A stretch of DNA of 64,000 bases from Winogradskyella litoriviva. GTDB taxonomy: Bacteria > Bacteroidota > Bacteroidia > Flavobacteriales > Flavobacteriaceae. Positions 1 to 64,000 of this stretch are shown here, in pieces. The stretch spans positions 372,001-436,000 of the forward strand of contig NZ_JABRWQ010000004.1 in the NCBI RefSeq assembly GCF_013249065.1. The letters are read 5' to 3'. The translations under genes and the position numbers were made by a program. The first letter of the stretch is position 1, and each line of letters starts with the position of its first letter. The notes under the pieces are model-generated. The model worked only from the letters and a program-made list of their open reading frames with translations, did not search any database and had not been told where the DNA came from.

Positions 1-1997
1 ACCCTATAACTGCTACTTTTACACCAAGTACATCTATACTTTCTTGTTTTGGTGATCAAGATGCTAGCATTACAATTTCTAATGTTTCGGGTGGTCAAGG
101 TTCAAATTATACTTATACATTAAATACAGTTTTACCAACCGCAAGTGTATCTGGCCCTCAAACTTCTAATGTGTTTGAAAATTTAGGTCCAGGAACTTAT
201 TTTGTTAGAATTACCGATGGATTTGATTGTGAATTTACATCAGCAAATATTGTTATTACAGAACCAACTCCTGTTGAAGCTAGTTTGGTAAGAACAACAA
301 CACAAACTTGTTTAACAGAATCTACATTAACATTAAGTGCAACTGGTGGTACTGGTCTATATTCTTATAGCGAAAATGCTTCTTTTAGTCCAATCATAGG
401 CACATTTACTACATCTACAACATTTTCAGTTTCTGATGGTACATATTCTTATTTTGTAAGAGATGCAAATGGATGTGTTACAAATGTTTCAAACGAAATA
501 ACTGTAGACCCTCTACCTACATTAACGGTGGCTTTAGATTCTACAAATCCTACAATCAATTGTGCTGGCGATAACAATGGTACAATTACTGCAACGGCAA
601 TTGGTGGCTTAGGTAATTACATATATACCTTGCAAGATGACTCAGGTAATGCTATAGCAGCAACTCAAAACAGTCCTGGTTATTTTACTGAATTATATGC
701 TGGTAATTATACTGTTTTAGTAACAAGTGGTGATTGTATTGCGACTTCTGATGATATAAGTATTACAGAACCAGATGCACCTTTAGATGCAACTATTGAA
801 ATTAGTAATGTTACATGTTCTGGAAATAATAATGGTAGAGTAGAAATAAATGCAACTGGTGGAACAGGCATTATAAAGTATGCTATTTCTCCTCAATTAA
901 ACCAGTTTTTTGACACCAATATTATAGAAAATTTAGAACCTGGAGATTATGAACTTATTGTACAAGATGAATTAGGTTGTTATTTAAACATCAGCTTTTT
1001 AATTGAAGAACCTAGTCCTGTAATATTAAGTATTGTTCCTAATTCATTACTACCAGAAGTATGTAGTGGTGATGAAGATGGTGAGTTTAGTATAACCATT
1101 TCTGGAGGAACCTTACCATACAGTGTTAGTCTAGACGATTATGACGGTGTTTATACAACAGGTAGCCTTACACAAAATGAATTTGATTTTACAAATTTAG
1201 CAGGTGGTGACCATACTGTTTTTGTTAGCGATGCAGAAGGTTGTGAATCTCAATGGAATATTACATTTCCGGAGTCCGTTACTATTTTACCAGAAGTGAT
1301 TATTGAAAATATTTGTGAAGATAACACGCAAGGTAATATCGTTACGGTTTCTGTAGATGCTTCTATCGAAGATCTTTCTCAACTAGATTATTCCTTAAAT
1401 GGAGGTCCATATCAAGAAAGTGAAAAATTTATAAATGTACCTGATGGTTTAGATCATTTTATAGATGTAAGACACTCAAATGGCTGTATTCAAACCACAG
1501 AATTCTTTGATATTGAAACTTCAGACCCTATTTCTTTAACCTTAGCTGAAGGTGAATTAAATCAGTTTATAGCTACGGCTTCTGGAGGTGAAGGTGGATA
1601 TCAATACACTATGAATGGCGAAGACTTTGGTACTGAAAACACATTTATAATTACAGAATCTGGTTTGTATGAAGTTATTGTAACAGATATTACTGGATGT
1701 TATGCAAAAGCAACAATAGAATTAGAATTTGAAGAAATATGCATACCAAATTGGTTTACTCCAGATGATGCAACCAATACTACTTGGACGCCAGGTTGTA
1801 TTGATAACTATCCGAATCTAACCTTCGATATATTTGATCGCTATGGTCGTAAAATAGCCGAATACCACGTTGGTGAAGCTTGGGACGGAAAATACAACGG
1901 TACAGAATTGCCAACAGGAGATTATTGGTTTGTAGTAAAAACTAATGACCCTTCACATGATAAAGAATTTGTTGGACACTTTACATTATATAGATAA
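1..1997 (+). CDS. SprB-like repeat adhesin, T9SS type B cargo (5' truncated)
   Basis: The reading frame is open from base 3 of the window with no stop, so the true start lies to the left; the GTG at 171 is internal. The visible part is a series of roughly 80-100 residue beta-rich repeats with recurring GGTG, C-x-G-x-x-x-G and NLxPGxY-type motifs, as in SprB repeats of gliding adhesins and large flavobacterial surface proteins. The last ~85 residues (from the IPNWFTPDD segment, through FDIFDRYGR, to the final HFTLYR) match the gliding-motility type B sorting domain that directs export by the type IX secretion system. A PorP/SprF-like gene follows after 27 bases, the usual pairing for type B cargo. 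Family assignment is firm; the ligand and full size are unknown. Confidence 0.9.
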   Translation, partial: PITATFTPSTSILSCFGDQDASITISNVSGGQGSNYTYTLNTVLPTASVSGPQTSNVFENLGPGTYFVRITDGFDCEFTSANIVITEPTPVEASLVRTTTQTCLTESTLTLSATGGTGLYSYSENASFSPIIGTFTTSTTFSVSDGTYSYFVRDANGCVTNVSNEITVDPLPTLTVALDSTNPTINCAGDNNGTITATAIGGLGNYIYTLQDDSGNAIAATQNSPGYFTELYAGNYTVLVTSGDCIATSDDISITEPDAPLDATIEISNVTCSGNNNGRVEINATGGTGIIKYAISPQLNQFFDTNIIENLEPGDYELIVQDELGCYLNISFLIEEPSPVILSIVPNSLLPEVCSGDEDGEFSITISGGTLPYSVSLDDYDGVYTTGSLTQNEFDFTNLAGGDHTVFVSDAEGCESQWNITFPESVTILPEVIIENICEDNTQGNIVTVSVDASIEDLSQLDYSLNGGPYQESEKFINVPDGLDHFIDVRHSNGCIQTTEFFDIETSDPISLTLAEGELNQFIATASGGEGGYQYTMNGEDFGTENTFIITESGLYEVIVTDITGCYAKATIELEFEEICIPNWFTPDDATNTTWTPGCIDNYPNLTFDIFDRYGRKIAEYHVGEAWDGKYNGTELPTGDYWFVVKTNDPSHDKEFVGHFTLYR

Positions 1998-2024
1998 TAG
2001 CAAAGCGCTTAAAAAGATAACATT

Positions 2025-3008
2025 ATGAAAAAAATCACACTATATTTTCTTTTTCTGATCTTTGCACAAAGCTATGGTCAAGAATTAAACTTACCTGTTT
2101 TTACACAGTATCTATCAGAAAACAATTTTGTAATATCTCCAACGTATGCAGGTATTGGAGATAATTTAAAACTAAGAGTAAATGGATTAACACAATGGGT
2201 TGGCATTAAAAACGCACCAGACAATCAGTCCCTTTACGCAGATTTTAGAATTGCGAGTGCAACAGGTCTTGGTATTTCTGCCTACAATGATAAAAACGGA
2301 AATACAAGACAAAAAGGTGTTAAATTCTCCTTTGCGCATCACTTAATATTAGACTATAAATCAAAACAATATTTGTCCTTTGGTTTATCTTATAACATTA
2401 ATAGTTTTAGAATTGATATCGAGAATTTTAATACAACTTACGATGTACCTACTTTAAGCACTACTATTACGGATGACCGTTCTGTTTCTAACAATAATTT
2501 TGATGCTGGAATATTATATCGTTATAAAGCATTCTATTTAAGTCTTAATGCAAATAATTTTATGAAAAAAGACACAGACCCTTATGTAGGTTTGGAGCCA
2601 AGTAGATTATTGAATTATCAAATCTACTCAGGTCTTGTTTTAAAAAGTAAAAACAACAAAGATGTTGAATATGAACCTTCAGTATTTTTTCAGTTGTTTG
2701 ATAGTGATAAAAGATCAAGTACAGATATTAATTTTAAATATAGAAAATTCAATAGATTGGGTGATTATTATTGGCTTGGAGCATCATACCGTTATTTAAA
2801 TGATCAATTTTTTAAGCCTTTAAATTTAGGTCCAATGGCAGGTATTACCTATAATAATTTTTATTTTGGATATGCTTATCAATTTACCTTTAACGACCTT
2901 TCTGGTTACAATACTGGTACTCATATGATAACTATTGGCTTAGACTTATTTCAAGGTGTTAGCAACTGTGCTTGTACTAAAGGAACTAGTAAGAGTTATT
3001 ATAGATAA
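2025..3008 (+). CDS. PorP/SprF family type IX secretion outer membrane protein
   Basis: The 327-residue protein has a cleavable signal peptide (residues 1-18, ending near SYGQ). The mature part is rich in aromatic beta strands typical of a PorP/SprF-like outer membrane barrel, with a short cysteine pair (CAC) near the C terminus. Proteins of this family accompany SprB-like type B cargo and, in Flavobacterium johnsoniae, SprF is needed to deliver SprB to the surface. The ATG start is 27 bases after the adhesin stop, so the two are probably one operon. The specific dedication to the upstream adhesin is inferred from position. Confidence 0.88.
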   Translation: MKKITLYFLFLIFAQSYGQELNLPVFTQYLSENNFVISPTYAGIGDNLKLRVNGLTQWVGIKNAPDNQSLYADFRIASATGLGISAYNDKNGNTRQKGVKFSFAHHLILDYKSKQYLSFGLSYNINSFRIDIENFNTTYDVPTLSTTITDDRSVSNNNFDAGILYRYKAFYLSLNANNFMKKDTDPYVGLEPSRLLNYQIYSGLVLKSKNNKDVEYEPSVFFQLFDSDKRSSTDINFKYRKFNRLGDYYWLGASYRYLNDQFFKPLNLGPMAGITYNNFYFGYAYQFTFNDLSGYNTGTHMITIGLDLFQGVSNCACTKGTSKSYYR

Positions 3009-3026
3009 TAGAATTGTTATTCTATT
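3007..3026. terminator. Small hairpin shared by convergent genes
   Basis: An 8-base inverted repeat (AATAGAAT, 4-base loop, ATTCTATT) lies exactly over the stop codons of the SprF-like gene (3006-3008) and the convergent winged-helix gene (3017-3019). There are few T residues after it in either direction, so termination is plausible but weakly supported. Confidence 0.35.
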
Positions 3027-3898
3027 TCTAATTTATAACCAACGCCATGTATATTGGTGATTTTTATTGAGGAATCTGCCTTCAGTTTTTTACGAAGTTT
3101 AGAGATATAAGTATCTAAACTTCTGCCTACAAAAACACCATTATCTTCCCAAACACGTTTCGTAAGTTCGTCGCGTTTAATTATTTGGTTGGGTTTGGTA
3201 AGTAAAAGGGCAAGTAGTTCACATTCCTTTTTAGAAAGCGCAATTTCTTGGGCTTCCTTTACCAATTTGTTTTGATCAGCATAAAACTTAAAGCTTCCTA
3301 TTTTTTTACCATTATCTGTTGTTTCTTTTAAAACTTTATGTTGTTTTGTTTTTAATGCAATTCGTTTTTTTAATCCTAGAAACACTGCTAATAAAACCAA
3401 TAGAATTATAATAAACTTAATTAATATAGATTTTGAAGAAGTGACTTCTTCTTTGTTAATAAATTTTAATTCTATTAAATAACAATAATTTGGTAAAAGT
3501 CTTCCTGTGCAGGGAATTATAGTTTGTTCTTTTGCTTTAGTTATTTGGTAACTATAAGAAACGTCATAGTTTTGGCATTGCTTTACTTCTACTCTATACT
3601 CTTCAGGTAATTTAATTTTTCTTAAACTTTCTTGTAAAATTGAAACCAATATTTGTGGCTCTATAGACAAAGAATCGCCAAAAGACAATTGGAAAGTATT
3701 TGAATTTAATTCTCTAACTGGCAGAATTAAAGTTGTTGTATCATTTTGTGATAATAGCAGCTTATGTGCAGCGTCTCTTAAGGCTATCTTAGAACGTTCT
3801 GAAAAATCATCGTTTATAGTTGAGGTACATGATAACGTAAATGCTAAAGAAAAGAGCAATACAAATTGAGTAATATCTCTAATTGTTTTTTTATTCAT
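3017..3898 (-). CDS. Membrane-anchored winged-helix transcriptional regulator
   Basis: The 293-residue protein has an N-terminal hydrophobic segment (about 11-23, ending in a possible lipobox TLSC), a periplasmic-looking region with four cysteines (residues 24-155), one transmembrane helix (about 157-175), and a C-terminal OmpR/PhoB-type winged helix (about 200-292, including the KxDELTxxVW and GRSLDTYISKLRKKL segments and the terminal GVGYKL wing). The DNA-binding domain is therefore at the C terminus, the reverse of CadC/ToxR. There is no receiver domain, so an extracytoplasmic signal may pass directly through the membrane. The target is unknown; the neighbouring adhesin operon is a possibility only. 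Confidence 0.8.
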   Translation of the reverse strand: MNKKTIRDITQFVLLFSLAFTLSCTSTINDDFSERSKIALRDAAHKLLLSQNDTTTLILPVRELNSNTFQLSFGDSLSIEPQILVSILQESLRKIKLPEEYRVEVKQCQNYDVSYSYQITKAKEQTIIPCTGRLLPNYCYLIELKFINKEEVTSSKSILIKFIIILLVLLAVFLGLKKRIALKTKQHKVLKETTDNGKKIGSFKFYADQNKLVKEAQEIALSKKECELLALLLTKPNQIIKRDELTKRVWEDNGVFVGRSLDTYISKLRKKLKADSSIKITNIHGVGYKLEIE

Positions 3899-4020
3899 AA
3901 TTAATGTAAAGAACAGATAAATCTATGACATTAGAATATAGTTCACATTTTTTTTACACTTTTTTGACAAGTTTTTAAACTCAAATCATGGTATTTTATT
4001 AGCTCAAACAATATCGTTAC

Positions 4021-4051
4021 AAAAAAACCACATACTATTTAAGCATGTGGT
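4021..4051 (-). terminator. Terminator of the EF-G-like operon
   Basis: A 7-base stem (ACCACAT / ATGTGGT, arms 4027-4033 and 4045-4051), read on the minus strand, is followed at once by a run of seven T. It lies 30 bases beyond the stop of the coiled-coil gene, as expected for an intrinsic terminator. Confidence 0.75.
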
Positions 4052-4080
4052 CTTCATGTTGTATTTAGTTAAAAAAGCGA

Positions 4081-4473
4081 TTAAGACAAAACCATTAAAA
4101 CTTCTAAAAAGTAATCCATAAGTTCCTCTTTTAAATCATAATGAAGTTTAATATACGTACGCATATCTTCTTTAAGCGTATGTTGTTCATTTTGTAAACG
4201 GCCATCGATATTTTCATTAATATCTGCATTGTTTAAATTGGCCATTTTGTTTCTGCATCTGTGCATTAATTTAGAAATGACATCTTTTTCTATCATTATG
4301 CGATTTTGATACACTTCTAATTTCTTTAAGGCTTCCTTTCCTTCAATTCTAGGTACAATTTCTTCTAGTTTTTCTTGAAAGGTATCCATTTCATTAAAAT
4401 GGAATCTTAATTCGCGTTTCCACGTATCTATATTAAACTTTAAATCGCTTAAATACATTACTTTACTATGCAT
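4081..4473 (-). CDS. Small coiled-coil protein downstream of EF-G paralogue
   Basis: The 130-residue protein has no signal peptide, no membrane segment and no motif I recognise. It is almost entirely helical and charged (many Glu, Lys and Leu in heptad-like spacing), with Met and His enriched near the start. It begins 12 bases after the EF-G-like stop and shares that gene's terminator, so the two are co-transcribed. A structural or ribosome-associated role is speculation from the neighbour. The ATG used gives MHSKVMYLSD; the ATG five codons later is an alternative. Confidence 0.7.
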   Translation of the reverse strand: MHSKVMYLSDLKFNIDTWKRELRFHFNEMDTFQEKLEEIVPRIEGKEALKKLEVYQNRIMIEKDVISKLMHRCRNKMANLNNADINENIDGRLQNEQHTLKEDMRTYIKLHYDLKEELMDYFLEVLMVLS

Positions 4474-4485
4474 AATTATTGTGTT

Positions 4486-6606
4486 TTATGTTGTTATTAA
4501 TTCTTGTTCTTTTATTAGTTCTTTTTGTATATGACTTGGTACAGGATTATAGCCTTCAAAACTTAAAGAATATGTTGCTCTACCTTGTGTTAATGAGCGT
4601 AATTGGCTAGAAAAATCTGTTAATTCTGCTGAAGGAATTGTACATCTTAGTATTTGATAATAAGCTTCCGTTTCAACACCTTGTATTATGGCACGTCTAC
4701 TTTGTAGTTCTGTCATTACATTACCAACCATTTGCTCAGGTACACGTAACTTTAATTGTTCTATTGGTTCTAATAATTTAGGATTAGCATTTAAAAATGC
4801 TTCTTTAAAAGCATGTGCTCCTGCAATTTTAAAAGATATATCATTAGAATCTACGGCATGCATTTTTCCATCGTATACCATTACTCTAACATCTCTTATA
4901 TAAGAGTCGGTTAAAGGACCTGATTCCATAACTTCTAATATGCCTTTCATAACAGAAGGTAAATAACGTTGATCAATTACACCTCCAACAATGCAATTGT
5001 AAAACACTAGTTTTCCTTCCCAAGGCAAGTCAACAACTTCTTTTCCTCTAAGCGAAAAACCCTCTGGCTCAGGCATACCTTCATAAAAAGGTTCTATTTT
5101 TAAATGTACCTGACCAAATTGTCCGGATCCACCACTCTGCTTTTTGTGCCTGTAATTAGCAGTTGCACTGCGTTGTATGGTTTCTCGATAAGATATTTTT
5201 GGTGATTCAAATTTTGCCTTGACATCATAGATATTTTCTAATAACCAGTTTAGAGTTGCCAAATGCAATTCACCTTGTGTACCAACTAAGGTTTGATGCG
5301 TTTCATTATTATAACTTAAATCAACTGTTAAATCCTGACTATGAATTCGTTTTAAGGCTTCACTTAGTTTTTCTTCTTCATTTTTTGTCTCTGCAAATAC
5401 AGCTTTTATAAGTCTTGGTTGAGGAAAGTTTATAGGTTTTATTGTTCCATCACTAGCCGAAGTAGCTAATGTGTCATTTATTTCTGTATATTTTAATTTG
5501 GTAGTAGCACCAATATCTCCAACCATTAATTTTTGAACAGCGTTTTTCTGTTTACCATCCATTATATATAATTGGTTTAAGGTTTCAGATTCACCTGTTC
5601 TGGTATTAAATAATTTGTCATTCGCATTTACTTCGCCAGACATTACTTTAAAGAAAGTTATTTGTCCCAAATTAGGTTGGTAAATATTTTTGAAAACAAA
5701 TAATGAAGTATCAGCCTTTAATTCTGGTTTTATAAGGTGTCCATCAATGGTTTGTTCAGGGTTTAAATCTTCTGCTGCAGGTGCAACATTATCTATAAAG
5801 CCCATTAAGCGACCTGTTCCCATATCTTTTAGAGCAGAAACACAAAATACTGGAAAAATGTCATGATTTAACATTCCTAATTTTATGCCTTTTCTTAATT
5901 CATCTTCATTGAGGGTACCTTTATCAAAATAAAGTTCCATAAGTTCTTCATCGTTTTCAGCTGCTTTTTCTACAAGTTCTGTATGTAATTTATTAGCTCG
6001 CTCAACTTGGTCATTTGGTATTGGTAACTTTTCTGGCTTTCCTCCTTCTGGCCCAAACTTGTAACACTTCATTTTTAGTACATCAATAATACACTGTGCT
6101 CCATCTATTTTAATAGGATATTGAACTAAAACCGCATTATTACCAACCAATTCTTTGAGGCTATTAACACTCATTTCAAAATTGGCATTTTCACTATCTA
6201 TTTTATTGATAACAAAAAGGGTTGGTTTATGATATTTATCTACGTAATTCCAAATAATTTCTGTTCCAATATCTGCTCCATGTTTGGCATTTATAACAGT
6301 TACAATAGTATCAGCCACACGAATTGAAGACATTATTTCTCCTATAAAATCATCTAATCCAGGCGTATCAATAATGTTTATTTTATAGTTACGCCATTCT
6401 GTATGCAAAGGTGTTGCAAAAACAGAAGCACCGCGTTGGTGCTCAAATTCATGGTAATCAGATATTGTATTTTGTTGCTCTACTGAGCCTCGTCTGTTAA
6501 TTAGACCAGCCTCAAAGAGCATAGTCTCAGACAATGTGGTTTTGCCAGCACGATGGGTACCAACAAAAGCCACATTCTTAATGTGTTTGTTATCAAATAC
6601 TTTCAT
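4486..6606 (-). CDS. Elongation factor G paralogue (EF-G2/FusA2-like GTPase)
   Basis: The 706-residue protein has the EF-G domain order: GTPase domain with P-loop GTHRAGKT (16-23), DTPG (80-83) and NKID; a beta-barrel domain II; and C-terminal domains III-V, including the GGSGQFGQVHLKIEP segment of domain IV. Two switch features differ from translating EF-G. The residue after DTPG is Leu84 instead of the GTPase-activating His, and the ERGITI switch I motif is replaced by QRGASV. Both resemble the FusA2/EF-G-2 subgroup as I recall it. It probably binds GTP and the ribosome, but may hydrolyse slowly or have a role outside normal translocation. The main fusA is not in this window. Confidence 0.85.
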   Translation of the reverse strand: MKVFDNKHIKNVAFVGTHRAGKTTLSETMLFEAGLINRRGSVEQQNTISDYHEFEHQRGASVFATPLHTEWRNYKINIIDTPGLDDFIGEIMSSIRVADTIVTVINAKHGADIGTEIIWNYVDKYHKPTLFVINKIDSENANFEMSVNSLKELVGNNAVLVQYPIKIDGAQCIIDVLKMKCYKFGPEGGKPEKLPIPNDQVERANKLHTELVEKAAENDEELMELYFDKGTLNEDELRKGIKLGMLNHDIFPVFCVSALKDMGTGRLMGFIDNVAPAAEDLNPEQTIDGHLIKPELKADTSLFVFKNIYQPNLGQITFFKVMSGEVNANDKLFNTRTGESETLNQLYIMDGKQKNAVQKLMVGDIGATTKLKYTEINDTLATSASDGTIKPINFPQPRLIKAVFAETKNEEEKLSEALKRIHSQDLTVDLSYNNETHQTLVGTQGELHLATLNWLLENIYDVKAKFESPKISYRETIQRSATANYRHKKQSGGSGQFGQVHLKIEPFYEGMPEPEGFSLRGKEVVDLPWEGKLVFYNCIVGGVIDQRYLPSVMKGILEVMESGPLTDSYIRDVRVMVYDGKMHAVDSNDISFKIAGAHAFKEAFLNANPKLLEPIEQLKLRVPEQMVGNVMTELQSRRAIIQGVETEAYYQILRCTIPSAELTDFSSQLRSLTQGRATYSLSFEGYNPVPSHIQKELIKEQELITT

Positions 6607-6769
6607 ATACTATGTGATTTTTGATTAATAAGATTCCGTGAAAAATATACCACTAAAGCTACTTTTTCTTTAATAGAAAAAATATGATATAAGTTAGGTT
6701 TTCAATATTTTTAGTAATTAATTAGCATAGAACTAGAATCTTGTGGATAAACTTAAAGACTTAAATAGA

Positions 6770-7561
6770 ATGTTTGAAGGCTATCAAAACACGCCTTTAT
6801 TGTGGAAGAGTACTGCTGTTTATAACCTTGAGCAGTTCTCGCCAAAGCTTACATCTAAACAATTCTATAATAATTCTGAATATAAAAAACTACGTTTAGG
6901 AAAATGGGTAGAAAATTTTGTTTCCTTTCAACTTCAGCAAGATGATTATATAGAGCTATTAGAAGAAAATTTAATAATTAACAATGATAGCAAGCAAACT
7001 ATTGGCGAACTGGATCTTTTATTCTTAAAAGACCACAATCCTATTCATCTCGAAATTATTTACAAATTCTATCTCTATGATATTAATAAAAAACAATCTG
7101 AACTATTAAATTTTTGGGTTGGCCCTAACCAAAACGATGCATTAATTTATAAGCTTACTAAACTAAAAGAAAAACAACTGCCATTACTCCATCATCCCAA
7201 AACTAAAGATATATTAAAGCATTACAAATTGAACTTTAACACCATAAAACAGAAGGTTTGTTTTAAAGCACAATTGTTTTTACCTTACGGAAATAATAAT
7301 ATTGATGTGTCTCCACTAAATGCAAATTGTGTAGTAGGCTGGCATTTAAATATTGAAAACATACACTACTTAAAAAACTATCAATTTTACATTCCTAAAA
7401 AACTTGAATGGCTATGTTTACCGCATGAAAACGTGAATTGGTGCTCTTATAAGCAAGCAAAAGATGAAATTAAATCTTATACCAAATCTAGGCAATCTCC
7501 ACTATGTTGGCTAAAAAAAGAGAACAATGAATTTATAAAATGTTTTATAACTTGGTGGTAA
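6770..7561 (+). CDS. DUF1853 family protein
   Basis: The protein of about 263 residues matches the DUF1853 family: an N-terminal F-x-G-x-x-x-TP-x-LW segment, then GELDLLF followed by HLEIIYKFYLY, and a C-terminal part rich in Trp. The acidic and Lys residues of GELD...HLE...K recall a PD-(D/E)XK nuclease core, but the spacing is unusual and activity is not established. It is preceded by no clear ribosome site; ATG 6770 gives the usual family start, while GTG 6743 in frame would add nine residues. It lies three bases before the RluE-like start, so both are likely one transcript. Confidence 0.75.
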   Translation: MFEGYQNTPLLWKSTAVYNLEQFSPKLTSKQFYNNSEYKKLRLGKWVENFVSFQLQQDDYIELLEENLIINNDSKQTIGELDLLFLKDHNPIHLEIIYKFYLYDINKKQSELLNFWVGPNQNDALIYKLTKLKEKQLPLLHHPKTKDILKHYKLNFNTIKQKVCFKAQLFLPYGNNNIDVSPLNANCVVGWHLNIENIHYLKNYQFYIPKKLEWLCLPHENVNWCSYKQAKDEIKSYTKSRQSPLCWLKKENNEFIKCFITWW

Positions 7562-7563
7562 AT

Positions 7564-8127
7564 ATGGAAAGACAACATTATTATAAAATTTATAAACCAT
7601 ATGGCTATTTAAGTCAGTTTATAAACCACCAAAATAAGAGACGGAATAAAAAGCTTTTAAGTGAGCTCTATGACTTACCAGATTCAATTATGGCAGTTGG
7701 TCGTTTAGATGAGAAATCTGAAGGTTTATTACTTTTAACCTCAGACGGAAAGTTTAGTAATCTAATAACAAGTTCTAATTTTGAAAAAGAATACCACGTT
7801 ATGGTTGATGGAATCATTACACCTCAAATTATAGAAGAGCTCAAAACGGGTATAGAAATTTCTGTAAATGGAAAACCATACAAAACCAAAGCTTGTAAAG
7901 CTAAAATTTTAAAAGATACCTCTCATATTTTTAATCGTTATGTACGTGATGAAAGACATGGTGAAACTTCTTGGCTGTCTATTATATTAACCGAAGGGAA
8001 ATTTAGGCAAGTAAGAAAAATGACTGCGAAACTAGGACTACCAACATTAAGATTGGTTAGAGTAAGAATTGGAGATTATAAGCTAGATAGCATGAAACCT
8101 GGAGAAATATTAACTATTAGTTATTAG
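7564..8127 (+). CDS. rluE: RluE-type 23S rRNA pseudouridine synthase
   Basis: The protein of 187 residues (from ATG 7564) belongs to the RsuA/RluB/C/D superfamily and is closest to RluE, which modifies U2457 in E. coli 23S rRNA. It has KPYGYLSQF at the start, the catalytic motif VGRLDEKSEGLLLLTSDG with Asp49, and the late EGKFRQVRKM motif. An S4 domain is absent, as is normal for RluE. ATG 7540 in frame would overlap the upstream gene and add eight residues unlike the family, so 7564 is preferred. The 3' end overlaps the convergent secreted-protein gene by 11 bases. Confidence 0.88.
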   Translation: MERQHYYKIYKPYGYLSQFINHQNKRRNKKLLSELYDLPDSIMAVGRLDEKSEGLLLLTSDGKFSNLITSSNFEKEYHVMVDGIITPQIIEELKTGIEISVNGKPYKTKACKAKILKDTSHIFNRYVRDERHGETSWLSIILTEGKFRQVRKMTAKLGLPTLRLVRVRIGDYKLDSMKPGEILTISY

Positions 8128-8860
8128 AAGCTGTTTCTTTTTTTTCTTCTTTATCGGCTTCTTTTTGTGTGATAATCATTTTTTCATTATTAAAAATAAT
8201 AGTTGCTTTAACACCAGTTAAAAGATTCCATTCTTTAGAAGAAATTACATTTCCTTTATCATCATAAACAACAAATTCTGCAGTATTAGGACCAGAATCT
8301 CCTTGATTTAGTGCAATAATATCAACAGTGTTTTTCCCTTCCACTAGGTTAACTTCAACACGTCTATAACTACTTGTTAATAATAAATTATTCTTAACTA
8401 CAGCATCGTTAATTACTATCTGAACACGGTCACCATCTGGATATTGGTGGTCTCTACAAACAATATTTACAAATTTTGTATCTACATTATGTTCTCCTAA
8501 AAACTGATCAGACATTTCTCTAATAATACCACCTTTTACAGCTTCTTTGTTCCAACGTTTTTCAAAAATTTCGCTAGGACTTTTTAAACCATCATTCTCT
8601 GTCATTGAAAATGGTCTTTCGGATTCTCTAATTATAAATTTTTCTTCCTCATCTTTTGCTTTACTGCTCGATTTCTTATCTTCCTCTTCCTTTTTAAGAA
8701 TTGGTGCTACCTTAATTTTCACTAAAGTAGAATCTTTATCTTTTTTAGATTCTACAGCTGGAATATGTATGGATTTTGTCTTCTTATCCTTAATCTGGGC
8801 AAAAACCATACTACTGCATAGTATGCAGAAAATAAATGCTATGAATTTAGTTGTTTTCAA
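8117..8860 (-). CDS. Secreted protein of unknown function
   Basis: The 247-residue protein has a clear signal peptide (hydrophobic 5-20, cleavage after MVFA). A low-complexity Lys/Glu/Ser-rich linker follows (about 22-75), then a globular domain (about 80-235) with beta-strand patterns such as VQIVINDAVV and VEVNLVEGKNTVDIIAL, suggesting an Ig-like fold. The only start that keeps the signal peptide is TTG at 8858-8860, since an in-frame stop lies just upstream. No family recognised; periplasmic or surface location is inferred. Confidence 0.7.
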   Translation of the reverse strand: MKTTKFIAFIFCILCSSMVFAQIKDKKTKSIHIPAVESKKDKDSTLVKIKVAPILKKEEEDKKSSSKAKDEEEKFIIRESERPFSMTENDGLKSPSEIFEKRWNKEAVKGGIIREMSDQFLGEHNVDTKFVNIVCRDHQYPDGDRVQIVINDAVVKNNLLLTSSYRRVEVNLVEGKNTVDIIALNQGDSGPNTAEFVVYDDKGNVISSKEWNLLTGVKATIIFNNEKMIITQKEADKEEKKETASNN

Positions 8861-8968
8861 TTTTAGTTAATTGCTTTAAATTATTGAGATGTAAAATACA
8901 AAAACCATACCTCAATACTTATAGTATCAAAATAAACGTATAAAAATAGAAATCTTTACAAAAAAACG

Positions 8969-10483
8969 TTAAAACTTCCCATTAAAGCTAATTCTTAAGC
9001 GTCTATTGTACTCTTCAAAAAGCCAATCTTTATAATTTTGAGTACTATTCATAATACAATAGCAATATTGTTTTACTCTAAATGCAATTTCGTCTTGTAA
9101 ATCTTTAATCAATTCTCTAGCTTCATAAACATCTTCACTATTATCAATACAGATTTGAGAATGCTGTGCAATAGAACGTTCTATAACTGTAAATGATTTT
9201 TTACCTGAATTAATAACGTCTTTATATTCGGCTTTTATATCAAAATTAAGCGTAAAGGATTTTTTAAATTTTACTTTTAACGAATCTGGCATGGTATAAA
9301 CAAAATCGCGCTCTAACAATTCATCATCAATAATATTATCTAAGTAAAGATCAGGATATTTAAAAATATGTTGCCAATCCACAGGTTGATTCCATGGTCC
9401 AAATCGTGCTTCATTATTTCCCAAATCAATAACTTGAAATGTGTTACGATCTTTATATATTCTGCTTCCACGACCAATCATCTGAAAATATAGGGTAAGA
9501 GATCGAGTGGCTCTATTTAATATTATAGATTCTACGGTTGGCTCATCAAATCCTGTGGTTAAAATACTTACTGAAGACAAAACTGCATCTGGTGTGTGTT
9601 TAAACCATTTTAAAATTTCTTTACGCTCTTGCTTACCAGCTGTATTATCTAGATGTCTTACATTGTAACCTGCTTTTTTAAAGGTATAATAAACTTCTTT
9701 AGAGGTGTAAATACCGTTATTAAAAATTAATGTTTTTTTGCCCTTTGCCATTTCTTCATAAGCCATCAAAAGTTTAGATTGCATTAAACTATTAGTGTAT
9801 AAAGCTTCTGAGGATTTTACCGTATAATCGCCATTAATTCCAATTTTTAATGAGGTTAAACCAACATCATAATGGTGAACTTCTGCATTGGCTAAAAAAC
9901 CATTTTTTATTAACGTCTCAATGTCGTCTCCTACAATGAGTTTTTTATAATTATCCTTCATAGGTAACTTAATATTACTACTTAAAGGAGTCGCTGTAAC
10001 GCCAAGTATAAAACAGTTTTCAAAAAATTTGAATAATTTTCGGAAAGAATTATAATGCGCTTCATCAATAATAACTAATCCTATATTTTTAAGCTCAAAA
10101 TCGTTATCAGACAAACGATTATTTAAGGTTTCTACCATAGCCACAAAACATTGATACTCGTCTTGATCAGGTAATTCTTTAACCTTACTATTAATCACTT
10201 TGTTTTTTACATTAAAACCAGATAAAACATTAGACGTTTGTTTACATAGCTCAATTCTATGGGTAAGAATAACTACTTTTTTCTGATGTTGTTCTACATA
10301 ACGTCTTACAATTTCAGAAAAAATGACGGTTTTCCCTCCTCCTGTCGGTAGCTGATATAATAGGTTAAAATCATCCGATTCATTTTCCATAACATCAAAA
10401 ATGCGATTAAGGTCTTTTATTTGATAATCATAAAGACGTTTCTCGGTTGCATTTTCTTGAATGATTTCAGTTTCTGATGACAT
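8969..10483 (-). CDS. Orphan DEAD/DEAH-box SF2 helicase
   Basis: The 504-residue protein carries both RecA-like domains of superfamily 2: Q-like N-terminal segment, Walker A PTGGGKT (46-52), DEAH (140-143), TATP (163-166), a helicase C domain, and motif VI QMIGRGSR (334-341). It resembles the motor part of type I/III restriction R subunits and Rad25/XPB-like helicases, but has no nuclease or methylase neighbour. The ~125-residue C-terminal tail is of unknown function. Likely a DNA translocase or repair helicase; the precise role is not evident. Confidence 0.85.
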   Translation of the reverse strand: MSSETEIIQENATEKRLYDYQIKDLNRIFDVMENESDDFNLLYQLPTGGGKTVIFSEIVRRYVEQHQKKVVILTHRIELCKQTSNVLSGFNVKNKVINSKVKELPDQDEYQCFVAMVETLNNRLSDNDFELKNIGLVIIDEAHYNSFRKLFKFFENCFILGVTATPLSSNIKLPMKDNYKKLIVGDDIETLIKNGFLANAEVHHYDVGLTSLKIGINGDYTVKSSEALYTNSLMQSKLLMAYEEMAKGKKTLIFNNGIYTSKEVYYTFKKAGYNVRHLDNTAGKQERKEILKWFKHTPDAVLSSVSILTTGFDEPTVESIILNRATRSLTLYFQMIGRGSRIYKDRNTFQVIDLGNNEARFGPWNQPVDWQHIFKYPDLYLDNIIDDELLERDFVYTMPDSLKVKFKKSFTLNFDIKAEYKDVINSGKKSFTVIERSIAQHSQICIDNSEDVYEARELIKDLQDEIAFRVKQYCYCIMNSTQNYKDWLFEEYNRRLRISFNGKF

Positions 10484-10512
10484 AAAGTGATTTTAGCAAA
10501 TGGTTAATTTTG

Positions 10513-10520
10513 CAAAAATA
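10513..10520 (-). promoter_or_regulatory. -7 promoter box for the helicase gene
   Basis: Read on the minus strand this is TATTTTTG, matching the Bacteroidota TAnnTTTG -7 element, 29 bases before the helicase ATG. No convincing -33 TTG is seen at the usual spacing. Confidence 0.45.
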
Positions 10521-10550
10521 AGACATTGTAAATGTATTTAAGATTAATTG

Positions 10551-10570
10551 TTAACAAGATTTAACAAGAT
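10551..10570 (+). repeat. Tandem 10-base direct repeat upstream of ExbD-like gene
   Basis: The decamer TTAACAAGAT occurs twice head to tail with no spacer, 51 bases before the ExbD-like start. Perfect tandem copies in a promoter region suggest a regulator binding site, but chance is possible in AT-rich DNA. Confidence 0.5.
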
Positions 10571-10586
10571 TGGTATCGTTGTTGTG

Positions 10587-10606
10587 AATGTTAAAGAATT
10601 AACATT
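10587..10606. promoter_or_regulatory. Perfect inverted repeat before ExbD-like gene
   Basis: AATGTTAA, loop AGAA, TTAACATT: an uninterrupted 8-base dyad ending 14 bases before the ExbD-like ATG. It could be an operator or a 5' UTR hairpin affecting translation. Confidence 0.45.
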
Positions 10607-10620
10607 TAAATATTTATAGT

Positions 10621-11187
10621 ATGAAATCATTTAGAAGATATTCTGCAACGGTCAATGCAGGATCTATGGCAGACATTGCCTTTTTACTACTAATTTTCTT
10701 TTTAGTGACCACTACCATTTCTGCAGATAAGGGTATTTTGAGACAACTTCCTCGTATATGCGAAACTAAAGATTGTACAGCAGATATTGCTGAAAGAAAC
10801 CTGTTGCGTGTTACAGTGAATGACCAACAACAAATTATGATTGAAGATCAAATTGTAGAATTAGAAGACATTAAATCTATTGTCGAAAAATTTATTGACA
10901 ATAACGGTCTTAATACCTGTAATTATTGCAACGGTGAACAATTTGCAGAATCGTCGGATAACCCTAAAAAAGCAGTAATTTCTTTAAGTCATGAGCCTCT
11001 AACTAAATACGAACGCTTTATTGCTGTACAAGATGAAATTACTAAAGCCTATTATAAACTGCGATTACGTTATGCAAAACAGTTTTTTAATAAAGCACCA
11101 GAACAGCTATCAAAAGTTGAATTAAAACAAGTACAGGCTGCTTTTCCTTTTAAAGTATCTGAAATAATGGTAACACAATCTAATTAG
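10621..11187 (+). CDS. ExbD/TolR-like biopolymer transport protein
   Basis: The 188-residue protein has a short cytoplasmic N terminus, one transmembrane helix (about 17-34) with the key acidic residue Asp18 (MADIAFLLLIFFLVTTT), and a periplasmic domain ending in a KVSEIMVTQ strand, as in ExbD. ExbD works with ExbB to couple the proton gradient to TonB or similar machinery; no ExbB or TonB gene is adjacent here. It is longer than E. coli ExbD (about 141 residues) and has four periplasmic cysteines (47, 52, 100, 103), including a CxxC, within an inserted segment. The gene overlaps the convergent 3D lipoprotein gene by eight bases. Confidence 0.85.
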   Translation: MKSFRRYSATVNAGSMADIAFLLLIFFLVTTTISADKGILRQLPRICETKDCTADIAERNLLRVTVNDQQQIMIEDQIVELEDIKSIVEKFIDNNGLNTCNYCNGEQFAESSDNPKKAVISLSHEPLTKYERFIAVQDEITKAYYKLRLRYAKQFFNKAPEQLSKVELKQVQAAFPFKVSEIMVTQSN

Positions 11188-11596
11188 AAATAGTATCTTT
11201 TACTGGTAAACAGTATTCAATTTTTACTTTTCTTTTGCCCCAAATTTTAGCCTTTTTAATATCGTTACCCATATAAATATCAATGCGTTTTCGCCAACGA
11301 CTGTTCATTTTATCTTTAACAGTAAAAAAGCTATCAAAACCTTGAATCTTAACCTGCATGTTATGTACTAAGCCAGAATCTAACAAGTCTCTAGATACTG
11401 CAATATATCTTAAACCCGGTTTTAAACTATCACCAAATGCTGTAATTGTAGGATTAGAATTAGTTTGGTAGGCCAATGAATTATAGGCTGTTGCCGTAAC
11501 TTTAATCTGTTGTTTAATACAAGTAGATTCTACTCCTTTATTACACCCAAATAATAGTAGAAGTATTGATAATGTAATGGTTATGTATTGTTTCAC
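11180..11596 (-). CDS. 3D-domain lipoprotein
   Basis: The 138-residue protein has a lipoprotein signal (hydrophobic 5-17, lipobox LLFGC, Cys18) and a 3D domain: a TATAY start, a conserved Gly-rich IAVSRDLL segment, and the K-D...RIDIYM acidic signature. The 3D fold is found in MltA-type lytic transglycosylases and cell-wall proteins, so peptidoglycan binding or cleavage at the envelope is plausible. The start is GTG at 11594-11596; the nearby ATG is out of frame. Confidence 0.78.
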   Translation of the reverse strand: MKQYITITLSILLLLFGCNKGVESTCIKQQIKVTATAYNSLAYQTNSNPTITAFGDSLKPGLRYIAVSRDLLDSGLVHNMQVKIQGFDSFFTVKDKMNSRWRKRIDIYMGNDIKKAKIWGKRKVKIEYCLPVKDTISN

Positions 11597-11715
11597 GCAT
11601 GTAAAGATATCAATTATAGTTAAAATTTGTTAAATAATTACTATGTAATGCATAGTACTGTAACAAATCTAAAAATTGTTCGTCTATTTAGTATAACCCA
11701 TTAAAAACAAACATT

Positions 11716-11802
11716 ATGAGAACTTTAAACAGTAACCAAATTACAAGTAAAACTACAGAAACAAAAAGTTATTCTTGGAACAGCAAAAGACGTTATAGAT
11801 AA
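11716..11802 (+). CDS. Putative 28-residue basic micro-protein
   Basis: An ATG-started ORF encodes 28 residues, Thr/Ser-rich at first and ending in a basic, aromatic tail (SYSWNSKRRYR). It has no cysteine, signal peptide or membrane segment. The 13 bases TAAAAACAAACAT end just before the start, and the identical 13-mer sits at the start of the next micro-ORF, which supports real translation initiation. The pair fills an otherwise empty interval and ends at a strong hairpin. Function unknown; no homologue can be named from sequence reading alone. Confidence 0.5.
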   Translation: MRTLNSNQITSKTTETKSYSWNSKRRYR

Positions 11803-11840
11803 TTATAACGTTATTCATCAATCAATTAATAAAAACAAAC

Positions 11841-11912
11841 ATGAAAGCATTATCAAAAATAGTCAACACATCTAATAGTTTAGATGATGACTTAAAAACA
11901 AGTAAAGTTTAG
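11841..11912 (+). CDS. Putative 23-residue micro-protein
   Basis: A second tiny ORF (MKALSKIVNTSNSLDDDLKT and three more residues) starts within a second copy of the 13-base TAAAAACAAACAT leader. It carries an acidic DDD patch, in contrast to the basic tail of the first peptide. A terminator lies 38 bases downstream. Expression as a two-peptide transcript is inferred. Confidence 0.45.
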   Translation: MKALSKIVNTSNSLDDDLKTSKV

Positions 11913-11949
11913 CAGTATAGCTAATATTATAAAGACTTAGTCTAATAAA

Positions 11950-11986
11950 AAAAGTCAGCTTCTGATTATAGAAACTGACTTTTATT
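11950..11986. terminator. Bidirectional hairpin terminator
   Basis: AAAGTCAG (11951-11958) pairs with CTGACTTT (11975-11982), with an inner TTCT/AGAA pairing, flanked by A and T runs on both sides. It can end the micro-ORF transcript on the plus strand and the protease gene (stop at 12004) on the minus strand. Confidence 0.8.
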
Positions 11987-12003
11987 TTTCACAATTGTGA
12001 AGC

Positions 12004-14313
12004 TTACTTTTTTATCAGCTTCTTAGTAATTGTTTGTGTTCCTGTAGATAATTTTACAAAATAAACACCACTTTGATATGTTGATACATTAATTTGACTC
12101 ACAATACTAGAATCTAACTCTCCTTTTACAATTTCTTGACCTAATGTATTAAATACAGCATATTGTACCTTAGTATTTAAGCTAGTTAATTCAATATTAA
12201 TAATATCGCTCATCGGATTTGGATAAACTTTTATTTGATTTTCTAAATCATACTCATTTATACTTAAAGGATCTTGAACACCAAATGTCACAGACTCTTG
12301 AGAAGTAAAATTCCCACCTGAAATTATTATATTACCATTTTCATCTTGTAAGTCGTAATTACCCGTTCCATATTGACAGCAGATACCATCATTAGCCGAA
12401 TCGAAAATTGTAAACGTATAACAATCATTATAATTTGGTATTGGAATAATTTCTTGATACGTTGTTGCATCATTATAACTAAATAAAGGACCCGAACTCA
12501 AGGTAGTTCCTGAACCATCAACTAAACTCCAAGTAGTTTCTTCTCCATAATTATCTGTTAAGATATTAAATGTTACAGAAGAAGTTGTATATGATGGATT
12601 AACCTCTAGATTAAATACAAACATATCATTACCTGTATTCTCATCAGTTGTTCCGTTTGGATTTGAAACACTTACAGTAAATGTATGGTCTCCTATGGCC
12701 AAGTTATTGTAGGTTGGAGTTGCAATTATTTCGCTTCCACCACTAGGAATATTACCAGTAAAACTTACAGACGTACTAGCATCCGAATCTAAGTAATAAG
12801 ATACCGTTGCAGAAGTTAAAGGTAAATTACCAGGATTATAAAGTGTTACTTGTGGAGTAAAATCACCACCACATAAAACAGCTTCATTAGAACCTGAATC
12901 AACTCTTGCATCATTATCATAAGTTTGTAATGATGGATATTGACCAATAGTTGTTACTCCAGAATTTGAAGGATCTAACCAATCTTTAAGTCTTGTAGCA
13001 GACGTGCTTCCATAATCCCAAGCTACTCCAAATCTTCCATAAAAATCATATTGACCGTTATTTGAAGTTCCGTTACAAGCCGCTGCACCACCAGAAAGCA
13101 TACCGATTAGTTCTCCATTTTCATTAAATAAACCAGAACCAGATGACCCTTGCTCTGTAACACCTAATTCCCATTCTGTAATATACCACATTTGGGTATT
13201 TGCATTGCCATTAAAGTTAACAACATTTCTTGATGCGCCATCGTCATCTCTACATGCTTTTTGAATATCTCCACTTGGATGGTGAACTCCAAAATTTACT
13301 ACAGGTGTTTGCGTTGTAGAATTATTCCAACCTGCCCATACAACATCTGGATTATTGTTAAAAAAACTTGTATCCGTAATTTCTACTAGTTCCATATCTG
13401 ATTGCGAGCTATTTGCTCTTAATGTAGATCCACTAACTGTTTGATCAAAAGACCCACTTGGGCTACTCGCTGTTGTACTACACGAAGGTGTTGGACTTCT
13501 CCAATTAAATCTAAATGCCCAACTTCCTTCTCCTCCACTACAATGATTTGCAGTGATAAAGTAAGGTGTGCCATCGTTATTTGTATTGTTAACTAAAGTC
13601 CCAGAACAAAAGCCAGAACCTCCAGTTACAAGCATACCTGCTGCTTTTTTTACATTCTCTTTTACTGTATTTAATCCATAAGGGTCACTTGCCGGAGAAA
13701 TATCACAATCTACATCTTGATTACAATCTCCTGAATCACCTAATGATTTTTGGTAAGACTCTGCTGTTCTATAACCATGTACAACGGAACCTACTACAAT
13801 ATTAGCTGTACCAGTTACATTAGCTGGCTGATAATATTCTACAATGGCTTCATTTCCTTCTACCAACCAAGTTCCTAATACATTTTCTTCATTATTATTA
13901 TAATGTGTAAAAGGTCTCAATAAATCTGTTTTATCACTATTATAAACATAAAGTTTAGCACCTTCAGGAATATTAAATACATCGAACATAAAGTTTAACG
14001 AAAAGGCATTTTCAGAGGTGTAAGCCATTCTCCAAATACGATCTCCATTCTCTAATGTTGTCCATTCTCCAACACTATTAAAATTATGGCCAACATATAG
14101 CTGATGTCCAAATCGCCATGGAATAGACTTGTTTTTATCATTAATTTCGTCTTCTTTTTGTAGTTTTATTAAATCGAAAGACTGCAACTTATATGGTATT
14201 AAGTTGGTTAAGTTTTTTTGGCTCCAACTAGGTGGTTTTATATCTTCTGGTATTTGCTGAGCAAATGAAAATAATGAGACAAACAATAAGGGGAAAAGTA
14301 ATTTTAAATTCAT
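12004..14313 (-). CDS. Secreted trypsin-like (lysyl endopeptidase-like) protease, T9SS type A cargo
   Basis: The 769-residue precursor has a signal peptide (1-19), a propeptide region (about 20-205), an S1-family protease domain (about 215-450) with the triad His257 (TANHC), Asp306 (SDMELVE) and Ser391 (GSSGSG), a CARDB-like beta domain (about 465-575), a further beta domain, and a T9SS type A sorting domain (about 690-769, from VYPNP to KKLIKK). Cysteines near the active site and the overall pattern resemble Achromobacter/Lysobacter lysyl endopeptidase, so cleavage after Lys is likely but not proven. It would be exported and anchored or released at the cell surface, for extracellular protein use. 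Confidence 0.9.
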   Translation of the reverse strand: MNLKLLFPLLFVSLFSFAQQIPEDIKPPSWSQKNLTNLIPYKLQSFDLIKLQKEDEINDKNKSIPWRFGHQLYVGHNFNSVGEWTTLENGDRIWRMAYTSENAFSLNFMFDVFNIPEGAKLYVYNSDKTDLLRPFTHYNNNEENVLGTWLVEGNEAIVEYYQPANVTGTANIVVGSVVHGYRTAESYQKSLGDSGDCNQDVDCDISPASDPYGLNTVKENVKKAAGMLVTGGSGFCSGTLVNNTNNDGTPYFITANHCSGGEGSWAFRFNWRSPTPSCSTTASSPSGSFDQTVSGSTLRANSSQSDMELVEITDTSFFNNNPDVVWAGWNNSTTQTPVVNFGVHHPSGDIQKACRDDDGASRNVVNFNGNANTQMWYITEWELGVTEQGSSGSGLFNENGELIGMLSGGAAACNGTSNNGQYDFYGRFGVAWDYGSTSATRLKDWLDPSNSGVTTIGQYPSLQTYDNDARVDSGSNEAVLCGGDFTPQVTLYNPGNLPLTSATVSYYLDSDASTSVSFTGNIPSGGSEIIATPTYNNLAIGDHTFTVSVSNPNGTTDENTGNDMFVFNLEVNPSYTTSSVTFNILTDNYGEETTWSLVDGSGTTLSSGPLFSYNDATTYQEIIPIPNYNDCYTFTIFDSANDGICCQYGTGNYDLQDENGNIIISGGNFTSQESVTFGVQDPLSINEYDLENQIKVYPNPMSDIINIELTSLNTKVQYAVFNTLGQEIVKGELDSSIVSQINVSTYQSGVYFVKLSTGTQTITKKLIKK

Positions 14314-14333
14314 AAGGGATATTTTAAGATGTG

Positions 14334-14341
14334 CAAAATTA
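14334..14341 (-). promoter_or_regulatory. -7 promoter box for the protease gene
   Basis: TAATTTTG on the minus strand, an exact TAnnTTTG match, 20 bases before the protease ATG. The -33 element is not clear. The rest of 14342-14550 shows nothing recognisable. Confidence 0.5.
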
Positions 14342-14550
14342 ATGTTTTAAATACAATATTTATAAAATTATCGTCTAATAAATAGTAAATATTGAAGAAA
14401 CTACTGTTAAAACCAAGGATAATACAATGAAATTGAAACTCCTATAAAAGTATCGAAATAAGCAAACTTTATGCACTTTTAAAATTAAATTATACGTAAC
14501 CGAGTTATGTGTCTACTAAAATCTAATTTTGATCTACAAATAAAAAAACA

Positions 14551-16551
14551 TTAATAGGCTAATAAATCTCTTAAAGCATTTTCAAACTTTCCTTTAGCCA
14601 AATATTGATCTTCTAATTGACCAATAAACGGAATTGGTGTTTCCATACTAGCAACGCGCTTTACTGGAGCATCTAAAAATTCAAAGCATTCTTCCATTAA
14701 TAAGGCAGACAAATCACTTGCTATACCTCCAAAAAGTGAATCTTCTTGCAAAATAATAGCTCTACCTGTTTTCTTTACAGAATTAATTATAGTTTCCTTA
14801 TCTAATGGCTGAAGTGTTCTTAAATCTAATAAATCCGCAGAAATATCTACATTCTTTTTTAGCGTGTTTATTGCCCAATGCACGCCTGCTCCATAGGTAA
14901 TAATGGTAACTGAATCACCTTCATTTAAAACCGCAGCTTTGCCAAAAGGAATGGTAAAATAATCGGTTGGTACATCTTGCCTTATACTTCTATATAATGC
15001 TTTGTGCTCAAAAAACAATACAGGATTTGGATCGTTGATAGCGGTTGCCAACAACCCTTTTGCATCATAAGGAAATGCTGGATAAACCACTTTTAATCCT
15101 GGAGTTTTAGTAAACCATGCTTCGTTAGTTTGAGAATGAAAAGGGCCTGCAGCAACTCCTCCTCCACATGGCATTCGCAGCACAACATCTGCTTGTTGCT
15201 GCCATCTGTAATGTGATTTTGCTAAATAATTTACAACAGGATTAAAACCGGATGTTACAAAATCTGCAAACTGCATTTCTACAACCGATTTAATACCAGA
15301 AATAGATAAACCCATGGCTGCTTCAACAATAGCAGATTCGCAAATTGGTGTATTTCTTACCCTATTTTTTCCAAAGGCCTTAACAAAACCCTCAGTAATT
15401 TTAAAAACACCACCATATTCTGCTATATCTTGTCCCATAATAACAAGATCACTATGTTTTTCCATGGACTGCTTTAATCCTTGAGAAATAGCATCTACAA
15501 AACGTAAATCTTCTACTTTATCATTTGGACTAATTTCTTTATAGTCAAATGATTTATAAACATCACTCAACTCAGTAGTTTCATTAGGTATAATATTGGG
15601 TTCTGCATTTGCAGACTCTAAAGCAGAATCTATTTCAGCTTTAATCTCCGCGATATAAGCTTCATCTATGGATGGACTAAGTATTTTATTAGTATATAAA
15701 TAGCTTCTAAAATTCTCAATAGGATCTTTAGCCTCCCATTCTTCAATTAACTGTTTAGGTACATATTTAGTTCCACTAGCCTCTTCGTGCCCTCTTCTTC
15801 TAAACGTTTTAAATTCTATTAAAATTGGTCGAGGTCGTTTTCTTATGCTTTCAGCAAGTTTCTGAACTTTTGTATAAGTTTCAATTATATTATTTCCATC
15901 TAGTATAAAAGACTCAATACCGTAACCTTTTCCTCTATCTGCTAAATTTCTACAATGGTATTGCTCATTTGTTGGTGTAGAGAGTCCATACCCATTATTC
16001 TCAATACAAAAAATCACAGGTAATTGCCATACCGAAGCAACATTTAAAGCTTCATGAAAATCACCTTCACTTGTTCCTCCTTCTCCTGTAAAAACAGCAG
16101 TTACTTGTCCATTGTTTTTTAATAAATTTGCTAAAGCAATCCCATCGGCAACACCTAATTGTGGTCCTAAATGAGAAATCATACCAACAAGATTATACTC
16201 TTGTGTTCCAAAATGAAAAGAACGATCTCTACCCTTAGTAAATCCGCTTGCTTTACCTTTCCATTGACAAAATAACCTATGTAATGGGATACCTCTTGTG
16301 GTAAAAACACCAAGATTACGGTGCATTGGCAAAATATATTCATTAGGTTCTAAAGCCATTGCAACACCAACAGCAATAGCTTCTTGTCCTATACCAGAAA
16401 ACCATTTAGACACCTTTCCTTGACGCAATAGAATGAGCATTTTCTCTTCTATCATTCGAGGTTTAAGCATATTATAATATAGCTCTAATAAGATTTTATT
16501 ATTAAGATTTCTTTTGTCGTAGGTTATGTTACTTTTTGTGATTGTTGGCAT
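14551..16551 (-). CDS. Fused alpha/beta E1 subunit of a 2-oxoacid dehydrogenase
   Basis: The 666-residue protein fuses the thiamine-diphosphate-binding alpha subunit (about 15-325, with GEGGTSEGDFHEALN and the downstream NNGYG motif) to the beta subunit (about 345-666, with GQDIAEYGGVFKITEG and the C-terminal transketolase domain). This is the E1 of branched-chain (2-oxoisovalerate) or related dehydrogenases, which decarboxylates the oxoacid and passes the acyl group to lipoyl E2. Fused E1 genes are known in Bacteroidota. No E2 or E3 gene is adjacent. Branched-chain substrate is the likeliest, consistent with iso-fatty acid synthesis in this group, but acetoin or pyruvate cannot be excluded. 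Confidence 0.88.
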   Translation of the reverse strand: MPTITKSNITYDKRNLNNKILLELYYNMLKPRMIEEKMLILLRQGKVSKWFSGIGQEAIAVGVAMALEPNEYILPMHRNLGVFTTRGIPLHRLFCQWKGKASGFTKGRDRSFHFGTQEYNLVGMISHLGPQLGVADGIALANLLKNNGQVTAVFTGEGGTSEGDFHEALNVASVWQLPVIFCIENNGYGLSTPTNEQYHCRNLADRGKGYGIESFILDGNNIIETYTKVQKLAESIRKRPRPILIEFKTFRRRGHEEASGTKYVPKQLIEEWEAKDPIENFRSYLYTNKILSPSIDEAYIAEIKAEIDSALESANAEPNIIPNETTELSDVYKSFDYKEISPNDKVEDLRFVDAISQGLKQSMEKHSDLVIMGQDIAEYGGVFKITEGFVKAFGKNRVRNTPICESAIVEAAMGLSISGIKSVVEMQFADFVTSGFNPVVNYLAKSHYRWQQQADVVLRMPCGGGVAAGPFHSQTNEAWFTKTPGLKVVYPAFPYDAKGLLATAINDPNPVLFFEHKALYRSIRQDVPTDYFTIPFGKAAVLNEGDSVTIITYGAGVHWAINTLKKNVDISADLLDLRTLQPLDKETIINSVKKTGRAIILQEDSLFGGIASDLSALLMEECFEFLDAPVKRVASMETPIPFIGQLEDQYLAKGKFENALRDLLAY

Positions 16552-16574
16552 ACAATGAAATTTCGGTAATGAAT

Positions 16575-16582
16575 CAAATGTA
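16575..16582 (-). promoter_or_regulatory. Possible -7 box for the E1 gene
   Basis: TACATTTG on the minus strand matches TAnnTTTG, 23 bases before the E1 ATG. No -33 element at standard spacing. Confidence 0.4.
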
Positions 16583-16659
16583 ATTAAAATTGATACAATA
16601 AACCATTATAGGCTCTAAATTGTCAATAAATTCGACCTAATATTTAAGACTATTATTGT

Positions 16660-16667
16660 TAACTTTG
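16660..16667 (+). promoter_or_regulatory. -7 promoter box that excludes the longer oxygenase start
   Basis: TAACTTTG, an exact TAnnTTTG match, 30 bases before ATG 16698. Because the in-frame TTG at 16656 lies over this box, translation must begin at 16698. Confidence 0.55.
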
Positions 16668-16697
16668 TATATTGACAAAAATTTAAACAACAATCTA

Positions 16698-17648
16698 ATG
16701 GATAGAATACCTAGCGTAGATTTAAAGGATTTCATTTCTGAAGATCCAAAACGGAAACAAAAATTTATTGATGAAATAGGAAAAGCTTATGAAGATATTG
16801 GTTTTGTGGCTTTAAAAGGACATTTTTTAGATGATGCCTTGGTAGATAGTTTGTATGATGAAGTCAAAAAATTTTTCAGCTTACCATTAGAAACTAAGAA
16901 AAGTTATGAAATCCCTGGAATTGGAGGTCAACGTGGTTATGTCTCTTTTGGTAAAGAAAGTGCAAAAGGAAAAAAAGAAGGTGATTTAAAAGAATTCTGG
17001 CATTTTGGACAGTATGTTGAAGATGATGATGAAAGACGTAAAGAATACCCAGAAAATGTTGAAGTAAAGGAATTATCTGATTTTAATAAAGTAGGAAAAC
17101 AAACCTACAAAATGTTAGAAAAAACAGCCAAATATGTGTTAAGAGCATTGGCGCTCTACTTAAATTTAGAAGAAACTTACTTTGATAATTATATACATAA
17201 TGGTAATTCAATTTTAAGACCTATTCATTATCCACCAATTATCGAAGAACCTAAAAATGCAGTAAGAGCTGCTGCTCATGGTGATATTAATTTAATCACT
17301 TTATTAATGGGTGCACAAGGCCGAGGTTTACAAGTACAACGAAACGATGGTGAATGGATTGATGCCATTGCAGAACCAGACGAATTAATGATAAATGTTG
17401 GTGATATGCTATCTAGACATTCTAACAACAAACTGAAATCTACAATTCACCGTGTTATAAATCCACCTAGAGAACTTTGGGGAACCTCTCGCTACTCCAT
17501 GCCATTTTTTATGCATCCGGTGAGCGAAATGAAACTCGATGTTTTAGAGAGTTGTATAGATAAAGATAACCCTAAACAGTTTGAAGATATTACTGCCGGA
17601 GAATTTTTAAATGAACGCCTAATTGAATTGGGACTTATAAAAAAATAG
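16698..17648 (+). CDS. Isopenicillin N synthase-like 2-oxoglutarate/Fe(II) oxygenase
   Basis: The 316-residue protein has the N-terminal DIOX_N region (about 1-115) and the double-stranded beta-helix C-terminal half with the Fe(II) triad His194-x-Asp196...His251 and the co-substrate motif Arg265-x-Ser267. Family members hydroxylate, desaturate or cyclise small molecules with O2 and usually 2-oxoglutarate. The gene stands alone between an E1 dehydrogenase and a SUI1 gene and gives no clue to the substrate. The start is ATG 16698; the upstream TTG lies in the promoter. Confidence 0.85.
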   Translation: MDRIPSVDLKDFISEDPKRKQKFIDEIGKAYEDIGFVALKGHFLDDALVDSLYDEVKKFFSLPLETKKSYEIPGIGGQRGYVSFGKESAKGKKEGDLKEFWHFGQYVEDDDERRKEYPENVEVKELSDFNKVGKQTYKMLEKTAKYVLRALALYLNLEETYFDNYIHNGNSILRPIHYPPIIEEPKNAVRAAAHGDINLITLLMGAQGRGLQVQRNDGEWIDAIAEPDELMINVGDMLSRHSNNKLKSTIHRVINPPRELWGTSRYSMPFFMHPVSEMKLDVLESCIDKDNPKQFEDITAGEFLNERLIELGLIKK

Positions 17649-17743
17649 TAAATCAATTCTCAGTTACTAATATGTAGGTAATAATTAAAACCTACTAGTT
17701 TCTGTTTGATGTTTACTGTAAATTTTACACTGAATACTAAAAA

Positions 17744-18073
17744 ATGGATTTACAAGACCAATTAAAAAATCTATTCCCAGACCATAAACCAACAGTCTCA
17801 GAAACAAAAGAAGATTCTAATGACAAAATATGGTTACAAGACGACCCTATTATTTGTAAGTACGAAAAAAGAAAAGGGAAACCAATTACTATTCTAGAAG
17901 GTTACACAGGTGCAACTGAAGATTTTAAAAAATTAGCTAAAGAATTAAAAACAAAACTCAGTGTTGGCGGAAGCTTTAAGGATGATAAAATTATTATACA
18001 AGGTGATTATCGAGACAAAATAATGTCTATGTTAAAGGATAAAGGGTTTAATGTAAAACGTGTTGGAGGCTAA
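17744..18073 (+). CDS. SUI1/eIF1-like translation factor (YciH family)
   Basis: The 109-residue protein has a disordered acidic N terminus (1-35) and a SUI1 domain (about 40-107) with GKPITILEGYTGATEDFKKL, a basic loop region (KKLAKELKTKLSVGG) and the terminal RDKIMSMLKDKGFNVKRVGG. Bacterial YciH proteins are relatives of eIF1 and may act in start-site fidelity or stress translation. It is five bases before the DUF1835 gene, suggesting co-transcription. Confidence 0.88.
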   Translation: MDLQDQLKNLFPDHKPTVSETKEDSNDKIWLQDDPIICKYEKRKGKPITILEGYTGATEDFKKLAKELKTKLSVGGSFKDDKIIIQGDYRDKIMSMLKDKGFNVKRVGG

Positions 18074-18078
18074 TATAT

Positions 18079-19020
18079 ATGATAAAAAATGCATTGCATA
18101 TTACAAATGGTAACGCACTTACCGATTATTTAAGAGAGCTAGATTTTACCGAAGACATTCTTACTTGGCAAGAGATGTTGTGCGAAGGACCTACAATCCC
18201 AAAAATAGATTCTAAAGAATTTTTTAAATTAAGAGCCGACTTTTTAAGCTCAACTTATGATATTGATGTAGATCATAACGAGCTTCAAAAAGAATTATCT
18301 AAGTTAGATGATACAGAAGATTATACCGAAATTAATTTATGGTTTGAGTATGATTTATTCTGTCATATAAATTTGCTTGGAGTCATTAATTTATTACATC
18401 AAAAAGAAATAAATAAGCCCATTTATTTAATTTGTAGCGGAAGAATTAAAGGAGAGAAAAGCTTAAAAGCCTTAGGAGAATTAAGCCCTACTCAACTTAA
18501 AGCCCATTATAAAAATAAAACCCTCCTCAATAAAGAAGATATTGATTTTGCAATAGCACTTTGGAGAACTTATTGCGGTAAAGACCACAATATTTTTAAA
18601 CCATATATAGTTACAAAATCTAATTTTAAATACATGAGTAATTGCTTAAAAGCTCATTTAAAACGTTTTCCTGATCAAAAAAGCGGCTTAGGAATAATGG
18701 AAGCTAATATCTTAAAAATTATTAATGAAAATGAAATTCGTTCTTTAGACCACCTACTTATTTATTGTTTAAATTATCAAGGCTATTATGGTTATGGCGA
18801 TATTCAATTAAAAAGAAAAATTGAAAAATTAGCTTTGTTTTACTCTGTAACAGAAGAAGGAATTTCATTAAATAGAAAAGGACACGAAGCCTTTTTAAAA
18901 CAACATAATTTTGCACTAGAAATAAATAACAATATGATTTATGGTGGTGTTAATCGTTTAGAATATCAATTTAGTGTAGAAAAAAATAAACTAATTAAAA
19001 CTATTGCAAATGTCGATTAA
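18079..19020 (+). CDS. DUF1835 domain protein
   Basis: The 313-residue protein starts with the DUF1835 signature (LHITNGNALTDYLRELDF, then EMLCEGP) and continues into the helical C-terminal part common in this family. No signal peptide, membrane segment or catalytic motif is visible. It overlaps the following phosphorylase gene by 11 bases, so translation is coupled. Biochemical role unknown. Confidence 0.82.
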   Translation: MIKNALHITNGNALTDYLRELDFTEDILTWQEMLCEGPTIPKIDSKEFFKLRADFLSSTYDIDVDHNELQKELSKLDDTEDYTEINLWFEYDLFCHINLLGVINLLHQKEINKPIYLICSGRIKGEKSLKALGELSPTQLKAHYKNKTLLNKEDIDFAIALWRTYCGKDHNIFKPYIVTKSNFKYMSNCLKAHLKRFPDQKSGLGIMEANILKIINENEIRSLDHLLIYCLNYQGYYGYGDIQLKRKIEKLALFYSVTEEGISLNRKGHEAFLKQHNFALEINNNMIYGGVNRLEYQFSVEKNKLIKTIANVD

Positions 19021-19882
19021 AGATTCAGAACTTATATTAAATCCGGATGGTAGTGTTTATCATTTAAATTTAAAACCTGAAAACATTTCAGATACCATCA
19101 TTTTTGTTGGAGACCAGGATCGCGTTGAAAAAATTACTAAACATTTTGACAGTATTGAATTCAGTACTCAAAAACGCGAATTTAAAACTCAAACAGGTTA
19201 CTACCAAGATAAACGAATCACTGTTATTTCAACAGGTATTGGTCCAGATAATATAGATATTGTATTAAACGAACTCGATGCTTTAGTAAACATCGATTTA
19301 AAAACTCGCCAACCAAAAAAAGAATTATCAAGTCTTAATATCATTAGAATTGGAACTTCTGGTTCATTACAAGCCGATATACCTGTAGATGCCTTTGTAT
19401 TAAGTACACATGGTTTAGATATTAATGGCATGTTGCATTTTTATCAAATAGAAGGTATTTGTAATCCCGAAATAGAGGATGAATTTATTAAACATACCAA
19501 TTGGGATAAAAATAAAGCAAGGCCAATCATTATTAACAATAGTGAGTTTTTAGAGAAGTATTTTGAAGGTGATAAAATCTTTAAAGGCATGACAGGTACA
19601 GCTGGAGGGTTTTATGGCCCACAAGGAAGAGTTTTACGTTTACCATTGCAAGACGCAGGTCTCAATGCCAAATTAGATAGCTTTAACTATAAAGATTTTA
19701 GAATTGCAAACTTTGAAATGGAAACTTCAGTAATCTATGGACTTTCAAAACTATTAGGTCATGAAGCCTTATCACTTAACGCCATTATTGCTAATAGAGC
19801 AAATGGTGATTTTAGTAAAGACCCTAAGAAAACTGTAGAAAAATTAATAAAATATGCTTTAGAGCGTATTGTAAATATTTAA
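19010..19882 (+). CDS. Nucleoside phosphorylase family protein
   Basis: The protein of about 290 residues belongs to the PNP/UDP phosphorylase fold (uridine phosphorylase-like): an early IIFVGDQDRVEKI segment, VISTGIGPDNIDIVLNELDAL, IRIGTSGSLQ and the late FEMETSVIYGLSKLLGHEA, with the conserved Glu-Met-Glu that binds ribose. It should cleave nucleosides with phosphate, in salvage. The start is ATG 19010, inside the end of the DUF1835 gene; the TTG two codons earlier is not needed. Confidence 0.85.
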   Translation: MSIKDSELILNPDGSVYHLNLKPENISDTIIFVGDQDRVEKITKHFDSIEFSTQKREFKTQTGYYQDKRITVISTGIGPDNIDIVLNELDALVNIDLKTRQPKKELSSLNIIRIGTSGSLQADIPVDAFVLSTHGLDINGMLHFYQIEGICNPEIEDEFIKHTNWDKNKARPIIINNSEFLEKYFEGDKIFKGMTGTAGGFYGPQGRVLRLPLQDAGLNAKLDSFNYKDFRIANFEMETSVIYGLSKLLGHEALSLNAIIANRANGDFSKDPKKTVEKLIKYALERIVNI

Positions 19883-19929
19883 TTGTTTCTACAAATATAA
19901 AGTCGCATCTGAATCAATTTCAGCATAAA

Positions 19930-20787
19930 ATGAAAAAAGTAAATATTGGTGGAGTACCAGAACACTTTAATTTAGCATGGTATTTAACGCTAAAAAATGG
20001 CGAATATAAAGCCGAAGATATCAATCTAAGATGGCACGATTATCATGGCGGAACTGGAGCAATGAGCAAAGCCTTACGCGAAGGAGAAATTGATATAGCC
20101 GTTATTTTAACTGAAGGCATTATAAAGGATATAATAGATGGTAACCCAACAAAAATTGTACAAACGTTTGTAGAAACACCTTTAAATTGGGGAATTCATG
20201 TTGCGGCTGATTCTAATTTAAAAACAATAGATGACATCAAAGGTACTAGAGCTGCAATTAGTAGATACGGCTCTGGTTCTCATCTAATGGCTTATATCAA
20301 TGCTAAAAATAATCATTGGAATTTAGACAGTGACCTAAAATTTGAGGTTATAAGCAATCTAGATGGCGCTATTAGAGGACTTACTGAAGGCAGAGCGGAC
20401 TATTTTATGTGGGAAAAATTTACCACAAAACCCATTGTAGACGATGGAATTTTTAGACGTATAGGCAATTGCCCTTCTCCTTGGCCTTGCTTTGTAATTG
20501 CTGTTAGAGAAGATTTTATAGAAAATAATGAAGAAGAGCTAAAAACTATTCTAAATATTATTAATCAAACAACTGCCGAGTTTAAATCCATTCCAAGTAT
20601 CGATAAAACTATTGCAAACAGGTACGAACAAGAATTAGAAGATGTACAAGAATGGCTCTCTTTAACTGAATGGTCTCAAAGTGTAATAGACGAAAAAACT
20701 ATACAGAACGTTCAAGACCAACTACTTAATTTAAAAATAATACCTAAAAAAGTAGAATATTTAGATTTAATCCACAGAATGGACTAA
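19930..20787 (+). CDS. Solute-binding-like protein without signal peptide (NMT1/SsuA fold)
   Basis: The 285-residue protein resembles type 2 periplasmic binding proteins of the NMT1/THI5-SsuA group: VPEHFNLAWYLTLKNGEY, an ALREGEIDIAVILTEG segment and DIKGTRAAISRYGSGSH. It has no signal peptide or lipobox, and no permease or ATPase gene is nearby. A cytoplasmic role, for example as an enzyme or small-molecule sensor with this fold, is therefore more likely than classic ABC uptake. It follows the phosphorylase by 47 bases. Confidence 0.75.
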   Translation: MKKVNIGGVPEHFNLAWYLTLKNGEYKAEDINLRWHDYHGGTGAMSKALREGEIDIAVILTEGIIKDIIDGNPTKIVQTFVETPLNWGIHVAADSNLKTIDDIKGTRAAISRYGSGSHLMAYINAKNNHWNLDSDLKFEVISNLDGAIRGLTEGRADYFMWEKFTTKPIVDDGIFRRIGNCPSPWPCFVIAVREDFIENNEEELKTILNIINQTTAEFKSIPSIDKTIANRYEQELEDVQEWLSLTEWSQSVIDEKTIQNVQDQLLNLKIIPKKVEYLDLIHRMD

Positions 20788-20917
20788 ATAAACATAACCC
20801 GCTATAAATCAACAAGATAAAAACTTATTATTAATTTTTTAAAATTTCTTTAGACAACTAAATAAACAGGTATTCTATACAAATGCTTGATAATTTTTTA
20901 GATATCAAAAAATTAAT

Positions 20918-20925
20918 TATATTTG
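20918..20925 (+). promoter_or_regulatory. -7 promoter box
   Basis: TATATTTG fits TAnnTTTG, 42 bases before the small membrane protein start at 20968. Confidence 0.4.
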
Positions 20926-20967
20926 AATTAAGCGTATTCTTACATTTAACTAAGTAATAGACCTAAT

Positions 20968-21153
20968 ATGATATTAACAATAGTAATAATTCTAGCGGCT
21001 TTAGTTGCATTGAATTTTCTTCTGTTAATTTTTAGCTGTAACAAAACAGATAAAGTAGAAAATAGAGTTCCTCCTTACTTAAAGGTTAAAAAGAATTCTA
21101 CTTTAAAGCCCAAACAATTGGATTCTGGCCAGCTTGCTCCAACAGGAAGTTAG
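20968..21153 (+). CDS. Small single-pass membrane protein
   Basis: The 61-residue ORF has one strong transmembrane helix (about 2-23) followed by a short basic tail. The last 56 bases overlap the 3' end of the convergent ung gene, so the tail shares DNA with the glycosylase C terminus. The clean hydrophobic segment, ATG start and upstream -7 box support a real gene. Function unknown. Confidence 0.6.
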   Translation: MILTIVIILAALVALNFLLLIFSCNKTDKVENRVPPYLKVKKNSTLKPKQLDSGQLAPTGS

Positions 21154-21772
21154 TTTTACTAAAATGCTTATTACCAAACCAGTAACCTCTATTTGCACTT
21201 AATGGAGATGGATGTCCACTCTCTAAAACAATATGTTTTTCAGTATCAATTAATTTTATTTTTTTCTTAGCAAATCCTCCCCAAAGTAGAAAAATAACAC
21301 CACACTTTTCTTTACTAATAATTTTTATAACTGCATCCGTAAATAACTCCCATCCTTTTTTCTGATGACTACCTGCTTGGTGTGCTCTAACCGTTAACGT
21401 TGCATTTAAAAGTAATACACCTTGATCTGCCCAAGGCATTAAATTACCACTTAGTGGATATGGTATTTCTATATCGGATTCTAATTCTTTAAAAATATTA
21501 ACCAGCGATGGTGGATGTTTTATTCCATCATTAACAGAAAAACATAAACCATTAGCCTGACCAACATCATGATAAGGATCCTGACCAATAATCACAACTT
21601 TTACTTCATTAAAAGCACAATGATTAAAAGCATTAAATATTTCTGATGCTTTAGGAAAACATTGATGATTCTTATATTCTTCATCAATAAAAGCCATCAA
21701 ATTTTTGAAATAAGATGACTCAAATTCAGGTTGAAGAATTTTTTTCCAATTATTATCAATATCTAGAATCAT
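21098..21772 (-). CDS. ung: Uracil-DNA glycosylase (family 1)
   Basis: The 224-residue enzyme removes uracil from DNA at the start of base excision repair. It shows the water-activating motif GQDPYHD (Asp65, Tyr67), the LLLNATLTVR segment, the LLWGGFAKKK uracil-binding region, and the DNA-intercalating HPSPLS motif near residue 187. Length is standard. The C-terminal coding region is overlapped by the plus-strand small membrane protein. Confidence 0.96.
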   Translation of the reverse strand: MILDIDNNWKKILQPEFESSYFKNLMAFIDEEYKNHQCFPKASEIFNAFNHCAFNEVKVVIIGQDPYHDVGQANGLCFSVNDGIKHPPSLVNIFKELESDIEIPYPLSGNLMPWADQGVLLLNATLTVRAHQAGSHQKKGWELFTDAVIKIISKEKCGVIFLLWGGFAKKKIKLIDTEKHIVLESGHPSPLSANRGYWFGNKHFSKTNFLLEQAGQNPIVWALK

Positions 21773-21923
21773 AGCGTAAGTCTTTATTTACTTCAAAAAT
21801 AATCAAATAGCAATAGTTAAATTTATGCGCAACAAAGAATAATTAAAAAAATGCAACCACTAACTAATTAAAAAATAAATAGAAAAGCATTTTACAACAT
21901 TAGGCATATAGCTACATTTAACT

Positions 21924-21931
21924 TAAATTTG
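21924..21931 (+). promoter_or_regulatory. -7 promoter box for mutS2
   Basis: TAAATTTG, an exact TAnnTTTG match, 26 bases before the mutS2 ATG; the -33 element is not obvious. Confidence 0.5.
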
Positions 21932-21957
21932 TTCTGCTTACAAAAGAAAAATAATAC

Positions 21958-24129
21958 ATGATAAATATTCATGAAAAAACCTTGAACGACCTCGAGTTCT
22001 TTACGGTCTTAGATCAAATTAAACAACATGCTCTTACAGCTTTAGGAAAAGAAGCTGTACTATCTATTCTTCCTTTTAATAACGAAGAACAACTTATACA
22101 AGAGCTTAATTTTGTTAATGAATATTTATCTTCTTTTGACAATGAAAATAGAATACCAAACCATGGATTTGAAACTATTGACAAAGAATTAAAATTACTA
22201 AAAATTGAAAATACGTATCTCGAGGTGCCTAGTTTACAAAAACTAGTAAGCATGTCTTTAACAGTAAATACAATTTTAAAGTTTTTAAAGAAATTTGAAG
22301 AATATTATCCAAACCTCTATGTCTACAGTCAACCCATTGAAATAAATACATCCATAATAGAACAAGTGGACGCTGTTGTTGACCGATTTGGCGATATAAA
22401 AGATAATGCCTCTCCTCTACTTTCTAATCTACGCAAATCAATTAATCAACTCAAAGGAAAAATAAACAGTAGTTTTTCTTCAGCATTAAATAGATACCAC
22501 AGTTTAGAATATTTAGATGATATTAGAGAGTCTGTTGTAGAGAACAAGCGAGTTCTTGCTGTAAAAGCCATGTATCGTAGAAAAGTGAAAGGTGCAATTA
22601 TGGGCGGAAGTAAAACCGGAAGCATTGTATACATAGAGCCAGAAACCACATTACAACATACAAGAGAACTCAATAATTTAGAATACGAAGAAAAAGAAGA
22701 GGTCATTAAAATTTTAAAAGAATTGACCAATTACATTCGTATGTTCTTGCCGCTTTTAAAAGATTATCAAGCCTTTTTAACACAAATAGACCTCGTATCT
22801 GCAAAAGCAAAATATGCACAAAGTATGGCTGCAATTTTGCCAGAATTTTCAAAGGAGCGTAGTTTATATTTGAGAGATGCGTACCATCCGCTACTCTATT
22901 TAAATAATAAGGAAAAAGACGAAAAAACATTTCCACAAACCATTGGTTTAAAAAAAGATAGCAGAATTATTGTTATTTCTGGCCCAAATGCTGGTGGAAA
23001 AAGTATAACTCTAAAAACAGTTGGCTTACTCCAAGTAATGTTACAAAGTGGCATGCTTATTCCTGTGCACGAGCGTAGTTATGTTTGTTTGTTTGATAGA
23101 ATTTTAAGCGATATTGGAGACAACCAATCAATAGAAAATCATCTAAGCACTTATAGCTATCGCTTAAAACAGATGAATTATTTTCTAAAAAAGTGTAATG
23201 ATAAAACCCTATTTTTAATAGATGAATTTGGAACAGGAAGTGACCCAGAATTAGGAGGCGCATTAGCAGAAACCTTTTTAGAAGTGTTTTACGAGCGAGA
23301 AGCCTTTGGGATTATTACAACACACTACTCTAACTTAAAATTGCTAGCCAACGAGTTGCCATATATGGAGAACGCTAATATGCTCTTCAATGAGAAAAGT
23401 TTAGAACCAATGTATAAATTGGTTGTAGGACAAGCTGGTTCTTCCTTTACCTTTGAGGTAGCACAAAAAAACGGAATCCCATACAGTTTAATTAATAAGT
23501 CTAAAAAGAAGATTGAACGAGGCAAAGTACGTTTTGATGCAACAATTGCCAAATTACAAAAGGAACGCAGTAAATTAGAACGCACAGAACGCTCACTAAA
23601 AGAAAACGAAAAAAAGAAAATTTCTGAAGCCGATAAACTAGAAGAAATAAACGCTAAAGTTCAAAAAAAATTAGAAAATTTTCAAGAGTTATATGACAGC
23701 AACCAACGTTTAATTTACCTAGGTCAAAAAGTCAATGATATCTCTGAAAAGTATTTTGAAGACAAGAAAAAACGCGAACTAATGGCTGAGTTGTTTAGGT
23801 TGGTTCAAATTGAAAACTCTAAACGTAAAAAACTATCTGCAAAACAAAAACGTGCTGAAAAACATAAAGAAAGACAAGTAAAAGCTGAAGCTGAAAAGAA
23901 AGTTGAAGTTATCCGTAAAAAGAAAAATGCTGCCAAAAAGAAAGAAGTAAAGGTTGAAAAACCAAAACCAATTTTAAGAGTTGGTGACCGAGTAAGAATG
24001 CATGATGGAAGAGCAATTGGAAGCATAGATTCTATAGAAAAAGGAAAAGCTAATGTTAATTATGGAATTTTTACCACAAACGTTAGCTTAGATTTATTAG
24101 AACTAGTAGAAGCTGTAAAAAAGAAATAA
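21958..24129 (+). CDS. mutS2: MutS2-like ATPase lacking the Smr nuclease domain
   Basis: The 723-residue protein has the MutS core helices, Walker A GPNAGGKS (342-349), the LIDEFGTGSDP Walker B/signature segment, the TTHYSNLK switch, and a long charged coiled coil (about 520-675). It ends with a small beta-domain (about 678-715, KPILRVGDRVRMHDGRAIGSI). Typical MutS2 (B. subtilis, about 785 residues) continues into a C-terminal Smr nuclease domain; here the gene stops first. The protein may still act on recombination intermediates or, as shown for B. subtilis MutS2, on collided ribosomes. Confidence 0.88.
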   Translation: MINIHEKTLNDLEFFTVLDQIKQHALTALGKEAVLSILPFNNEEQLIQELNFVNEYLSSFDNENRIPNHGFETIDKELKLLKIENTYLEVPSLQKLVSMSLTVNTILKFLKKFEEYYPNLYVYSQPIEINTSIIEQVDAVVDRFGDIKDNASPLLSNLRKSINQLKGKINSSFSSALNRYHSLEYLDDIRESVVENKRVLAVKAMYRRKVKGAIMGGSKTGSIVYIEPETTLQHTRELNNLEYEEKEEVIKILKELTNYIRMFLPLLKDYQAFLTQIDLVSAKAKYAQSMAAILPEFSKERSLYLRDAYHPLLYLNNKEKDEKTFPQTIGLKKDSRIIVISGPNAGGKSITLKTVGLLQVMLQSGMLIPVHERSYVCLFDRILSDIGDNQSIENHLSTYSYRLKQMNYFLKKCNDKTLFLIDEFGTGSDPELGGALAETFLEVFYEREAFGIITTHYSNLKLLANELPYMENANMLFNEKSLEPMYKLVVGQAGSSFTFEVAQKNGIPYSLINKSKKKIERGKVRFDATIAKLQKERSKLERTERSLKENEKKKISEADKLEEINAKVQKKLENFQELYDSNQRLIYLGQKVNDISEKYFEDKKKRELMAELFRLVQIENSKRKKLSAKQKRAEKHKERQVKAEAEKKVEVIRKKKNAAKKKEVKVEKPKPILRVGDRVRMHDGRAIGSIDSIEKGKANVNYGIFTTNVSLDLLELVEAVKKK

Positions 24130-24173
24130 ATAAATTTTACATTAAAGTTTACGGTAAATTTTGAAACTTAAAA

Positions 24174-24593
24174 ATGAGAGAAATTCCAAATAACAAACAA
24201 CTCATCCTTTTTGATGGTGTTTGCAATCTTTGCAACAGCAGTGTTTTGTATGTTATTAAGCGAGATTTTAAAAATAGGTTTTTATTTGCACCATTAGAAA
24301 GTAATACAGGCAAAAACATCATTAAAAAATTTAATATAAATACTGAAAAAACAGATTCAATATTACTCTACAACCCTAAAAAAGATAAGTTAACTTACAA
24401 ATCTACAGCTGCATTTTTAATAGCAAGCCGTTTAGGGTTTCCTACATTTTTAATATCGGTTTTTTTAATTATTCCGGCTTTTATTAGAAATTGGTTTTAC
24501 GATTATATTGCTAAAAACCGTTATAAATGGTTTGGCAAAAAAGAATCTTGTATGATTCCTACACCTGAGTTAAAGTCTAAGTTTTTAGAGTAG
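24174..24593 (+). CDS. DCC family thiol-disulfide oxidoreductase-like protein (DUF393)
   Basis: The 139-residue protein has the family-defining DGVCNLCN (D-x-x-C-x-x-C) motif near residue 15, a helical region with a partial hydrophobic segment (about 84-105), and the C-terminal KYRWFG-like stretch. Members have a thioredoxin-like fold, but the redox partner is unknown. It lies 44 bases after mutS2 and may share its transcript. Confidence 0.85.
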   Translation: MREIPNNKQLILFDGVCNLCNSSVLYVIKRDFKNRFLFAPLESNTGKNIIKKFNINTEKTDSILLYNPKKDKLTYKSTAAFLIASRLGFPTFLISVFLIIPAFIRNWFYDYIAKNRYKWFGKKESCMIPTPELKSKFLE

Positions 24594-24611
24594 CAAATAT
24601 TCAATTAATAC

Positions 24612-24650
24612 AAAAAAAAGCCCTTTCACAACCAAATGAAGGGCTTAATT
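24612..24650 (+). terminator. Hairpin terminator after DUF393 gene
   Basis: AAGCCCTT (24618-24625) pairs with AAGGGCTT (24639-24646), preceded by a run of eight A and followed by an AT-rich tail. It lies about 20 bases after the DUF393 stop. The T run is better on the minus strand. Confidence 0.65.
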
Positions 24651-24957
24651 AAATTAACAACTTACTTAAAACTAAATTAATTTAACAAAAAATGTAATTT
24701 CAATTCTAAATATTATGAGGGAAAATATGGAATTGTATCATAGCACAAATTTTGTTTCTGTAAAGATATAAGGGTCTTAAAGTATTCTGTAAAATTCTCG
24801 TTGTAAGCGTCTATATAATTGATTAATTTTTTAAAAATGCCAATAAAATCTATCAATGACCATTAAGTAGTAAATACCTTACTAATCAAAATACCCCTTT
24901 TACTCAGCATTTCTATTCGTTTACTCATTTACAGTTTTTCTAAATCTATTTGCTCTT
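24651..24957. other. Intergenic interval without recognised gene
   Basis: About 300 bases of AT-rich DNA between the terminator and the MuiA-like promoter. The longest ATG ORF noted is 18 codons (24715) and is not convincing. No RNA gene or repeat is recognised. Confidence 0.5.
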
Positions 24958-24965
24958 TAATTTTG
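24958..24965 (+). promoter_or_regulatory. -7 promoter box for the MuiA-like gene
   Basis: TAATTTTG, exact TAnnTTTG, 23 bases before the MuiA-like ATG. Confidence 0.5.
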
Positions 24966-24988
24966 AGTTCAACTAAACACTCAAGATT

Positions 24989-26926
24989 ATGAAACTCCAA
25001 CTAAATCATTTAAAATCGACACTATTACTTTTAGTAGTTTTTAGTATTCAATTTGGCAATGCCTTTCAGCAACCTTCAAAAATTAATTCGGTCACAGTTT
25101 ATTTAGATGGCGCAGAAATACATAGAGAAACAACAGTTAAACTAAATACTGGAAAATCTGAAATAACATTAACCAATCTCTCGCCTTATATTGAAGAAAG
25201 TAGCATTCAAATCTCCGGATTAGATAAAGGGTCTATCCTTTCCATTAATTACGGAATCAATTATTTATCAAAACAAAACCAAACCGATTCTATTTCTACA
25301 TTGCAAAATGAAATAAAAAAACTCGATGAAAAAATTCAAAACCAGTACCATTTAATCTCTGGCTATAACGAAGAATTAAGCCTCATACAAAACAATAAGC
25401 AACTAGGTAACGCAACACAAGTTGTCAGTTTAGAGAAACTAAAAACATTTGCAACATATTACAGAACCAGAATTACAGAACTAAAAACAGAAATAAGTAA
25501 ATCTAATTCTAAGATTAATACCTACAAACAGTCGCAAACTAATATTAAACAACAATTAACAGAGTTTAATATTGAAGAAAAAACAAAAACTGGTGAAATT
25601 AAATTGAAACTTAATTCTGATACTGTTACATCATTAACTTTAAAAATAAAATATAATATTAAAAATGCAGGTTGGTTTCCTATTTACGATTTAAAAGCAG
25701 AGAAAATAAACCAACCCATAAATCTTGAATACAAAGCACATGTGTATCAAAATTCTGGTTGCGATTGGGAAGACGTAGATTTAATACTGTCAACAAACGA
25801 TCCAAATACTAACAATGAAAAACCTACTGTTAACCCTAAATATTTAAACTTTATAAGTAATTACAGTAATTACCAATCACAGCGAGCTACTAGAAACTAT
25901 AATTATAAATACAATCCATTAGTTAAAACTGTCTCTGGTATCGTAACTTTAGATTCCGATGGATTACCAGTGCCTGGAGTAAGTGTTATTGAGAAAGGTA
26001 CAACAAATGGCGTACAAACTGATTTTGATGGTAAATACACTTTAAAAACTACTACTGGTAATGCAATAGTCTATTCTTATGTTGGTATGAATTCTGAAGA
26101 AATACCTATTCATTCTAGTATAATGAATGTAGCTTTAACTCAAGACAATAATAAACTAGAAGAAGTAATAGTTATTGGTTATGGTACAACTACAAAAGAA
26201 GCATATAAAGCTTCAGAATATAATAATAAAGTTCAAAAAATGATTGATGAAGATTTTGATGATCAACCTTATGTAAAACCTATTAATTACACAGCGACTG
26301 GAAACATTATTGAAACAGGCATTACCAACACCAGTTTTAAAATAGATAAAAAACACAGTATTCCTTCAGATGGTGATATTACAGTAATTGAAATCGATAA
26401 ATTTAATGTACCAGCAACATACAATTACTTTGCAGCACCTATTATAAATGAAAATGTATTCTTAACGGCCAAAATTGGCAATTGGGAACAATATAATTTA
26501 CTACCTGCAGAAGCCAATGTTTATTTTGAGGGTAGCTATTCTGGCAAAACTAATATTAATCCTAGTGCAACAACAGATAGCCTTACGGTTTCACTTGGTG
26601 TAGATCCAAATATAATTGTAAAACGAACCCAACTTAACGATTTTAAAAAGACTACATTTATAGGTAATAACAAAGTAGTTAATAAAGCATATGAAATTGA
26701 AATAAAAAACAATAAAACATCAACAATAAAGTTAACCCTTTTAGATCGCATACCAAAAAGTCAAAATAGAGATATTAAAATTGATGATATAGAAACTGGT
26801 AATTCTAATTATAATGAAGAGCAAGGAATTTTAAAATGGGAACTAAACCTAGAATCTGGAGTAATTGAAAAATTAAAGCATTCCTATTCTGTAAAGTTTC
26901 CAAAAGGAAAACGTCTTAATCTATAA
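24989..26926 (+). CDS. MuiA-family (DUF4139) protein with inserted SusC-like regulatory/plug segment
   Basis: The 645-residue protein has a signal peptide (1-25), a DUF4140 N-terminal region (about 30-130), a coiled coil (about 95-200), and the DUF4139 beta domain that starts near 205 (KIKYNIKNAGWFPIYDLKA) and resumes near 440 up to the C terminus. Between them, at about 313-400, is a CarboxypepD_reg-like domain (VSGIVTLDSDGLPVPGVSV...TDFDGKYTL) followed directly by LEEVIVIGYGT, the sequence typical of the start of SusC/RagA TonB-dependent receptors. The insert interrupts DUF4139 without breaking the frame. An outer-membrane or periplasmic role is likely; MuiA proteins were named from a mucoidy phenotype but their mechanism is unknown. 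Confidence 0.85.
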   Translation: MKLQLNHLKSTLLLLVVFSIQFGNAFQQPSKINSVTVYLDGAEIHRETTVKLNTGKSEITLTNLSPYIEESSIQISGLDKGSILSINYGINYLSKQNQTDSISTLQNEIKKLDEKIQNQYHLISGYNEELSLIQNNKQLGNATQVVSLEKLKTFATYYRTRITELKTEISKSNSKINTYKQSQTNIKQQLTEFNIEEKTKTGEIKLKLNSDTVTSLTLKIKYNIKNAGWFPIYDLKAEKINQPINLEYKAHVYQNSGCDWEDVDLILSTNDPNTNNEKPTVNPKYLNFISNYSNYQSQRATRNYNYKYNPLVKTVSGIVTLDSDGLPVPGVSVIEKGTTNGVQTDFDGKYTLKTTTGNAIVYSYVGMNSEEIPIHSSIMNVALTQDNNKLEEVIVIGYGTTTKEAYKASEYNNKVQKMIDEDFDDQPYVKPINYTATGNIIETGITNTSFKIDKKHSIPSDGDITVIEIDKFNVPATYNYFAAPIINENVFLTAKIGNWEQYNLLPAEANVYFEGSYSGKTNINPSATTDSLTVSLGVDPNIIVKRTQLNDFKKTTFIGNNKVVNKAYEIEIKNNKTSTIKLTLLDRIPKSQNRDIKIDDIETGNSNYNEEQGILKWELNLESGVIEKLKHSYSVKFPKGKRLNL

Positions 26927-27091
26927 TATTACAAAAGTCTCAAAGCAAAATAGTTTCAATTAGACCCTAACTTCTGTTAGTTAGGAAAGAATCTAATTCT
27001 CATAAGGAAAAATAGTCTAGCTTTTTATGAGTATCAATTAATTGATAGAATTATTATTTTCGTTTTGAGGCTTTTTTATTCTCAAAAAAAT

Positions 27092-27427
27092 CTAAACCGT
27101 CTTAAACAAACGACTAAGCGATTTTAACATGTTTTGCTCAGTAATATCAAAATCATCATCAGAAAAAAACAAAACTTTAATGTCCTCTAACAATAGGTCT
27201 ATATCTTCATTAGTATAGCCATGTTGCTCTAAGCTTATCATTATTTTTTTAAGACCTTGATAATCGTTATCTCTATCAAATTCTTCGTGAATTTCGTCAA
27301 AAGTTTCTTTGTCTACTTTAGAAATAATAAATTTTTGTTCTTTTTCAGATTCTTTAAAATCAGCATTTGCAGCAAATAGTAAAATGTAAGCGACAAGTTC
27401 GTCTTTTGTCCAATCTATTGTTTTCAT
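27092..27427 (-). CDS. Small acidic helical protein (TerB-like)
   Basis: The 111-residue cytoplasmic protein is acidic and helical, with LVAYILLFAANADFKESEKE at the start, a pattern like the metal-binding TerB fold (an Ala-x-Ala-Asp segment after the first helix). The similarity is by eye only. It begins four bases after the sulfurtransferase stop, so the two are one operon. Function unknown. Confidence 0.65.
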   Translation of the reverse strand: MKTIDWTKDELVAYILLFAANADFKESEKEQKFIISKVDKETFDEIHEEFDRDNDYQGLKKIMISLEQHGYTNEDIDLLLEDIKVLFFSDDDFDITEQNMLKSLSRLFKTV

Positions 27428-27431
27428 TGAT

Positions 27432-28247
27432 TTAATCGGTTAAGCTTCCATATTCTGTCCATGAGCCATCATAGACAATTAAGTTGTTATAATTACAAAG
27501 TGTGGCAGCCAATGCAACTACACAAGCAGTAATACCTGAGCCACAACTAAAAATTAACGTTTTGTTTTCTAAATCTAAATTACTAAAGATTTTTGACATT
27601 TTAGAAATTGATTTAAACGTATTTCCTTCAAACAAATCTGTAAATGGTAAATTTTTAGAATTCGGAATTGTTCCTCTTCGCAATCCAACTCTTGGTTCGT
27701 CTACTAAACATTTAAAACGCTGTTTTGATCGTGCATCAATTATTAATGTTTTTTTATTATTTGAAAATTGATTAACACCTTCAAAATTGGTCATTAATTC
27801 TGAATTAAAACCAACTTCAATGTTACCTTTAGAATAAGTTTCAGGCTTATAATTATTTATAGAAAACCCATTGAATACCCATTCTGGTAATCCTCCATCT
27901 AATACAGCAACATTATTATATCCAAACACCTTAAATAACCACCAAACTCTTGCACTTGAGTAAACACCTTTATCATCATAAACCACAATACAAGAATCGC
28001 TGTTTATCCCTAAATTTTGAGCTTCGGTTTGAAATTGTTCTTTAGAAGGTAATGTACTGGGAAAAGGTGCAGAAACATCACTAAATTTCTTCTTTATATC
28101 AAAAAAACGTGCTTTTAAAATCCGTTTAGAATCAGAATCTATAATTTTATTAATGGTTGCATCTAAAACAATTAAATTAGAAGCGTCCTTATTAGCATTA
28201 AGCCAATTAACTGATACCAAAGGCATATGGTGTTTTATTGTCTTCAT
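27432..28247 (-). CDS. Thiosulfate/3-mercaptopyruvate sulfurtransferase (two rhodanese domains)
   Basis: The 271-residue protein has two rhodanese domains: an inactive N-terminal one (about 10-130) and a catalytic C-terminal one (about 155-268) with the active-site loop CGSGITAC (Cys235). The CGSGxTA form is typical of 3-mercaptopyruvate sulfurtransferase. It moves sulfur from thiosulfate or mercaptopyruvate to acceptors such as cyanide or thioredoxin. No signal peptide, so cytoplasmic. Confidence 0.9.
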   Translation of the reverse strand: MKTIKHHMPLVSVNWLNANKDASNLIVLDATINKIIDSDSKRILKARFFDIKKKFSDVSAPFPSTLPSKEQFQTEAQNLGINSDSCIVVYDDKGVYSSARVWWLFKVFGYNNVAVLDGGLPEWVFNGFSINNYKPETYSKGNIEVGFNSELMTNFEGVNQFSNNKKTLIIDARSKQRFKCLVDEPRVGLRRGTIPNSKNLPFTDLFEGNTFKSISKMSKIFSNLDLENKTLIFSCGSGITACVVALAATLCNYNNLIVYDGSWTEYGSLTD

Positions 28248-28338
28248 TATACTTTTATAGATTCAAAATATAATCCTTTTTCTTTATTCAGTATAAACGA
28301 TAATCTATGATTTTCTTAATAAAAAACGTGTAGGCTAC

Positions 28339-29664
28339 TTATTTTACGGCTTCATAATTATCATCCCATTCCTTAGCTTTAGGGTTATCATGAAGTTTTC
28401 CGAGAGACTTTGCAACTATCATAGATACAGTAGCATCACCTGTAACATTTACAACTGTTCTACACATATCTAAAGGTCTATCTACAGCAAATATTAGAGC
28501 TAAACCAATAGGTAATAATTCCTCAGGAAACCCAATAGATTCTAGAACAATAACCAGCATTACCATACCTGCACTTGGTACAGCAGCACTTCCTATAGAT
28601 GCTAATAACGCAGTTAATACAATTACTATTTGATTAGTAAACGTTAAGCCTTCTGGCCAAATAACTTGCATTATAAATACTGCTGCAATACCTTGATATA
28701 AACTTGTTCCGTCCATATTAACGGTTGCTCCTACAGGTAATACAAATCCAGAAACTTCTTTATCTACACCAATATGCTCTTCTACACGCTCCATTGTTAC
28801 AGGTAAGGTTGCAGCACTAGAACTGGTAGAAAATGCTAATAATTGTGCAGGACTCATATTCTTTAAAAACCACATTGGTGATTTTTTGGTTATGGTTTTT
28901 ACTAAGACTAAATAGAAACCAATCATAATGATTAAACCAGCTACAACACAAAGTGCATATTGCACTAATTTGAGTAAGATTTCAGTATCATCAAAAGCAA
29001 TGATTACATTTGCCATTAAGGCAAAAACAGCATACGGTGCAAACAGCATAATTAAATCCACCATTTTCATAATCACCTCATTGAGCGAATCGAAAATATC
29101 TACCATTGGTTTGGCTTTTTTCTCTCCAATTAACAACAACGATATACCAACGAACAAAGCAAAACAAATAACTTGAAGCATTTTAGCTTCTCCCATTGCT
29201 TTAAAAATATTACTTGGAAAAATATCTACTAAAGCTTGCAATGGGCCAGCATTTTTTTGTGCACTAGCCTTATCTAACTTATCTGTTACACCTGCATCAT
29301 TTTCGTATTTAAGTTTAATCTTTTCTATAGTTGCTTTAGGCATGCCTTCACCTGGTTTTACTACATTAACAATAGATAAACCAATAACTATGGCTATTAG
29401 AGTTGTGCTTACGTAAATAGCTATAGTACGTAAACCCATACTTTTTATCTTAGAAATATCTTTTAAATCTGAGATACCTTTAATAAGTGATGCTAAAATT
29501 AAAGGAACAGCTATTAACTTAAGGAGATTGATAAATATGGTTCCGAAAGGTGCCACCCAATCAGATACAAACTGTTGACCACTAACTGAATTCATAATAA
29601 AACCAAAAATGATTCCGAGAATCATTCCTATAATAATCTTCCAGTGTAATGCTAGTTTTTTCAT
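28339..29664 (-). CDS. Dicarboxylate/amino acid:cation symporter (SLC1/DAACS family)
   Basis: The protein of 441 residues (from ATG 29664) has eight hydrophobic helices and two re-entrant loop motifs of glutamate transporters: the serine-rich STSSSAATLPVTM in HP1 and NMDGTSLYQ in TM7, followed by the HP2 segment ASIGSAAVPSAGMVML. It takes up Glu/Asp or C4-dicarboxylates with Na+ or H+. A TTG at 29685 in frame would add seven charged residues; the ATG directly before the first membrane helix is preferred. An insertion with Lys and Asp residues lies between TM3 and TM4. Confidence 0.9.
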   Translation of the reverse strand: MKKLALHWKIIIGMILGIIFGFIMNSVSGQQFVSDWVAPFGTIFINLLKLIAVPLILASLIKGISDLKDISKIKSMGLRTIAIYVSTTLIAIVIGLSIVNVVKPGEGMPKATIEKIKLKYENDAGVTDKLDKASAQKNAGPLQALVDIFPSNIFKAMGEAKMLQVICFALFVGISLLLIGEKKAKPMVDIFDSLNEVIMKMVDLIMLFAPYAVFALMANVIIAFDDTEILLKLVQYALCVVAGLIIMIGFYLVLVKTITKKSPMWFLKNMSPAQLLAFSTSSSAATLPVTMERVEEHIGVDKEVSGFVLPVGATVNMDGTSLYQGIAAVFIMQVIWPEGLTFTNQIVIVLTALLASIGSAAVPSAGMVMLVIVLESIGFPEELLPIGLALIFAVDRPLDMCRTVVNVTGDATVSMIVAKSLGKLHDNPKAKEWDDNYEAVK

Positions 29665-29727
29665 TTCTTCCTTAACCCTTTCCAAGGGAAAAGGATTTTT
29701 TTAATTTAAAATTCTTATCTAATGTAT

Positions 29728-29985
29728 TTACCAGTTCAAAATTATTAGAATAACCATAAATACTATTGCATAGCTTAAAATACCTAATGTTCTTGCTTGA
29801 GATGCTTGTTCGTTTTTTTTATCAAAACCAAATCCATCAAATCGCTTTTCCTCTGTTTTATTAAATGTATTGGTGTCTAACAACCCTTTATTACTTTGAA
29901 ACGGAAAGAAGAAAAACGTCAACCATTCTTCGGTTGTTAAAGGAATATCTTTCCTTTTTTCTTTATTTTCTTCTTCTAAATTCAA
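29728..29985 (-). CDS. Small C-terminal-anchored membrane protein downstream of aroC
   Basis: In the frame open through the end of aroC, a plausible gene begins at TTG 29985 (MNLEEENKEKRKDIPLTTEE), 11 bases after the aroC stop. It gives 85 residues with a charged N terminus, a FFFFPFQS segment and one C-terminal membrane helix (about 66-83). ATG 30090 would give a longer ORF but lies inside aroC and adds unlikely sequence. Co-transcription with aroC is inferred; function unknown. Confidence 0.55.
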   Translation of the reverse strand: MNLEEENKEKRKDIPLTTEEWLTFFFFPFQSNKGLLDTNTFNKTEEKRFDGFGFDKKNEQASQARTLGILSYAIVFMVILIILNW

Positions 29986-29996
29986 AAAATAAAAGA

Positions 29997-31061
29997 TTAT
30001 AACCTCGTAACTCGATCTAACAATAAATAGTCTGCTAAAACTAATGCTGCCATAGCTTCTACAATAGGCACAGCTCTTGGCACAACACAAGGATCGTGCC
30101 TTCCTTTTCCTTGCATTTCTACAATTTCGCCAGCACTATTTAATGCATCTTGTTTTTGTATTACTGTTGCAACTGGTTTAAAGGCTACTCTAAAATAGAT
30201 GTCCATTCCGTTAGAAATTCCACCTTGTATACCTCCAGATAAATTTGTTTTTGTAGATCCATCTTCGTTAAACAAATCGTTATGCTCACTTCCCTTCATT
30301 TGCGCACCACAAAAACCGCTTCCGTACTCAAAACCTTTTACAGCATTGATAGACAACATGGCTTTACCTAACTCAGCATGTAGTTTATCAAAAACAGGTT
30401 CTCCCAGACCAACTGGTACATTCTTTATAACACAAGTAATTGTGCCACCAATAGTATCACCTTGTTTTTTAATTTCTTCTACTTTAGAAATCATTTTCTG
30501 TGCAGATGCTTCATCAGGACAGCGAATAATATTAGATTCTATTTTACTAAAGTCTAAATCTTGATAAGGCTTATCTATAAAAATGTCACCTACCGAAGAG
30601 GTAAATGCATTAATTTCAATTTTTGATAAGAATTGTTTTGCAATGGCGCCTGCAACAACTCTTGAAGCCGTTTCTCTCGCAGAACTACGTCCTCCTCCTC
30701 TATAATCTCTTACACCATACTTTTTGTCGTAAGTATAATCTGCGTGACTAGGACGATACACGTCTTTAATATGACTATAATCTTTAGATTTTTGGTTAGT
30801 ATTATGAATTACAAAACCTATTGGAGTTCCAGTAGTTACGCCTTCAAAAATACCAGAATAATATTCTACGGTATCTGGTTCTTTACGTTGTGTTACAATT
30901 TTAGATTGGCCAGGTTTTCTTCGATTTAATTCATTTTGAATAGCTTCAAAATCAAGTGCTAATCCAGCAGGACAGCCATCAATTATGCCTCCAATTGCTT
31001 TTCCATGAGATTCTCCAAATGTTGTAAGTTTAAATAATTTACCAATCGTGTTTCCTGCCAT
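29997..31061 (-). CDS. aroC: Chorismate synthase
   Basis: The 354-residue enzyme makes chorismate from EPSP using reduced FMN, the last step of the shikimate pathway. The start [18 protein letters not shown] is the family signature, followed by GCPAGLAL, the [21 protein letters not shown]-type segment (here [13 protein letters not shown]) and the late [17 protein letters not shown]. Length is standard. No other shikimate genes lie nearby. Confidence 0.96.
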
Positions 31062-31223
31062 TACAATTTATTTTACGCTAATGTAATTGTATTATAAGAA
31101 AAATGAAAATTGTAGTTCTTTTTTATAGGTTTAAATTAAAGATCTTCTAATAATTATGAACTTAATATTATGTTTTTACTACTATTGTTTACTTTTATCA
31201 TATCAACTTAATTCTTAGTGATT

Positions 31224-32060
31224 ATGAAATCTAATTTATTCATTTTAGTGTTTGGCTTTTTAATTCTTGGTTGCTCTTCAGATGATTCTAATAATACAAC
31301 TTCAGATGGTAATTATTTTCCTATTGTTTTAGATAACACCTGGAATTATAGTGTAGAAAACACAAGTGAATCTAATCCTGAATTAAACTTCAGCGCTACT
31401 GATGTAGTCACTATAAATTCTGTTACTGACAATATGTTTACTATGGAAGTTAATAACGGAACTACGCCAGCTAACGGAACTATGAATACATTCTTTAGCT
31501 CTGGTACTTTCACAAAATTAAACTCTACCTTAGTGTATAATGGTGATTTAGAAATATTATCCGAAACTGATGCTTTACCAATTCCGGATATTAATTTATA
31601 TAATTTCACTCTATATGACACCAATGCAAATTCTAATACGCAATTATATAGTGATACTAATAGTTTTACAGAAGATGTTGACTTTAATGGTCAGATATTA
31701 CCAATAACTACCACTTATCAAATTACAAATACGCATCTCAACAATTTAAGCTCATTAACTGTAAATGAAACAACGTATACTAATATTATACAAACGGAAA
31801 TTAAGGTCAATCTAGAGGTTAGTACTGAGATAGATTTAGGATTCCCAATTTCGCAATCTATCTTAGATGCTCAAGATATATTAGTAATTAATAATTATTA
31901 TGCAGAAGATATTGGACTCATTAAATCTGATGCAAATCAGAGTTTTCAACTAAATGCAGCTTTTATCTCTCTGATAACTACTTTTGGTGGTACGTTAGAT
32001 TTTCCTACTAACTCTTCAGTAGATAATATACAAGAACTAGAAAGCTATAGTATTAATTAA
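31224..32060 (+). CDS. Lipoprotein of unknown function
   Basis: The protein of 278 residues has a lipoprotein signal (ILGCSSDDS, lipobox Cys at about residue 17) followed by a Ser/Asp/Asn-rich tether and a beta-rich domain (YFPIVLDNTWNYSVEN is a recurrent start in flavobacterial surface lipoproteins). The SDDS after the lipid-bearing Cys fits lipoprotein surface-export signals of Bacteroidota. ATG 31224 is preferred to the GTG at 31218. No enzyme motif recognised. Confidence 0.75.
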   Translation: MKSNLFILVFGFLILGCSSDDSNNTTSDGNYFPIVLDNTWNYSVENTSESNPELNFSATDVVTINSVTDNMFTMEVNNGTTPANGTMNTFFSSGTFTKLNSTLVYNGDLEILSETDALPIPDINLYNFTLYDTNANSNTQLYSDTNSFTEDVDFNGQILPITTTYQITNTHLNNLSSLTVNETTYTNIIQTEIKVNLEVSTEIDLGFPISQSILDAQDILVINNYYAEDIGLIKSDANQSFQLNAAFISLITTFGGTLDFPTNSSVDNIQELESYSIN

Positions 32061-32285
32061 TATAAAAACCACTTTTATTAAAGCTGACTCGCAGACCCAA
32101 AATCACAGACAATCCCTTACCTCATAAATTGTAGACCTATTTTGGGTTTACAAAATAGAAATACATAGTTGTCAATAATATTCTATTAACAAAGCATCAG
32201 TCGCGCATAACATTTAGTTCATGTTTTAATAACAATTTACTCATTGTTAGTTAATTATAGGATAACTCTGTTTCTATAAAAAATA

Positions 32286-33182
32286 ATGTTCTTTGCATGT
32301 ATAATTCTAACTATTGTGAAAATAAAGAGGAAGGTAGAAATAGCAGTAATTTCAGATGTACACCTTGGTACTTACGGTTGCCATGCTAAACAGCTTTTAA
32401 CTTATTTAAACAGTATAGAGCCTAAAAAGCTGATTTTAAATGGTGATATTGTAGATATTTGGCAATTTAAAAAACGCTACTTTCCTAAATCTCATCTTAG
32501 TGTCATTAAGAAAATAATGGACTTCGCAGCCAATGGTACCGAAGTTATTTACATTACAGGCAACCATGATGAAATGCTCAGAAAATTTACCGATACAGAA
32601 ATTGGTAACGTTTCTATTGTTAACAAATTAGTTTTAGAATTAGACGGAAAGCGCGCTTGGTTTTTTCATGGTGATGTTTTCGATATATCTATTCAGAATG
32701 CCAAGTGGTTAGCAAAACTTGGAGGATACGGTTACGATTTACTCATTCTAATGAACCAATGCACTAATTGGTGTTTAGATAAACTCGGAAAAGAACGCTA
32801 TTCCTTATCCAAAAAGATTAAAAACAGTGTAAAAACCGCAGTAAAATATATTAATGATTTTGAAACTGTAGCCACAGATTTAGCCATAGAAAATGGTTAT
32901 GATTACGTGATTTGCGGACATATTCACCAACCCAAAATGCTGAATATTGAAACTAAAAAAGGACATACAACCTATTTAAATTCTGGTGATTGGGTAGAAA
33001 ATTTCACGGCTTTAGAATACCAATTTAAACGTTGGAAAATTTATAATTACAATGCAGATAAATTATCTGCCTTCTATGCAGATGAAGATATAAAAGACAT
33101 GAATATGAACGATTTAATTGCAGCAATTACTATTGTTGAGCAACCTAAATCTAAAAAGAAGAAAAAAGATAAACTAAAGTAA
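32286..33182 (+). CDS. LpxH-like UDP-2,3-diacylglucosamine diphosphatase family phosphoesterase
   Basis: The 298-residue calcineurin-like phosphoesterase has the metal-binding motifs ISDVHLG, NGDIVDIW, GNHDE and CGHIHQP, plus the ENGYDYVICGH context seen in LpxH/LpxH2-like enzymes of lipid A synthesis. The C-terminal end is a Lys-rich tail. ATG 32286 gives a hydrophobic leader of ten residues; GTG 32316 directly before KIKRKVEIAVISDVH is the better match to the family, so the true protein may be 288 residues. The 3' end overlaps the convergent FAD oxidoreductase by nine bases. Confidence 0.82.
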   Translation: MFFACIILTIVKIKRKVEIAVISDVHLGTYGCHAKQLLTYLNSIEPKKLILNGDIVDIWQFKKRYFPKSHLSVIKKIMDFAANGTEVIYITGNHDEMLRKFTDTEIGNVSIVNKLVLELDGKRAWFFHGDVFDISIQNAKWLAKLGGYGYDLLILMNQCTNWCLDKLGKERYSLSKKIKNSVKTAVKYINDFETVATDLAIENGYDYVICGHIHQPKMLNIETKKGHTTYLNSGDWVENFTALEYQFKRWKIYNYNADKLSAFYADEDIKDMNMNDLIAAITIVEQPKSKKKKKDKLK

Positions 33183-36119
33183 AGCGTCTTTTAAAATTGA
33201 AATAGGATGTTGTGCCACTCTACCTGTTCCATCCTTTATTTGATGTCTACAACTTGTGCCGTTTGCAGAAATCATAACATCTGTTGAAGCTTTGCGTACA
33301 GCAGGAAACAAAGTTTGTTCTCCAATTTGCATACTCACGTTATAATGTTCTTTTTCATAACCAAAACTACCTGCCATACCACAACAACCGCTCGGTATTA
33401 TGGTTACTTTATAGTTTTCTGGTAAATTTAATACATCAAAGCTCGATTTTTGATTCGTTAAAGCCTTTTGATGACAATGACCATGAAATTTAATAGTCAT
33501 TACGTCTTTAGTAAATTGTTCAGGTTTTATGTTTCCTAATTGAATTTCTTGCTGAATAAATTCTTCAATTAACAAGGTGTTTTTTGCAATAGAGCACGCT
33601 GAATTTTTATCATCTACCAATCTCAAATATTCATCTTTAAATGATAAAATAGCTGAAGGTTCAATACCAATTAAAGGCGTCTTTTCTGTTATTAAATTTT
33701 TGAATTTTGAAACGTTTTTATTCGCCATTTTTTTAGCTTCAGCAACCAAACCTTTTGAGAGCATTGCTCTACCAGATTCAGCATGAGAAATCATAGAAAC
33801 TTTGTAATTTAAACGATTTAAAAGCTCAATAGCATCTACACCAATTTCGGTATCTAAATGATTCGTGAATTCATCATTAAAAAAAAATACCTCTTTAATA
33901 AAATTTTCTTTAACTAATTTATCTTTAGACTCTTGAAACTCCTTATATAAACTTTTATTTGAAATTAAAGGCAACCTACGCTCTTTCGCAATTCCACCAA
34001 CATATTTTATAATCGAACTTGTAAATCCTTTAGAAAACATAAAATTTGTTAGCTTCGGAACTTTACTCGCATATCCATTAATTTTGTTATTATAAGCAAA
34101 CAATTTTGTTCTAAAAGGCACACCATTGGCTTGCTGATATTGGTATTGAAATTCAGCTTTTAAAGCAGCCACATTTACACTACTCGGACACTCGCTTGCG
34201 CATGCTTTACAACTTAAACACAAATCGAAAACATCCTTCAATTCTTTATGATTAAACTTGTTTGATTTTTCTGAATTCGTTAAAAATTCTCGCAACGCAT
34301 TTGCTCTTGCTCGTGTGGTATCTTTTTCATCTTTCGTAGCTCTGTAACTCGGACACATAGTTCCACCAAATTCGGGTAATTTTCTGCAGTCGCCAGAACC
34401 ATTACATTTTTCTGCTTCGCGCAAAATACCTTCCGAACTTGAGAAATCTAATAGAGTTTCAATTTGAGGTTCTTCTCTATTGGGCTCGTAACGCAAATTC
34501 TTATCCATAGGATAAGCGTCTACTATTTTATGAGGATTAAAGATATTGTTGGCATCAAAAGCCGATTTTATCTGTTTTAGAATTTTGTAATTATCAGCAC
34601 CAATCATCAACGGAATAAACTCTGCTCTTACAATACCATCACCATGCTCACCAGACATAGAGCCTTTGTATTTCTTAACAAGTTTAGCAACAGCAGTTGT
34701 AATCGCTCTAAAAAGCTTAACACCTTCTGCTTGTTTTAGGTCTAAAATGGGTCTTAAATGCAACTCTCCTGCTCCTGCATGTGCGTAATAAACTGCGTTT
34801 TGGTTAAACGACTTCATCAACGTAGTAAACTCTAAAATATAATCCTCTAAATCCTCTAGAGCCACAGCTGTATCTTCAATACAAGCCACGGCCTTTTTAT
34901 CACCAATAATATTTCCTAGAAGCCCTAAACCAGCCTTTCGTAGTTCTGTAGCTTTATTAATTTCATCACCTTTTAAAATGGGATTCGCATAACTAAGCTT
35001 AAGTTCATTTACCGTCACTAACAAGCCATCTATTTGATATTGAAGCTCCTCATTAGTATTTGCTTTAAGCTCACACATTAAAATCGCAACCGGATTTCCT
35101 TCTACAAACGTTCTATTTTCTTGTTGCGTTTTATTATGTTTTGTTAAATTTAGAATGGTATCATCCATCATTTCACAAGTATGCAAACTATGTTGCATCA
35201 CTCGAGACACTGATTGCATACACTTTTCAATACTATCAAAATGAAGTGCAATCATAGCACATTCACTTGGTGGCAAATCATCTAATTGCAAAGTGATTTC
35301 AGTTGCAAACGCAAGTGTTCCTTCACTTCCTGCTAACAATTTACACATGTTAAAACTTAAAGTTGAATCTGAAGTTGAAAAAACATCAGACTTTATTAAC
35401 TCATCAATGGCATAACCTGTATTTCTTCTATGTATGGTTGGTTTTGGGAAATTTTCTTTTATCTGATTTTGAATGTCTTTAGGTTGTAAAGTCTCAAATA
35501 TAGTTTTATAAATATAACCTTCAAGCGTATCTAATTTGGTTTTATTATGAAATTCTTCAGGAGTCAAATCTGAAAATTCAACCTTACTTCCATCACTCAA
35601 AATGGTTTTTAAAGCAATCACTTTATCTCTAGTGACACCATATTGAATCGATGTAGTTCCAGAAGAGTTATTACCAACCATTCCGCCAATCATGCAACGG
35701 TTAGAAGTTGATGTATTCGGTCCAAAAAATAAGCCAAAAGGTTTGAGATAGTTATTCAACTCATCTCTTACAACACCTGGTTGAACTGTTACCGTTTTTT
35801 TAGCCTCATTAACATCTAAAATTTTAGTAAAATACTTAGAAACATCAACCACAATACCTTCTCCAACACACTGGCCAGCCAATGAAGTTCCTGCTGTTCT
35901 AGGAATTAATGATGTGCTATTATTATAAGCAAAATCAATTAAAAGCTTAATATCATTAGTGCTTTTAGGTAATGCAACCGCTAAGGGTAATTTTCTATAT
36001 ACAGAAGCGTCTGTTGCGTATAATTTTCTTAACAAATCATCAAAATGTAAATCACCTTCTAATGCAGATTTTAGAGTTTCAAGAGTCTTACTTTTTACAT
36101 TTTGCATATGCGTTAACAT
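33174..36119 (-). CDS. FAD-linked oxidase/Fe-S oxidoreductase fusion (YdiJ-like)
   Basis: The 981-residue protein joins an FAD-binding PCMH domain (about 38-280, RTAGTSLAGQCVGEGIVVDV and NNSSGTTSIQYG), a FAD-oxidase C domain (to about 530), a ferredoxin-like part with CNGSGDC...MCPSYRA and CLSCKACASECPS clusters (about 560-640), and a CCG domain with GHCHQKAL and PSGCCGMAGSFGYE. This is the architecture of E. coli YdiJ, a D-2-hydroxyglutarate dehydrogenase, and of D-lactate dehydrogenase fusions. It should oxidise a D-2-hydroxyacid and pass electrons through Fe-S centres to the quinone pool. The exact substrate is not determined. Confidence 0.88.
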   Translation of the reverse strand: MLTHMQNVKSKTLETLKSALEGDLHFDDLLRKLYATDASVYRKLPLAVALPKSTNDIKLLIDFAYNNSTSLIPRTAGTSLAGQCVGEGIVVDVSKYFTKILDVNEAKKTVTVQPGVVRDELNNYLKPFGLFFGPNTSTSNRCMIGGMVGNNSSGTTSIQYGVTRDKVIALKTILSDGSKVEFSDLTPEEFHNKTKLDTLEGYIYKTIFETLQPKDIQNQIKENFPKPTIHRRNTGYAIDELIKSDVFSTSDSTLSFNMCKLLAGSEGTLAFATEITLQLDDLPPSECAMIALHFDSIEKCMQSVSRVMQHSLHTCEMMDDTILNLTKHNKTQQENRTFVEGNPVAILMCELKANTNEELQYQIDGLLVTVNELKLSYANPILKGDEINKATELRKAGLGLLGNIIGDKKAVACIEDTAVALEDLEDYILEFTTLMKSFNQNAVYYAHAGAGELHLRPILDLKQAEGVKLFRAITTAVAKLVKKYKGSMSGEHGDGIVRAEFIPLMIGADNYKILKQIKSAFDANNIFNPHKIVDAYPMDKNLRYEPNREEPQIETLLDFSSSEGILREAEKCNGSGDCRKLPEFGGTMCPSYRATKDEKDTTRARANALREFLTNSEKSNKFNHKELKDVFDLCLSCKACASECPSSVNVAALKAEFQYQYQQANGVPFRTKLFAYNNKINGYASKVPKLTNFMFSKGFTSSIIKYVGGIAKERRLPLISNKSLYKEFQESKDKLVKENFIKEVFFFNDEFTNHLDTEIGVDAIELLNRLNYKVSMISHAESGRAMLSKGLVAEAKKMANKNVSKFKNLITEKTPLIGIEPSAILSFKDEYLRLVDDKNSACSIAKNTLLIEEFIQQEIQLGNIKPEQFTKDVMTIKFHGHCHQKALTNQKSSFDVLNLPENYKVTIIPSGCCGMAGSFGYEKEHYNVSMQIGEQTLFPAVRKASTDVMISANGTSCRHQIKDGTGRVAQHPISILKDALL

Positions 36120-36178
36120 TCAATTGATTTAAGTTATAAAATTGTCCTAAAAATAAAGCTAATCATCCAATTTTGGCA

Positions 36179-36186
36179 TAATTTTG
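36179..36186 (+). promoter_or_regulatory. -7 promoter box
   Basis: TAATTTTG, exact TAnnTTTG match, 62 bases before the beta-barrel gene and 6 bases before a 19-codon leader ORF. Confidence 0.45.
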
Positions 36187-36191
36187 GCGTT

Positions 36192-36251
36192 ATGAAGAAA
36201 AGCGATTTTACGATTGCTAAAACTAACAATTTAAAAGTAAAATTATTATGA
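36192..36251 (+). CDS. Possible 19-residue leader ORF
   Basis: ATG 36192 opens a 19-codon frame (MKKSDFTIAKTNNLKVKLL) whose TGA overlaps the ATG of the beta-barrel gene as ATGA. Such overlap suggests translational coupling, but the start lies only 6 bases after the -7 box, so the transcript might be leaderless or begin downstream. Weakly supported. Confidence 0.3.
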   Translation: MKKSDFTIAKTNNLKVKLL

Positions 36252-36703
36252 AGAAATTATTTTTATTAAGTGCAATATTTATAGGATTTACAACGATAAC
36301 ATTTGCTCAAAACATTGCCGACAATGCTATTGGATTAAGAATTGGAGATAGTGATGGGTTTGGTACAGAAATAACTTATCAAAGAGCCTTAGGAGACAAT
36401 AATAGATTAGAAGTAGATTTAGGTTGGCGAAATTACAGCAACGAAGACGGCTTTAAGTTAGCTGGTATATACCAATGGATTTGGCCATTAGAAGACAGAA
36501 TTAACTGGTATGCTGGTGCAGGTGGTGGACTAGGCTCTGCAGGCAGTACTTTTATTTTTGCTGCAGGAGATGTAGGTATTGAATATGATTTTAACATCCC
36601 ATTACTGATTTCATTAGACTTTAGACCAGAGATTAATTTTGGAAATGCACCTAGCGACAACCTTGGTTTTGATATTGCTTTAAGTTTAAGATATCAATTT
36701 TAA
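36248..36703 (+). CDS. Small outer membrane beta-barrel-like protein
   Basis: The 151-residue protein has a signal peptide (1-20, TITFAQ) and alternating hydrophobic/aromatic strands, ending in a terminal Phe (ALSLRYQF), the hallmark of outer membrane barrels. Gly-rich loops (AGAGGGLGSAGS) lie mid-protein. An 8-strand barrel is likely. The function is unknown; the gene is monocistronic with a terminator. Confidence 0.78.
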   Translation: MKKLFLLSAIFIGFTTITFAQNIADNAIGLRIGDSDGFGTEITYQRALGDNNRLEVDLGWRNYSNEDGFKLAGIYQWIWPLEDRINWYAGAGGGLGSAGSTFIFAAGDVGIEYDFNIPLLISLDFRPEINFGNAPSDNLGFDIALSLRYQF

Positions 36704-36726
36704 AAATTCAATTTAACACAACCTAT

Positions 36727-36753
36727 AACCACCTATTTTTGGGTGGTTTTTTT
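36727..36753 (+). terminator. Intrinsic terminator
   Basis: AACCACC (36727-36733), 8-base loop, GGTGGTT (36742-36748), followed by a T run to 36753. It is 24 bases after the beta-barrel stop. Confidence 0.88.
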
Positions 36754-36803
36754 GTTTGGCAAATACTATGATACATATTAAATTATAAGCCATTAATTTT
36801 TCT

Positions 36804-36811
36804 TAATTTTG
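36804..36811 (+). promoter_or_regulatory. -7 promoter box for gcvT
   Basis: TAATTTTG, exact TAnnTTTG, 29 bases before the gcvT ATG. No glycine riboswitch is seen in the short leader. Confidence 0.5.
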
Positions 36812-36840
36812 CCAAACTTTAACTTGAAAATCAACTTAAT

Positions 36841-37923
36841 ATGAAAGACACTGCATTATCTTCTACACACCAAGCACTTGGTGCAAAAATGGTTCCTTTT
36901 GCTGGTTACAATATGCCAGTTCAATATGAAGGTGTAAACGCTGAACACGAAACAGTTAGAAAAGCGGTTGGTGTTTTTGATGTCTCTCATATGGGCGAAT
37001 TTTTAATTGAAGGCCCTAATGCTTTAGCCTTAATACAGAAAGTATCTAGTAACGACGCTTCTAAATTAGATATTGGAAAAGCACAGTACAGCTGTTTACC
37101 AAATGATGATGGCGGAATTGTAGACGATTTAATTATTTATAAAATTAAAGACGAAACCTATTTATTAGTGGTTAACGCTAGCAATATTGAAAAGGATTGG
37201 AACTGGATTTCGTCTAAAAACGATGTTGGTGCTGACATGAAGGATTTAAGCGAAGATTATTCTTTGCTTGCTATACAAGGCCCAAAGGCTATTGAAGCGA
37301 TGCAATCTTTATCTAGCCACGATTTAGCAGACATAAAATTCTACAACTTTATAGTTGGCGATTTTGCAGGTATTGAGCATGTAATTATTTCGGCAACAGG
37401 TTATACAGGAAGTGGTGGATTTGAAATTTATTGCAAAAATTCTGAAGTAAAACAAGTTTGGGATAAAGTCCTAGAAGCTGGTGCAGATTTCGGTATTAAA
37501 CCTATTGGTTTGGCTGCAAGAGACACATTACGTCTAGAAATGGGTTATTGCTTATATGGTAATGATATAGATGATACAACTTCTCCTATTGAAGCCGGAT
37601 TAGGTTGGGTTTGTAAATTCAATAAAGATTTTAATAATAGTGAAGCTTTAAAAGCGGAAAAAGAACGCACACCAGAACGTAAATTGGTTGCTTTTAAATT
37701 AGATGATCGTGGTATTCCACGTCATGGTTATGACATTGTAGATAGTAGCGGAAAAACAATAGGAAATGTAACTTCTGGCACTATGAGTCCGAGTTTAGGT
37801 ATTGGCATCGGTTTAGGTTATGTGCCAAAAGTATTTTCTAAAGTAGATAGCAAAATACATATCCAAGTGCGTAAAAAAGCCATTCCTGCAACGGTTGTAA
37901 AATTGCCGTTTTTTAAAGGTTAA
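36841..37923 (+). CDS. gcvT: Aminomethyltransferase (glycine cleavage T protein)
   Basis: The 360-residue enzyme takes the aminomethyl group from lipoyl H protein to tetrahydrofolate. Visible motifs: PFAGYNMPVQYEG, GVFDVSHMGEF with the catalytic-region Asp, NASNIEKDWNW, TGYTGSGGFEIY, and the C-terminal GNVTSGTMSPSLGIGIGLGYV. Length is standard. gcvH and gcvP are not in the window. Confidence 0.95.
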   Translation: MKDTALSSTHQALGAKMVPFAGYNMPVQYEGVNAEHETVRKAVGVFDVSHMGEFLIEGPNALALIQKVSSNDASKLDIGKAQYSCLPNDDGGIVDDLIIYKIKDETYLLVVNASNIEKDWNWISSKNDVGADMKDLSEDYSLLAIQGPKAIEAMQSLSSHDLADIKFYNFIVGDFAGIEHVIISATGYTGSGGFEIYCKNSEVKQVWDKVLEAGADFGIKPIGLAARDTLRLEMGYCLYGNDIDDTTSPIEAGLGWVCKFNKDFNNSEALKAEKERTPERKLVAFKLDDRGIPRHGYDIVDSSGKTIGNVTSGTMSPSLGIGIGLGYVPKVFSKVDSKIHIQVRKKAIPATVVKLPFFKG

Positions 37924-37945
37924 TAGATAGAATGTCGTGTGATTA

Positions 37946-38782
37946 ATGAAGAAAGAAGCTGCTCAAAAACATCGTATTCTCGTTCTTGGTGCAAGTGGCT
38001 ATATTGGTAATGCCATTTACAAAGAATTGGGTCCTTATTTTAGAACCTTTGGAACATACAGAATCCCGAAAAAGGAATTTGAAAAGAACAAACAATTCTT
38101 TCAATATAATGTTGAAGAAGATGACGTTTACGAAATTCTTGAAGCCACAAAACCTTCTATAATTATCTCAGCACTTCGTGGAAATTTTAACGCACAAGTT
38201 ATTGCCCATCAACATATTGCGGAATATGTCTTAAACAATAAATGTAAACTTATATTTTTATCTTCTGCTAATGTTTTTGACGCTTACAGTCAATATCCTA
38301 GCTACGAATTAGACAAAACTTTAAGCCATAGTGTTTACGGACATTTTAAAATAAAGATTGAAAATTTATTATTACGGATGCCCAAAAAGCAAGTCGCAAT
38401 AATTAGACTTCCAATGGTATTTGGTCCTGCTTCACCACGATTAGATGAGCTAAAGCAAGCCATAAAAGAAAAGGAAGCTGTAGAGGTATTTCCTAACTTA
38501 ATAATGAATGTGACGTTAGATAAAAAAATGACGCAACAAATTCATTATATCATCAATAGAAATAAACATGGCATTTTTCATCTAGGTAGCACAGATTTAG
38601 TGCATCATGATGATTTTTTAAAGGAAATTTTAGCCCTTATTACAGACAAAAAAGTACTAACTAAGCAGGTCTTTACAACAAATGAAGATCGTTATTTAGC
38701 GGTTTTACCTAAATTTAATAAATTACCTAAACATCTTCAAATTACAAGTGAAGCTGTATTAGAAGAACTAAAAAAGAAATAG
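37946..38782 (+). CDS. NAD(P)-dependent epimerase/RmlD-like sugar-nucleotide reductase
   Basis: The 278-residue protein has a Rossmann start (ILVLGASGYIGNAIYKEL) and the extended-SDR catalytic YxxxK (YELDKTLSH region near Tyr, or the SVYGHFKIKIE that fits Tyr-x-x-x-Lys), with an RLPMVFGPASPRLDE segment like RmlD (dTDP-4-dehydrorhamnose reductase). It is 22 bases after gcvT. No sugar-nucleotide pathway genes are adjacent, so the substrate is unknown. Confidence 0.8.
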   Translation: MKKEAAQKHRILVLGASGYIGNAIYKELGPYFRTFGTYRIPKKEFEKNKQFFQYNVEEDDVYEILEATKPSIIISALRGNFNAQVIAHQHIAEYVLNNKCKLIFLSSANVFDAYSQYPSYELDKTLSHSVYGHFKIKIENLLLRMPKKQVAIIRLPMVFGPASPRLDELKQAIKEKEAVEVFPNLIMNVTLDKKMTQQIHYIINRNKHGIFHLGSTDLVHHDDFLKEILALITDKKVLTKQVFTTNEDRYLAVLPKFNKLPKHLQITSEAVLEELKKK

Positions 38783-38816
38783 ATTTTTGATTTGCAATAA
38801 TTTTAAAAATAATATT

Positions 38817-39104
38817 ATGAAATTAGACAACAATACTATAGAGCAAAAACTACTACAACTGCCTGAATGGGATTATTACGACAATGCTATTCATACCGAA
38901 TATGAGTTCGATAATTTTAAAGATTGCTTCAGTGCTATGAGTCGTATTGCTTTTGAATGCGAAGCTCTAAATCATCATCCTAATTGGAGTAATGAATACA
39001 ATATTTTAAAAATATCACTAACAACACATGACGAAGAAGGTGTAACCATTAAAGATTTTAAACTAGCAGAGGCCATAGAAGCCATTGTGGAGGAAGAAGA
39101 ATAA
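38817..39104 (+). CDS. phhB: Pterin-4a-carbinolamine dehydratase
   Basis: The 95-residue protein (from ATG 38817) has the PCD motif: NHHPNWSNEYN and the later TTHDEEGVT, which supply the His residues that dehydrate 4a-hydroxytetrahydrobiopterin. It regenerates the pterin cofactor of aromatic hydroxylases or acts in molybdopterin-related metabolism. The longer TTG start at 38787 would add ten residues not found in the family. Confidence 0.92.
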   Translation: MKLDNNTIEQKLLQLPEWDYYDNAIHTEYEFDNFKDCFSAMSRIAFECEALNHHPNWSNEYNILKISLTTHDEEGVTIKDFKLAEAIEAIVEEEE

Positions 39105-39154
39105 CATTCTTGAGAATTACCTCTAATGTTACTTCAAGATTTTCAATAATTTCT

Positions 39155-39162
39155 TAAATTTG
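39155..39162 (+). promoter_or_regulatory. -7 promoter box for the YebC-like gene
   Basis: TAAATTTG, exact TAnnTTTG, 65 bases before the YebC-like ATG. Confidence 0.4.
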
Positions 39163-39227
39163 CTATGCCTTATTTTAATTTAAGATTAGGCATTTTTAGA
39201 ACTTAATAATTTATAACTTTTTTTACT

Positions 39228-39974
39228 ATGGGAAGAGCTTTCGAATTTAGAAAAGCAAGAAAAATGAAACGTTGGTCTGCTATGAGCAAAGCCTTTACGC
39301 GTATTGGCAAAGACATTGTGATGGCTGTAAAAGAAGGTGGTCCTGATCCTGATAGTAATGCACGCTTAAGAGCTGTTATACAGAATGCCAAGGCAGTAAA
39401 TATGCCAAAAGCAAATGTAGAACGCGCTATTAAAAAAGCAAGCGAAAAAGGACAAGGTGATTATAAAATTGTACTTTTTGAAGGCTACGCACAACATGGC
39501 ATTGCTGTTTTAGTTGAAACCGCAACAGACAATAACACACGTACTGTAGCTAATGTAAGGTCTTATTTCAATAAAACGGATGGTAGCTTAGGAACTTCTG
39601 GTTCTGTTGTTTTTATGTTTGACCATACTTGTAATTTTAAAATTGAAGACAAAGACTTCGATTTAGAAGAATTAGAGCTAGAATTAATAGACTTTGGTGT
39701 TGAAGAAATCTTTGCTGACACAGATGAAGATGAAAATGGTGAAGAGCAAAAATGCGTTATGATTTATGCGCCTTTTGAAAGTTTTGGAGACATTCAATCG
39801 TATTTAGAAACTAACAATATTGAAATTATTTCTTCTGGCTTTGACCGCATACCTCAGGTTACAAAGAAAATTACTGCTGAACAGGCTGAAGATGTAGAAA
39901 AATTATTAGAAAAATTAGATGATGACGATGATGTACAAAATGTATATCATACTATGGAAGAAAGTGCAGAATAA
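39228..39974 (+). CDS. YebC/PmpR family (TACO1-like) protein
   Basis: The 248-residue protein matches the YebC family: MGRAFEFRKARKMKRWSAMSKAFTRIGKDI, GGPDPDSNARLRAVIQNAK, MPKANVERAIKKA, and an acidic C-terminal domain (LEKLDDDDDVQNVYH). It has been described as a transcription regulator and, in more recent work on YebC proteins, as a translation factor for difficult (proline-rich) sequences. A strong terminator follows. Confidence 0.93.
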   Translation: MGRAFEFRKARKMKRWSAMSKAFTRIGKDIVMAVKEGGPDPDSNARLRAVIQNAKAVNMPKANVERAIKKASEKGQGDYKIVLFEGYAQHGIAVLVETATDNNTRTVANVRSYFNKTDGSLGTSGSVVFMFDHTCNFKIEDKDFDLEELELELIDFGVEEIFADTDEDENGEEQKCVMIYAPFESFGDIQSYLETNNIEIISSGFDRIPQVTKKITAEQAEDVEKLLEKLDDDDDVQNVYHTMEESAE

Positions 39975-39988
39975 ATCATTGTATACTT

Positions 39989-40019
39989 AAAAAAAAGAGG
40001 GCTCTGCCCTCTTTTTTTT
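39989..40019 (+). terminator. Strong intrinsic terminator
   Basis: GAGGGC, 3-base loop TCT, GCCCTC, flanked by A6 and T8 that extend the stem. It is about 20 bases after the YebC-like stop and can work in both directions. Confidence 0.93.
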
Positions 40020-40234
40020 GCTTTTAATTAATTAAAAGAATACTTCTAGTTTAGATATCAAAATTAACCTTGTATTTTTATAATATTGATTTAAGAAATA
40101 ATATAAACAACAAACAGTTGCATCTTGTATTATTTCTTATTTCCAAATAAAAACAGTAGTTATTTAATGATGTTTGTTACATCTATTTAAACAACAACTT
40201 GCAATTATAAGCCTACTAGACAAATAACTAAACA

Positions 40235-42547
40235 ATGAAATATACTATCTTTATTGTACTCTCCATCTTTCTACTATTTTCCTGCAGCCAAAAACCAAAA
40301 CATACTGGTGTTTTTGTAAAAGATATAAATGCATTAAATAATGCTATACAACAAGCAAGCCCAGGAACAAACATAATTCTTGCCAATGGTATTTGGAAAA
40401 ATTTTCAAATCAAATTTTATGGTTTAGGAACAGAAAATTCCCCTATTACATTAAAAGCAGAAACACCTGGTAAAGTATTTATAGAGGGTCAATCATTTAT
40501 ACAATTAGGAGGCGAATATCTTACTGTAGAAGGTTTACATTTTAGAAATGGTTACTCACCAAACAATTCTATCATTAAATATATGATTAACAACGATAGT
40601 ATTGCAAATTATTCTAGAGTTACAAATACTGTTATTGAAGGTTTTACAAAACCAAACCGTTATACAAACGACCGTTGGGTAGAATTTTACGGCAAACACA
40701 ATCAATTAGACCATTGTTATATTGCCGGTAAATCTAACGATGGCGAAACCGTTAGAGTATTTTTTACTGGAAACGAACATATTAATACGCATCATCAAAT
40801 AGTCTATAATTACTTTGGCCCAAGACCAAGAAAAGGTGGTCCAAGAGCAGAAACCATAAGAGTTGGCGATAGCAAAACAAGATTAACGCCTGGTTACGTC
40901 AATGTTTCGCATAATTACTTTGACGCTTGCAATGGTGAGGTCGAAGTCATTTCAGATAAAACCAATTACAATTCCTTTACAAATAATATTTTCGATAAAT
41001 GTGAAGGTTCATTAGTGCTTAGACATAGTAACTACGCTACTGTAGATTCTAATATTTTTATTGGTGGAGATGACTCTGATTTTTATGGTGGAATAAGAGT
41101 TGTAAATACGGGTCACTGGATTACCAACAACTATTTCTACAAAATACGAGGCGAACATTTTAGAAGTCCACTAGCTATAATGAATGGTATACCAATGACG
41201 CCATTAAATAGATACAAACAAGTTGCAGATGTTGTGGTTGCTTATAATACTTGGATAGATTGCGCATCACCTTTTCAAATTGGAGTTGGTCAGAATTTAG
41301 CAAGTATAGATGTGCTTCCTAAAAGTGAAATACGTTCTGCTGCTCCTATTAGAACTGCAATAGCTAATAATGTTATATATAATACAAAACCAGATAAAAC
41401 ACCTTTAATTAATCATGATGATATGAGTGGGATTCTGTTTAAAAATAATATTCTAGACAACAACAGAAGTGATTTTAACGAATTTGACGTATTTCAAAAT
41501 GAAAAATTAAAAATGAAGCAAATCAATGATTGGTTATATGCTCCTGAAACTAAGAACAAAGCTTTAGACAGCGTATTTAATGGTTATGACTTTGCAAGAA
41601 TTAAAAACGACTTATTTGGTGCATCTCGAAGTGATAACAATAAAGTTGGTGCAATTAATCAATTAGCAACTGCTGAAAAATTCAAAATCGATAAAAGTCA
41701 ATATGGACCAGATTGGTTTTCAACTGAAAAAGAAACTACTGAACCTAATATTCTTAAGGCATCATCAAAATCTGGCGAGCTTTCAAATTTAATTCTTCAA
41801 GCAAAACCTGGCGATATTATTGAGCTCACTGATACTGAATATTCAATAAGTACACCTCTTAAAATTGATAAAGACATAACGCTTAGAGCTAAGGGAGAAA
41901 ATAAAGTTGAAATTATTTATAAAGGAAAAGCACACACACCATTATTTGAAATGAATCCAAAAGGGAATCTTAAGCTTCAAAATATAAGTATAAAAGGACA
42001 AGGGAATCAACTCGCATTTGAGTCTCTCGCTGAAAATATGGCTTCTGCATACAATCTATTTATCGACGATTGTATTATAGACAATTTCAACTACATTTTA
42101 AAAGCTTCAAAAGGCTCTTTTGCAGATAGTATTAACTTCAACAAAACGGTTATTAAAAACAGTGAACATGGCTTTGTATTAGCTGCTGATGAAAAAGGCG
42201 ACTACAATGCAGAAATGGTTACTTTCAATAATTGTGAATTCAATAATATCAGCCAAAATTTGATTCATTTTTACAGAGGTGGTTATGATGAATCTACAAT
42301 TGGTGGTGTCTTAACGCTTTCTAACAATCTTTTTACAAATTGTGGTAAAACAGAAAAATCTGGTTTACTGATAAAAACACCAGGCATTATCAATGTTCAT
42401 ATTTCTGAAAATACATTTAAGGATAATCGCGTAAAACTTGTCGCGCTTCTTTGGGGCGAAAAGAACAATCATCATCGTAATAATACATTCATTAATTCTG
42501 GAGAAATTAAAGTTGAAGATCAACAAAAACTAGAAATTCTGTACTAA
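40235..42547 (+). CDS. PL6 family alginate lyase-like lipoprotein (chondroitinase-B fold)
   Basis: The 770-residue protein has a lipoprotein signal (LLFSCSQK, Cys17) and two parallel beta-helix domains. The N-terminal one (about 25-430) is PL6: the metal ligands Glu235 and Glu237, catalytic Lys242 and Arg263, with the same K-to-R spacing of 21 as in chondroitinase B (K250/R271) and AlyGC (K220/R241). The C-terminal helix (about 490-770) is the second domain of the large PL6 form (AlyGC-like). It should cleave alginate, probably poly-guluronate ends, at the cell surface or periplasm. It heads the cluster with the Nramp-like transporter, TIM-barrel and DUF1080 genes. Confidence 0.9.
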   Translation: MKYTIFIVLSIFLLFSCSQKPKHTGVFVKDINALNNAIQQASPGTNIILANGIWKNFQIKFYGLGTENSPITLKAETPGKVFIEGQSFIQLGGEYLTVEGLHFRNGYSPNNSIIKYMINNDSIANYSRVTNTVIEGFTKPNRYTNDRWVEFYGKHNQLDHCYIAGKSNDGETVRVFFTGNEHINTHHQIVYNYFGPRPRKGGPRAETIRVGDSKTRLTPGYVNVSHNYFDACNGEVEVISDKTNYNSFTNNIFDKCEGSLVLRHSNYATVDSNIFIGGDDSDFYGGIRVVNTGHWITNNYFYKIRGEHFRSPLAIMNGIPMTPLNRYKQVADVVVAYNTWIDCASPFQIGVGQNLASIDVLPKSEIRSAAPIRTAIANNVIYNTKPDKTPLINHDDMSGILFKNNILDNNRSDFNEFDVFQNEKLKMKQINDWLYAPETKNKALDSVFNGYDFARIKNDLFGASRSDNNKVGAINQLATAEKFKIDKSQYGPDWFSTEKETTEPNILKASSKSGELSNLILQAKPGDIIELTDTEYSISTPLKIDKDITLRAKGENKVEIIYKGKAHTPLFEMNPKGNLKLQNISIKGQGNQLAFESLAENMASAYNLFIDDCIIDNFNYILKASKGSFADSINFNKTVIKNSEHGFVLAADEKGDYNAEMVTFNNCEFNNISQNLIHFYRGGYDESTIGGVLTLSNNLFTNCGKTEKSGLLIKTPGIINVHISENTFKDNRVKLVALLWGEKNNHHRNNTFINSGEIKVEDQQKLEILY

Positions 42548-42561
42548 TAACCAGCGACACA

Positions 42562-43812
42562 ATGCATAAATTTAAAACAATACTCAAAAACCTTGGTCCT
42601 GGTCTGTTGTTTGCTAGTATGGCAATCGGAACATCACATTTAGTCTTGTCTACAAAAGCAGGTGCTCAATATGGCTGGATAATGGTTATTCCCATAATTT
42701 TGGCCAACCTTTTAAAATATCCATTTTTTGAATTTGGCATTAGATACACCAACGTTACTGGTAAAAGTATAATAGAAGGTTACAGTAATCGAGGAAAAGG
42801 CTATTTATGGTTGTATGCATTTATTACCTTAGCGACTAGTATTGCTAGTCCTGCTGCATTATGTTCTATTGCTGCAGGTCTTTTAATTAATATTTTAGGT
42901 ATCCATGATGTTGCTATAACCACAGTGGCTTTAGGTTTGTTTGTTTTTAATAGTATCATCTTAATTATTGGAAAATATAAATTGTTAGAAACCACATTAA
43001 AGTTCTTAATACCTATATTATTTGGTGCTTTATTAGTAACTACTGTACTTGTAATAAACAAAGGGCAAATCACACCTATTGCTAATTTTAAAGCACCAGA
43101 AATCTTTAACGAAACTGGCATTTTATTTTTAATTGTGTTAATCGGTTGGATGCCAACAGCTGTTGAAGGCAGTAGCTGGCTCAGTCTCTGGAGTGCTGAA
43201 AAGTATAAAGTTGACCATAAAAAGCCACCACTAAAAGAAGCATTGCAAGAATTTAACTTAGGTTATATTTTAACGGCAGTTTTAGCCATTTTCTTTTTAA
43301 TTATAGGCTGCATGACGCTTTATGGCTCTGGAACCGAATTAAGCGGAAACGCAACCATATTTGCAGACCAAGTGATTAACTTGTTTTCAACTCATATTGG
43401 TAATTGGGCTTATGTCTTTATCGCTATTTCTGCATTTGCTACTATGTACAGTACCTGCTTAACACAACATGATGCTATTGCAAGAGTAAGTGTTGACATT
43501 ATTGGATTATTAGTTGGTGAACACGAAAAATTTAAGGGACGAAAATACTACGCTTCTAGTATTTTAATTATAGCTATAATGAGCATTGTTGTGCTTTATG
43601 CACTTGGTGCAAATATGGGATTAATATTAGCAGTAGCCACTGCAACATCCTTTGTTCTTGCTCCTATTGTTGGCTATATGAATTTAAAAAATGTTTTGAG
43701 CGATGAATTACCTGTTGACCAAAAACCAAAACGAGGATTGCAATTATTAACCTATTTAGGCATACTATTTTTATCACTTCTTTCCATTTATTATGGTTGG
43801 ATTTTAATGTAA
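42562..43812 (+). CDS. Nramp-superfamily transporter without canonical metal-site residues
   Basis: The 416-residue protein has about 11 membrane helices and the Nramp fold (GPG at 12-14 in TM1; MPT in TM6; a TM8 region with Cys/His/Asp). Aligned without gaps to TM1 of metal-transporting Nramp, the DPGN motif becomes Gly23-Thr-Ser-His26, and the TM6 MPH motif becomes Met-Pro-Thr. The Asp and Asn that bind Mn2+/Fe2+ are gone. It starts 14 bases after the PL6 stop. The substrate may be a different ion or an organic solute from the carbohydrate pathway; this is inference. Confidence 0.82.
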   Translation: MHKFKTILKNLGPGLLFASMAIGTSHLVLSTKAGAQYGWIMVIPIILANLLKYPFFEFGIRYTNVTGKSIIEGYSNRGKGYLWLYAFITLATSIASPAALCSIAAGLLINILGIHDVAITTVALGLFVFNSIILIIGKYKLLETTLKFLIPILFGALLVTTVLVINKGQITPIANFKAPEIFNETGILFLIVLIGWMPTAVEGSSWLSLWSAEKYKVDHKKPPLKEALQEFNLGYILTAVLAIFFLIIGCMTLYGSGTELSGNATIFADQVINLFSTHIGNWAYVFIAISAFATMYSTCLTQHDAIARVSVDIIGLLVGEHEKFKGRKYYASSILIIAIMSIVVLYALGANMGLILAVATATSFVLAPIVGYMNLKNVLSDELPVDQKPKRGLQLLTYLGILFLSLLSIYYGWILM

Positions 43813-43818
43813 TAATCT

Positions 43819-44766
43819 ATGAATTTATCACGAAGAAATTTTATTAAAAAAGCTGGCGCAACACTAATTGCTGTGCCTTTTGCACCATTATTAACTAACA
43901 TGTCTAATAATTCTATTGATGAAAAACCTTTAGATATACACCTGTTCTCAAAGCATTTACAGTTTTTAGACATTAAAGAAGCTGCAGAAGTAGCTGCAGA
44001 ATTGGGCTTTAATGGACTAGACCTAACCGTGAGACCAAAAGGACATGTATTACCAGAACATGCAATTACCGATTTACCTAAAGCCATTGAAGATATTAAA
44101 TCTGTTGGTTCTTTTTGTAAAATGATTACAACTGCTATTACTGATATTAATAATTCTTACGACTTAGATATAATAAAAACAGCTGCTCAACAAAATGTGC
44201 AATTCTACAGAATGAATTGGTACAAATATCATGAAGGGTTAACCATGGAAAAATCCATAGCAATCTACCAAGAACAGATTAAAAATCTAGGAGAAATTAA
44301 CAAACAACACAATATTATAGGTTGCTACCAAAATCATGCAGGCACAAAAGTTGGCGCATCGTATTGGGAAATAAATCAAATTTTAGATAGCGTAGACTTA
44401 GACTATTTTGGTGTTCAATACGATATTCGTCATGCTATGGTAGATGGTGGATTATCTTGGGAAAATGGATTAAAACTTCTTAATGATAAGATACAAACCA
44501 TTGTTTTAAAAGATTATAAATGGGCAAAGATTGATGGAAAATACAAAGTTATAAATGTACCCATTGGAGAAGGTATGGTAGACTTTAATAAGTATTTTAA
44601 ACTTTTAAAATCTTATGGATTAAATCCGCCAACATCCTTACACTTAGAATATGATTTAGGAGGTGCAGAAAAAGGCAAGCGAGATATTAAAGTTGACAAA
44701 AAAGTAGTATTTGACGCAATGAAAAAGGACTTAAATACTATTCAGAAACTTTGGAAAGAAGCCTAA
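43819..44766 (+). CDS. Tat-exported TIM-barrel (xylose isomerase-like) protein
   Basis: The 315-residue protein has a twin-arginine signal (SRRNFIKKAG followed by a hydrophobic stretch, residues 4-28) and an AP endonuclease/sugar isomerase TIM barrel: GFNGLDLTVRPKGHVLPE, a His/Asp/Glu metal set including YDIRHAMVDGG, and HLEYDLGGAEKG. Such Tat-targeted sugar phosphate isomerase/epimerase-like proteins are common in Bacteroidota carbohydrate clusters. Epimerase or 3-keto-sugar isomerase activity is plausible. It is seven bases after the transporter gene. Confidence 0.85.
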   Translation: MNLSRRNFIKKAGATLIAVPFAPLLTNMSNNSIDEKPLDIHLFSKHLQFLDIKEAAEVAAELGFNGLDLTVRPKGHVLPEHAITDLPKAIEDIKSVGSFCKMITTAITDINNSYDLDIIKTAAQQNVQFYRMNWYKYHEGLTMEKSIAIYQEQIKNLGEINKQHNIIGCYQNHAGTKVGASYWEINQILDSVDLDYFGVQYDIRHAMVDGGLSWENGLKLLNDKIQTIVLKDYKWAKIDGKYKVINVPIGEGMVDFNKYFKLLKSYGLNPPTSLHLEYDLGGAEKGKRDIKVDKKVVFDAMKKDLNTIQKLWKEA

Positions 44767-44792
44767 TATTTATTTAATCTCCCATTGTTAAA

Positions 44793-45365
44793 ATGAAAAA
44801 AATCAACAAAATTTCAGCAGTAATTCTTGTGATATTTTCTCTTGTATTTTCTTGTAATCACTCAGAAAAGTTGTTTCAAGAGAATTCAAATACTTGGAAA
44901 TCTTATGGTGATAATTGTTGGCATTTTTCCGAGAATGAATTAATAGGAGAAGTAAAAAATCAAGAGAGCTATTTAATTACAAAACAAAGGTTTAAAGATT
45001 TTGATTTAAACTTAGAGTTCAAACCAGACAACTCTATTAATACAGGTGTTTTTATTCGATGCATTAATGAAGATGTGAATCCTAAAAATTGCTACGAGCT
45101 TAATATTTGGGACTTACATCCAGACCAAACCAACAGAACAGGTGCCATAGTTGCACGAGTAAATCCAAGAGTTGTCGTATCAACAATTAACAAATGGAAC
45201 ACCTATAGAATTAAAGCCGTAAATAGTCATATCCAAGTTTGGATAAACGACACACTCACCATTGATACAATTGATAACGCTTTAAGGGAAGGATACATTG
45301 GTCTACAAGCTAAAGCTACAGGAAAAGTGAGTTTTAGAAATATTAATATCCAAACTATAGATTAA
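44793..45365 (+). CDS. DUF1080 lipoprotein (3-keto-disaccharide hydrolase family)
   Basis: The 190-residue protein has a lipoprotein signal (LVFSCNHSE) and one DUF1080 concanavalin-like domain (about 35-187), with FKDFDLNLEFKPDNSINTGVFIR and GYIGLQAKATGKVSFRNI. DUF1080 members include 3-keto-glycoside hydrolases and sugar-binding modules; the domain often accompanies Tat-targeted TIM-barrel proteins like the upstream gene. It closes the four-gene cluster. Confidence 0.85.
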   Translation: MKKINKISAVILVIFSLVFSCNHSEKLFQENSNTWKSYGDNCWHFSENELIGEVKNQESYLITKQRFKDFDLNLEFKPDNSINTGVFIRCINEDVNPKNCYELNIWDLHPDQTNRTGAIVARVNPRVVVSTINKWNTYRIKAVNSHIQVWINDTLTIDTIDNALREGYIGLQAKATGKVSFRNINIQTID

Positions 45366-45421
45366 TAGATATTTTCTACAACCTACTATACTCATAATTT
45401 ATTCCCAAAACGATAATTTTA

Positions 45422-45458
45422 TTTGTTTGAAAAAAACATTAATCGTAATATTGCAATA
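45422..45458 (+). promoter_or_regulatory. Promoter and candidate ArsR operator of the first arsenic operon
   Basis: A -33 TTTG (45422-45425) is 20 bases from a near-consensus -7 box TAATATTG (45446-45453). The perfect palindrome TATTGCAATA (45449-45458) lies over the -7 box, where a repressor would block transcription. The arsR start is 20 bases downstream. Confidence 0.6.
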
Positions 45459-45477
45459 AACAAATTAATATCGAATT

Positions 45478-45810
45478 ATGGGATTAGCAAAATCAGAAAT
45501 GTTTACAGATGCACAAAACGAAATTGCTTTGTTCGCTAAAGTATTTGGGCATCCTGCGAGAGTAGCCATTCTACAACAATTATTTAAAATTGATGCTTGC
45601 TACTGTGGTGATTTGGTAAGCGAAATAGGATTAGCACAACCCACTATTTCTCAACACTTAAAAGAATTAAAACATTTAGGACTTATTAAAGGAAACGTAG
45701 AAGGAACAAGTGTTTGCTACTGTATTAATACTGAAAATTGGACTAAAATGAAAGCAACAATGCTTCAATTTCTTAATCAGGATATTTCTGAAAAAGACAA
45801 TTGTTGTTAA
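45478..45810 (+). CDS. arsR: ArsR/SmtB family repressor, first arsenic operon
   Basis: The 110-residue winged-helix repressor has the GHPARVAILQQL helix and recognition helix QPTISQHLKELKHLGLI. Cysteines lie at the start of the DNA-binding region (Cys41 and Cys43 in DACYCGDL), in the wing (Cys80, Cys82) and at the C terminus (Cys109, Cys110). The first pair is at the position of the As(III) site of classical ArsR. It heads an operon of DUF6428, arsC, ACR3 and a phosphoesterase; As(III) is expected to release it from DNA. Confidence 0.92.
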   Translation: MGLAKSEMFTDAQNEIALFAKVFGHPARVAILQQLFKIDACYCGDLVSEIGLAQPTISQHLKELKHLGLIKGNVEGTSVCYCINTENWTKMKATMLQFLNQDISEKDNCC

Positions 45811-45842
45811 ACACTATTACAAACACATTAAAAACATACAAA

Positions 45843-46310
45843 ATGAAACTATCAGAAATTAAAAACAAACTTAAAGAATTAGAAACAATTTCATTTCAGT
45901 TGCCAAATGGCGAACTAGTACCAAGCCACTTTCATGTTACAGAAGTAGGTAAAATAACAAAACACTTCATTGATTGTGGTGGAACCGAAAGAAATGAAGA
46001 AGTGGTTAACTTTCAGTTATGGAATGCAAATGACTACGACCACAGATTACATCCCGAAAAATTAATAGACATCATTGAGCTTTCTGAGAAAGTATTAGGT
46101 ATTGGAGATTTAGAAATTGAAGTAGAATACCAAGGCGATACTATTGGCAAATTCGGACTAGATTTTAATGGTAAAAGTTTTATACTTACCAATAAACAAA
46201 CCGATTGCTTAGCTCAAGACCAATGCGGAATTCCTTCGGAGAAACCAAAAGTAAAACTATCAGAATTAAATGACGAACCTTGCTGTTCTCCAGATGGCAA
46301 CTGTTGTTAA
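45843..46310 (+). CDS. DUF6428-like arsenic-operon protein with C-terminal Cys-Cys pairs
   Basis: The protein of 155 residues (from ATG 45843) resembles the DUF6428 proteins found in arsenic operons of Bacteroidota. The first ~120 residues form an alpha/beta domain with a SHFHVTEVGKITKHFIDCGG segment, where His and Cys could bind metal. The C-terminal tail has a C-x5-C pair and ends in two vicinal Cys pairs (Cys147-148, Cys154-155). No signal peptide. An As(III)-binding chaperone or delivery protein for ACR3 is my inference. The gene lies 32 bases after arsR and 18 before arsC. Confidence 0.75.
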   Translation: MKLSEIKNKLKELETISFQLPNGELVPSHFHVTEVGKITKHFIDCGGTERNEEVVNFQLWNANDYDHRLHPEKLIDIIELSEKVLGIGDLEIEVEYQGDTIGKFGLDFNGKSFILTNKQTDCLAQDQCGIPSEKPKVKLSELNDEPCCSPDGNCC

Positions 46311-46328
46311 CCTAAATATAATCTAAAA

Positions 46329-46961
46329 ATGATAACCACAAAATCCAACCTCTTTTCTGAAATAGAAACGGTAATACAAGGTTTAAAACCTGAAACGATT
46401 TCCGATGAAAGAAAAATAGTATTACAGCCCTTAATAGAATTTATACAAAATAAGGTTTCAAATAAACAAGATGTTCGCATCAATTTTATTTGCACACACA
46501 ATTCACGTAGAAGTCATTTATCACAAGTTTGGGCGCAAACCATGGCAAATTATTTCAACATTAAAAAAGTTTTTTGCTATTCTGGAGGAACTGAAGCTAC
46601 TGCGCTTTTTCCTATGGCTGCTCAAACTTTAGAAAATTCTGGTTTTAAAATAAAGACGCTTTCCGAAGGTAAAAACCCAGTTTATAGCATTAAGTATACT
46701 CAAAATGAGCATCCTATTATTGGTTTTTCTAAGAAATTAGATGATGATTTTAATCCAAAATCAGAGTTCGCTGCTATTATGACCTGTGATTCTGCAAATG
46801 AAGCCTGCCCTTTTGTTCCTGGTGCAGATAAACGTATTCCCATTACGTTTGAAGACCCAAAAGCCTTTGACAATACTCCACTGCAAGAAGAAAAGTATAT
46901 GGAAAGAAGTCTTCAAATTGCAACTGAATTATTCTATATTTTCTCTCAAATCAACTCATAA
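46329..46961 (+). CDS. arsC: Arsenate reductase, thioredoxin-coupled LMW phosphatase type
   Basis: The 210-residue protein has an N-terminal helical extension (1-48) and a low-molecular-weight phosphatase fold with the CX5R loop Cys55-THNSRR61-S. A resolving cysteine pair Cys153 and Cys160 (TCDSANEACP) has the same spacing of seven as Cys82/Cys89 in pI258 ArsC. It should reduce arsenate to arsenite using thioredoxin. It is about 70 residues longer than pI258 ArsC. It precedes ACR3 by three bases, so the product is handed to the exporter. Confidence 0.88.
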   Translation: MITTKSNLFSEIETVIQGLKPETISDERKIVLQPLIEFIQNKVSNKQDVRINFICTHNSRRSHLSQVWAQTMANYFNIKKVFCYSGGTEATALFPMAAQTLENSGFKIKTLSEGKNPVYSIKYTQNEHPIIGFSKKLDDDFNPKSEFAAIMTCDSANEACPFVPGADKRIPITFEDPKAFDNTPLQEEKYMERSLQIATELFYIFSQINS

Positions 46962-46964
46962 GTA

Positions 46965-48014
46965 ATGAAAAAGAAATTAAGTTTTTTAGACAGTTATCTA
47001 ACCTTATGGATATTTATAGCCATGGCACTTGGTGTCGCTATTGGGTATTTTGCACCAACTTTTCCAGATGTTATTAATTCTTTTAGTAGCGGAACAACCA
47101 ATATTCCTATAGCAATAGGATTAATACTAATGATGTATCCGCCTTTAGCAAAGGTTAATTATGCTCTATTACCAAAGGTTTTTAGCAACACCAAAATTCT
47201 TTCAATATCACTTATATTAAATTGGGTCGTAGGACCTGTTTTAATGTTTGTTTTAGCAATTACCTTTCTCCGCGATTATCCAGAATATATGGTTGGCTTA
47301 ATTCTTATTGGCTTAGCACGTTGTATAGCCATGGTTTTAGTTTGGAATGATTTAGCGGAAGGTAGTAGCGAATATGGTGCTGGTTTAGTGGCTTTAAATA
47401 GTATTTTTCAGGTCTTTGCTTATAGTTTTTATGCTTGGTTATTTATAACAGTACTTCCACCCTATTTTGGGTTTGAAGGCGCCATAGTACATATTTCTAT
47501 TGCAACCATAGCAGAAAGTGTTGCCATATATTTAGGCATACCGTTTGTTTTAGGTATTTTAAGTCGACTTATTTTAGTAAAACTTAAAGGCGAAGAATGG
47601 TACACTAAAAAGTTTATTCCTACGATTTCGCCTATGACTTTAATTGCATTGTTATTTACAATTGTGATTATGTTTTCATTAAAAGGTGAATTAATTGTTG
47701 AAATCCCAATGGATGTCTTAATCATTGCTATTCCTTTATTAATCTACTTTAGTTTAATGTTTATCATTGGTTTTTTCTTTACCAAAGCCATGGGAGCGGA
47801 TTACAACAAAACAGCCGCTGTAGCTTTTACAGCTGCCGGAAATAATTTTGAATTAGCCATCGCTGTTGCCATAGCAGTTTTCGGGTTAAATTCTGGGCAA
47901 GCATTCACAGGAGTTATTGGCCCACTAGTTGAAGTACCTGCCTTAATTTTACTCGTCCGTGTTTCTTTTTGGTTGAAAAAGAAGTATTTTGACACACCGA
48001 AAACCACAGCATAA
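46965..48014 (+). CDS. acr3: ACR3-type arsenite efflux transporter
   Basis: The 349-residue protein has ten membrane helices and the ACR3 signature [16 protein letters not shown] with the essential Cys120, and a second motif around [18 protein letters not shown]. It exports As(III) using the proton gradient. The stop codon directly abuts the start of the phosphoesterase gene (TAA-ATG), so translation is probably coupled. Confidence 0.95.
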
Positions 48015-48743
48015 ATGAGAATCGCTTTTTTTTCAGATATACATGCCAATTTACCAGCTTTAGATGCTTTTTTTAAAGATGTAGAATCAGAACATATTGA
48101 TGCCATCTATTGCCTAGGCGATTTGGTTGGCTATAACGTTTGGCCTAATGAAGTGGTCAACGAGATTAGAAAAAGAAATATTCCTACCATTATGGGAAAC
48201 CATGATGAAGCCTTGTTATTACCTGCTGTGCAAGAATCAACACCTTCAAATAGAGGTTTAACGCGTTCATTAGTCTCAACTAAAAATAGAGACTACCTAA
48301 TTAATTTACCAAGACACTTAGCACTTAATTTTATGACTAAACATGAACCATTTAATTTATTAATGGTTCATGGTAGTGTAAAAGCAATTAATGATTATAT
48401 GGTTGAAGATTATCCTGAAGCCGATGTTTTACAAATGATGCAATCACAGCATGCTGATGTTCTTTTATGCGGACATACACATAAACCGTTTCATCGTGTT
48501 TTAAAAAGCAAAAATGTATATAAACACGTTGTAAATATTGGTTCTGTTGGGAAACCAAAAGATGGTGACACCAGATTATGTTATGCTATATTAGAACTTA
48601 ATCAAAATTCTACACCTACTAATCCTAAAGCTATAAAGGTAATTTTTAAAAGAGCTGAATACGATGTTGAAAAAGCGGCAAAAGCGATAGAAAGCAGTGC
48701 GTTTAACATAGCTTATGCTGAAGCATTGAGAATTGCTAAATAA
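48015..48743 (+). CDS. Metallophosphoesterase in the arsenic operon
   Basis: The 242-residue calcineurin-like protein has SDIHANLPAL, GDLVGYNVWPNEV, MGNHDE and CGHTHKPF, the usual dinuclear metal set, and no signal peptide. It resembles YfcE/diadenosine-type and MJ0936-like phosphodiesterases. Its place directly after ACR3 is unexpected; removal of an arsenylated or otherwise damaged metabolite is a guess. Nothing links it to a known ars function. Confidence 0.85.
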   Translation: MRIAFFSDIHANLPALDAFFKDVESEHIDAIYCLGDLVGYNVWPNEVVNEIRKRNIPTIMGNHDEALLLPAVQESTPSNRGLTRSLVSTKNRDYLINLPRHLALNFMTKHEPFNLLMVHGSVKAINDYMVEDYPEADVLQMMQSQHADVLLCGHTHKPFHRVLKSKNVYKHVVNIGSVGKPKDGDTRLCYAILELNQNSTPTNPKAIKVIFKRAEYDVEKAAKAIESSAFNIAYAEALRIAK

Positions 48744-48785
48744 ACGCGTTAAACTAAATTAAAATTTATATATTTTTTTCTAAAG

Positions 48786-48836
48786 GTGACATTTGTCACA
48801 TTTTCTCCCAAATACCAATCGTACATTTGCGATAAG
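48786..48836 (+). promoter_or_regulatory. Promoter and candidate ArsR operator of the second arsenic operon
   Basis: The dyad GTGACA-TT-TGTCAC (48786-48799) and an ATCG...CGAT dyad straddling a consensus -7 box TACATTTG (48822-48829) lie just before the second arsR (48848). The second dyad lies over the promoter and the first is upstream of it, as expected for a repressor site. Confidence 0.55.
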
Positions 48837-48847
48837 CAATTAGTCAA

Positions 48848-49153
48848 ATGAAACGAAATCTAGAACAAATAGACTACAAAGAGAATACTGAAGCTTTGGC
48901 AAAATATGCAAAAGCCTTAGCACATCCTACTCGTATAGCTATTCTAAAACATTTAGAGAATCAATCGTGCTGTTTTACAGGAGACTTAGTAGATGTATTT
49001 CCTTTGGCACAATCTACAATTTCACAACACCTTAAAGAACTAAAAAATGCAGGATTAATTCAAGGAGAATTAAAACCTCCCAAAATAAAATACTGTATTA
49101 ATCAAAAGAACTGGAAAATTGCCAAAACACTTTTTCAGCAATTTTTTGATTAA
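48848..49153 (+). CDS. arsR: Second ArsR/SmtB family repressor
   Basis: The 101-residue repressor has AHPTRIAILKHL and the recognition helix QSTISQHLKELKNAGLIQG. The inducer-site cysteines are Cys41 and Cys42 (SCCFTGDL), arranged differently from the C-x-C of the first ArsR, and the C-terminal Cys pair is absent. It has its own promoter and probably controls the organoarsenical genes that follow, with a different inducer preference. Confidence 0.9.
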   Translation: MKRNLEQIDYKENTEALAKYAKALAHPTRIAILKHLENQSCCFTGDLVDVFPLAQSTISQHLKELKNAGLIQGELKPPKIKYCINQKNWKIAKTLFQQFFD

Positions 49154-49205
49154 TATTTTTTAATAATTAATTATTTATCTGTTAAGATTATAAAACACAT
49201 ATACC

Positions 49206-49442
49206 ATGAGTAAAGTAATAAAAATTTTAGGCACTGGTTGTCCTAAATGTAAAACTATGACAAGTCTTGTAACTGAAGTAGTAAATGAAAACAACATTGA
49301 TGCATCTATTGAAAAAGTAGAGGATATTATGGAGATTATGACATATAATGTTATGTCTACACCAGCATTAGTAGTAGATGATGTTATTACCATTAAAGGT
49401 AGAATACCTTCAAAGAACGAAATTTTGGCACTACTGAACTAA
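49206..49442 (+). CDS. Small thioredoxin-like protein (ArsE-like)
   Basis: The 78-residue protein is a minimal thioredoxin fold with GTGCPKCK (Cys12-x-x-Cys15) and the cis-Pro segment MSTPALVVDDVI. Similar TM0996-like proteins sit in arsenic clusters with ArsF and ArsG. By position it may be the ArsE partner in nitroarsenical reduction; this equation is from recall of the arsEFG operon of Shewanella, not from alignment. Confidence 0.8.
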   Translation: MSKVIKILGTGCPKCKTMTSLVTEVVNENNIDASIEKVEDIMEIMTYNVMSTPALVVDDVITIKGRIPSKNEILALLN

Positions 49443-49453
49443 TTGAACCGGTT

Positions 49454-49861
49454 ATGAATTACCAGATTAAAGCCTCTTCCATCTCACATGAAGATGCTGT
49501 TATTCATATAAAAGAATCAAACATAGATTTTGGAACAACACCAAATACTGCTGAGAGATTACCAAATCCTGCGGAATTATTCTTAGGCTCGTTTGCTGCT
49601 TGTATGCTTAAAAATGTAGAACGATTTTCTGTTATGATGAAATTTAACTACACAAAAACAAACCTTGAAGTTAAGGCTACTCGACTAGAAAATCCACCAA
49701 GAATGGAAAATCTAATTTACAATTTAACCATACATAGTAACGACACAAAGCTAAATACTGCCTTATTAAAAAAGAATATTGAAAAGTTTGGTACCATTTA
49801 CAATACCATAAAACTGTCTTGTCATATTGAAGGAACCATAAAAACAATTCAAAATGTTTGA
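49454..49861 (+). CDS. OsmC family peroxidase-like protein
   Basis: The 135-residue protein has the OsmC/Ohr fold with two redox cysteines, Cys50 (GSFAACM) and Cys123 (KLSCHIEG), and NPAELFLGS before the first. OsmC/Ohr enzymes reduce organic hydroperoxides with thiols. In this operon it may handle oxidative damage or thiol adducts. Its end overlaps the permease gene by eight bases. Confidence 0.87.
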   Translation: MNYQIKASSISHEDAVIHIKESNIDFGTTPNTAERLPNPAELFLGSFAACMLKNVERFSVMMKFNYTKTNLEVKATRLENPPRMENLIYNLTIHSNDTKLNTALLKKNIEKFGTIYNTIKLSCHIEGTIKTIQNV

Positions 49862-50831
49862 TTGGATTCAAGATTTAGCCGACTGGACCGTTTATAAGGT
49901 TTTAGAACTAGATAAAGGTGCACACTTAGCAGAAGCGCTTAACTTCTTTATTTACGATACTATTAAGATTCTTTTATTACTTTTTGTTATCATCTTTTTT
50001 ATGGGAATAGTAAATAGTTACTTTCCCATAGATAAGGTTAAAAACTATTTGTCTCGCAATAAACTGTATGGTTTAGAATATCTTATGGCTAGTCTTTTTG
50101 GTGTTGTTACGCCTTTTTGCTCTTGCTCCTCAGTGCCATTATTTATAGGTTTTGTAAGAGGAGGTATTCCGTTGGGCGTTACTTTTGCATTTTTAATTAC
50201 ATCACCATTGGTAAATGAAGTTGCCATTGGACTCTTTATTGGTCTCTTTGGCCTAAAAACAACGTTAATCTATGTTACTAGTGGAATTTTATTAGGTACA
50301 ATTTCTGGTTACATACTTCAAAAATTAAAATTAGAAAGCTATTTAACACCTTGGGTTAAAGAGTTATTAGCCAATGCACAAAAAGAACAAGACGCCTTTA
50401 TAGCCGATAAAAAAGCTTTAAAAGATAGATTACCCGTAATATGGGATGAAGTTTTAACCATATTAAAAGGTGTAATTCCTTATGTTATTGTAGGTATCGC
50501 TATTGGAGGTTTAATGCATGGTTACATACCTGAGGGTTTTTTTGAAAAATACATGGCTAAAGATAATTTCTTTGCCGTACCAATTGCTACCATTTTGGCA
50601 GTTCCGATGTACTCTAATGCTTCTGGTATTTTACCAGTTGCTCAAGTTTTAGTTGCCAAAGGTATTCCATTAGGTACAGCCATCGCTTTTATGATGGGTG
50701 TTGTTGGGTTATCATTACCAGAAGCCATGCTCTTAAAAAAAGTTATGACCTTAAAACTTATAGCCATATTTTTTGGTGTTGTTACACTATGCATAATTAT
50801 TTCGGGCTATTTATTCAACATATTATTATAA
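49854..50831 (+). CDS. Permease of the PF03773 (ArsP/SO_0444-like) family
   Basis: The 325-residue protein has about eight to ten membrane helices in two halves and the hallmark TPFCSCSSVPLFIGFVRGGIPLG with Cys89-x-Cys91. PF03773 members include ArsP, an exporter of trivalent organoarsenicals, and SO_0444-type Cu/Zn efflux proteins. Neighbours ArsF and ArsG favour an organoarsenical, but metal efflux is possible. Confidence 0.85.
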   Translation: MFDWIQDLADWTVYKVLELDKGAHLAEALNFFIYDTIKILLLLFVIIFFMGIVNSYFPIDKVKNYLSRNKLYGLEYLMASLFGVVTPFCSCSSVPLFIGFVRGGIPLGVTFAFLITSPLVNEVAIGLFIGLFGLKTTLIYVTSGILLGTISGYILQKLKLESYLTPWVKELLANAQKEQDAFIADKKALKDRLPVIWDEVLTILKGVIPYVIVGIAIGGLMHGYIPEGFFEKYMAKDNFFAVPIATILAVPMYSNASGILPVAQVLVAKGIPLGTAIAFMMGVVGLSLPEAMLLKKVMTLKLIAIFFGVVTLCIIISGYLFNILL

Positions 50832-50848
50832 ACTTTAAATCTATAAAA

Positions 50849-51292
50849 ATGACCAAAACAATTAAATTATTAGTTGCCTTTACCATAGGCTTACTTCTAA
50901 CTTCTTGCAATGAACAAGACAAAAAACAAAACGCTTCTGCTATAGACCAATCCGTTTCTAAAATTGAAGTGTACGACTTTCATTCTACACATAGATGCAT
51001 GACGTGTAATGCCATTGAAGTGAATACAAAATATACCCTAGACACCTATTTTGAAAACGAATTGAGAAACAATAAAATCACATTTCAAGTTATAAATGTA
51101 GATGACGAAAAAAACGAAAAAATTGCTGAAAAATTTGAAGCCTCAGGAACCGCTTTAATTTTAAATGTAATTAAAGACGGAAAAGAAACTAAAATAGATT
51201 TAACGGAATTTGCCTTTATGGAAGGAAACGATCAAGAAGCATTTTCTAAAGACTTAAAAGCCAAGCTTGATACAGAATTAAAAACGCTATAA
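50849..51292 (+). CDS. arsF: ArsF-family nitroarsenical reductase subunit (lipoprotein)
   Basis: The protein of 147 residues (from ATG 50849) has a lipoprotein signal (LLLTSC, Cys20) and a thioredoxin-like domain with STHRCMTCNAIE (Cys50-x-x-Cys53). It matches the ArsF subunit family that takes part in reducing nitrophenyl arsenicals such as nitarsone to amino forms. Its membrane anchor faces the periplasm, so electrons probably come from the downstream CcdA-like ArsG. The longer start at 50789 overlaps the permease and is rejected. Confidence 0.82.
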   Translation: MTKTIKLLVAFTIGLLLTSCNEQDKKQNASAIDQSVSKIEVYDFHSTHRCMTCNAIEVNTKYTLDTYFENELRNNKITFQVINVDDEKNEKIAEKFEASGTALILNVIKDGKETKIDLTEFAFMEGNDQEAFSKDLKAKLDTELKTL

Positions 51293-51310
51293 TTCTATTA
51301 TAATAGCAGA

Positions 51311-52021
51311 ATGGATTTTTTACAATCACTCTTAGAGAATTATAATATTCCTGTATTATCAGCACTTATACTTGGGCTAATGACAGCCATTAGCCCTTGC
51401 CCTTTAGCCACAAACATTACTGCAACAGCTTATATTTCTAAAAACATTTCGAACAAGAAAAAAGTGTTTTTAAGTGGTTTATTATATTCCTTAGGAAGAG
51501 GATTTAGTTATACGATAATCGGTGTTATCCTCTATTTTGGAGCAAGTAAGTTCCATATTGCACGTTTTTTTAATCAGAATGGCGAGAAGTATTTAGGTCC
51601 CTTATTAATTATTGTAGGTTTAATAATGCTAAATATTATTAAACTCAACTTCCTTGGGAAATCTAATTTTCAAGAAAAATTATCTGAAAAATTCAAAGAC
51701 AAAGGACTTTTAGGTTCCTTTTTTATTGGTGTTGTATTTGCTTTAGCCTTTTGCCCTTACAGTGGTGCATTATTCTTTGGTATGCTAATTCCAATGACTA
51801 TAGCTTCTGCGGATGGTCTTTATTTACCTATTGTATTTGCATTTGGAACAGGTTTACCCGTTATTCTATTCACTTACTTATTAGCTTTTACTGCAGGAAA
51901 AGTTGGAGTCTTTTACAACCGAATTACTAAAATTGAAAAAATAATGCGATTTATAGCTGGTGTAGTCTTTATCCTTACAGGCTTATATTATGTTGCCATT
52001 TTCATAGGAATTATAAAATAA
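51311..52021 (+). CDS. arsG: ArsG-family (CcdA-like) membrane protein
   Basis: The 236-residue protein has six membrane helices and a cysteine in each half: Cys30 in AISPCPLA and another in FCPYSGAL, the pair that carries electrons in CcdA/DsbD. It matches the ArsG family, described as an efflux permease for aminobenzyl arsenicals. The fold also fits transfer of reducing power across the membrane to ArsF. It ends the second arsenic operon. Confidence 0.85.
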   Translation: MDFLQSLLENYNIPVLSALILGLMTAISPCPLATNITATAYISKNISNKKKVFLSGLLYSLGRGFSYTIIGVILYFGASKFHIARFFNQNGEKYLGPLLIIVGLIMLNIIKLNFLGKSNFQEKLSEKFKDKGLLGSFFIGVVFALAFCPYSGALFFGMLIPMTIASADGLYLPIVFAFGTGLPVILFTYLLAFTAGKVGVFYNRITKIEKIMRFIAGVVFILTGLYYVAIFIGIIK

Positions 52022-52139
52022 ATCCCTTAATTCTATTTCATTATTTGCAGTTTAGCATAAAAACGTGTCTTCTAATCTAATATTGAATTGTTAAAAAAGA
52101 TAATAGTTATTTTTATCAAAATCAAATACTATTACTCTC

Positions 52140-53228
52140 ATGAAGATTAAGATTTTTTATATTATTATTCTAATTAATATTCTTAATGTTAACACTCAAC
52201 AATTAACGCTACAATCTAATTTAGATTCAACATTAAGTGAGACATCAGGATTACTTTACCTCAATAACACCCTAATTTCTCATAACGATTCTGATGCTAC
52301 TAATCAACTCTACGATATTGACATCACTACCGGAAATATTACGAGAACCGTTACAATAACTAATGCTACAAACACAGATTGGGAAGATTTAACGCACGAT
52401 GACACCTACATTTACATTGGTGATATTGGAAATTATACTGGCGAACGTACAGACTTAAAAATCTACAGGATTCCCATAGCAGAATATTTTGCAAACACAT
52501 CAGTAACAGCGGATATTATTAACTTTAACTACAGTAACCAAACAGATTATACTCCAAGTCCTTTAGCCACAAATTTTGATGCCGAAGCCCTTATACATTA
52601 TAATAATAACCTTTATATATTTAGTAAAAACTGGATTGATGGAAAAACAAATATTTACCCACTTTCTAAAACACCAGGAACATATAGTATTACAAATATT
52701 GATACTGTTGAGAGCCAAGGTTTAGTCTCTGGTGCAACTTACAATAGTTTAGATAATAGTATTTTAATCTGTGGGTATGATTTAGATGGTGCATTTTTAA
52801 TAGAATTAAGTGGTTTTAGTTCCGGATTATTTTCAAATGGAAATTTTACTAAAACTTCGGTTGCGGTTCCTACTAATTATTCCACACAAATTGAAGGCAT
52901 TACACCTATTAATGCAACCGATTATTATATTTCTGCAGAACAAAACAACTCAAATAGTCAAGGGCTTTATTACTTTGATATTTCGAGTTTAGAAGTTGAA
53001 TCTTTTGAGCAAAATAGTATAGGATTATACCCAAATCCTGCTCAAGAATTTTTTAAAATAAATGATGAAAATTGTGTGGTTTCAATTTATACTTTAGACG
53101 GAAAATTAATCAAAACTTCAAGTGAAACAGAGGTGAATATTTCAGAATTATCAACAGGAATTTACCTAGTTCAAATTCAAAATAAAGAAACACATCAATC
53201 AATTACAAAACGATTAATTATAGATTGA
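52140..53228 (+). CDS. Secreted beta-propeller-like protein, T9SS type A cargo
   Basis: The 362-residue protein has a signal peptide (1-19) and a repetitive beta domain (about 20-280) with SETSGLLYLNNTLISHNDSD, DWEDLTHDDTYIYIGDIGN and NFDAEALIHYNNNLYIFSKNW, resembling a six-bladed esterase-like/SdiA-regulated propeller. The end (about 290-362, from YPNPAQEFF to TKRLIID) is a T9SS type A sorting domain. It is likely exported to the surface; the ligand is unknown. Confidence 0.85.
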   Translation: MKIKIFYIIILINILNVNTQQLTLQSNLDSTLSETSGLLYLNNTLISHNDSDATNQLYDIDITTGNITRTVTITNATNTDWEDLTHDDTYIYIGDIGNYTGERTDLKIYRIPIAEYFANTSVTADIINFNYSNQTDYTPSPLATNFDAEALIHYNNNLYIFSKNWIDGKTNIYPLSKTPGTYSITNIDTVESQGLVSGATYNSLDNSILICGYDLDGAFLIELSGFSSGLFSNGNFTKTSVAVPTNYSTQIEGITPINATDYYISAEQNNSNSQGLYYFDISSLEVESFEQNSIGLYPNPAQEFFKINDENCVVSIYTLDGKLIKTSSETEVNISELSTGIYLVQIQNKETHQSITKRLIID

Positions 53229-53244
53229 CAATTAAAACCAAAAC

Positions 53245-54249
53245 TCAACCCAATATCTTAACTAACAACTCTTTAAGTAAGTCACCTTGAGGTATTGCAT
53301 TAGCACCAACACCTTTGCTTTTTACATCAAATTCTCGTAAAACTCCAATAACATAACTTACTTTTTTCATGGGATAATTACGAGCCGCATCTAAATATTC
53401 ATTTACAAAATACGGATTTACTTTTAAGGCAGATGCAACGCTTCTTGGATTCCGGTCAGACATACCATGAAGATGCAATAATTGCGAAAAGAAACCAAAT
53501 AATAAAGATACTGTTACAACCATAGGATTATCCTTAGGATTGTCTGCAAAATACTTAGCAATTTTATGCGCTTTTACAATATTACGCTGACCTACAGCTT
53601 TTCGTAATTCAAAATTATTATAATCTTTACTTATTCCAATATTTTGTTCAATATGATCTGGAGTGATCTGTGTACCCTTTGGTAAAACAATTTTTAGTTT
53701 ACTGAGTTCGTTATCTATTTTACTTAAATCTGTTCCTAAAAACTCTACAAGCATTTGTGCTGCTTTGGGCGAAATATCATATTTCTGTCCTGCCAAAACA
53801 CGTCTAATCCAATCCGCAACTTGGTTTTCGTACATTTTTTTACTTTCGTAAACTACACCAACCTTATTAATGGCTTTATACAACGCTTTTCGCTTGTCTA
53901 GCTTTTTGTATTTGTAATTAAGTACTAAGACTGTAGTAGGTTGCGGATTAGCAGCGTATTGTGCTAATTTCTCAATAGTTCTGCTTAAATCTTGGGCTTC
54001 TTTTACAATAACAACTTGCCGCTCAGCCATCATTGGGTATCGTTTGGCATTACTTACAATATCATCTATGGTAATATCTCTACCATAAAGCACCATTTGG
54101 TTAAATCCTTTTTCTGCTTCGTCTAGCACATTCTCTTCAATAAAATCAGAAACCTTATCAATGTAATAAGCTTCCTCTCCCATTAAAAAATAAATAGGTT
54201 TAAGGTCTCCTTTTTTAATTGCCGCTACAAGTTGTTTTACTTCGTCCAA
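53245..54249 (-). CDS. holA: DNA polymerase III delta subunit
   Basis: The 334-residue clamp-loader subunit opens the sliding clamp. It has the PIYFLMGEEAYYIDKVSDFIEENV start, the RxPMMAERQVVIVKEAQDL segment, LNYKYKKLDKRK, and a C-terminal collar domain. Initiation is at TTG 54247-54249: no in-frame ATG gives the conserved start. The gene faces away from the HsdR-N gene. Confidence 0.92.
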   Translation of the reverse strand: MDEVKQLVAAIKKGDLKPIYFLMGEEAYYIDKVSDFIEENVLDEAEKGFNQMVLYGRDITIDDIVSNAKRYPMMAERQVVIVKEAQDLSRTIEKLAQYAANPQPTTVLVLNYKYKKLDKRKALYKAINKVGVVYESKKMYENQVADWIRRVLAGQKYDISPKAAQMLVEFLGTDLSKIDNELSKLKIVLPKGTQITPDHIEQNIGISKDYNNFELRKAVGQRNIVKAHKIAKYFADNPKDNPMVVTVSLLFGFFSQLLHLHGMSDRNPRSVASALKVNPYFVNEYLDAARNYPMKKVSYVIGVLREFDVKSKGVGANAIPQGDLLKELLVKILG

Positions 54250-54339
54250 AAGATTAAAATTCCAAGTTTTAAATTCAAAATTCCCTCACTTAAAATTTAG
54301 CTTCATACCAAATAAAAAAAGGATTTAAGGAATTGAATA

Positions 54340-54370
54340 TTGTGTTTTGTGGTTTTCTCCTTTAACTTTG
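54340..54370 (+). promoter_or_regulatory. Promoter with -33 TTG and -7 TAACTTTG
   Basis: TTG (54340-54342), 20-base spacer, TAACTTTG (54363-54370), a good fit to the Flavobacterium consensus, 20 bases before the GTG start at 54391. Confidence 0.7.
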
Positions 54371-54390
54371 AAAAAAATTAAGGTCTTAAC

Positions 54391-54843
54391 GTGTTTAAAG
54401 AACTCAACTTTCCAAAGTTTGAATACCGTTTCAAAAGTACAGAAAATAAAGTTTCTATTTTTGATGTCATTCGGAAAAAATTCGTCATTCTCCAACCCGA
54501 AGAATGGGTAAGGCAACATTGTGTTCATTTTTTAATTAACAACAAAAAGTACCCAAAATCATTGATTAATGTAGAAAAAGAGCTCACTATTAATGGTTTA
54601 AAAAAACGCTATGATATTGTGATTTTTAATACTGATGGGAGTATTTTTTTAATTGTAGAATGTAAATCTCATAGCATAAAAATTGACCAAACGACTTTTG
54701 ATCAAATTGCACGTTATAATTTAGTTTTAAATGCCACCTTTTTAATGGTAACTAATGGTTTAAATCATTATTATTGTGAAATGGATATGGATAATGAGCG
54801 TTATTCTTTTCTAAAATCCATACCAGATTATAAACCCAATTAA
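54391..54843 (+). CDS. HsdR N-terminal-like nuclease domain protein (stand-alone)
   Basis: The 150-residue protein is only the HSDR_N-type PD-(D/E)XK domain: VRQHCVHFLINNKKYPKSLI, LTINGLKKRYDIVIF, then LIVECKSHSIKIDQTTFDQIARYN. The Asp (RYDIV) and E-x-K (VECKS) form the nuclease core. There is no helicase or methylase in the gene or next to it. The start is GTG 54391. It abuts the glycosyltransferase gene (TAA-ATG), so they are one operon. It may act in DNA repair or nucleic acid processing. Confidence 0.85.
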   Translation: MFKELNFPKFEYRFKSTENKVSIFDVIRKKFVILQPEEWVRQHCVHFLINNKKYPKSLINVEKELTINGLKKRYDIVIFNTDGSIFLIVECKSHSIKIDQTTFDQIARYNLVLNATFLMVTNGLNHYYCEMDMDNERYSFLKSIPDYKPN

Positions 54844-55836
54844 ATGTTTGAAACAAAAGATTTTGCTGTTGTTATATTAAACTGGAATGGAAAAGCTCTA
54901 CTTGAGAAATTTCTACCTTCCGTTTTAAAATATTCTCAAGATGCAACTATATATGTTGCAGATAATGCTTCAACAGACAATTCTGTTGCATTTGTATCTG
55001 AAGAATTTCCGACGGTAAAAATTATTAAGAACTCCCAAAATGGTGGTTATGCCAAAGGCTATAACGATGCTTTAAAATCTGTAAAAGAACCACTACTCTG
55101 CTTACTTAATAGTGATATTGAAGTAACTGAGAATTGGCTTCAGCCTATTTTAAAAGAGTTTAAAACAAACAAAAACACAGCGATTATACAACCTAAAATA
55201 TTAGACTATAAAAACAAAACGCATTTTGAATATGCAGGCGCAGCTGGTGGTTTTTTAGATAAATTTGGCTATCCATATTGTAGAGGACGTATTTTTGATT
55301 CTATAGAAGAAGACAAAGGTCAATATAATAATACAAGTACTATTTTTTGGTCATCTGGTGCATGTTTGTTTATTAGAAATGTGGTTTTTAAAGAATTAGG
55401 AGGTTTTGATGAGTCTTATTTTGCACACATGGAAGAAATTGATTTGTGTTGGAGAGCTTTTAATAAAAATTATAAGTCTAAATATGTTGGTGCTTCTACA
55501 GTCTATCATGTTGGAGGAGCTACTTTAAGTAACACCAATTCTAAAAAAACATATCTTAACTTTAGAAATAGTTTATTTACATTAGTAAAAAATACCGATT
55601 CTAATGTGTTTATAAAAACCATAATTAGAATGAAACTAGATGCAGTGGCTGCTTTAAGATTTTTATTACAATTTAAGCTACAGCATTTCTTCGCCATTTT
55701 AAAGGCTCATTTTTCATTTTACAAGAATTTAAGAAGAATTTTAAAACAACGCAAGCAACTTCCTAAACGTCCAAATTATTACGAATGTAACTCCATCGTT
55801 TGGTCTTATTTTATAAAAAAAAGAAGAACGTTTTAA
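54844..55836 (+). CDS. Family 2 glycosyltransferase
   Basis: The 330-residue enzyme has the GT2 fold: FAVVILNWNGKALLEKFLPS, NASTDNSVAFV, LLNSDIEVTENW (DxD-like), and GGFDESYFAHMEEIDLCWRA, the usual rhamnosyltransferase-type motif (WbbL-like). The C-terminal part (about 255-330) is basic with a weak membrane-associating stretch. It transfers a sugar in polysaccharide or glycoprotein synthesis; the acceptor is unknown. Confidence 0.87.
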   Translation: MFETKDFAVVILNWNGKALLEKFLPSVLKYSQDATIYVADNASTDNSVAFVSEEFPTVKIIKNSQNGGYAKGYNDALKSVKEPLLCLLNSDIEVTENWLQPILKEFKTNKNTAIIQPKILDYKNKTHFEYAGAAGGFLDKFGYPYCRGRIFDSIEEDKGQYNNTSTIFWSSGACLFIRNVVFKELGGFDESYFAHMEEIDLCWRAFNKNYKSKYVGASTVYHVGGATLSNTNSKKTYLNFRNSLFTLVKNTDSNVFIKTIIRMKLDAVAALRFLLQFKLQHFFAILKAHFSFYKNLRRILKQRKQLPKRPNYYECNSIVWSYFIKKRRTF

Positions 55837-55895
55837 TTGTTCATAAAACTGTTAAAGTTTTTGTTAATCCATGTGCAGTGATGTTGACTTTTGTA

Positions 55896-55903
55896 TAATT
55901 TTG
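55896..55903 (+). promoter_or_regulatory. -7 promoter box for the OmpA-like gene
   Basis: TAATTTTG, exact TAnnTTTG, 36 bases before the OmpA-like ATG. No standard -33 element. Confidence 0.5.
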
Positions 55904-55939
55904 TTATGTTAAAATTAAAAATATAAACTATAATAAATT

Positions 55940-56797
55940 ATGAAAAAATTAATGTTACTAAGTGCATTTTCATTGTTATTTTTAGCGTCTTGTGTGTCTA
56001 AAAAAGAGCATGTTGCACTTCAAGAAAAATATCAAGAAACACAAGATTTACTTAATACAGCTACTGTAAAATTAAACAGTTGTTTATCTGATGTTGCTGC
56101 GGCTAATGCTCGTGTTGAAACAATGAAAGACCAGTTAGCGGATTTACGTAAGTCTAACCAAGATTTAATTGATACTAAAGGCAACTTAACAACCTTAACT
56201 CAAAAAGGTGCTGAGAATCTTGAAAAATCATTAGAAAGCTTAAAAGAACGTGATTTAAAAATTACCCGTTTACAAGATGCTTTAACTAAAAAAGATAGTG
56301 TAACACTTGCTGTTGTAACGAGTCTTAAAAAAGCAGTTGGTATAAGTGATCCAGATATTGAAATTAATGTTGAAAAAGGAGTTGTATTTATTTCTATTGC
56401 AGATAAATTATTATTTCAAAGTGGAAGTTATAATGTAACAACAAGAGCTAACGAAATATTAGGAAAAGTTGCTAAGGTAATTAATAGTAAACCAGATTTT
56501 GAGGCAATGGTTGAGTCTCATACGGATAACGTGCCATACAACAAGCCTCCATTAATTGACAACTGGGATTTAAGCGTTAAACGTGCAACTTCTGTGGTAC
56601 GTGTATTAGAAAGTTTAGGTGTTAATTCTCAACAGTTAATTGCTTCTGGTCGTAGTTCTTACGTGCCATTAGTAGAAAATGATACTGCTGAAAATAGAGC
56701 TAAAAACAGACGTACTCGTATCGTTGTATTGCCAAAAATTGACCAGTTCTATGAAATGGTTGAAAATGAAATGAAAAACTTATCTGAAGGAAACTAA
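55940..56797 (+). CDS. OmpA family lipoprotein
   Basis: The 285-residue protein has a lipoprotein signal (LFLASCVSKKEH, Cys18), a coiled coil (about 25-125), and an OmpA peptidoglycan-binding domain (about 145-272) with HTDNVPYN, NWDLSVKRATSVVRVL and NRRTRIVVLP. It links the outer membrane to peptidoglycan. A strong terminator follows, so it is monocistronic and probably well expressed. Confidence 0.93.
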   Translation: MKKLMLLSAFSLLFLASCVSKKEHVALQEKYQETQDLLNTATVKLNSCLSDVAAANARVETMKDQLADLRKSNQDLIDTKGNLTTLTQKGAENLEKSLESLKERDLKITRLQDALTKKDSVTLAVVTSLKKAVGISDPDIEINVEKGVVFISIADKLLFQSGSYNVTTRANEILGKVAKVINSKPDFEAMVESHTDNVPYNKPPLIDNWDLSVKRATSVVRVLESLGVNSQQLIASGRSSYVPLVENDTAENRAKNRRTRIVVLPKIDQFYEMVENEMKNLSEGN

Positions 56798-56822
56798 TCC
56801 AAGCAGATTTTAGAACAATAAG

Positions 56823-56854
56823 AAAAACCCAATGCAATTGCATTGGGTTTTTTA
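56823..56854 (+). terminator. Strong intrinsic terminator (perfect palindrome)
   Basis: An uninterrupted 24-base palindrome (56826-56849) flanked by A and T tracts that extend the stem, 26 bases after the OmpA-like stop. The T-tract supports plus-strand termination; it could act both ways. Confidence 0.93.
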
Positions 56855-56922
56855 TTGGTTTTATATTTTATTTCTTAGTTTGTTAAGTCGTTTTAATTCG
56901 CTTATAGACTTATCTCAAGAAT

Positions 56923-58008
56923 TTAACTCTCTAAAACAGCTTTAATAGTTTTATCTCTTTGAATTTTACCATTAACTGTTTCTGAAAACTTATTTATAGT
57001 ATAAACTTTCTTCGGAATTTCAAACTTAGTCAACACTTTTAAATCCACAATAGCTTTTAGAATTTCATCAGCAGAAGCTGTTGGGTTTTCAATTATTAAA
57101 ATCAATTTTTCACCAAGCACACCGTCCTCTTCACTACCAATAATAAATCGATGATTGATAACGGGTTGTATTTTATCTTCAATTTGCTCTGGAAATAATT
57201 TTACACCTCCTGAATTAATAACATTATCAAATCTACCAAATAGCTTAAAACTAGTTTTAGATTTCAGTTCTACAATATCATTTGTTATTAAATCTTCTTT
57301 TACAAGTTTAGGAGCATGTATAACTAAACAGCTTCTATCATCAACAGAAAAACTAACATTTTCAATGGCATTAAAAAATTCTTCTTTATTACTCGATTTA
57401 GATTCTAAAGATCTTACGGCAACATGAGTAACTGTTTCTGTCATCCCGTAAGTTTCATAAAACTTAGGTAGACTGTCTTTAATTTTTAATAATAAAGGTT
57501 TAGTGACTTTAGATCCACCAACAATAATTGTTTTTATATTTTGAACGTGATTAATTGTATTTTTTAATTGCAATGGAATCATTGCACAAAAATCATATTT
57601 CTTTTCATAATCAAAAATAGGATGAGCACTAGGCTCTACAAAATCTATTTCTAAACCTAAAACTAACGCACGTACAAACATCATTTTACCAGCAATAAAA
57701 TGACTAGGCAAGCAATGTAAAGCTGTATCTCCTGGCTCTAAACCAAACGAATTTCCTGTAGCAATAGCAGAATTAACCATCGCTTGTTTCTTTAATTTAA
57801 TTTGTTTAGGCTGGCCTGTAGAACCAGATGTAGTAACATACAAGTAATCCTCTTTGTTGAGCCAATCTAATAAAAAATCACCAGTAACTTTTTCATAAGG
57901 CTTACCTTCTTTTACAAGGCTGTAGGCAACTTCTTTTAACTCTTCATGGCTAAAATGAAGTCCGTTATATTTAAATCTATTATGTACTTTATCGTAAGTT
58001 GGTGTCAT
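56923..58008 (-). CDS. menE: O-succinylbenzoate-CoA ligase (AMP-binding)
   Basis: The 361-residue enzyme activates o-succinylbenzoate in menaquinone synthesis. It shows the AMP-binding loop YVTTSGSTGQPKQIKL, the YGMTETVTH motif, and a C-terminal FGRFDNVINSGGVKLFPEQIE with the late GKIQRDK Lys. It is shorter than many MenE (450-490 residues), as is common in Bacteroidota. It lies downstream of menC and the CPBP gene in one operon. Confidence 0.9.
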   Translation of the reverse strand: MTPTYDKVHNRFKYNGLHFSHEELKEVAYSLVKEGKPYEKVTGDFLLDWLNKEDYLYVTTSGSTGQPKQIKLKKQAMVNSAIATGNSFGLEPGDTALHCLPSHFIAGKMMFVRALVLGLEIDFVEPSAHPIFDYEKKYDFCAMIPLQLKNTINHVQNIKTIIVGGSKVTKPLLLKIKDSLPKFYETYGMTETVTHVAVRSLESKSSNKEEFFNAIENVSFSVDDRSCLVIHAPKLVKEDLITNDIVELKSKTSFKLFGRFDNVINSGGVKLFPEQIEDKIQPVINHRFIIGSEEDGVLGEKLILIIENPTASADEILKAIVDLKVLTKFEIPKKVYTINKFSETVNGKIQRDKTIKAVLES

Positions 58009-58011
58009 AAT

Positions 58012-58977
58012 TTACTCTATTATTTTATAATCTTCTTTTGGTGGTTCAGTGACTTTTCCTAATAATTTATCTTTCCAATTGGTCCATCCATACATTTTAG
58101 AAAGAATGAATAACAATAAAGGAAATATTACAAACACAGGAATAACAATATCTATAAGTGCTGCTTCAGTTGGGTCTGATGTATCTTTTAATATGGAATA
58201 GGTTTGAAACGCTGTCCAATCTGCTGTAACCAATAAAGCTGTAAACAAATTATTAGCTGCATGAAACCCTAAAGCCAATTCCATTCCTTCATCCATTAAG
58301 GTGATTATACCTAGAAATAAACCTGTTCCTATGTAATAAATCATAATTACATAGCCTAATTTTTCAACTTCAGGGTTTGCAATATGTAACATACCAAAAA
58401 CAATAGATGTTACAATTAAAGGGAACCATTTTGTTTTGGTAATTACACCCAAACCTTGCATTAAATAACCTCTAAACAAATACTCTTCGCAACTGGTTTG
58501 AAGCGGTACCAAGGCAATAGCAATAACACTTAAAATTAAAAAATTCTTTAAATCAAAATTCCATACATAGTTTTCTGGTGCCATAAAATAATCAACCAAA
58601 ACTAGACCTGAAGATAAAATTCCCCAAGCAAAAAATATAACCCAAAAACGTTTCCAATCTATTTTCTTACGTGCTGTAGTTAATTGCGTAATGGTCATTT
58701 TGTGCAACCATTTATTTACTGCAAATATTCCTACAAGACCAACTGCAAATGATAATAACATCAGTGCCAAATTAAGATTAGACTCTAAAATACCCATCAT
58801 GGTACTTTCATCTAACTCAAACAAGTTAAGTCCTTGATTATTAGCTTCTACAATTGCGGCAACCGTAAATGGTATCTGACCAGCTATTACAAAAATGATA
58901 ATAATAATTGTACCTATTAAATATCGCCATCCTTCATGTAGTCCTTTGTAGGCTTGTTGTATATAATTCATGCTCAT
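58012..58977 (-). CDS. CPBP family intramembrane protease
   Basis: The 321-residue protein has about eight membrane helices and the CPBP/Abi motifs Glu164-Glu165-x-x-x-Arg169 (SCEEYLFRG) and His198 (FGMLHIANP), the glutamate/histidine active site of the CAAX-protease/bacteriocin-processing family. It overlaps menC by four bases (ATGA) and is three bases before menE, so it is fully embedded in the menaquinone operon. The substrate is unknown. Confidence 0.88.
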   Translation of the reverse strand: MSMNYIQQAYKGLHEGWRYLIGTIIIIIFVIAGQIPFTVAAIVEANNQGLNLFELDESTMMGILESNLNLALMLLSFAVGLVGIFAVNKWLHKMTITQLTTARKKIDWKRFWVIFFAWGILSSGLVLVDYFMAPENYVWNFDLKNFLILSVIAIALVPLQTSCEEYLFRGYLMQGLGVITKTKWFPLIVTSIVFGMLHIANPEVEKLGYVIMIYYIGTGLFLGIITLMDEGMELALGFHAANNLFTALLVTADWTAFQTYSILKDTSDPTEAALIDIVIPVFVIFPLLLFILSKMYGWTNWKDKLLGKVTEPPKEDYKIIE

Positions 58978-60008
58978 AAAGTAAAATTCCAGTTTTTATT
59001 TAAATTATAACGCAAAGTACCATTTTTTACTATTAATGGCGAAGAAAAATTATTACTAAATAGACTTCCTGTACCTAATCCTTGAGGCATTTTATTATTT
59101 AGCGTATATGTCCACTGCGATATTGCATTTAATCCTACATTGCTTTCTAAAGCACTTGTTATCCACCAACTAATATTTAAATTTTCTGCGATATCAATCC
59201 ATTGTTGGCTTCCTGCAAATCCTCCTACCAAACTTGGCTTTAAAATTATGTATTGTGGTTTTATAGTTTGAAGTACATCTTCTTTTGATTTAAATGAAAA
59301 CACACCAATTAATTCCTCGTCTAAAGCAATTGGCAAAGGTGTCTCTTGGCACAATTGAGCCATAACTTCAAATTGTTTTGGTTTTATGGGTTGTTCTATG
59401 GAATGCAATTGATATTCTGAAAGTTGTTTTAATTTCTCCATAGCATCATTTGGAGCAAAAGCACCATTGGCATCAACTCTCAATTCAATGTCATTAACAG
59501 AAAACTCTTTTCGGATAGATTTTAAAATATTTAATTCTGTTTGAAAGTCTATTGCGCCTATTTTTAGTTTTATACAACCAAAACCAGCTGCAATCTTTTC
59601 TTTAATTTGAGTACGCATAAAATCCTCACTTCCCATCCAAACTAAACCATTTATTGGTATTGAATCATTTCCTGATGTAAAATCTGACGGAAATAAATTA
59701 AATTGATCAGAACTTTCTAAAGATTTAAAAGCCGTTTCTAGGCCCAATTGAATACTCGGGAATTCTATAAGTTTATTTAAAAGTGTCTCTAAACCTAAAG
59801 CAATGTTATTGCATGTCCATTTTAAGGTAGTCTCATAATCTGGTCTATCATCAATAGATAAACCTCTTAAAATACCACACTCTCCTACTCCAGTTTTACC
59901 GTTTTTCTCAATAACAATAAACCAAGTTTCTTTGGTCGTCATTACACCTCTCGATGTACCGCTTGGTCGTATAAAGTCTAGAATATATTTGTGGTAAGTT
60001 GCTATCAT
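58974..60008 (-). CDS. menC: o-Succinylbenzoate synthase
   Basis: The 344-residue enolase-superfamily enzyme dehydrates SHCHC to o-succinylbenzoate in menaquinone synthesis. Visible catalytic residues: the K-x-K of IKLKIG, metal ligands Asp (RVDANGAF), Glu (SIEQPI) and Asp (ALDEEL), and the Lys of IILKPSLVGG. Pairing with menE in the same operon supports this role over muconate cycloisomerase or dipeptide epimerase. Confidence 0.92.
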   Translation of the reverse strand: MIATYHKYILDFIRPSGTSRGVMTTKETWFIVIEKNGKTGVGECGILRGLSIDDRPDYETTLKWTCNNIALGLETLLNKLIEFPSIQLGLETAFKSLESSDQFNLFPSDFTSGNDSIPINGLVWMGSEDFMRTQIKEKIAAGFGCIKLKIGAIDFQTELNILKSIRKEFSVNDIELRVDANGAFAPNDAMEKLKQLSEYQLHSIEQPIKPKQFEVMAQLCQETPLPIALDEELIGVFSFKSKEDVLQTIKPQYIILKPSLVGGFAGSQQWIDIAENLNISWWITSALESNVGLNAISQWTYTLNNKMPQGLGTGSLFSNNFSSPLIVKNGTLRYNLNKNWNFTL

Positions 60009-60107
60009 AATAAGGAACCAAAAATAGGTAATAATTGGATTTATATTGCTATCATAATTAAATTTCGAGTACTAAAAGCAACATAAATTATTAAAATAAA
60101 ATTGTAT

Positions 60108-61769
60108 CTATTTATCAAACACCTTATCGCTTTTCAATTTTTCAACCCAATGTTTATAACCCAAATCATTTAAATGGGTTCCATCTGTGGTAAGATTGGC
60201 TTTTAATAAACCTTTTTCGTTTGCAAATTCGTCAAATAGATTGATGATTTTGTAATTCTCATCACTCTCATGATTCTTAATTATGGAATTCACTTTATTA
60301 ATATTTTCTGCCATGAAATCTTTTGAAGTTGGCAATATAGTTTGCAGATAAATTTTTGTTTCTGGAGATTTATTTTGAATGATTTCTGTAATTTTAATGA
60401 TATTATTCGCTATATATTCAGCAGATGGAATTTCTTCTTGATAATGCAAGTTGAACAAATCATTAATACCAATTAACAATAGTATCTTTTTAGGTTTGTA
60501 ATAGATAATTTCATCCAAACGTTTTAAAACACCATCTGTAACATCACCTGCAATCCCTCTATTTTTTACGTTTTTTAATTTTAATTTTTTGCCCCAATTT
60601 TCGCCTTGTTCTGTAATGCTATTACCAACAAATACAATATCTCCAAAATTTAGTGGTGTCTTTTTAAATTGAGCTATCCGTTGTTTATAATGTACATTTG
60701 TCCAAAGCCCATGATACTTAATTTGGGTTGAATCACTTGGATACAAGCTATCAATATGACTTTCCTTTATATAAGAACTCTTAAAAGGCACTAACATACT
60801 TTGCTGTGGTAATAATTCTATAAAATTGCCCTTTTCATTTTTGACCCAAACAGAAATAGTTTTAGATGGATTGAAAACCTTACCCTTGGAATACTCTAAG
60901 TTTTTAATAGCATTTAAATAATCCACAACCTCAATAGTTTGTGCATACCAAATGTCTTTTTGATTCCCAAGAATATTACATAGCGAATCTGCTAATTCCC
61001 AATGGTTATGAAACTCATAACTATGACCCCAAATATTTAATAACTGCATTTCATTAGGTTGACTATACCTAAAATAATTAGCATAATTAGGCGCTTCTAA
61101 AACATGACAGGTTGGATTTAGTGTTAAAAAATTAGAGCTTGGTAATTCAAAATTATGCGTTGAAGTAGTTGTTCTGGCGTATTTTACATTCAACTGTTGT
61201 AAAATTTCCAAGGTTTTATCGTCATAAGCTCCAAATGGATACGCTAATCCTTCCACTGGCTTATGATTCGCTCCTTTTAATTCGTTTAATTTTTTTAAAT
61301 CTGAACCAACTTCCGCTAAAATGATTGAATCTTTTTGATTGTTTAAACCATTGTGATGAGCACCATGTCCCGAAATTTCATGACCATTATAAAGATTTGC
61401 TATTTCAGATTCTGAAACAAACGTAACGTTAGTATTAAATTCTGAACTCAACCATTCTGCTTTTTGTCCTAAACGTGCTGAATTTAAATGAAAAGTACCA
61501 ATTATACTAGCATCATTAAGTTTTTCAACCAACAAACGGTCATATTCCGGACCATCATCAAAGCTCATTACTAAACACTTTAATTTTCCATTAGGAAAAG
61601 CAAATTGACTTGTATTAATAATAGCATTATATTGTTTTTCTTTTGGATCTAAACTTGTATTTTCTGAGACATTGAAATTACAAGAGACCAAGAATATCGC
61701 AAATAGAAAACCAAAACTAATCAACTTAAAACGTAAATAGTTTATTGTATTTGTTTTTTTTTCTATCAT
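60108..61769 (-). CDS. NodB-type polysaccharide deacetylase fused to SGNH hydrolase (lipoprotein)
   Basis: The 553-residue protein has a lipoprotein signal (FLVSCNFN) and two enzyme domains. The N-terminal NodB domain (about 60-300) has FDDGP, a HxxxH metal motif (HGAHH in GHGAHHNGL) and YPFGAYDDKT. The C-terminal SGNH domain (about 380-550) has GNSIT (Ser), GINDL (Gly-x-Asn-Asp) and DGTHLNDLGY (Asp-x-x-His), a complete catalytic set. It likely removes N- and O-acetyl groups from a surface glycan. Both active sites appear intact. Confidence 0.85.
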   Translation of the reverse strand: MIEKKTNTINYLRFKLISFGFLFAIFLVSCNFNVSENTSLDPKEKQYNAIINTSQFAFPNGKLKCLVMSFDDGPEYDRLLVEKLNDASIIGTFHLNSARLGQKAEWLSSEFNTNVTFVSESEIANLYNGHEISGHGAHHNGLNNQKDSIILAEVGSDLKKLNELKGANHKPVEGLAYPFGAYDDKTLEILQQLNVKYARTTTSTHNFELPSSNFLTLNPTCHVLEAPNYANYFRYSQPNEMQLLNIWGHSYEFHNHWELADSLCNILGNQKDIWYAQTIEVVDYLNAIKNLEYSKGKVFNPSKTISVWVKNEKGNFIELLPQQSMLVPFKSSYIKESHIDSLYPSDSTQIKYHGLWTNVHYKQRIAQFKKTPLNFGDIVFVGNSITEQGENWGKKLKLKNVKNRGIAGDVTDGVLKRLDEIIYYKPKKILLLIGINDLFNLHYQEEIPSAEYIANNIIKITEIIQNKSPETKIYLQTILPTSKDFMAENINKVNSIIKNHESDENYKIINLFDEFANEKGLLKANLTTDGTHLNDLGYKHWVEKLKSDKVFDK

Positions 61770-61818
61770 TAATTGAAATGAATTTAATAGATATAATATT
61801 TATACAGCGAGATGCTTT

Positions 61819-63789
61819 TTATCGTCGCTTCTTCCGAGACTTATGCTTGCGTTTTCTACGAGAACCACTTGAAGAATTAGATTTTGTAGCTGGCACAGCG
61901 TCATCAAACGTATTTTTAACAGCCTTAAGATTCACACTTTTCCACCCTTTACTTTCTTGTTCTGGCACCAGAGCGTCCACTAAATCTTTTCTTCCAACTT
62001 TATTCAAAGTCTTTTTAATCCAATCTCTATTTTCTTTTTTATACCAAAAGAAGAAACGATGTTGCTCATCCTTTTCTTTTTTAGTTTTTGGCGTTTTAGT
62101 TGGTTTTAAAGTATATGGATGATAACCACTGTAATAAATAACAGTCGCTACCGTCATTGGTGTTGGTGTAAACCCTTGTACTTGCTCTAATTGAAAACCC
62201 ATATCTTTAGTTTCGGCGGCTAAATTTGCCATATCTTCTACTTCACAAGCAGGATGATTAGATATAAAATAAGGAATCAATTGAAGTTTTAAACCTTTCT
62301 TAATGTTGATTTTATCGAATCGTTCTTTAAATTTATGAAAGTATTTAAAAGACGGTTTACGCATTAACTTTAAAACAGGGTCTGATGTATGTTCTGGTGC
62401 AACTTTTAGTCGACCAGAAATATGCTTAGTCATTACTTCTTCTGTATAATCGTCTAGCTCTTTTGCATCTGCATTCTTATTAAATTCTGGCACTAGCATA
62501 TCGTGACGAATACCACTTCCTATAAAAGACTTCTTTACCTTTGGATGTTTATCTACGGCTTGATATAATTGAGTTAACGGCTTATGCGAGGTGTCTAAAT
62601 TACTACAGATTACAGGCGAAATACAAGAAGGAGCCACACATTTATCGCAAATAGATTGTACCTTTCCTTTCATCTTGTACATGTTTGCAGAAGGACCTCC
62701 AATATCTGATAGATAACCTTTAAAATCTGGCATATTAGCCACTTTATCAACTTCCCTTAAAATAGATTCTTCACTCCTACTAGCAATAAACTTTCCTTGA
62801 TGTGCAGATATGGTACAAAAACTACAACCACCAAAACAACCACGATGAATGTTTATAGAAAATTTAATCATCTCAAACGCAGGAATTGGGCCACGCTTAT
62901 TATATTTTGGATGCGGTAAGCGCGTGTATGGTAAATCAAAAGAAGCATCAATTTCTTCTTCTAACATGGTAGGAAACGGTGGATTAATCACCAACATTTT
63001 ATTATTTACCTGTTGAAAAATTCTGTTGGCTTTAAGCTTATTAGATTCTTGCTCAATAACCTTAAAATTTGAGGCAAACTTTTTCTTATCCTTTAAACAA
63101 ACCTCATGAGATTCAATTTCTACATCTTCCCAATTTTTATTCTTTGGTATAGCTTCATCTTTATCCAATAAAACAGCCGTTTGCTTAATAGTTTTTAAGC
63201 TAGAGAAAGGCACGCCTTTTTGTAATAACTCTACTACTTCGCGTAAAGGCTGTTCGCCCATGCCATAAACAAGCATATCTGCCTTAGAGGTTTCTAAAAT
63301 GGTTGGCAATAGTTTATCGCTCCAATAGTCATAATGTGTTACTCTGCGCAATGACGCTTCAATACCTCCTATTAAAACAGGCACATCTGGAAACTTCTCT
63401 TTTAATATCTTAGAATATACAGAAGTTGCATAATCTGGCCTAAATCCTTTGTCACCATTTGGCGTATAAGCATCCTTATCACGACGTTTTTTGCTTGCCG
63501 TATAATTACTAACCATAGGATCCATACATCCACCTGTGACTCCAAAAAATAATTTTGGAATTCCTAATTTTGTAAAATCCTGTAAATTATCGTTTACACT
63601 TGGTTGTGGAACAATCGCAACTTTTAAGCCGTAGCTTTCTAAAATACGACCAATAACCGCTGGTCCAAAGGATGGATGATCCACATAAGCATCACCACTA
63701 AAGAGTATAACATCAAGCTCTGACCAACCGCGAAGTTTCACTTCTTTATTAGTTGTAGGTAGCCAATCTGTAAGTTGATTCGTTTTCAT
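61819..63789 (-). CDS. YgiQ family radical SAM protein
   Basis: The 656-residue protein has the N-terminal YgiQ domain (WLPTTNKEVKLRGW, FSGDAYVDHPSFG, GGIEASLRR), the radical SAM cluster motif Cys318-x3-Cys322-x2-Cys325 (RGCFGGCSFC), extra cysteines near CDKCVAPSC, and a basic Lys/Arg-rich tail. The family is conserved but its reaction is not established. It has a good promoter on the minus strand. Confidence 0.93.
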   Translation of the reverse strand: MKTNQLTDWLPTTNKEVKLRGWSELDVILFSGDAYVDHPSFGPAVIGRILESYGLKVAIVPQPSVNDNLQDFTKLGIPKLFFGVTGGCMDPMVSNYTASKKRRDKDAYTPNGDKGFRPDYATSVYSKILKEKFPDVPVLIGGIEASLRRVTHYDYWSDKLLPTILETSKADMLVYGMGEQPLREVVELLQKGVPFSSLKTIKQTAVLLDKDEAIPKNKNWEDVEIESHEVCLKDKKKFASNFKVIEQESNKLKANRIFQQVNNKMLVINPPFPTMLEEEIDASFDLPYTRLPHPKYNKRGPIPAFEMIKFSINIHRGCFGGCSFCTISAHQGKFIASRSEESILREVDKVANMPDFKGYLSDIGGPSANMYKMKGKVQSICDKCVAPSCISPVICSNLDTSHKPLTQLYQAVDKHPKVKKSFIGSGIRHDMLVPEFNKNADAKELDDYTEEVMTKHISGRLKVAPEHTSDPVLKLMRKPSFKYFHKFKERFDKINIKKGLKLQLIPYFISNHPACEVEDMANLAAETKDMGFQLEQVQGFTPTPMTVATVIYYSGYHPYTLKPTKTPKTKKEKDEQHRFFFWYKKENRDWIKKTLNKVGRKDLVDALVPEQESKGWKSVNLKAVKNTFDDAVPATKSNSSSGSRRKRKHKSRKKRR

Positions 63790-63796
63790 AGTGGCG

Positions 63797-63824
63797 CAAA
63801 GATAAGGCTAAAATAGTTTTACAA
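63797..63824 (-). promoter_or_regulatory. Promoter of the YgiQ-like gene
   Basis: Minus-strand TTG (63822-63824), 17-base spacer, TATCTTTG (63797-63804), matching TTG/TAnnTTTG. The -7 box is only seven bases before the start codon, so the 5' leader is very short or absent. The -33 element overlaps the 3' end of the upstream hydrolase gene. Confidence 0.6.
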
Positions 63825-64000
63825 CTCCACACTCTCACCAATATCCAATAACATTAAATCCTTATCGTTATCAAAGAATTTTCGTTTAGCTTCTTCGTGA
63901 TTGATTTCTATATATCCAAACGTATCAAAATGGTAGCCTAATATTTTATCACATTCTATAAAATTACTCGCTAAAATAGCATCTTCTATTCCCATAGTAA
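63819..64000 (-). CDS. MBL-fold metal-dependent hydrolase, C-terminal part
   Basis: Only the last ~60 codons are in the window, ending at the stop 63819-63821. The visible TMGIEDAILASNF, CDKILGYHFDTFGYIEIN segment matches the end of UPF0173-type metallo-beta-lactamase fold hydrolases, with the late His of the metal site. The gene starts beyond the right edge. It lies 29 bases before the YgiQ start. Confidence 0.8.
   Translation of the reverse strand, partial: TMGIEDAILASNFIECDKILGYHFDTFGYIEINHEEAKRKFFDNDKDLMLLDIGESVEL

Follow-up and report, generated by a model that had tools for sequence, protein, structure and literature searches.

A conserved variant of the Nramp motif in a Winogradskyella litoriviva protein encoded beside a PL6-type polysaccharide lyase

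Winogradskyella litoriviva encodes a member of the Nramp superfamily that carries a conserved variant of the canonical metal-site motif and whose gene lies in an operon-like group with a PL6-type polysaccharide lyase; the link to alginate-type lyases recurs in one clade. As cargo of this Nramp-related carrier we propose an operon-linked organic anion, a proposal for and against which we judge the chances evenly balanced. The gene is located in a stretch of 64,000 nucleotides, which was analyzed as a whole and is called the window hereafter. The open reading frame at 42562-43812 of the plus strand encodes 416 amino acids and is the second of four genes:

40235..42547, plus strand, PL6-type polysaccharide lyase (Pfam Chondroitinas_B), 770 aa; Pfam, 589 bits
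42562..43812, plus strand, Nramp-related transporter, 416 aa; Pfam, NCBIfam, fold and alignments
43819..44766, plus strand, Tat-signal AP_endonuc_2 (xylose-isomerase-like TIM barrel) protein, 315 aa; Pfam, 73.2 bits
44793..45365, plus strand, protein of the DUF1080 / 3-keto-disaccharide hydrolase family, 190 aa; Pfam, 113.7 bits

The Nramp gene is separated by 14 bp from the lyase gene and by 6 bp from the AP_endonuc_2 gene, which is followed after 26 bp by the DUF1080 gene. An earlier note on this DNA had placed the transporter gene between a PL6 lyase and a Tat-exported isomerase-like gene; this arrangement was confirmed, and the DUF1080 gene, unnoticed at that time, was added as the fourth gene. 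Chondroitinas_B corresponds to CAZy family PL6; the PL6-type protein of the main alginate locus in the same genome is 48% identical to that of the window. The Tat signal of the AP_endonuc_2 protein was recognized by TIGR01409 with 17.5 bits (cut-off 16.7). DUF1080 and AP_endonuc_2 proteins are linked to 3-keto-sugar chemistry; a literature search on a periplasmic 3-keto pathway yielded nothing usable. Homologues of the DUF1080 gene were found two genes 3' of the Nramp gene in three homologous loci (L001-L003) and directly 3' of it in L010. In the alginate loci L274, L276, L279, and L280, a homologue of the AP_endonuc_2 gene is the immediate neighbor of a PL6-type gene; in L271 one is located near such a gene. 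Further downstream in the window, at 45478-48014, an ArsR-type regulator (Pfam HTH_5) heads the next run of genes, which by eye resembles an arsenic-resistance operon.

The window protein exceeded the cut-offs of both Pfam Nramp PF01566 (33.8 bits, cut-off 29.8) and NCBIfam Nramp_1 (63.8 bits, cut-off 50). A search of PDB sequences with the protein or its profile gave no match at E-values up to 1; the fold search did give matches. An AlphaFold2 model, calculated template-free from an input of 63 sequences, reached a mean pLDDT of 81.1. Its top match was DraNramp (6d91) with Z 36.8, an rmsd of 3.1 over 375 residues and 17% identity; ranks 1-12 were occupied by Nramp-family entries throughout, and AdiC was found below these as the first amino-acid APC carrier (Z 31.6). 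The protein is a member of the Nramp superfamily with a predicted Nramp/LeuT fold, and the earlier statement that the fold was kept agrees with the model.

In TM1, the residues G23-T-S-H26 are found at the position of D-P-G-N in canonical Nramps. The match is gap-free in the MAFFT alignment as well as in the profile-profile alignment by hhalign, with Asp replaced by G23 and Asn by H26 as had been proposed before; neither method restored DPGN. TM6 reads G195-W-M197-P198-T199 and contains no His. The description of this site as MPT for MPH was correct for the letters and could not be confirmed for their place: in the gap-free MAFFT alignment G195 stands opposite the conserved Gly, T199 opposite the canonical Met and V201 opposite the His. 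With hhalign, the MP of TM6 was paired with the MP of the canonical profile only by opening a gap of four residues, and against a PxpT-type profile gaps of three and seven were opened; the pairing of the two MP motifs is ambiguous. The TM10 Gln of canonical Nramps is a metal ligand, and T360 is found at its position (MAFFT). The acidic residues of TM3, D131 and E134 in the numbering of DraNramp (PMC12873925), are missing as well, their positions being occupied by P97 and L100 (MAFFT). Thus, the window protein shares the fold with canonical Nramp/MntH/SLC11 proteins such as DraNramp, whereas TM1 D and N, TM6 H, TM10 Q, and the TM3 acids are absent by MAFFT; of the canonical SLC11 features DPGN (TM1), MPH (TM6), and acidic TM3 residues, none was found.

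The distribution of the variant motif was determined for the best 80 of 122 confirmed homologous loci, 79 of which yielded a protein. GTSH was present in TM1 of all 80 sequences aligned by MAFFT, the query included, and TM6 read WMPTAVE in 58, WMPTTVE in 21, and WMPTSVE in one of them. Within the phylum, 51 of the 296 genomes contained a match at E-values up to 1e-10. From these genomes 28 loci were taken, 26 of which represent distant members with 30-40% identity. Each of these 26 Bacteroidota proteins contains GxSH (GVSH in 24, GGSH and GASH in one each), and their TM6 contains MPI, MPA or MPT followed by D or E three residues on. Records of Photobacterium, Pseudoalteromonas, and Neisseria contain homologues with 30-35% identity; one entry of the plasmid collection, a Neisseria gonorrhoeae record of 2.17 Mb (L143), looks chromosomal. 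Judged by these alignments, GTSH/GxSH is a conserved variant in the sampled subfamily members and not the mark of a lone degenerate gene, so that the earlier notion of metal-binding motifs being "lost" had to be given up; a recent loss of the motif was rejected because the sampled subfamily members read GxSH. A 2026 preprint (PMC12873925) places such "Nramp-related proteins", which lack DPGN and MPH and form a paraphyletic set, outside the canonical transporters; it describes a rooted tree, uses G-motif as a group name, and calls the set uncharacterised except for the NRMT-like group and the MntG group. The reading as a conserved variant agrees with this rooted tree; our own tree is rooted on canonical proteins and therefore gives no test of the direction of change.

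The neighborhoods of the homologous genes were compared between a close clade and the rest of the subfamily. The close clade comprises 15 loci (L001-L011, L013, L022, L031, L058), four of which were assigned independently of the tree, L031 by diagnostic residues and L001, L003, and L058 by identity. In the tree with non-canonical Nramps, which the earlier note had called for, the close clade obtained a support of 1.0 (12 members), and the window protein falls outside the PxpT-type clade (support 0.997). A lyase gene was found within three open reading frames of the Nramp gene in 10 of the 15 close-clade loci, and the same queries detected no lyase nearby in the 64 scored loci outside the close clade or in the 26 distant loci; these counts, like those for SanA and for alginate-locus genes, were obtained by phmmer with query proteins of W. 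litoriviva and of its relatives, which leaves room for missed lyases of other types. PL6 precedes the Nramp gene in L001, L002, L003, L005, and L008; PL7 is present in L008 and L010, in the latter two genes before the Nramp gene; a heparinase-II/III-type lyase is located before the Nramp gene in L004 and L011 and after it in L013 and L058. The heparinase-II/III type thus accounts for four of the ten lyase loci, and alginate is not established as its substrate. No lyase was detected nearby in the close-clade loci L006, L007, L009, L022, and L031 and in L140 of the same-genus genome G226; in L009, the Nramp gene is directly followed by a PfkB gene whose product is 46% identical (347 columns) to that of the KDG-kinase-like gene of the W. 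litoriviva genome. Fisher's test for 10/15 versus 0/64 gave 2e-9, a value that ignores the kinship of the loci; since the loci are related, the separate lyase-Nramp arrangements, at least four in the close clade, weigh more. At the level of genomes the alginate-lyase association of the subfamily is weaker: PF08787 lyases are encoded in three of four genomes with a match of 73-100% (absent from G226) and in 9 of 29 with a match of 54-68%.

Outside the close clade, a SanA/DUF218 gene is located one or two open reading frames upstream on the same strand in 54 of the 64 scored loci, and in the close clade it was found in 0 of 15 within the stretches examined. Locus L052 was excluded from the counts as no Nramp open reading frame had been picked, though a SanA match is present. 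SusC-like matches occurred in L071 among the loci outside the clade and in L115 as one among the 26 distant loci. Clustering and inspection by eye revealed no partner common to the sampled families of the wider subfamily; within one of its families, a gene of 977 aa is a neighbor in 10 of 28 loci and one of 221 aa in nine of 28. The recurrent link to alginate-type lyases belongs to one clade. A tabulation of neighbors in Bacteroidota loci, suggested earlier, thus bore out the alginate link for the close clade and failed to do so for the SanA-linked majority. The whole subfamily as alginate transporter was rejected, since 54/64 outside loci follow SanA and the queries used detected a lyase in 0/26 distant loci. 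As a separate observation, a gene encoding an OmpA-like protein of 645 aa is located downstream of the Nramp gene on the opposite strand in 63 of 80 scored loci (L011-L080; L083 counted); behind it, mostly genes for PorP/SprF-like and large secreted proteins are found (names by eye). Furthermore, 23 near-fixed positions set the close clade apart from the rest, including six within TM3 and three within TM10 by rough helix limits; in this comparison the query and 14 loci were used as the clade and L031 was counted outside. Such positions may mark a functional shift.

The genome encodes three Nramp-superfamily proteins over the cut-off. A second one with GTGS in TM1 (L082; L197:3958-5232, corresponding to G000:C60:209961-211232) is encoded in the main alginate locus, where its gene is flanked by those for a kinase-6PGDH fusion and a PL17-type lyase. 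The order of genes there is PL7, PL6, PL7, IlvD/Edd-type dehydratase, kinase-6PGDH fusion, Nramp, PL17-type lyase, and cupin, followed by SusC/SusD-like pairs (by eye), PL7, GntR, MFS, and SDR, with PfkB further on. The fusion adjoining the GTGS gene (L197:5267-7162) consists of a Pfam SKI kinase domain and 6PGD; we read it as gluconokinase-like, and the fusion hints at aldonate catabolism in alginate loci. A close GTGS orthologue (at least 57%) was found in 24 of 199 genomes of the family, and PF08787 alginate lyases (one below the family cut-off) in 23 of these 24 genomes as compared to 26 of the 175 others. Twenty foreign GTGS loci were analyzed, namely 18 of 23 from the same family, with G606, G633, G611, G534, and G684 omitted, and two from another family. 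Homologues of main-alginate-locus genes were present within 8-9 kb in 19 of the 20 and a lyase homologue in 16, with phmmer E-values up to 1e-12 for one set and 1e-8 for the other and with matches to SusC, SusD, SDR, and kinases being less specific than those to lyases. L278 lacks alginate-locus homologues, and L207, L281, and L283 contain only those of SusC/SusD, GntR or MFS type. An MFS gene accompanies the Nramp gene in the main alginate locus and in five GTGS loci (L281-L285); the idea that Nramp replaces the MFS importer was weakened by this coexistence.

The third protein (L081; TM1 GPGT) is encoded adjacent to a LamB_YcsF gene and is therefore PxpT/YcsG-like; LamB_YcsF is the PxpA family (PMC10448178). 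In C. glutamicum, growth on 5-oxoproline depends on pxpT, whose product TCDB assigns to the NRAMP family, and is restored by a plasmid copy of the gene; metal transport was not excluded by the authors (PMC13274462). Overexpression of its B. subtilis homologue YcsG raised the cellular Mn2+, and the protein was reported as an Mn2+ importer and renamed MntG (PMC10448178). The substrate of PxpT/MntG is thus disputed between the genetics of 5-oxoproline (PMC13274462) and the report on Mn2+ (PMC10448178). Like PxpT/YcsG (MntG), the window protein belongs to PF01566, has Gly in place of the TM1 Asp and is encoded in a catabolic operon. It differs from the PxpT-type copy in the same genome by GTSH versus GPGT, at 25% identity over 354 columns, and the annotated neighbors of its gene include no pxpA-like gene. 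Additionally, GTGS-like matches were found in 21 plasmid records; in the three examined, all haloarchaeal (L286, L287, L288), the Nramp gene is immediately followed by genes for hydantoinase/oxoprolinase A and B. The window protein itself matched 22 plasmid records, of which 13 were examined and ten are annotated. A catabolic-looking operon is present in two of these ten: the Streptomyces plasmid (L184:461-6335), a weaker match, combines genes for PdxA, a four-carbon acid sugar kinase and an aldolase with an Nramp gene (TM1 GSGE), and the Mesobacillus record combines an Nramp gene with CoA-transferase and thiolase genes.

The window protein belongs to the "Nramp-related", non-canonical members of the superfamily and would be an inner-membrane carrier of Nramp (LeuT) fold; transport, its direction, its substrate, and the coupling ion we infer. 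Its central site, built from G-T-S-H of TM1 and G-W-M-P-T of TM6, is not the canonical transition-metal site and would most likely bind a small organic anion. The gene of the close clade would have been recruited several times beside alginate or other polysaccharide lyases, and the carrier would most likely take up a product of periplasmic degradation, either an unsaturated uronate (DEH, for example) or a sugar acid formed by the Tat isomerase-like protein and the DUF1080 protein. As these two proteins are predicted to be extracytoplasmic, their product would need an inner-membrane importer. The organic-anion reading is supported by the GTGS subfamily in alginate loci and by the PxpT precedent. 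The earlier suggestion of an organic solute for the alginate pathway stands as far as context is concerned (10/15 versus 0/64 loci, the GTGS loci and PxpT), and a metal substrate retains some probability.

This metal reading holds that the protein carries a divalent cation (Mg2+, Mn2+ or Ca2+) via different ligands, as NRMT does for Mg2+, and supports the enzymes of the pathway; we consider it rather unlikely. EleNRMT carries Mg2+ without the canonical motif (PMC12873925), and NrmT genes were described with an M-box riboswitch upstream in the founding cases, not in every NrmT (PMC4072509). EleNRMT and the window protein have in common the Nramp fold (Z 32.5 against the window model) and the missing canonical motif, but EleNRMT retains an Asp in TM1 (NDAGG in the alignment), which is missing from the window protein. 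The D and N of TM1 and the Q of TM10 in canonical Nramps are replaced by G, H, and T. Positions 39900-45500 of the window gave no Rfam match and hence neither an M-box nor an Mn riboswitch, and the scan of six homologue loci and the GTGS locus yielded one tRNA only. Strong activation by Ca2+ was described for the PL6 lyase RiAlyPL6 (PMC12472053); however, the lyases are expected outside the cytoplasm, so that an imported cofactor would not serve them. The YcsG report on Mn2+ also favors a metal, as does the label "Nramp, metal-ion transporter" of a gene in Alteromonas alginate loci in the supplementary legend of PMC6431674. Among the literature matches listed for Nramp with alginate, uronate or polysaccharide utilization, this is the only source naming an Nramp gene in alginate loci, and no title or abstract among them proposes such a function.

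Against the organic anion speak, in our assessment, the same YcsG report, the lack of a catabolic operon in eight of the ten annotated plasmid records and the five close-clade loci, out of 15, in which no lyase is located nearby. The SanA-linked loci, which have no alginate context, encode identical GTSH and GWMPT motifs; the substrate may therefore not follow the context. This identity, together with SanA/DUF218 in 54/64 outside loci and the missing common partner in the wider family, would also fit a general flavobacterial transporter of an unrelated solute, whose lyase neighborhood would be secondary in an algae-dwelling clade. We regard such a transporter as unlikely, given the short intergenic distances in the window (14, 6, and 26 bp), the several separate lyase arrangements within one clade and the 23 near-fixed positions (6 TM3, 3 TM10) with their possible functional shift. 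A further argument against the organic anion is the MFS transporter encoded in the main alginate locus and in five GTGS loci, which thus already possess a conventional importer. Loci of similar kind were described with MFS importers (PMC8286568, PMC12472053, PMC13390454), those of flavobacteria with SusC/SusD plus MFS (PMC13390454), and the word Nramp is absent from the available texts of all three. The MFS, SSS, and TTT importers (PMC8286568, PMC13390454) belong to other transporter families and have the same proposed job, uptake of alginate products across the inner membrane. Organic-anion handling by such Nramp-related carriers, with the window clade drawn into polyuronate operons, is the most economical account.

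A wider version of the organic-anion account is tentative and in our view doubtful: GTSH and GTGS proteins, as two separate subfamilies, would bring uronates or sugar acids derived from alginate across the inner membrane, much of the annotation "Nramp family divalent metal transporter" in bacteria and archaea would be wrong, and the metal transporters would be a derived branch of organic-anion carriers. Databases name such proteins metal transporters, and many of these annotations would be wrong if many Nramp-related proteins move organic acids. The dispute on PxpT/MntG, 5-oxoproline or Mn2+, would gain a second, independent test system. If the account is true, the origin of Nramp/SLC11 metal selectivity would become testable by comparison of pockets, and flavobacterial alginate loci would possess a new type of importer.
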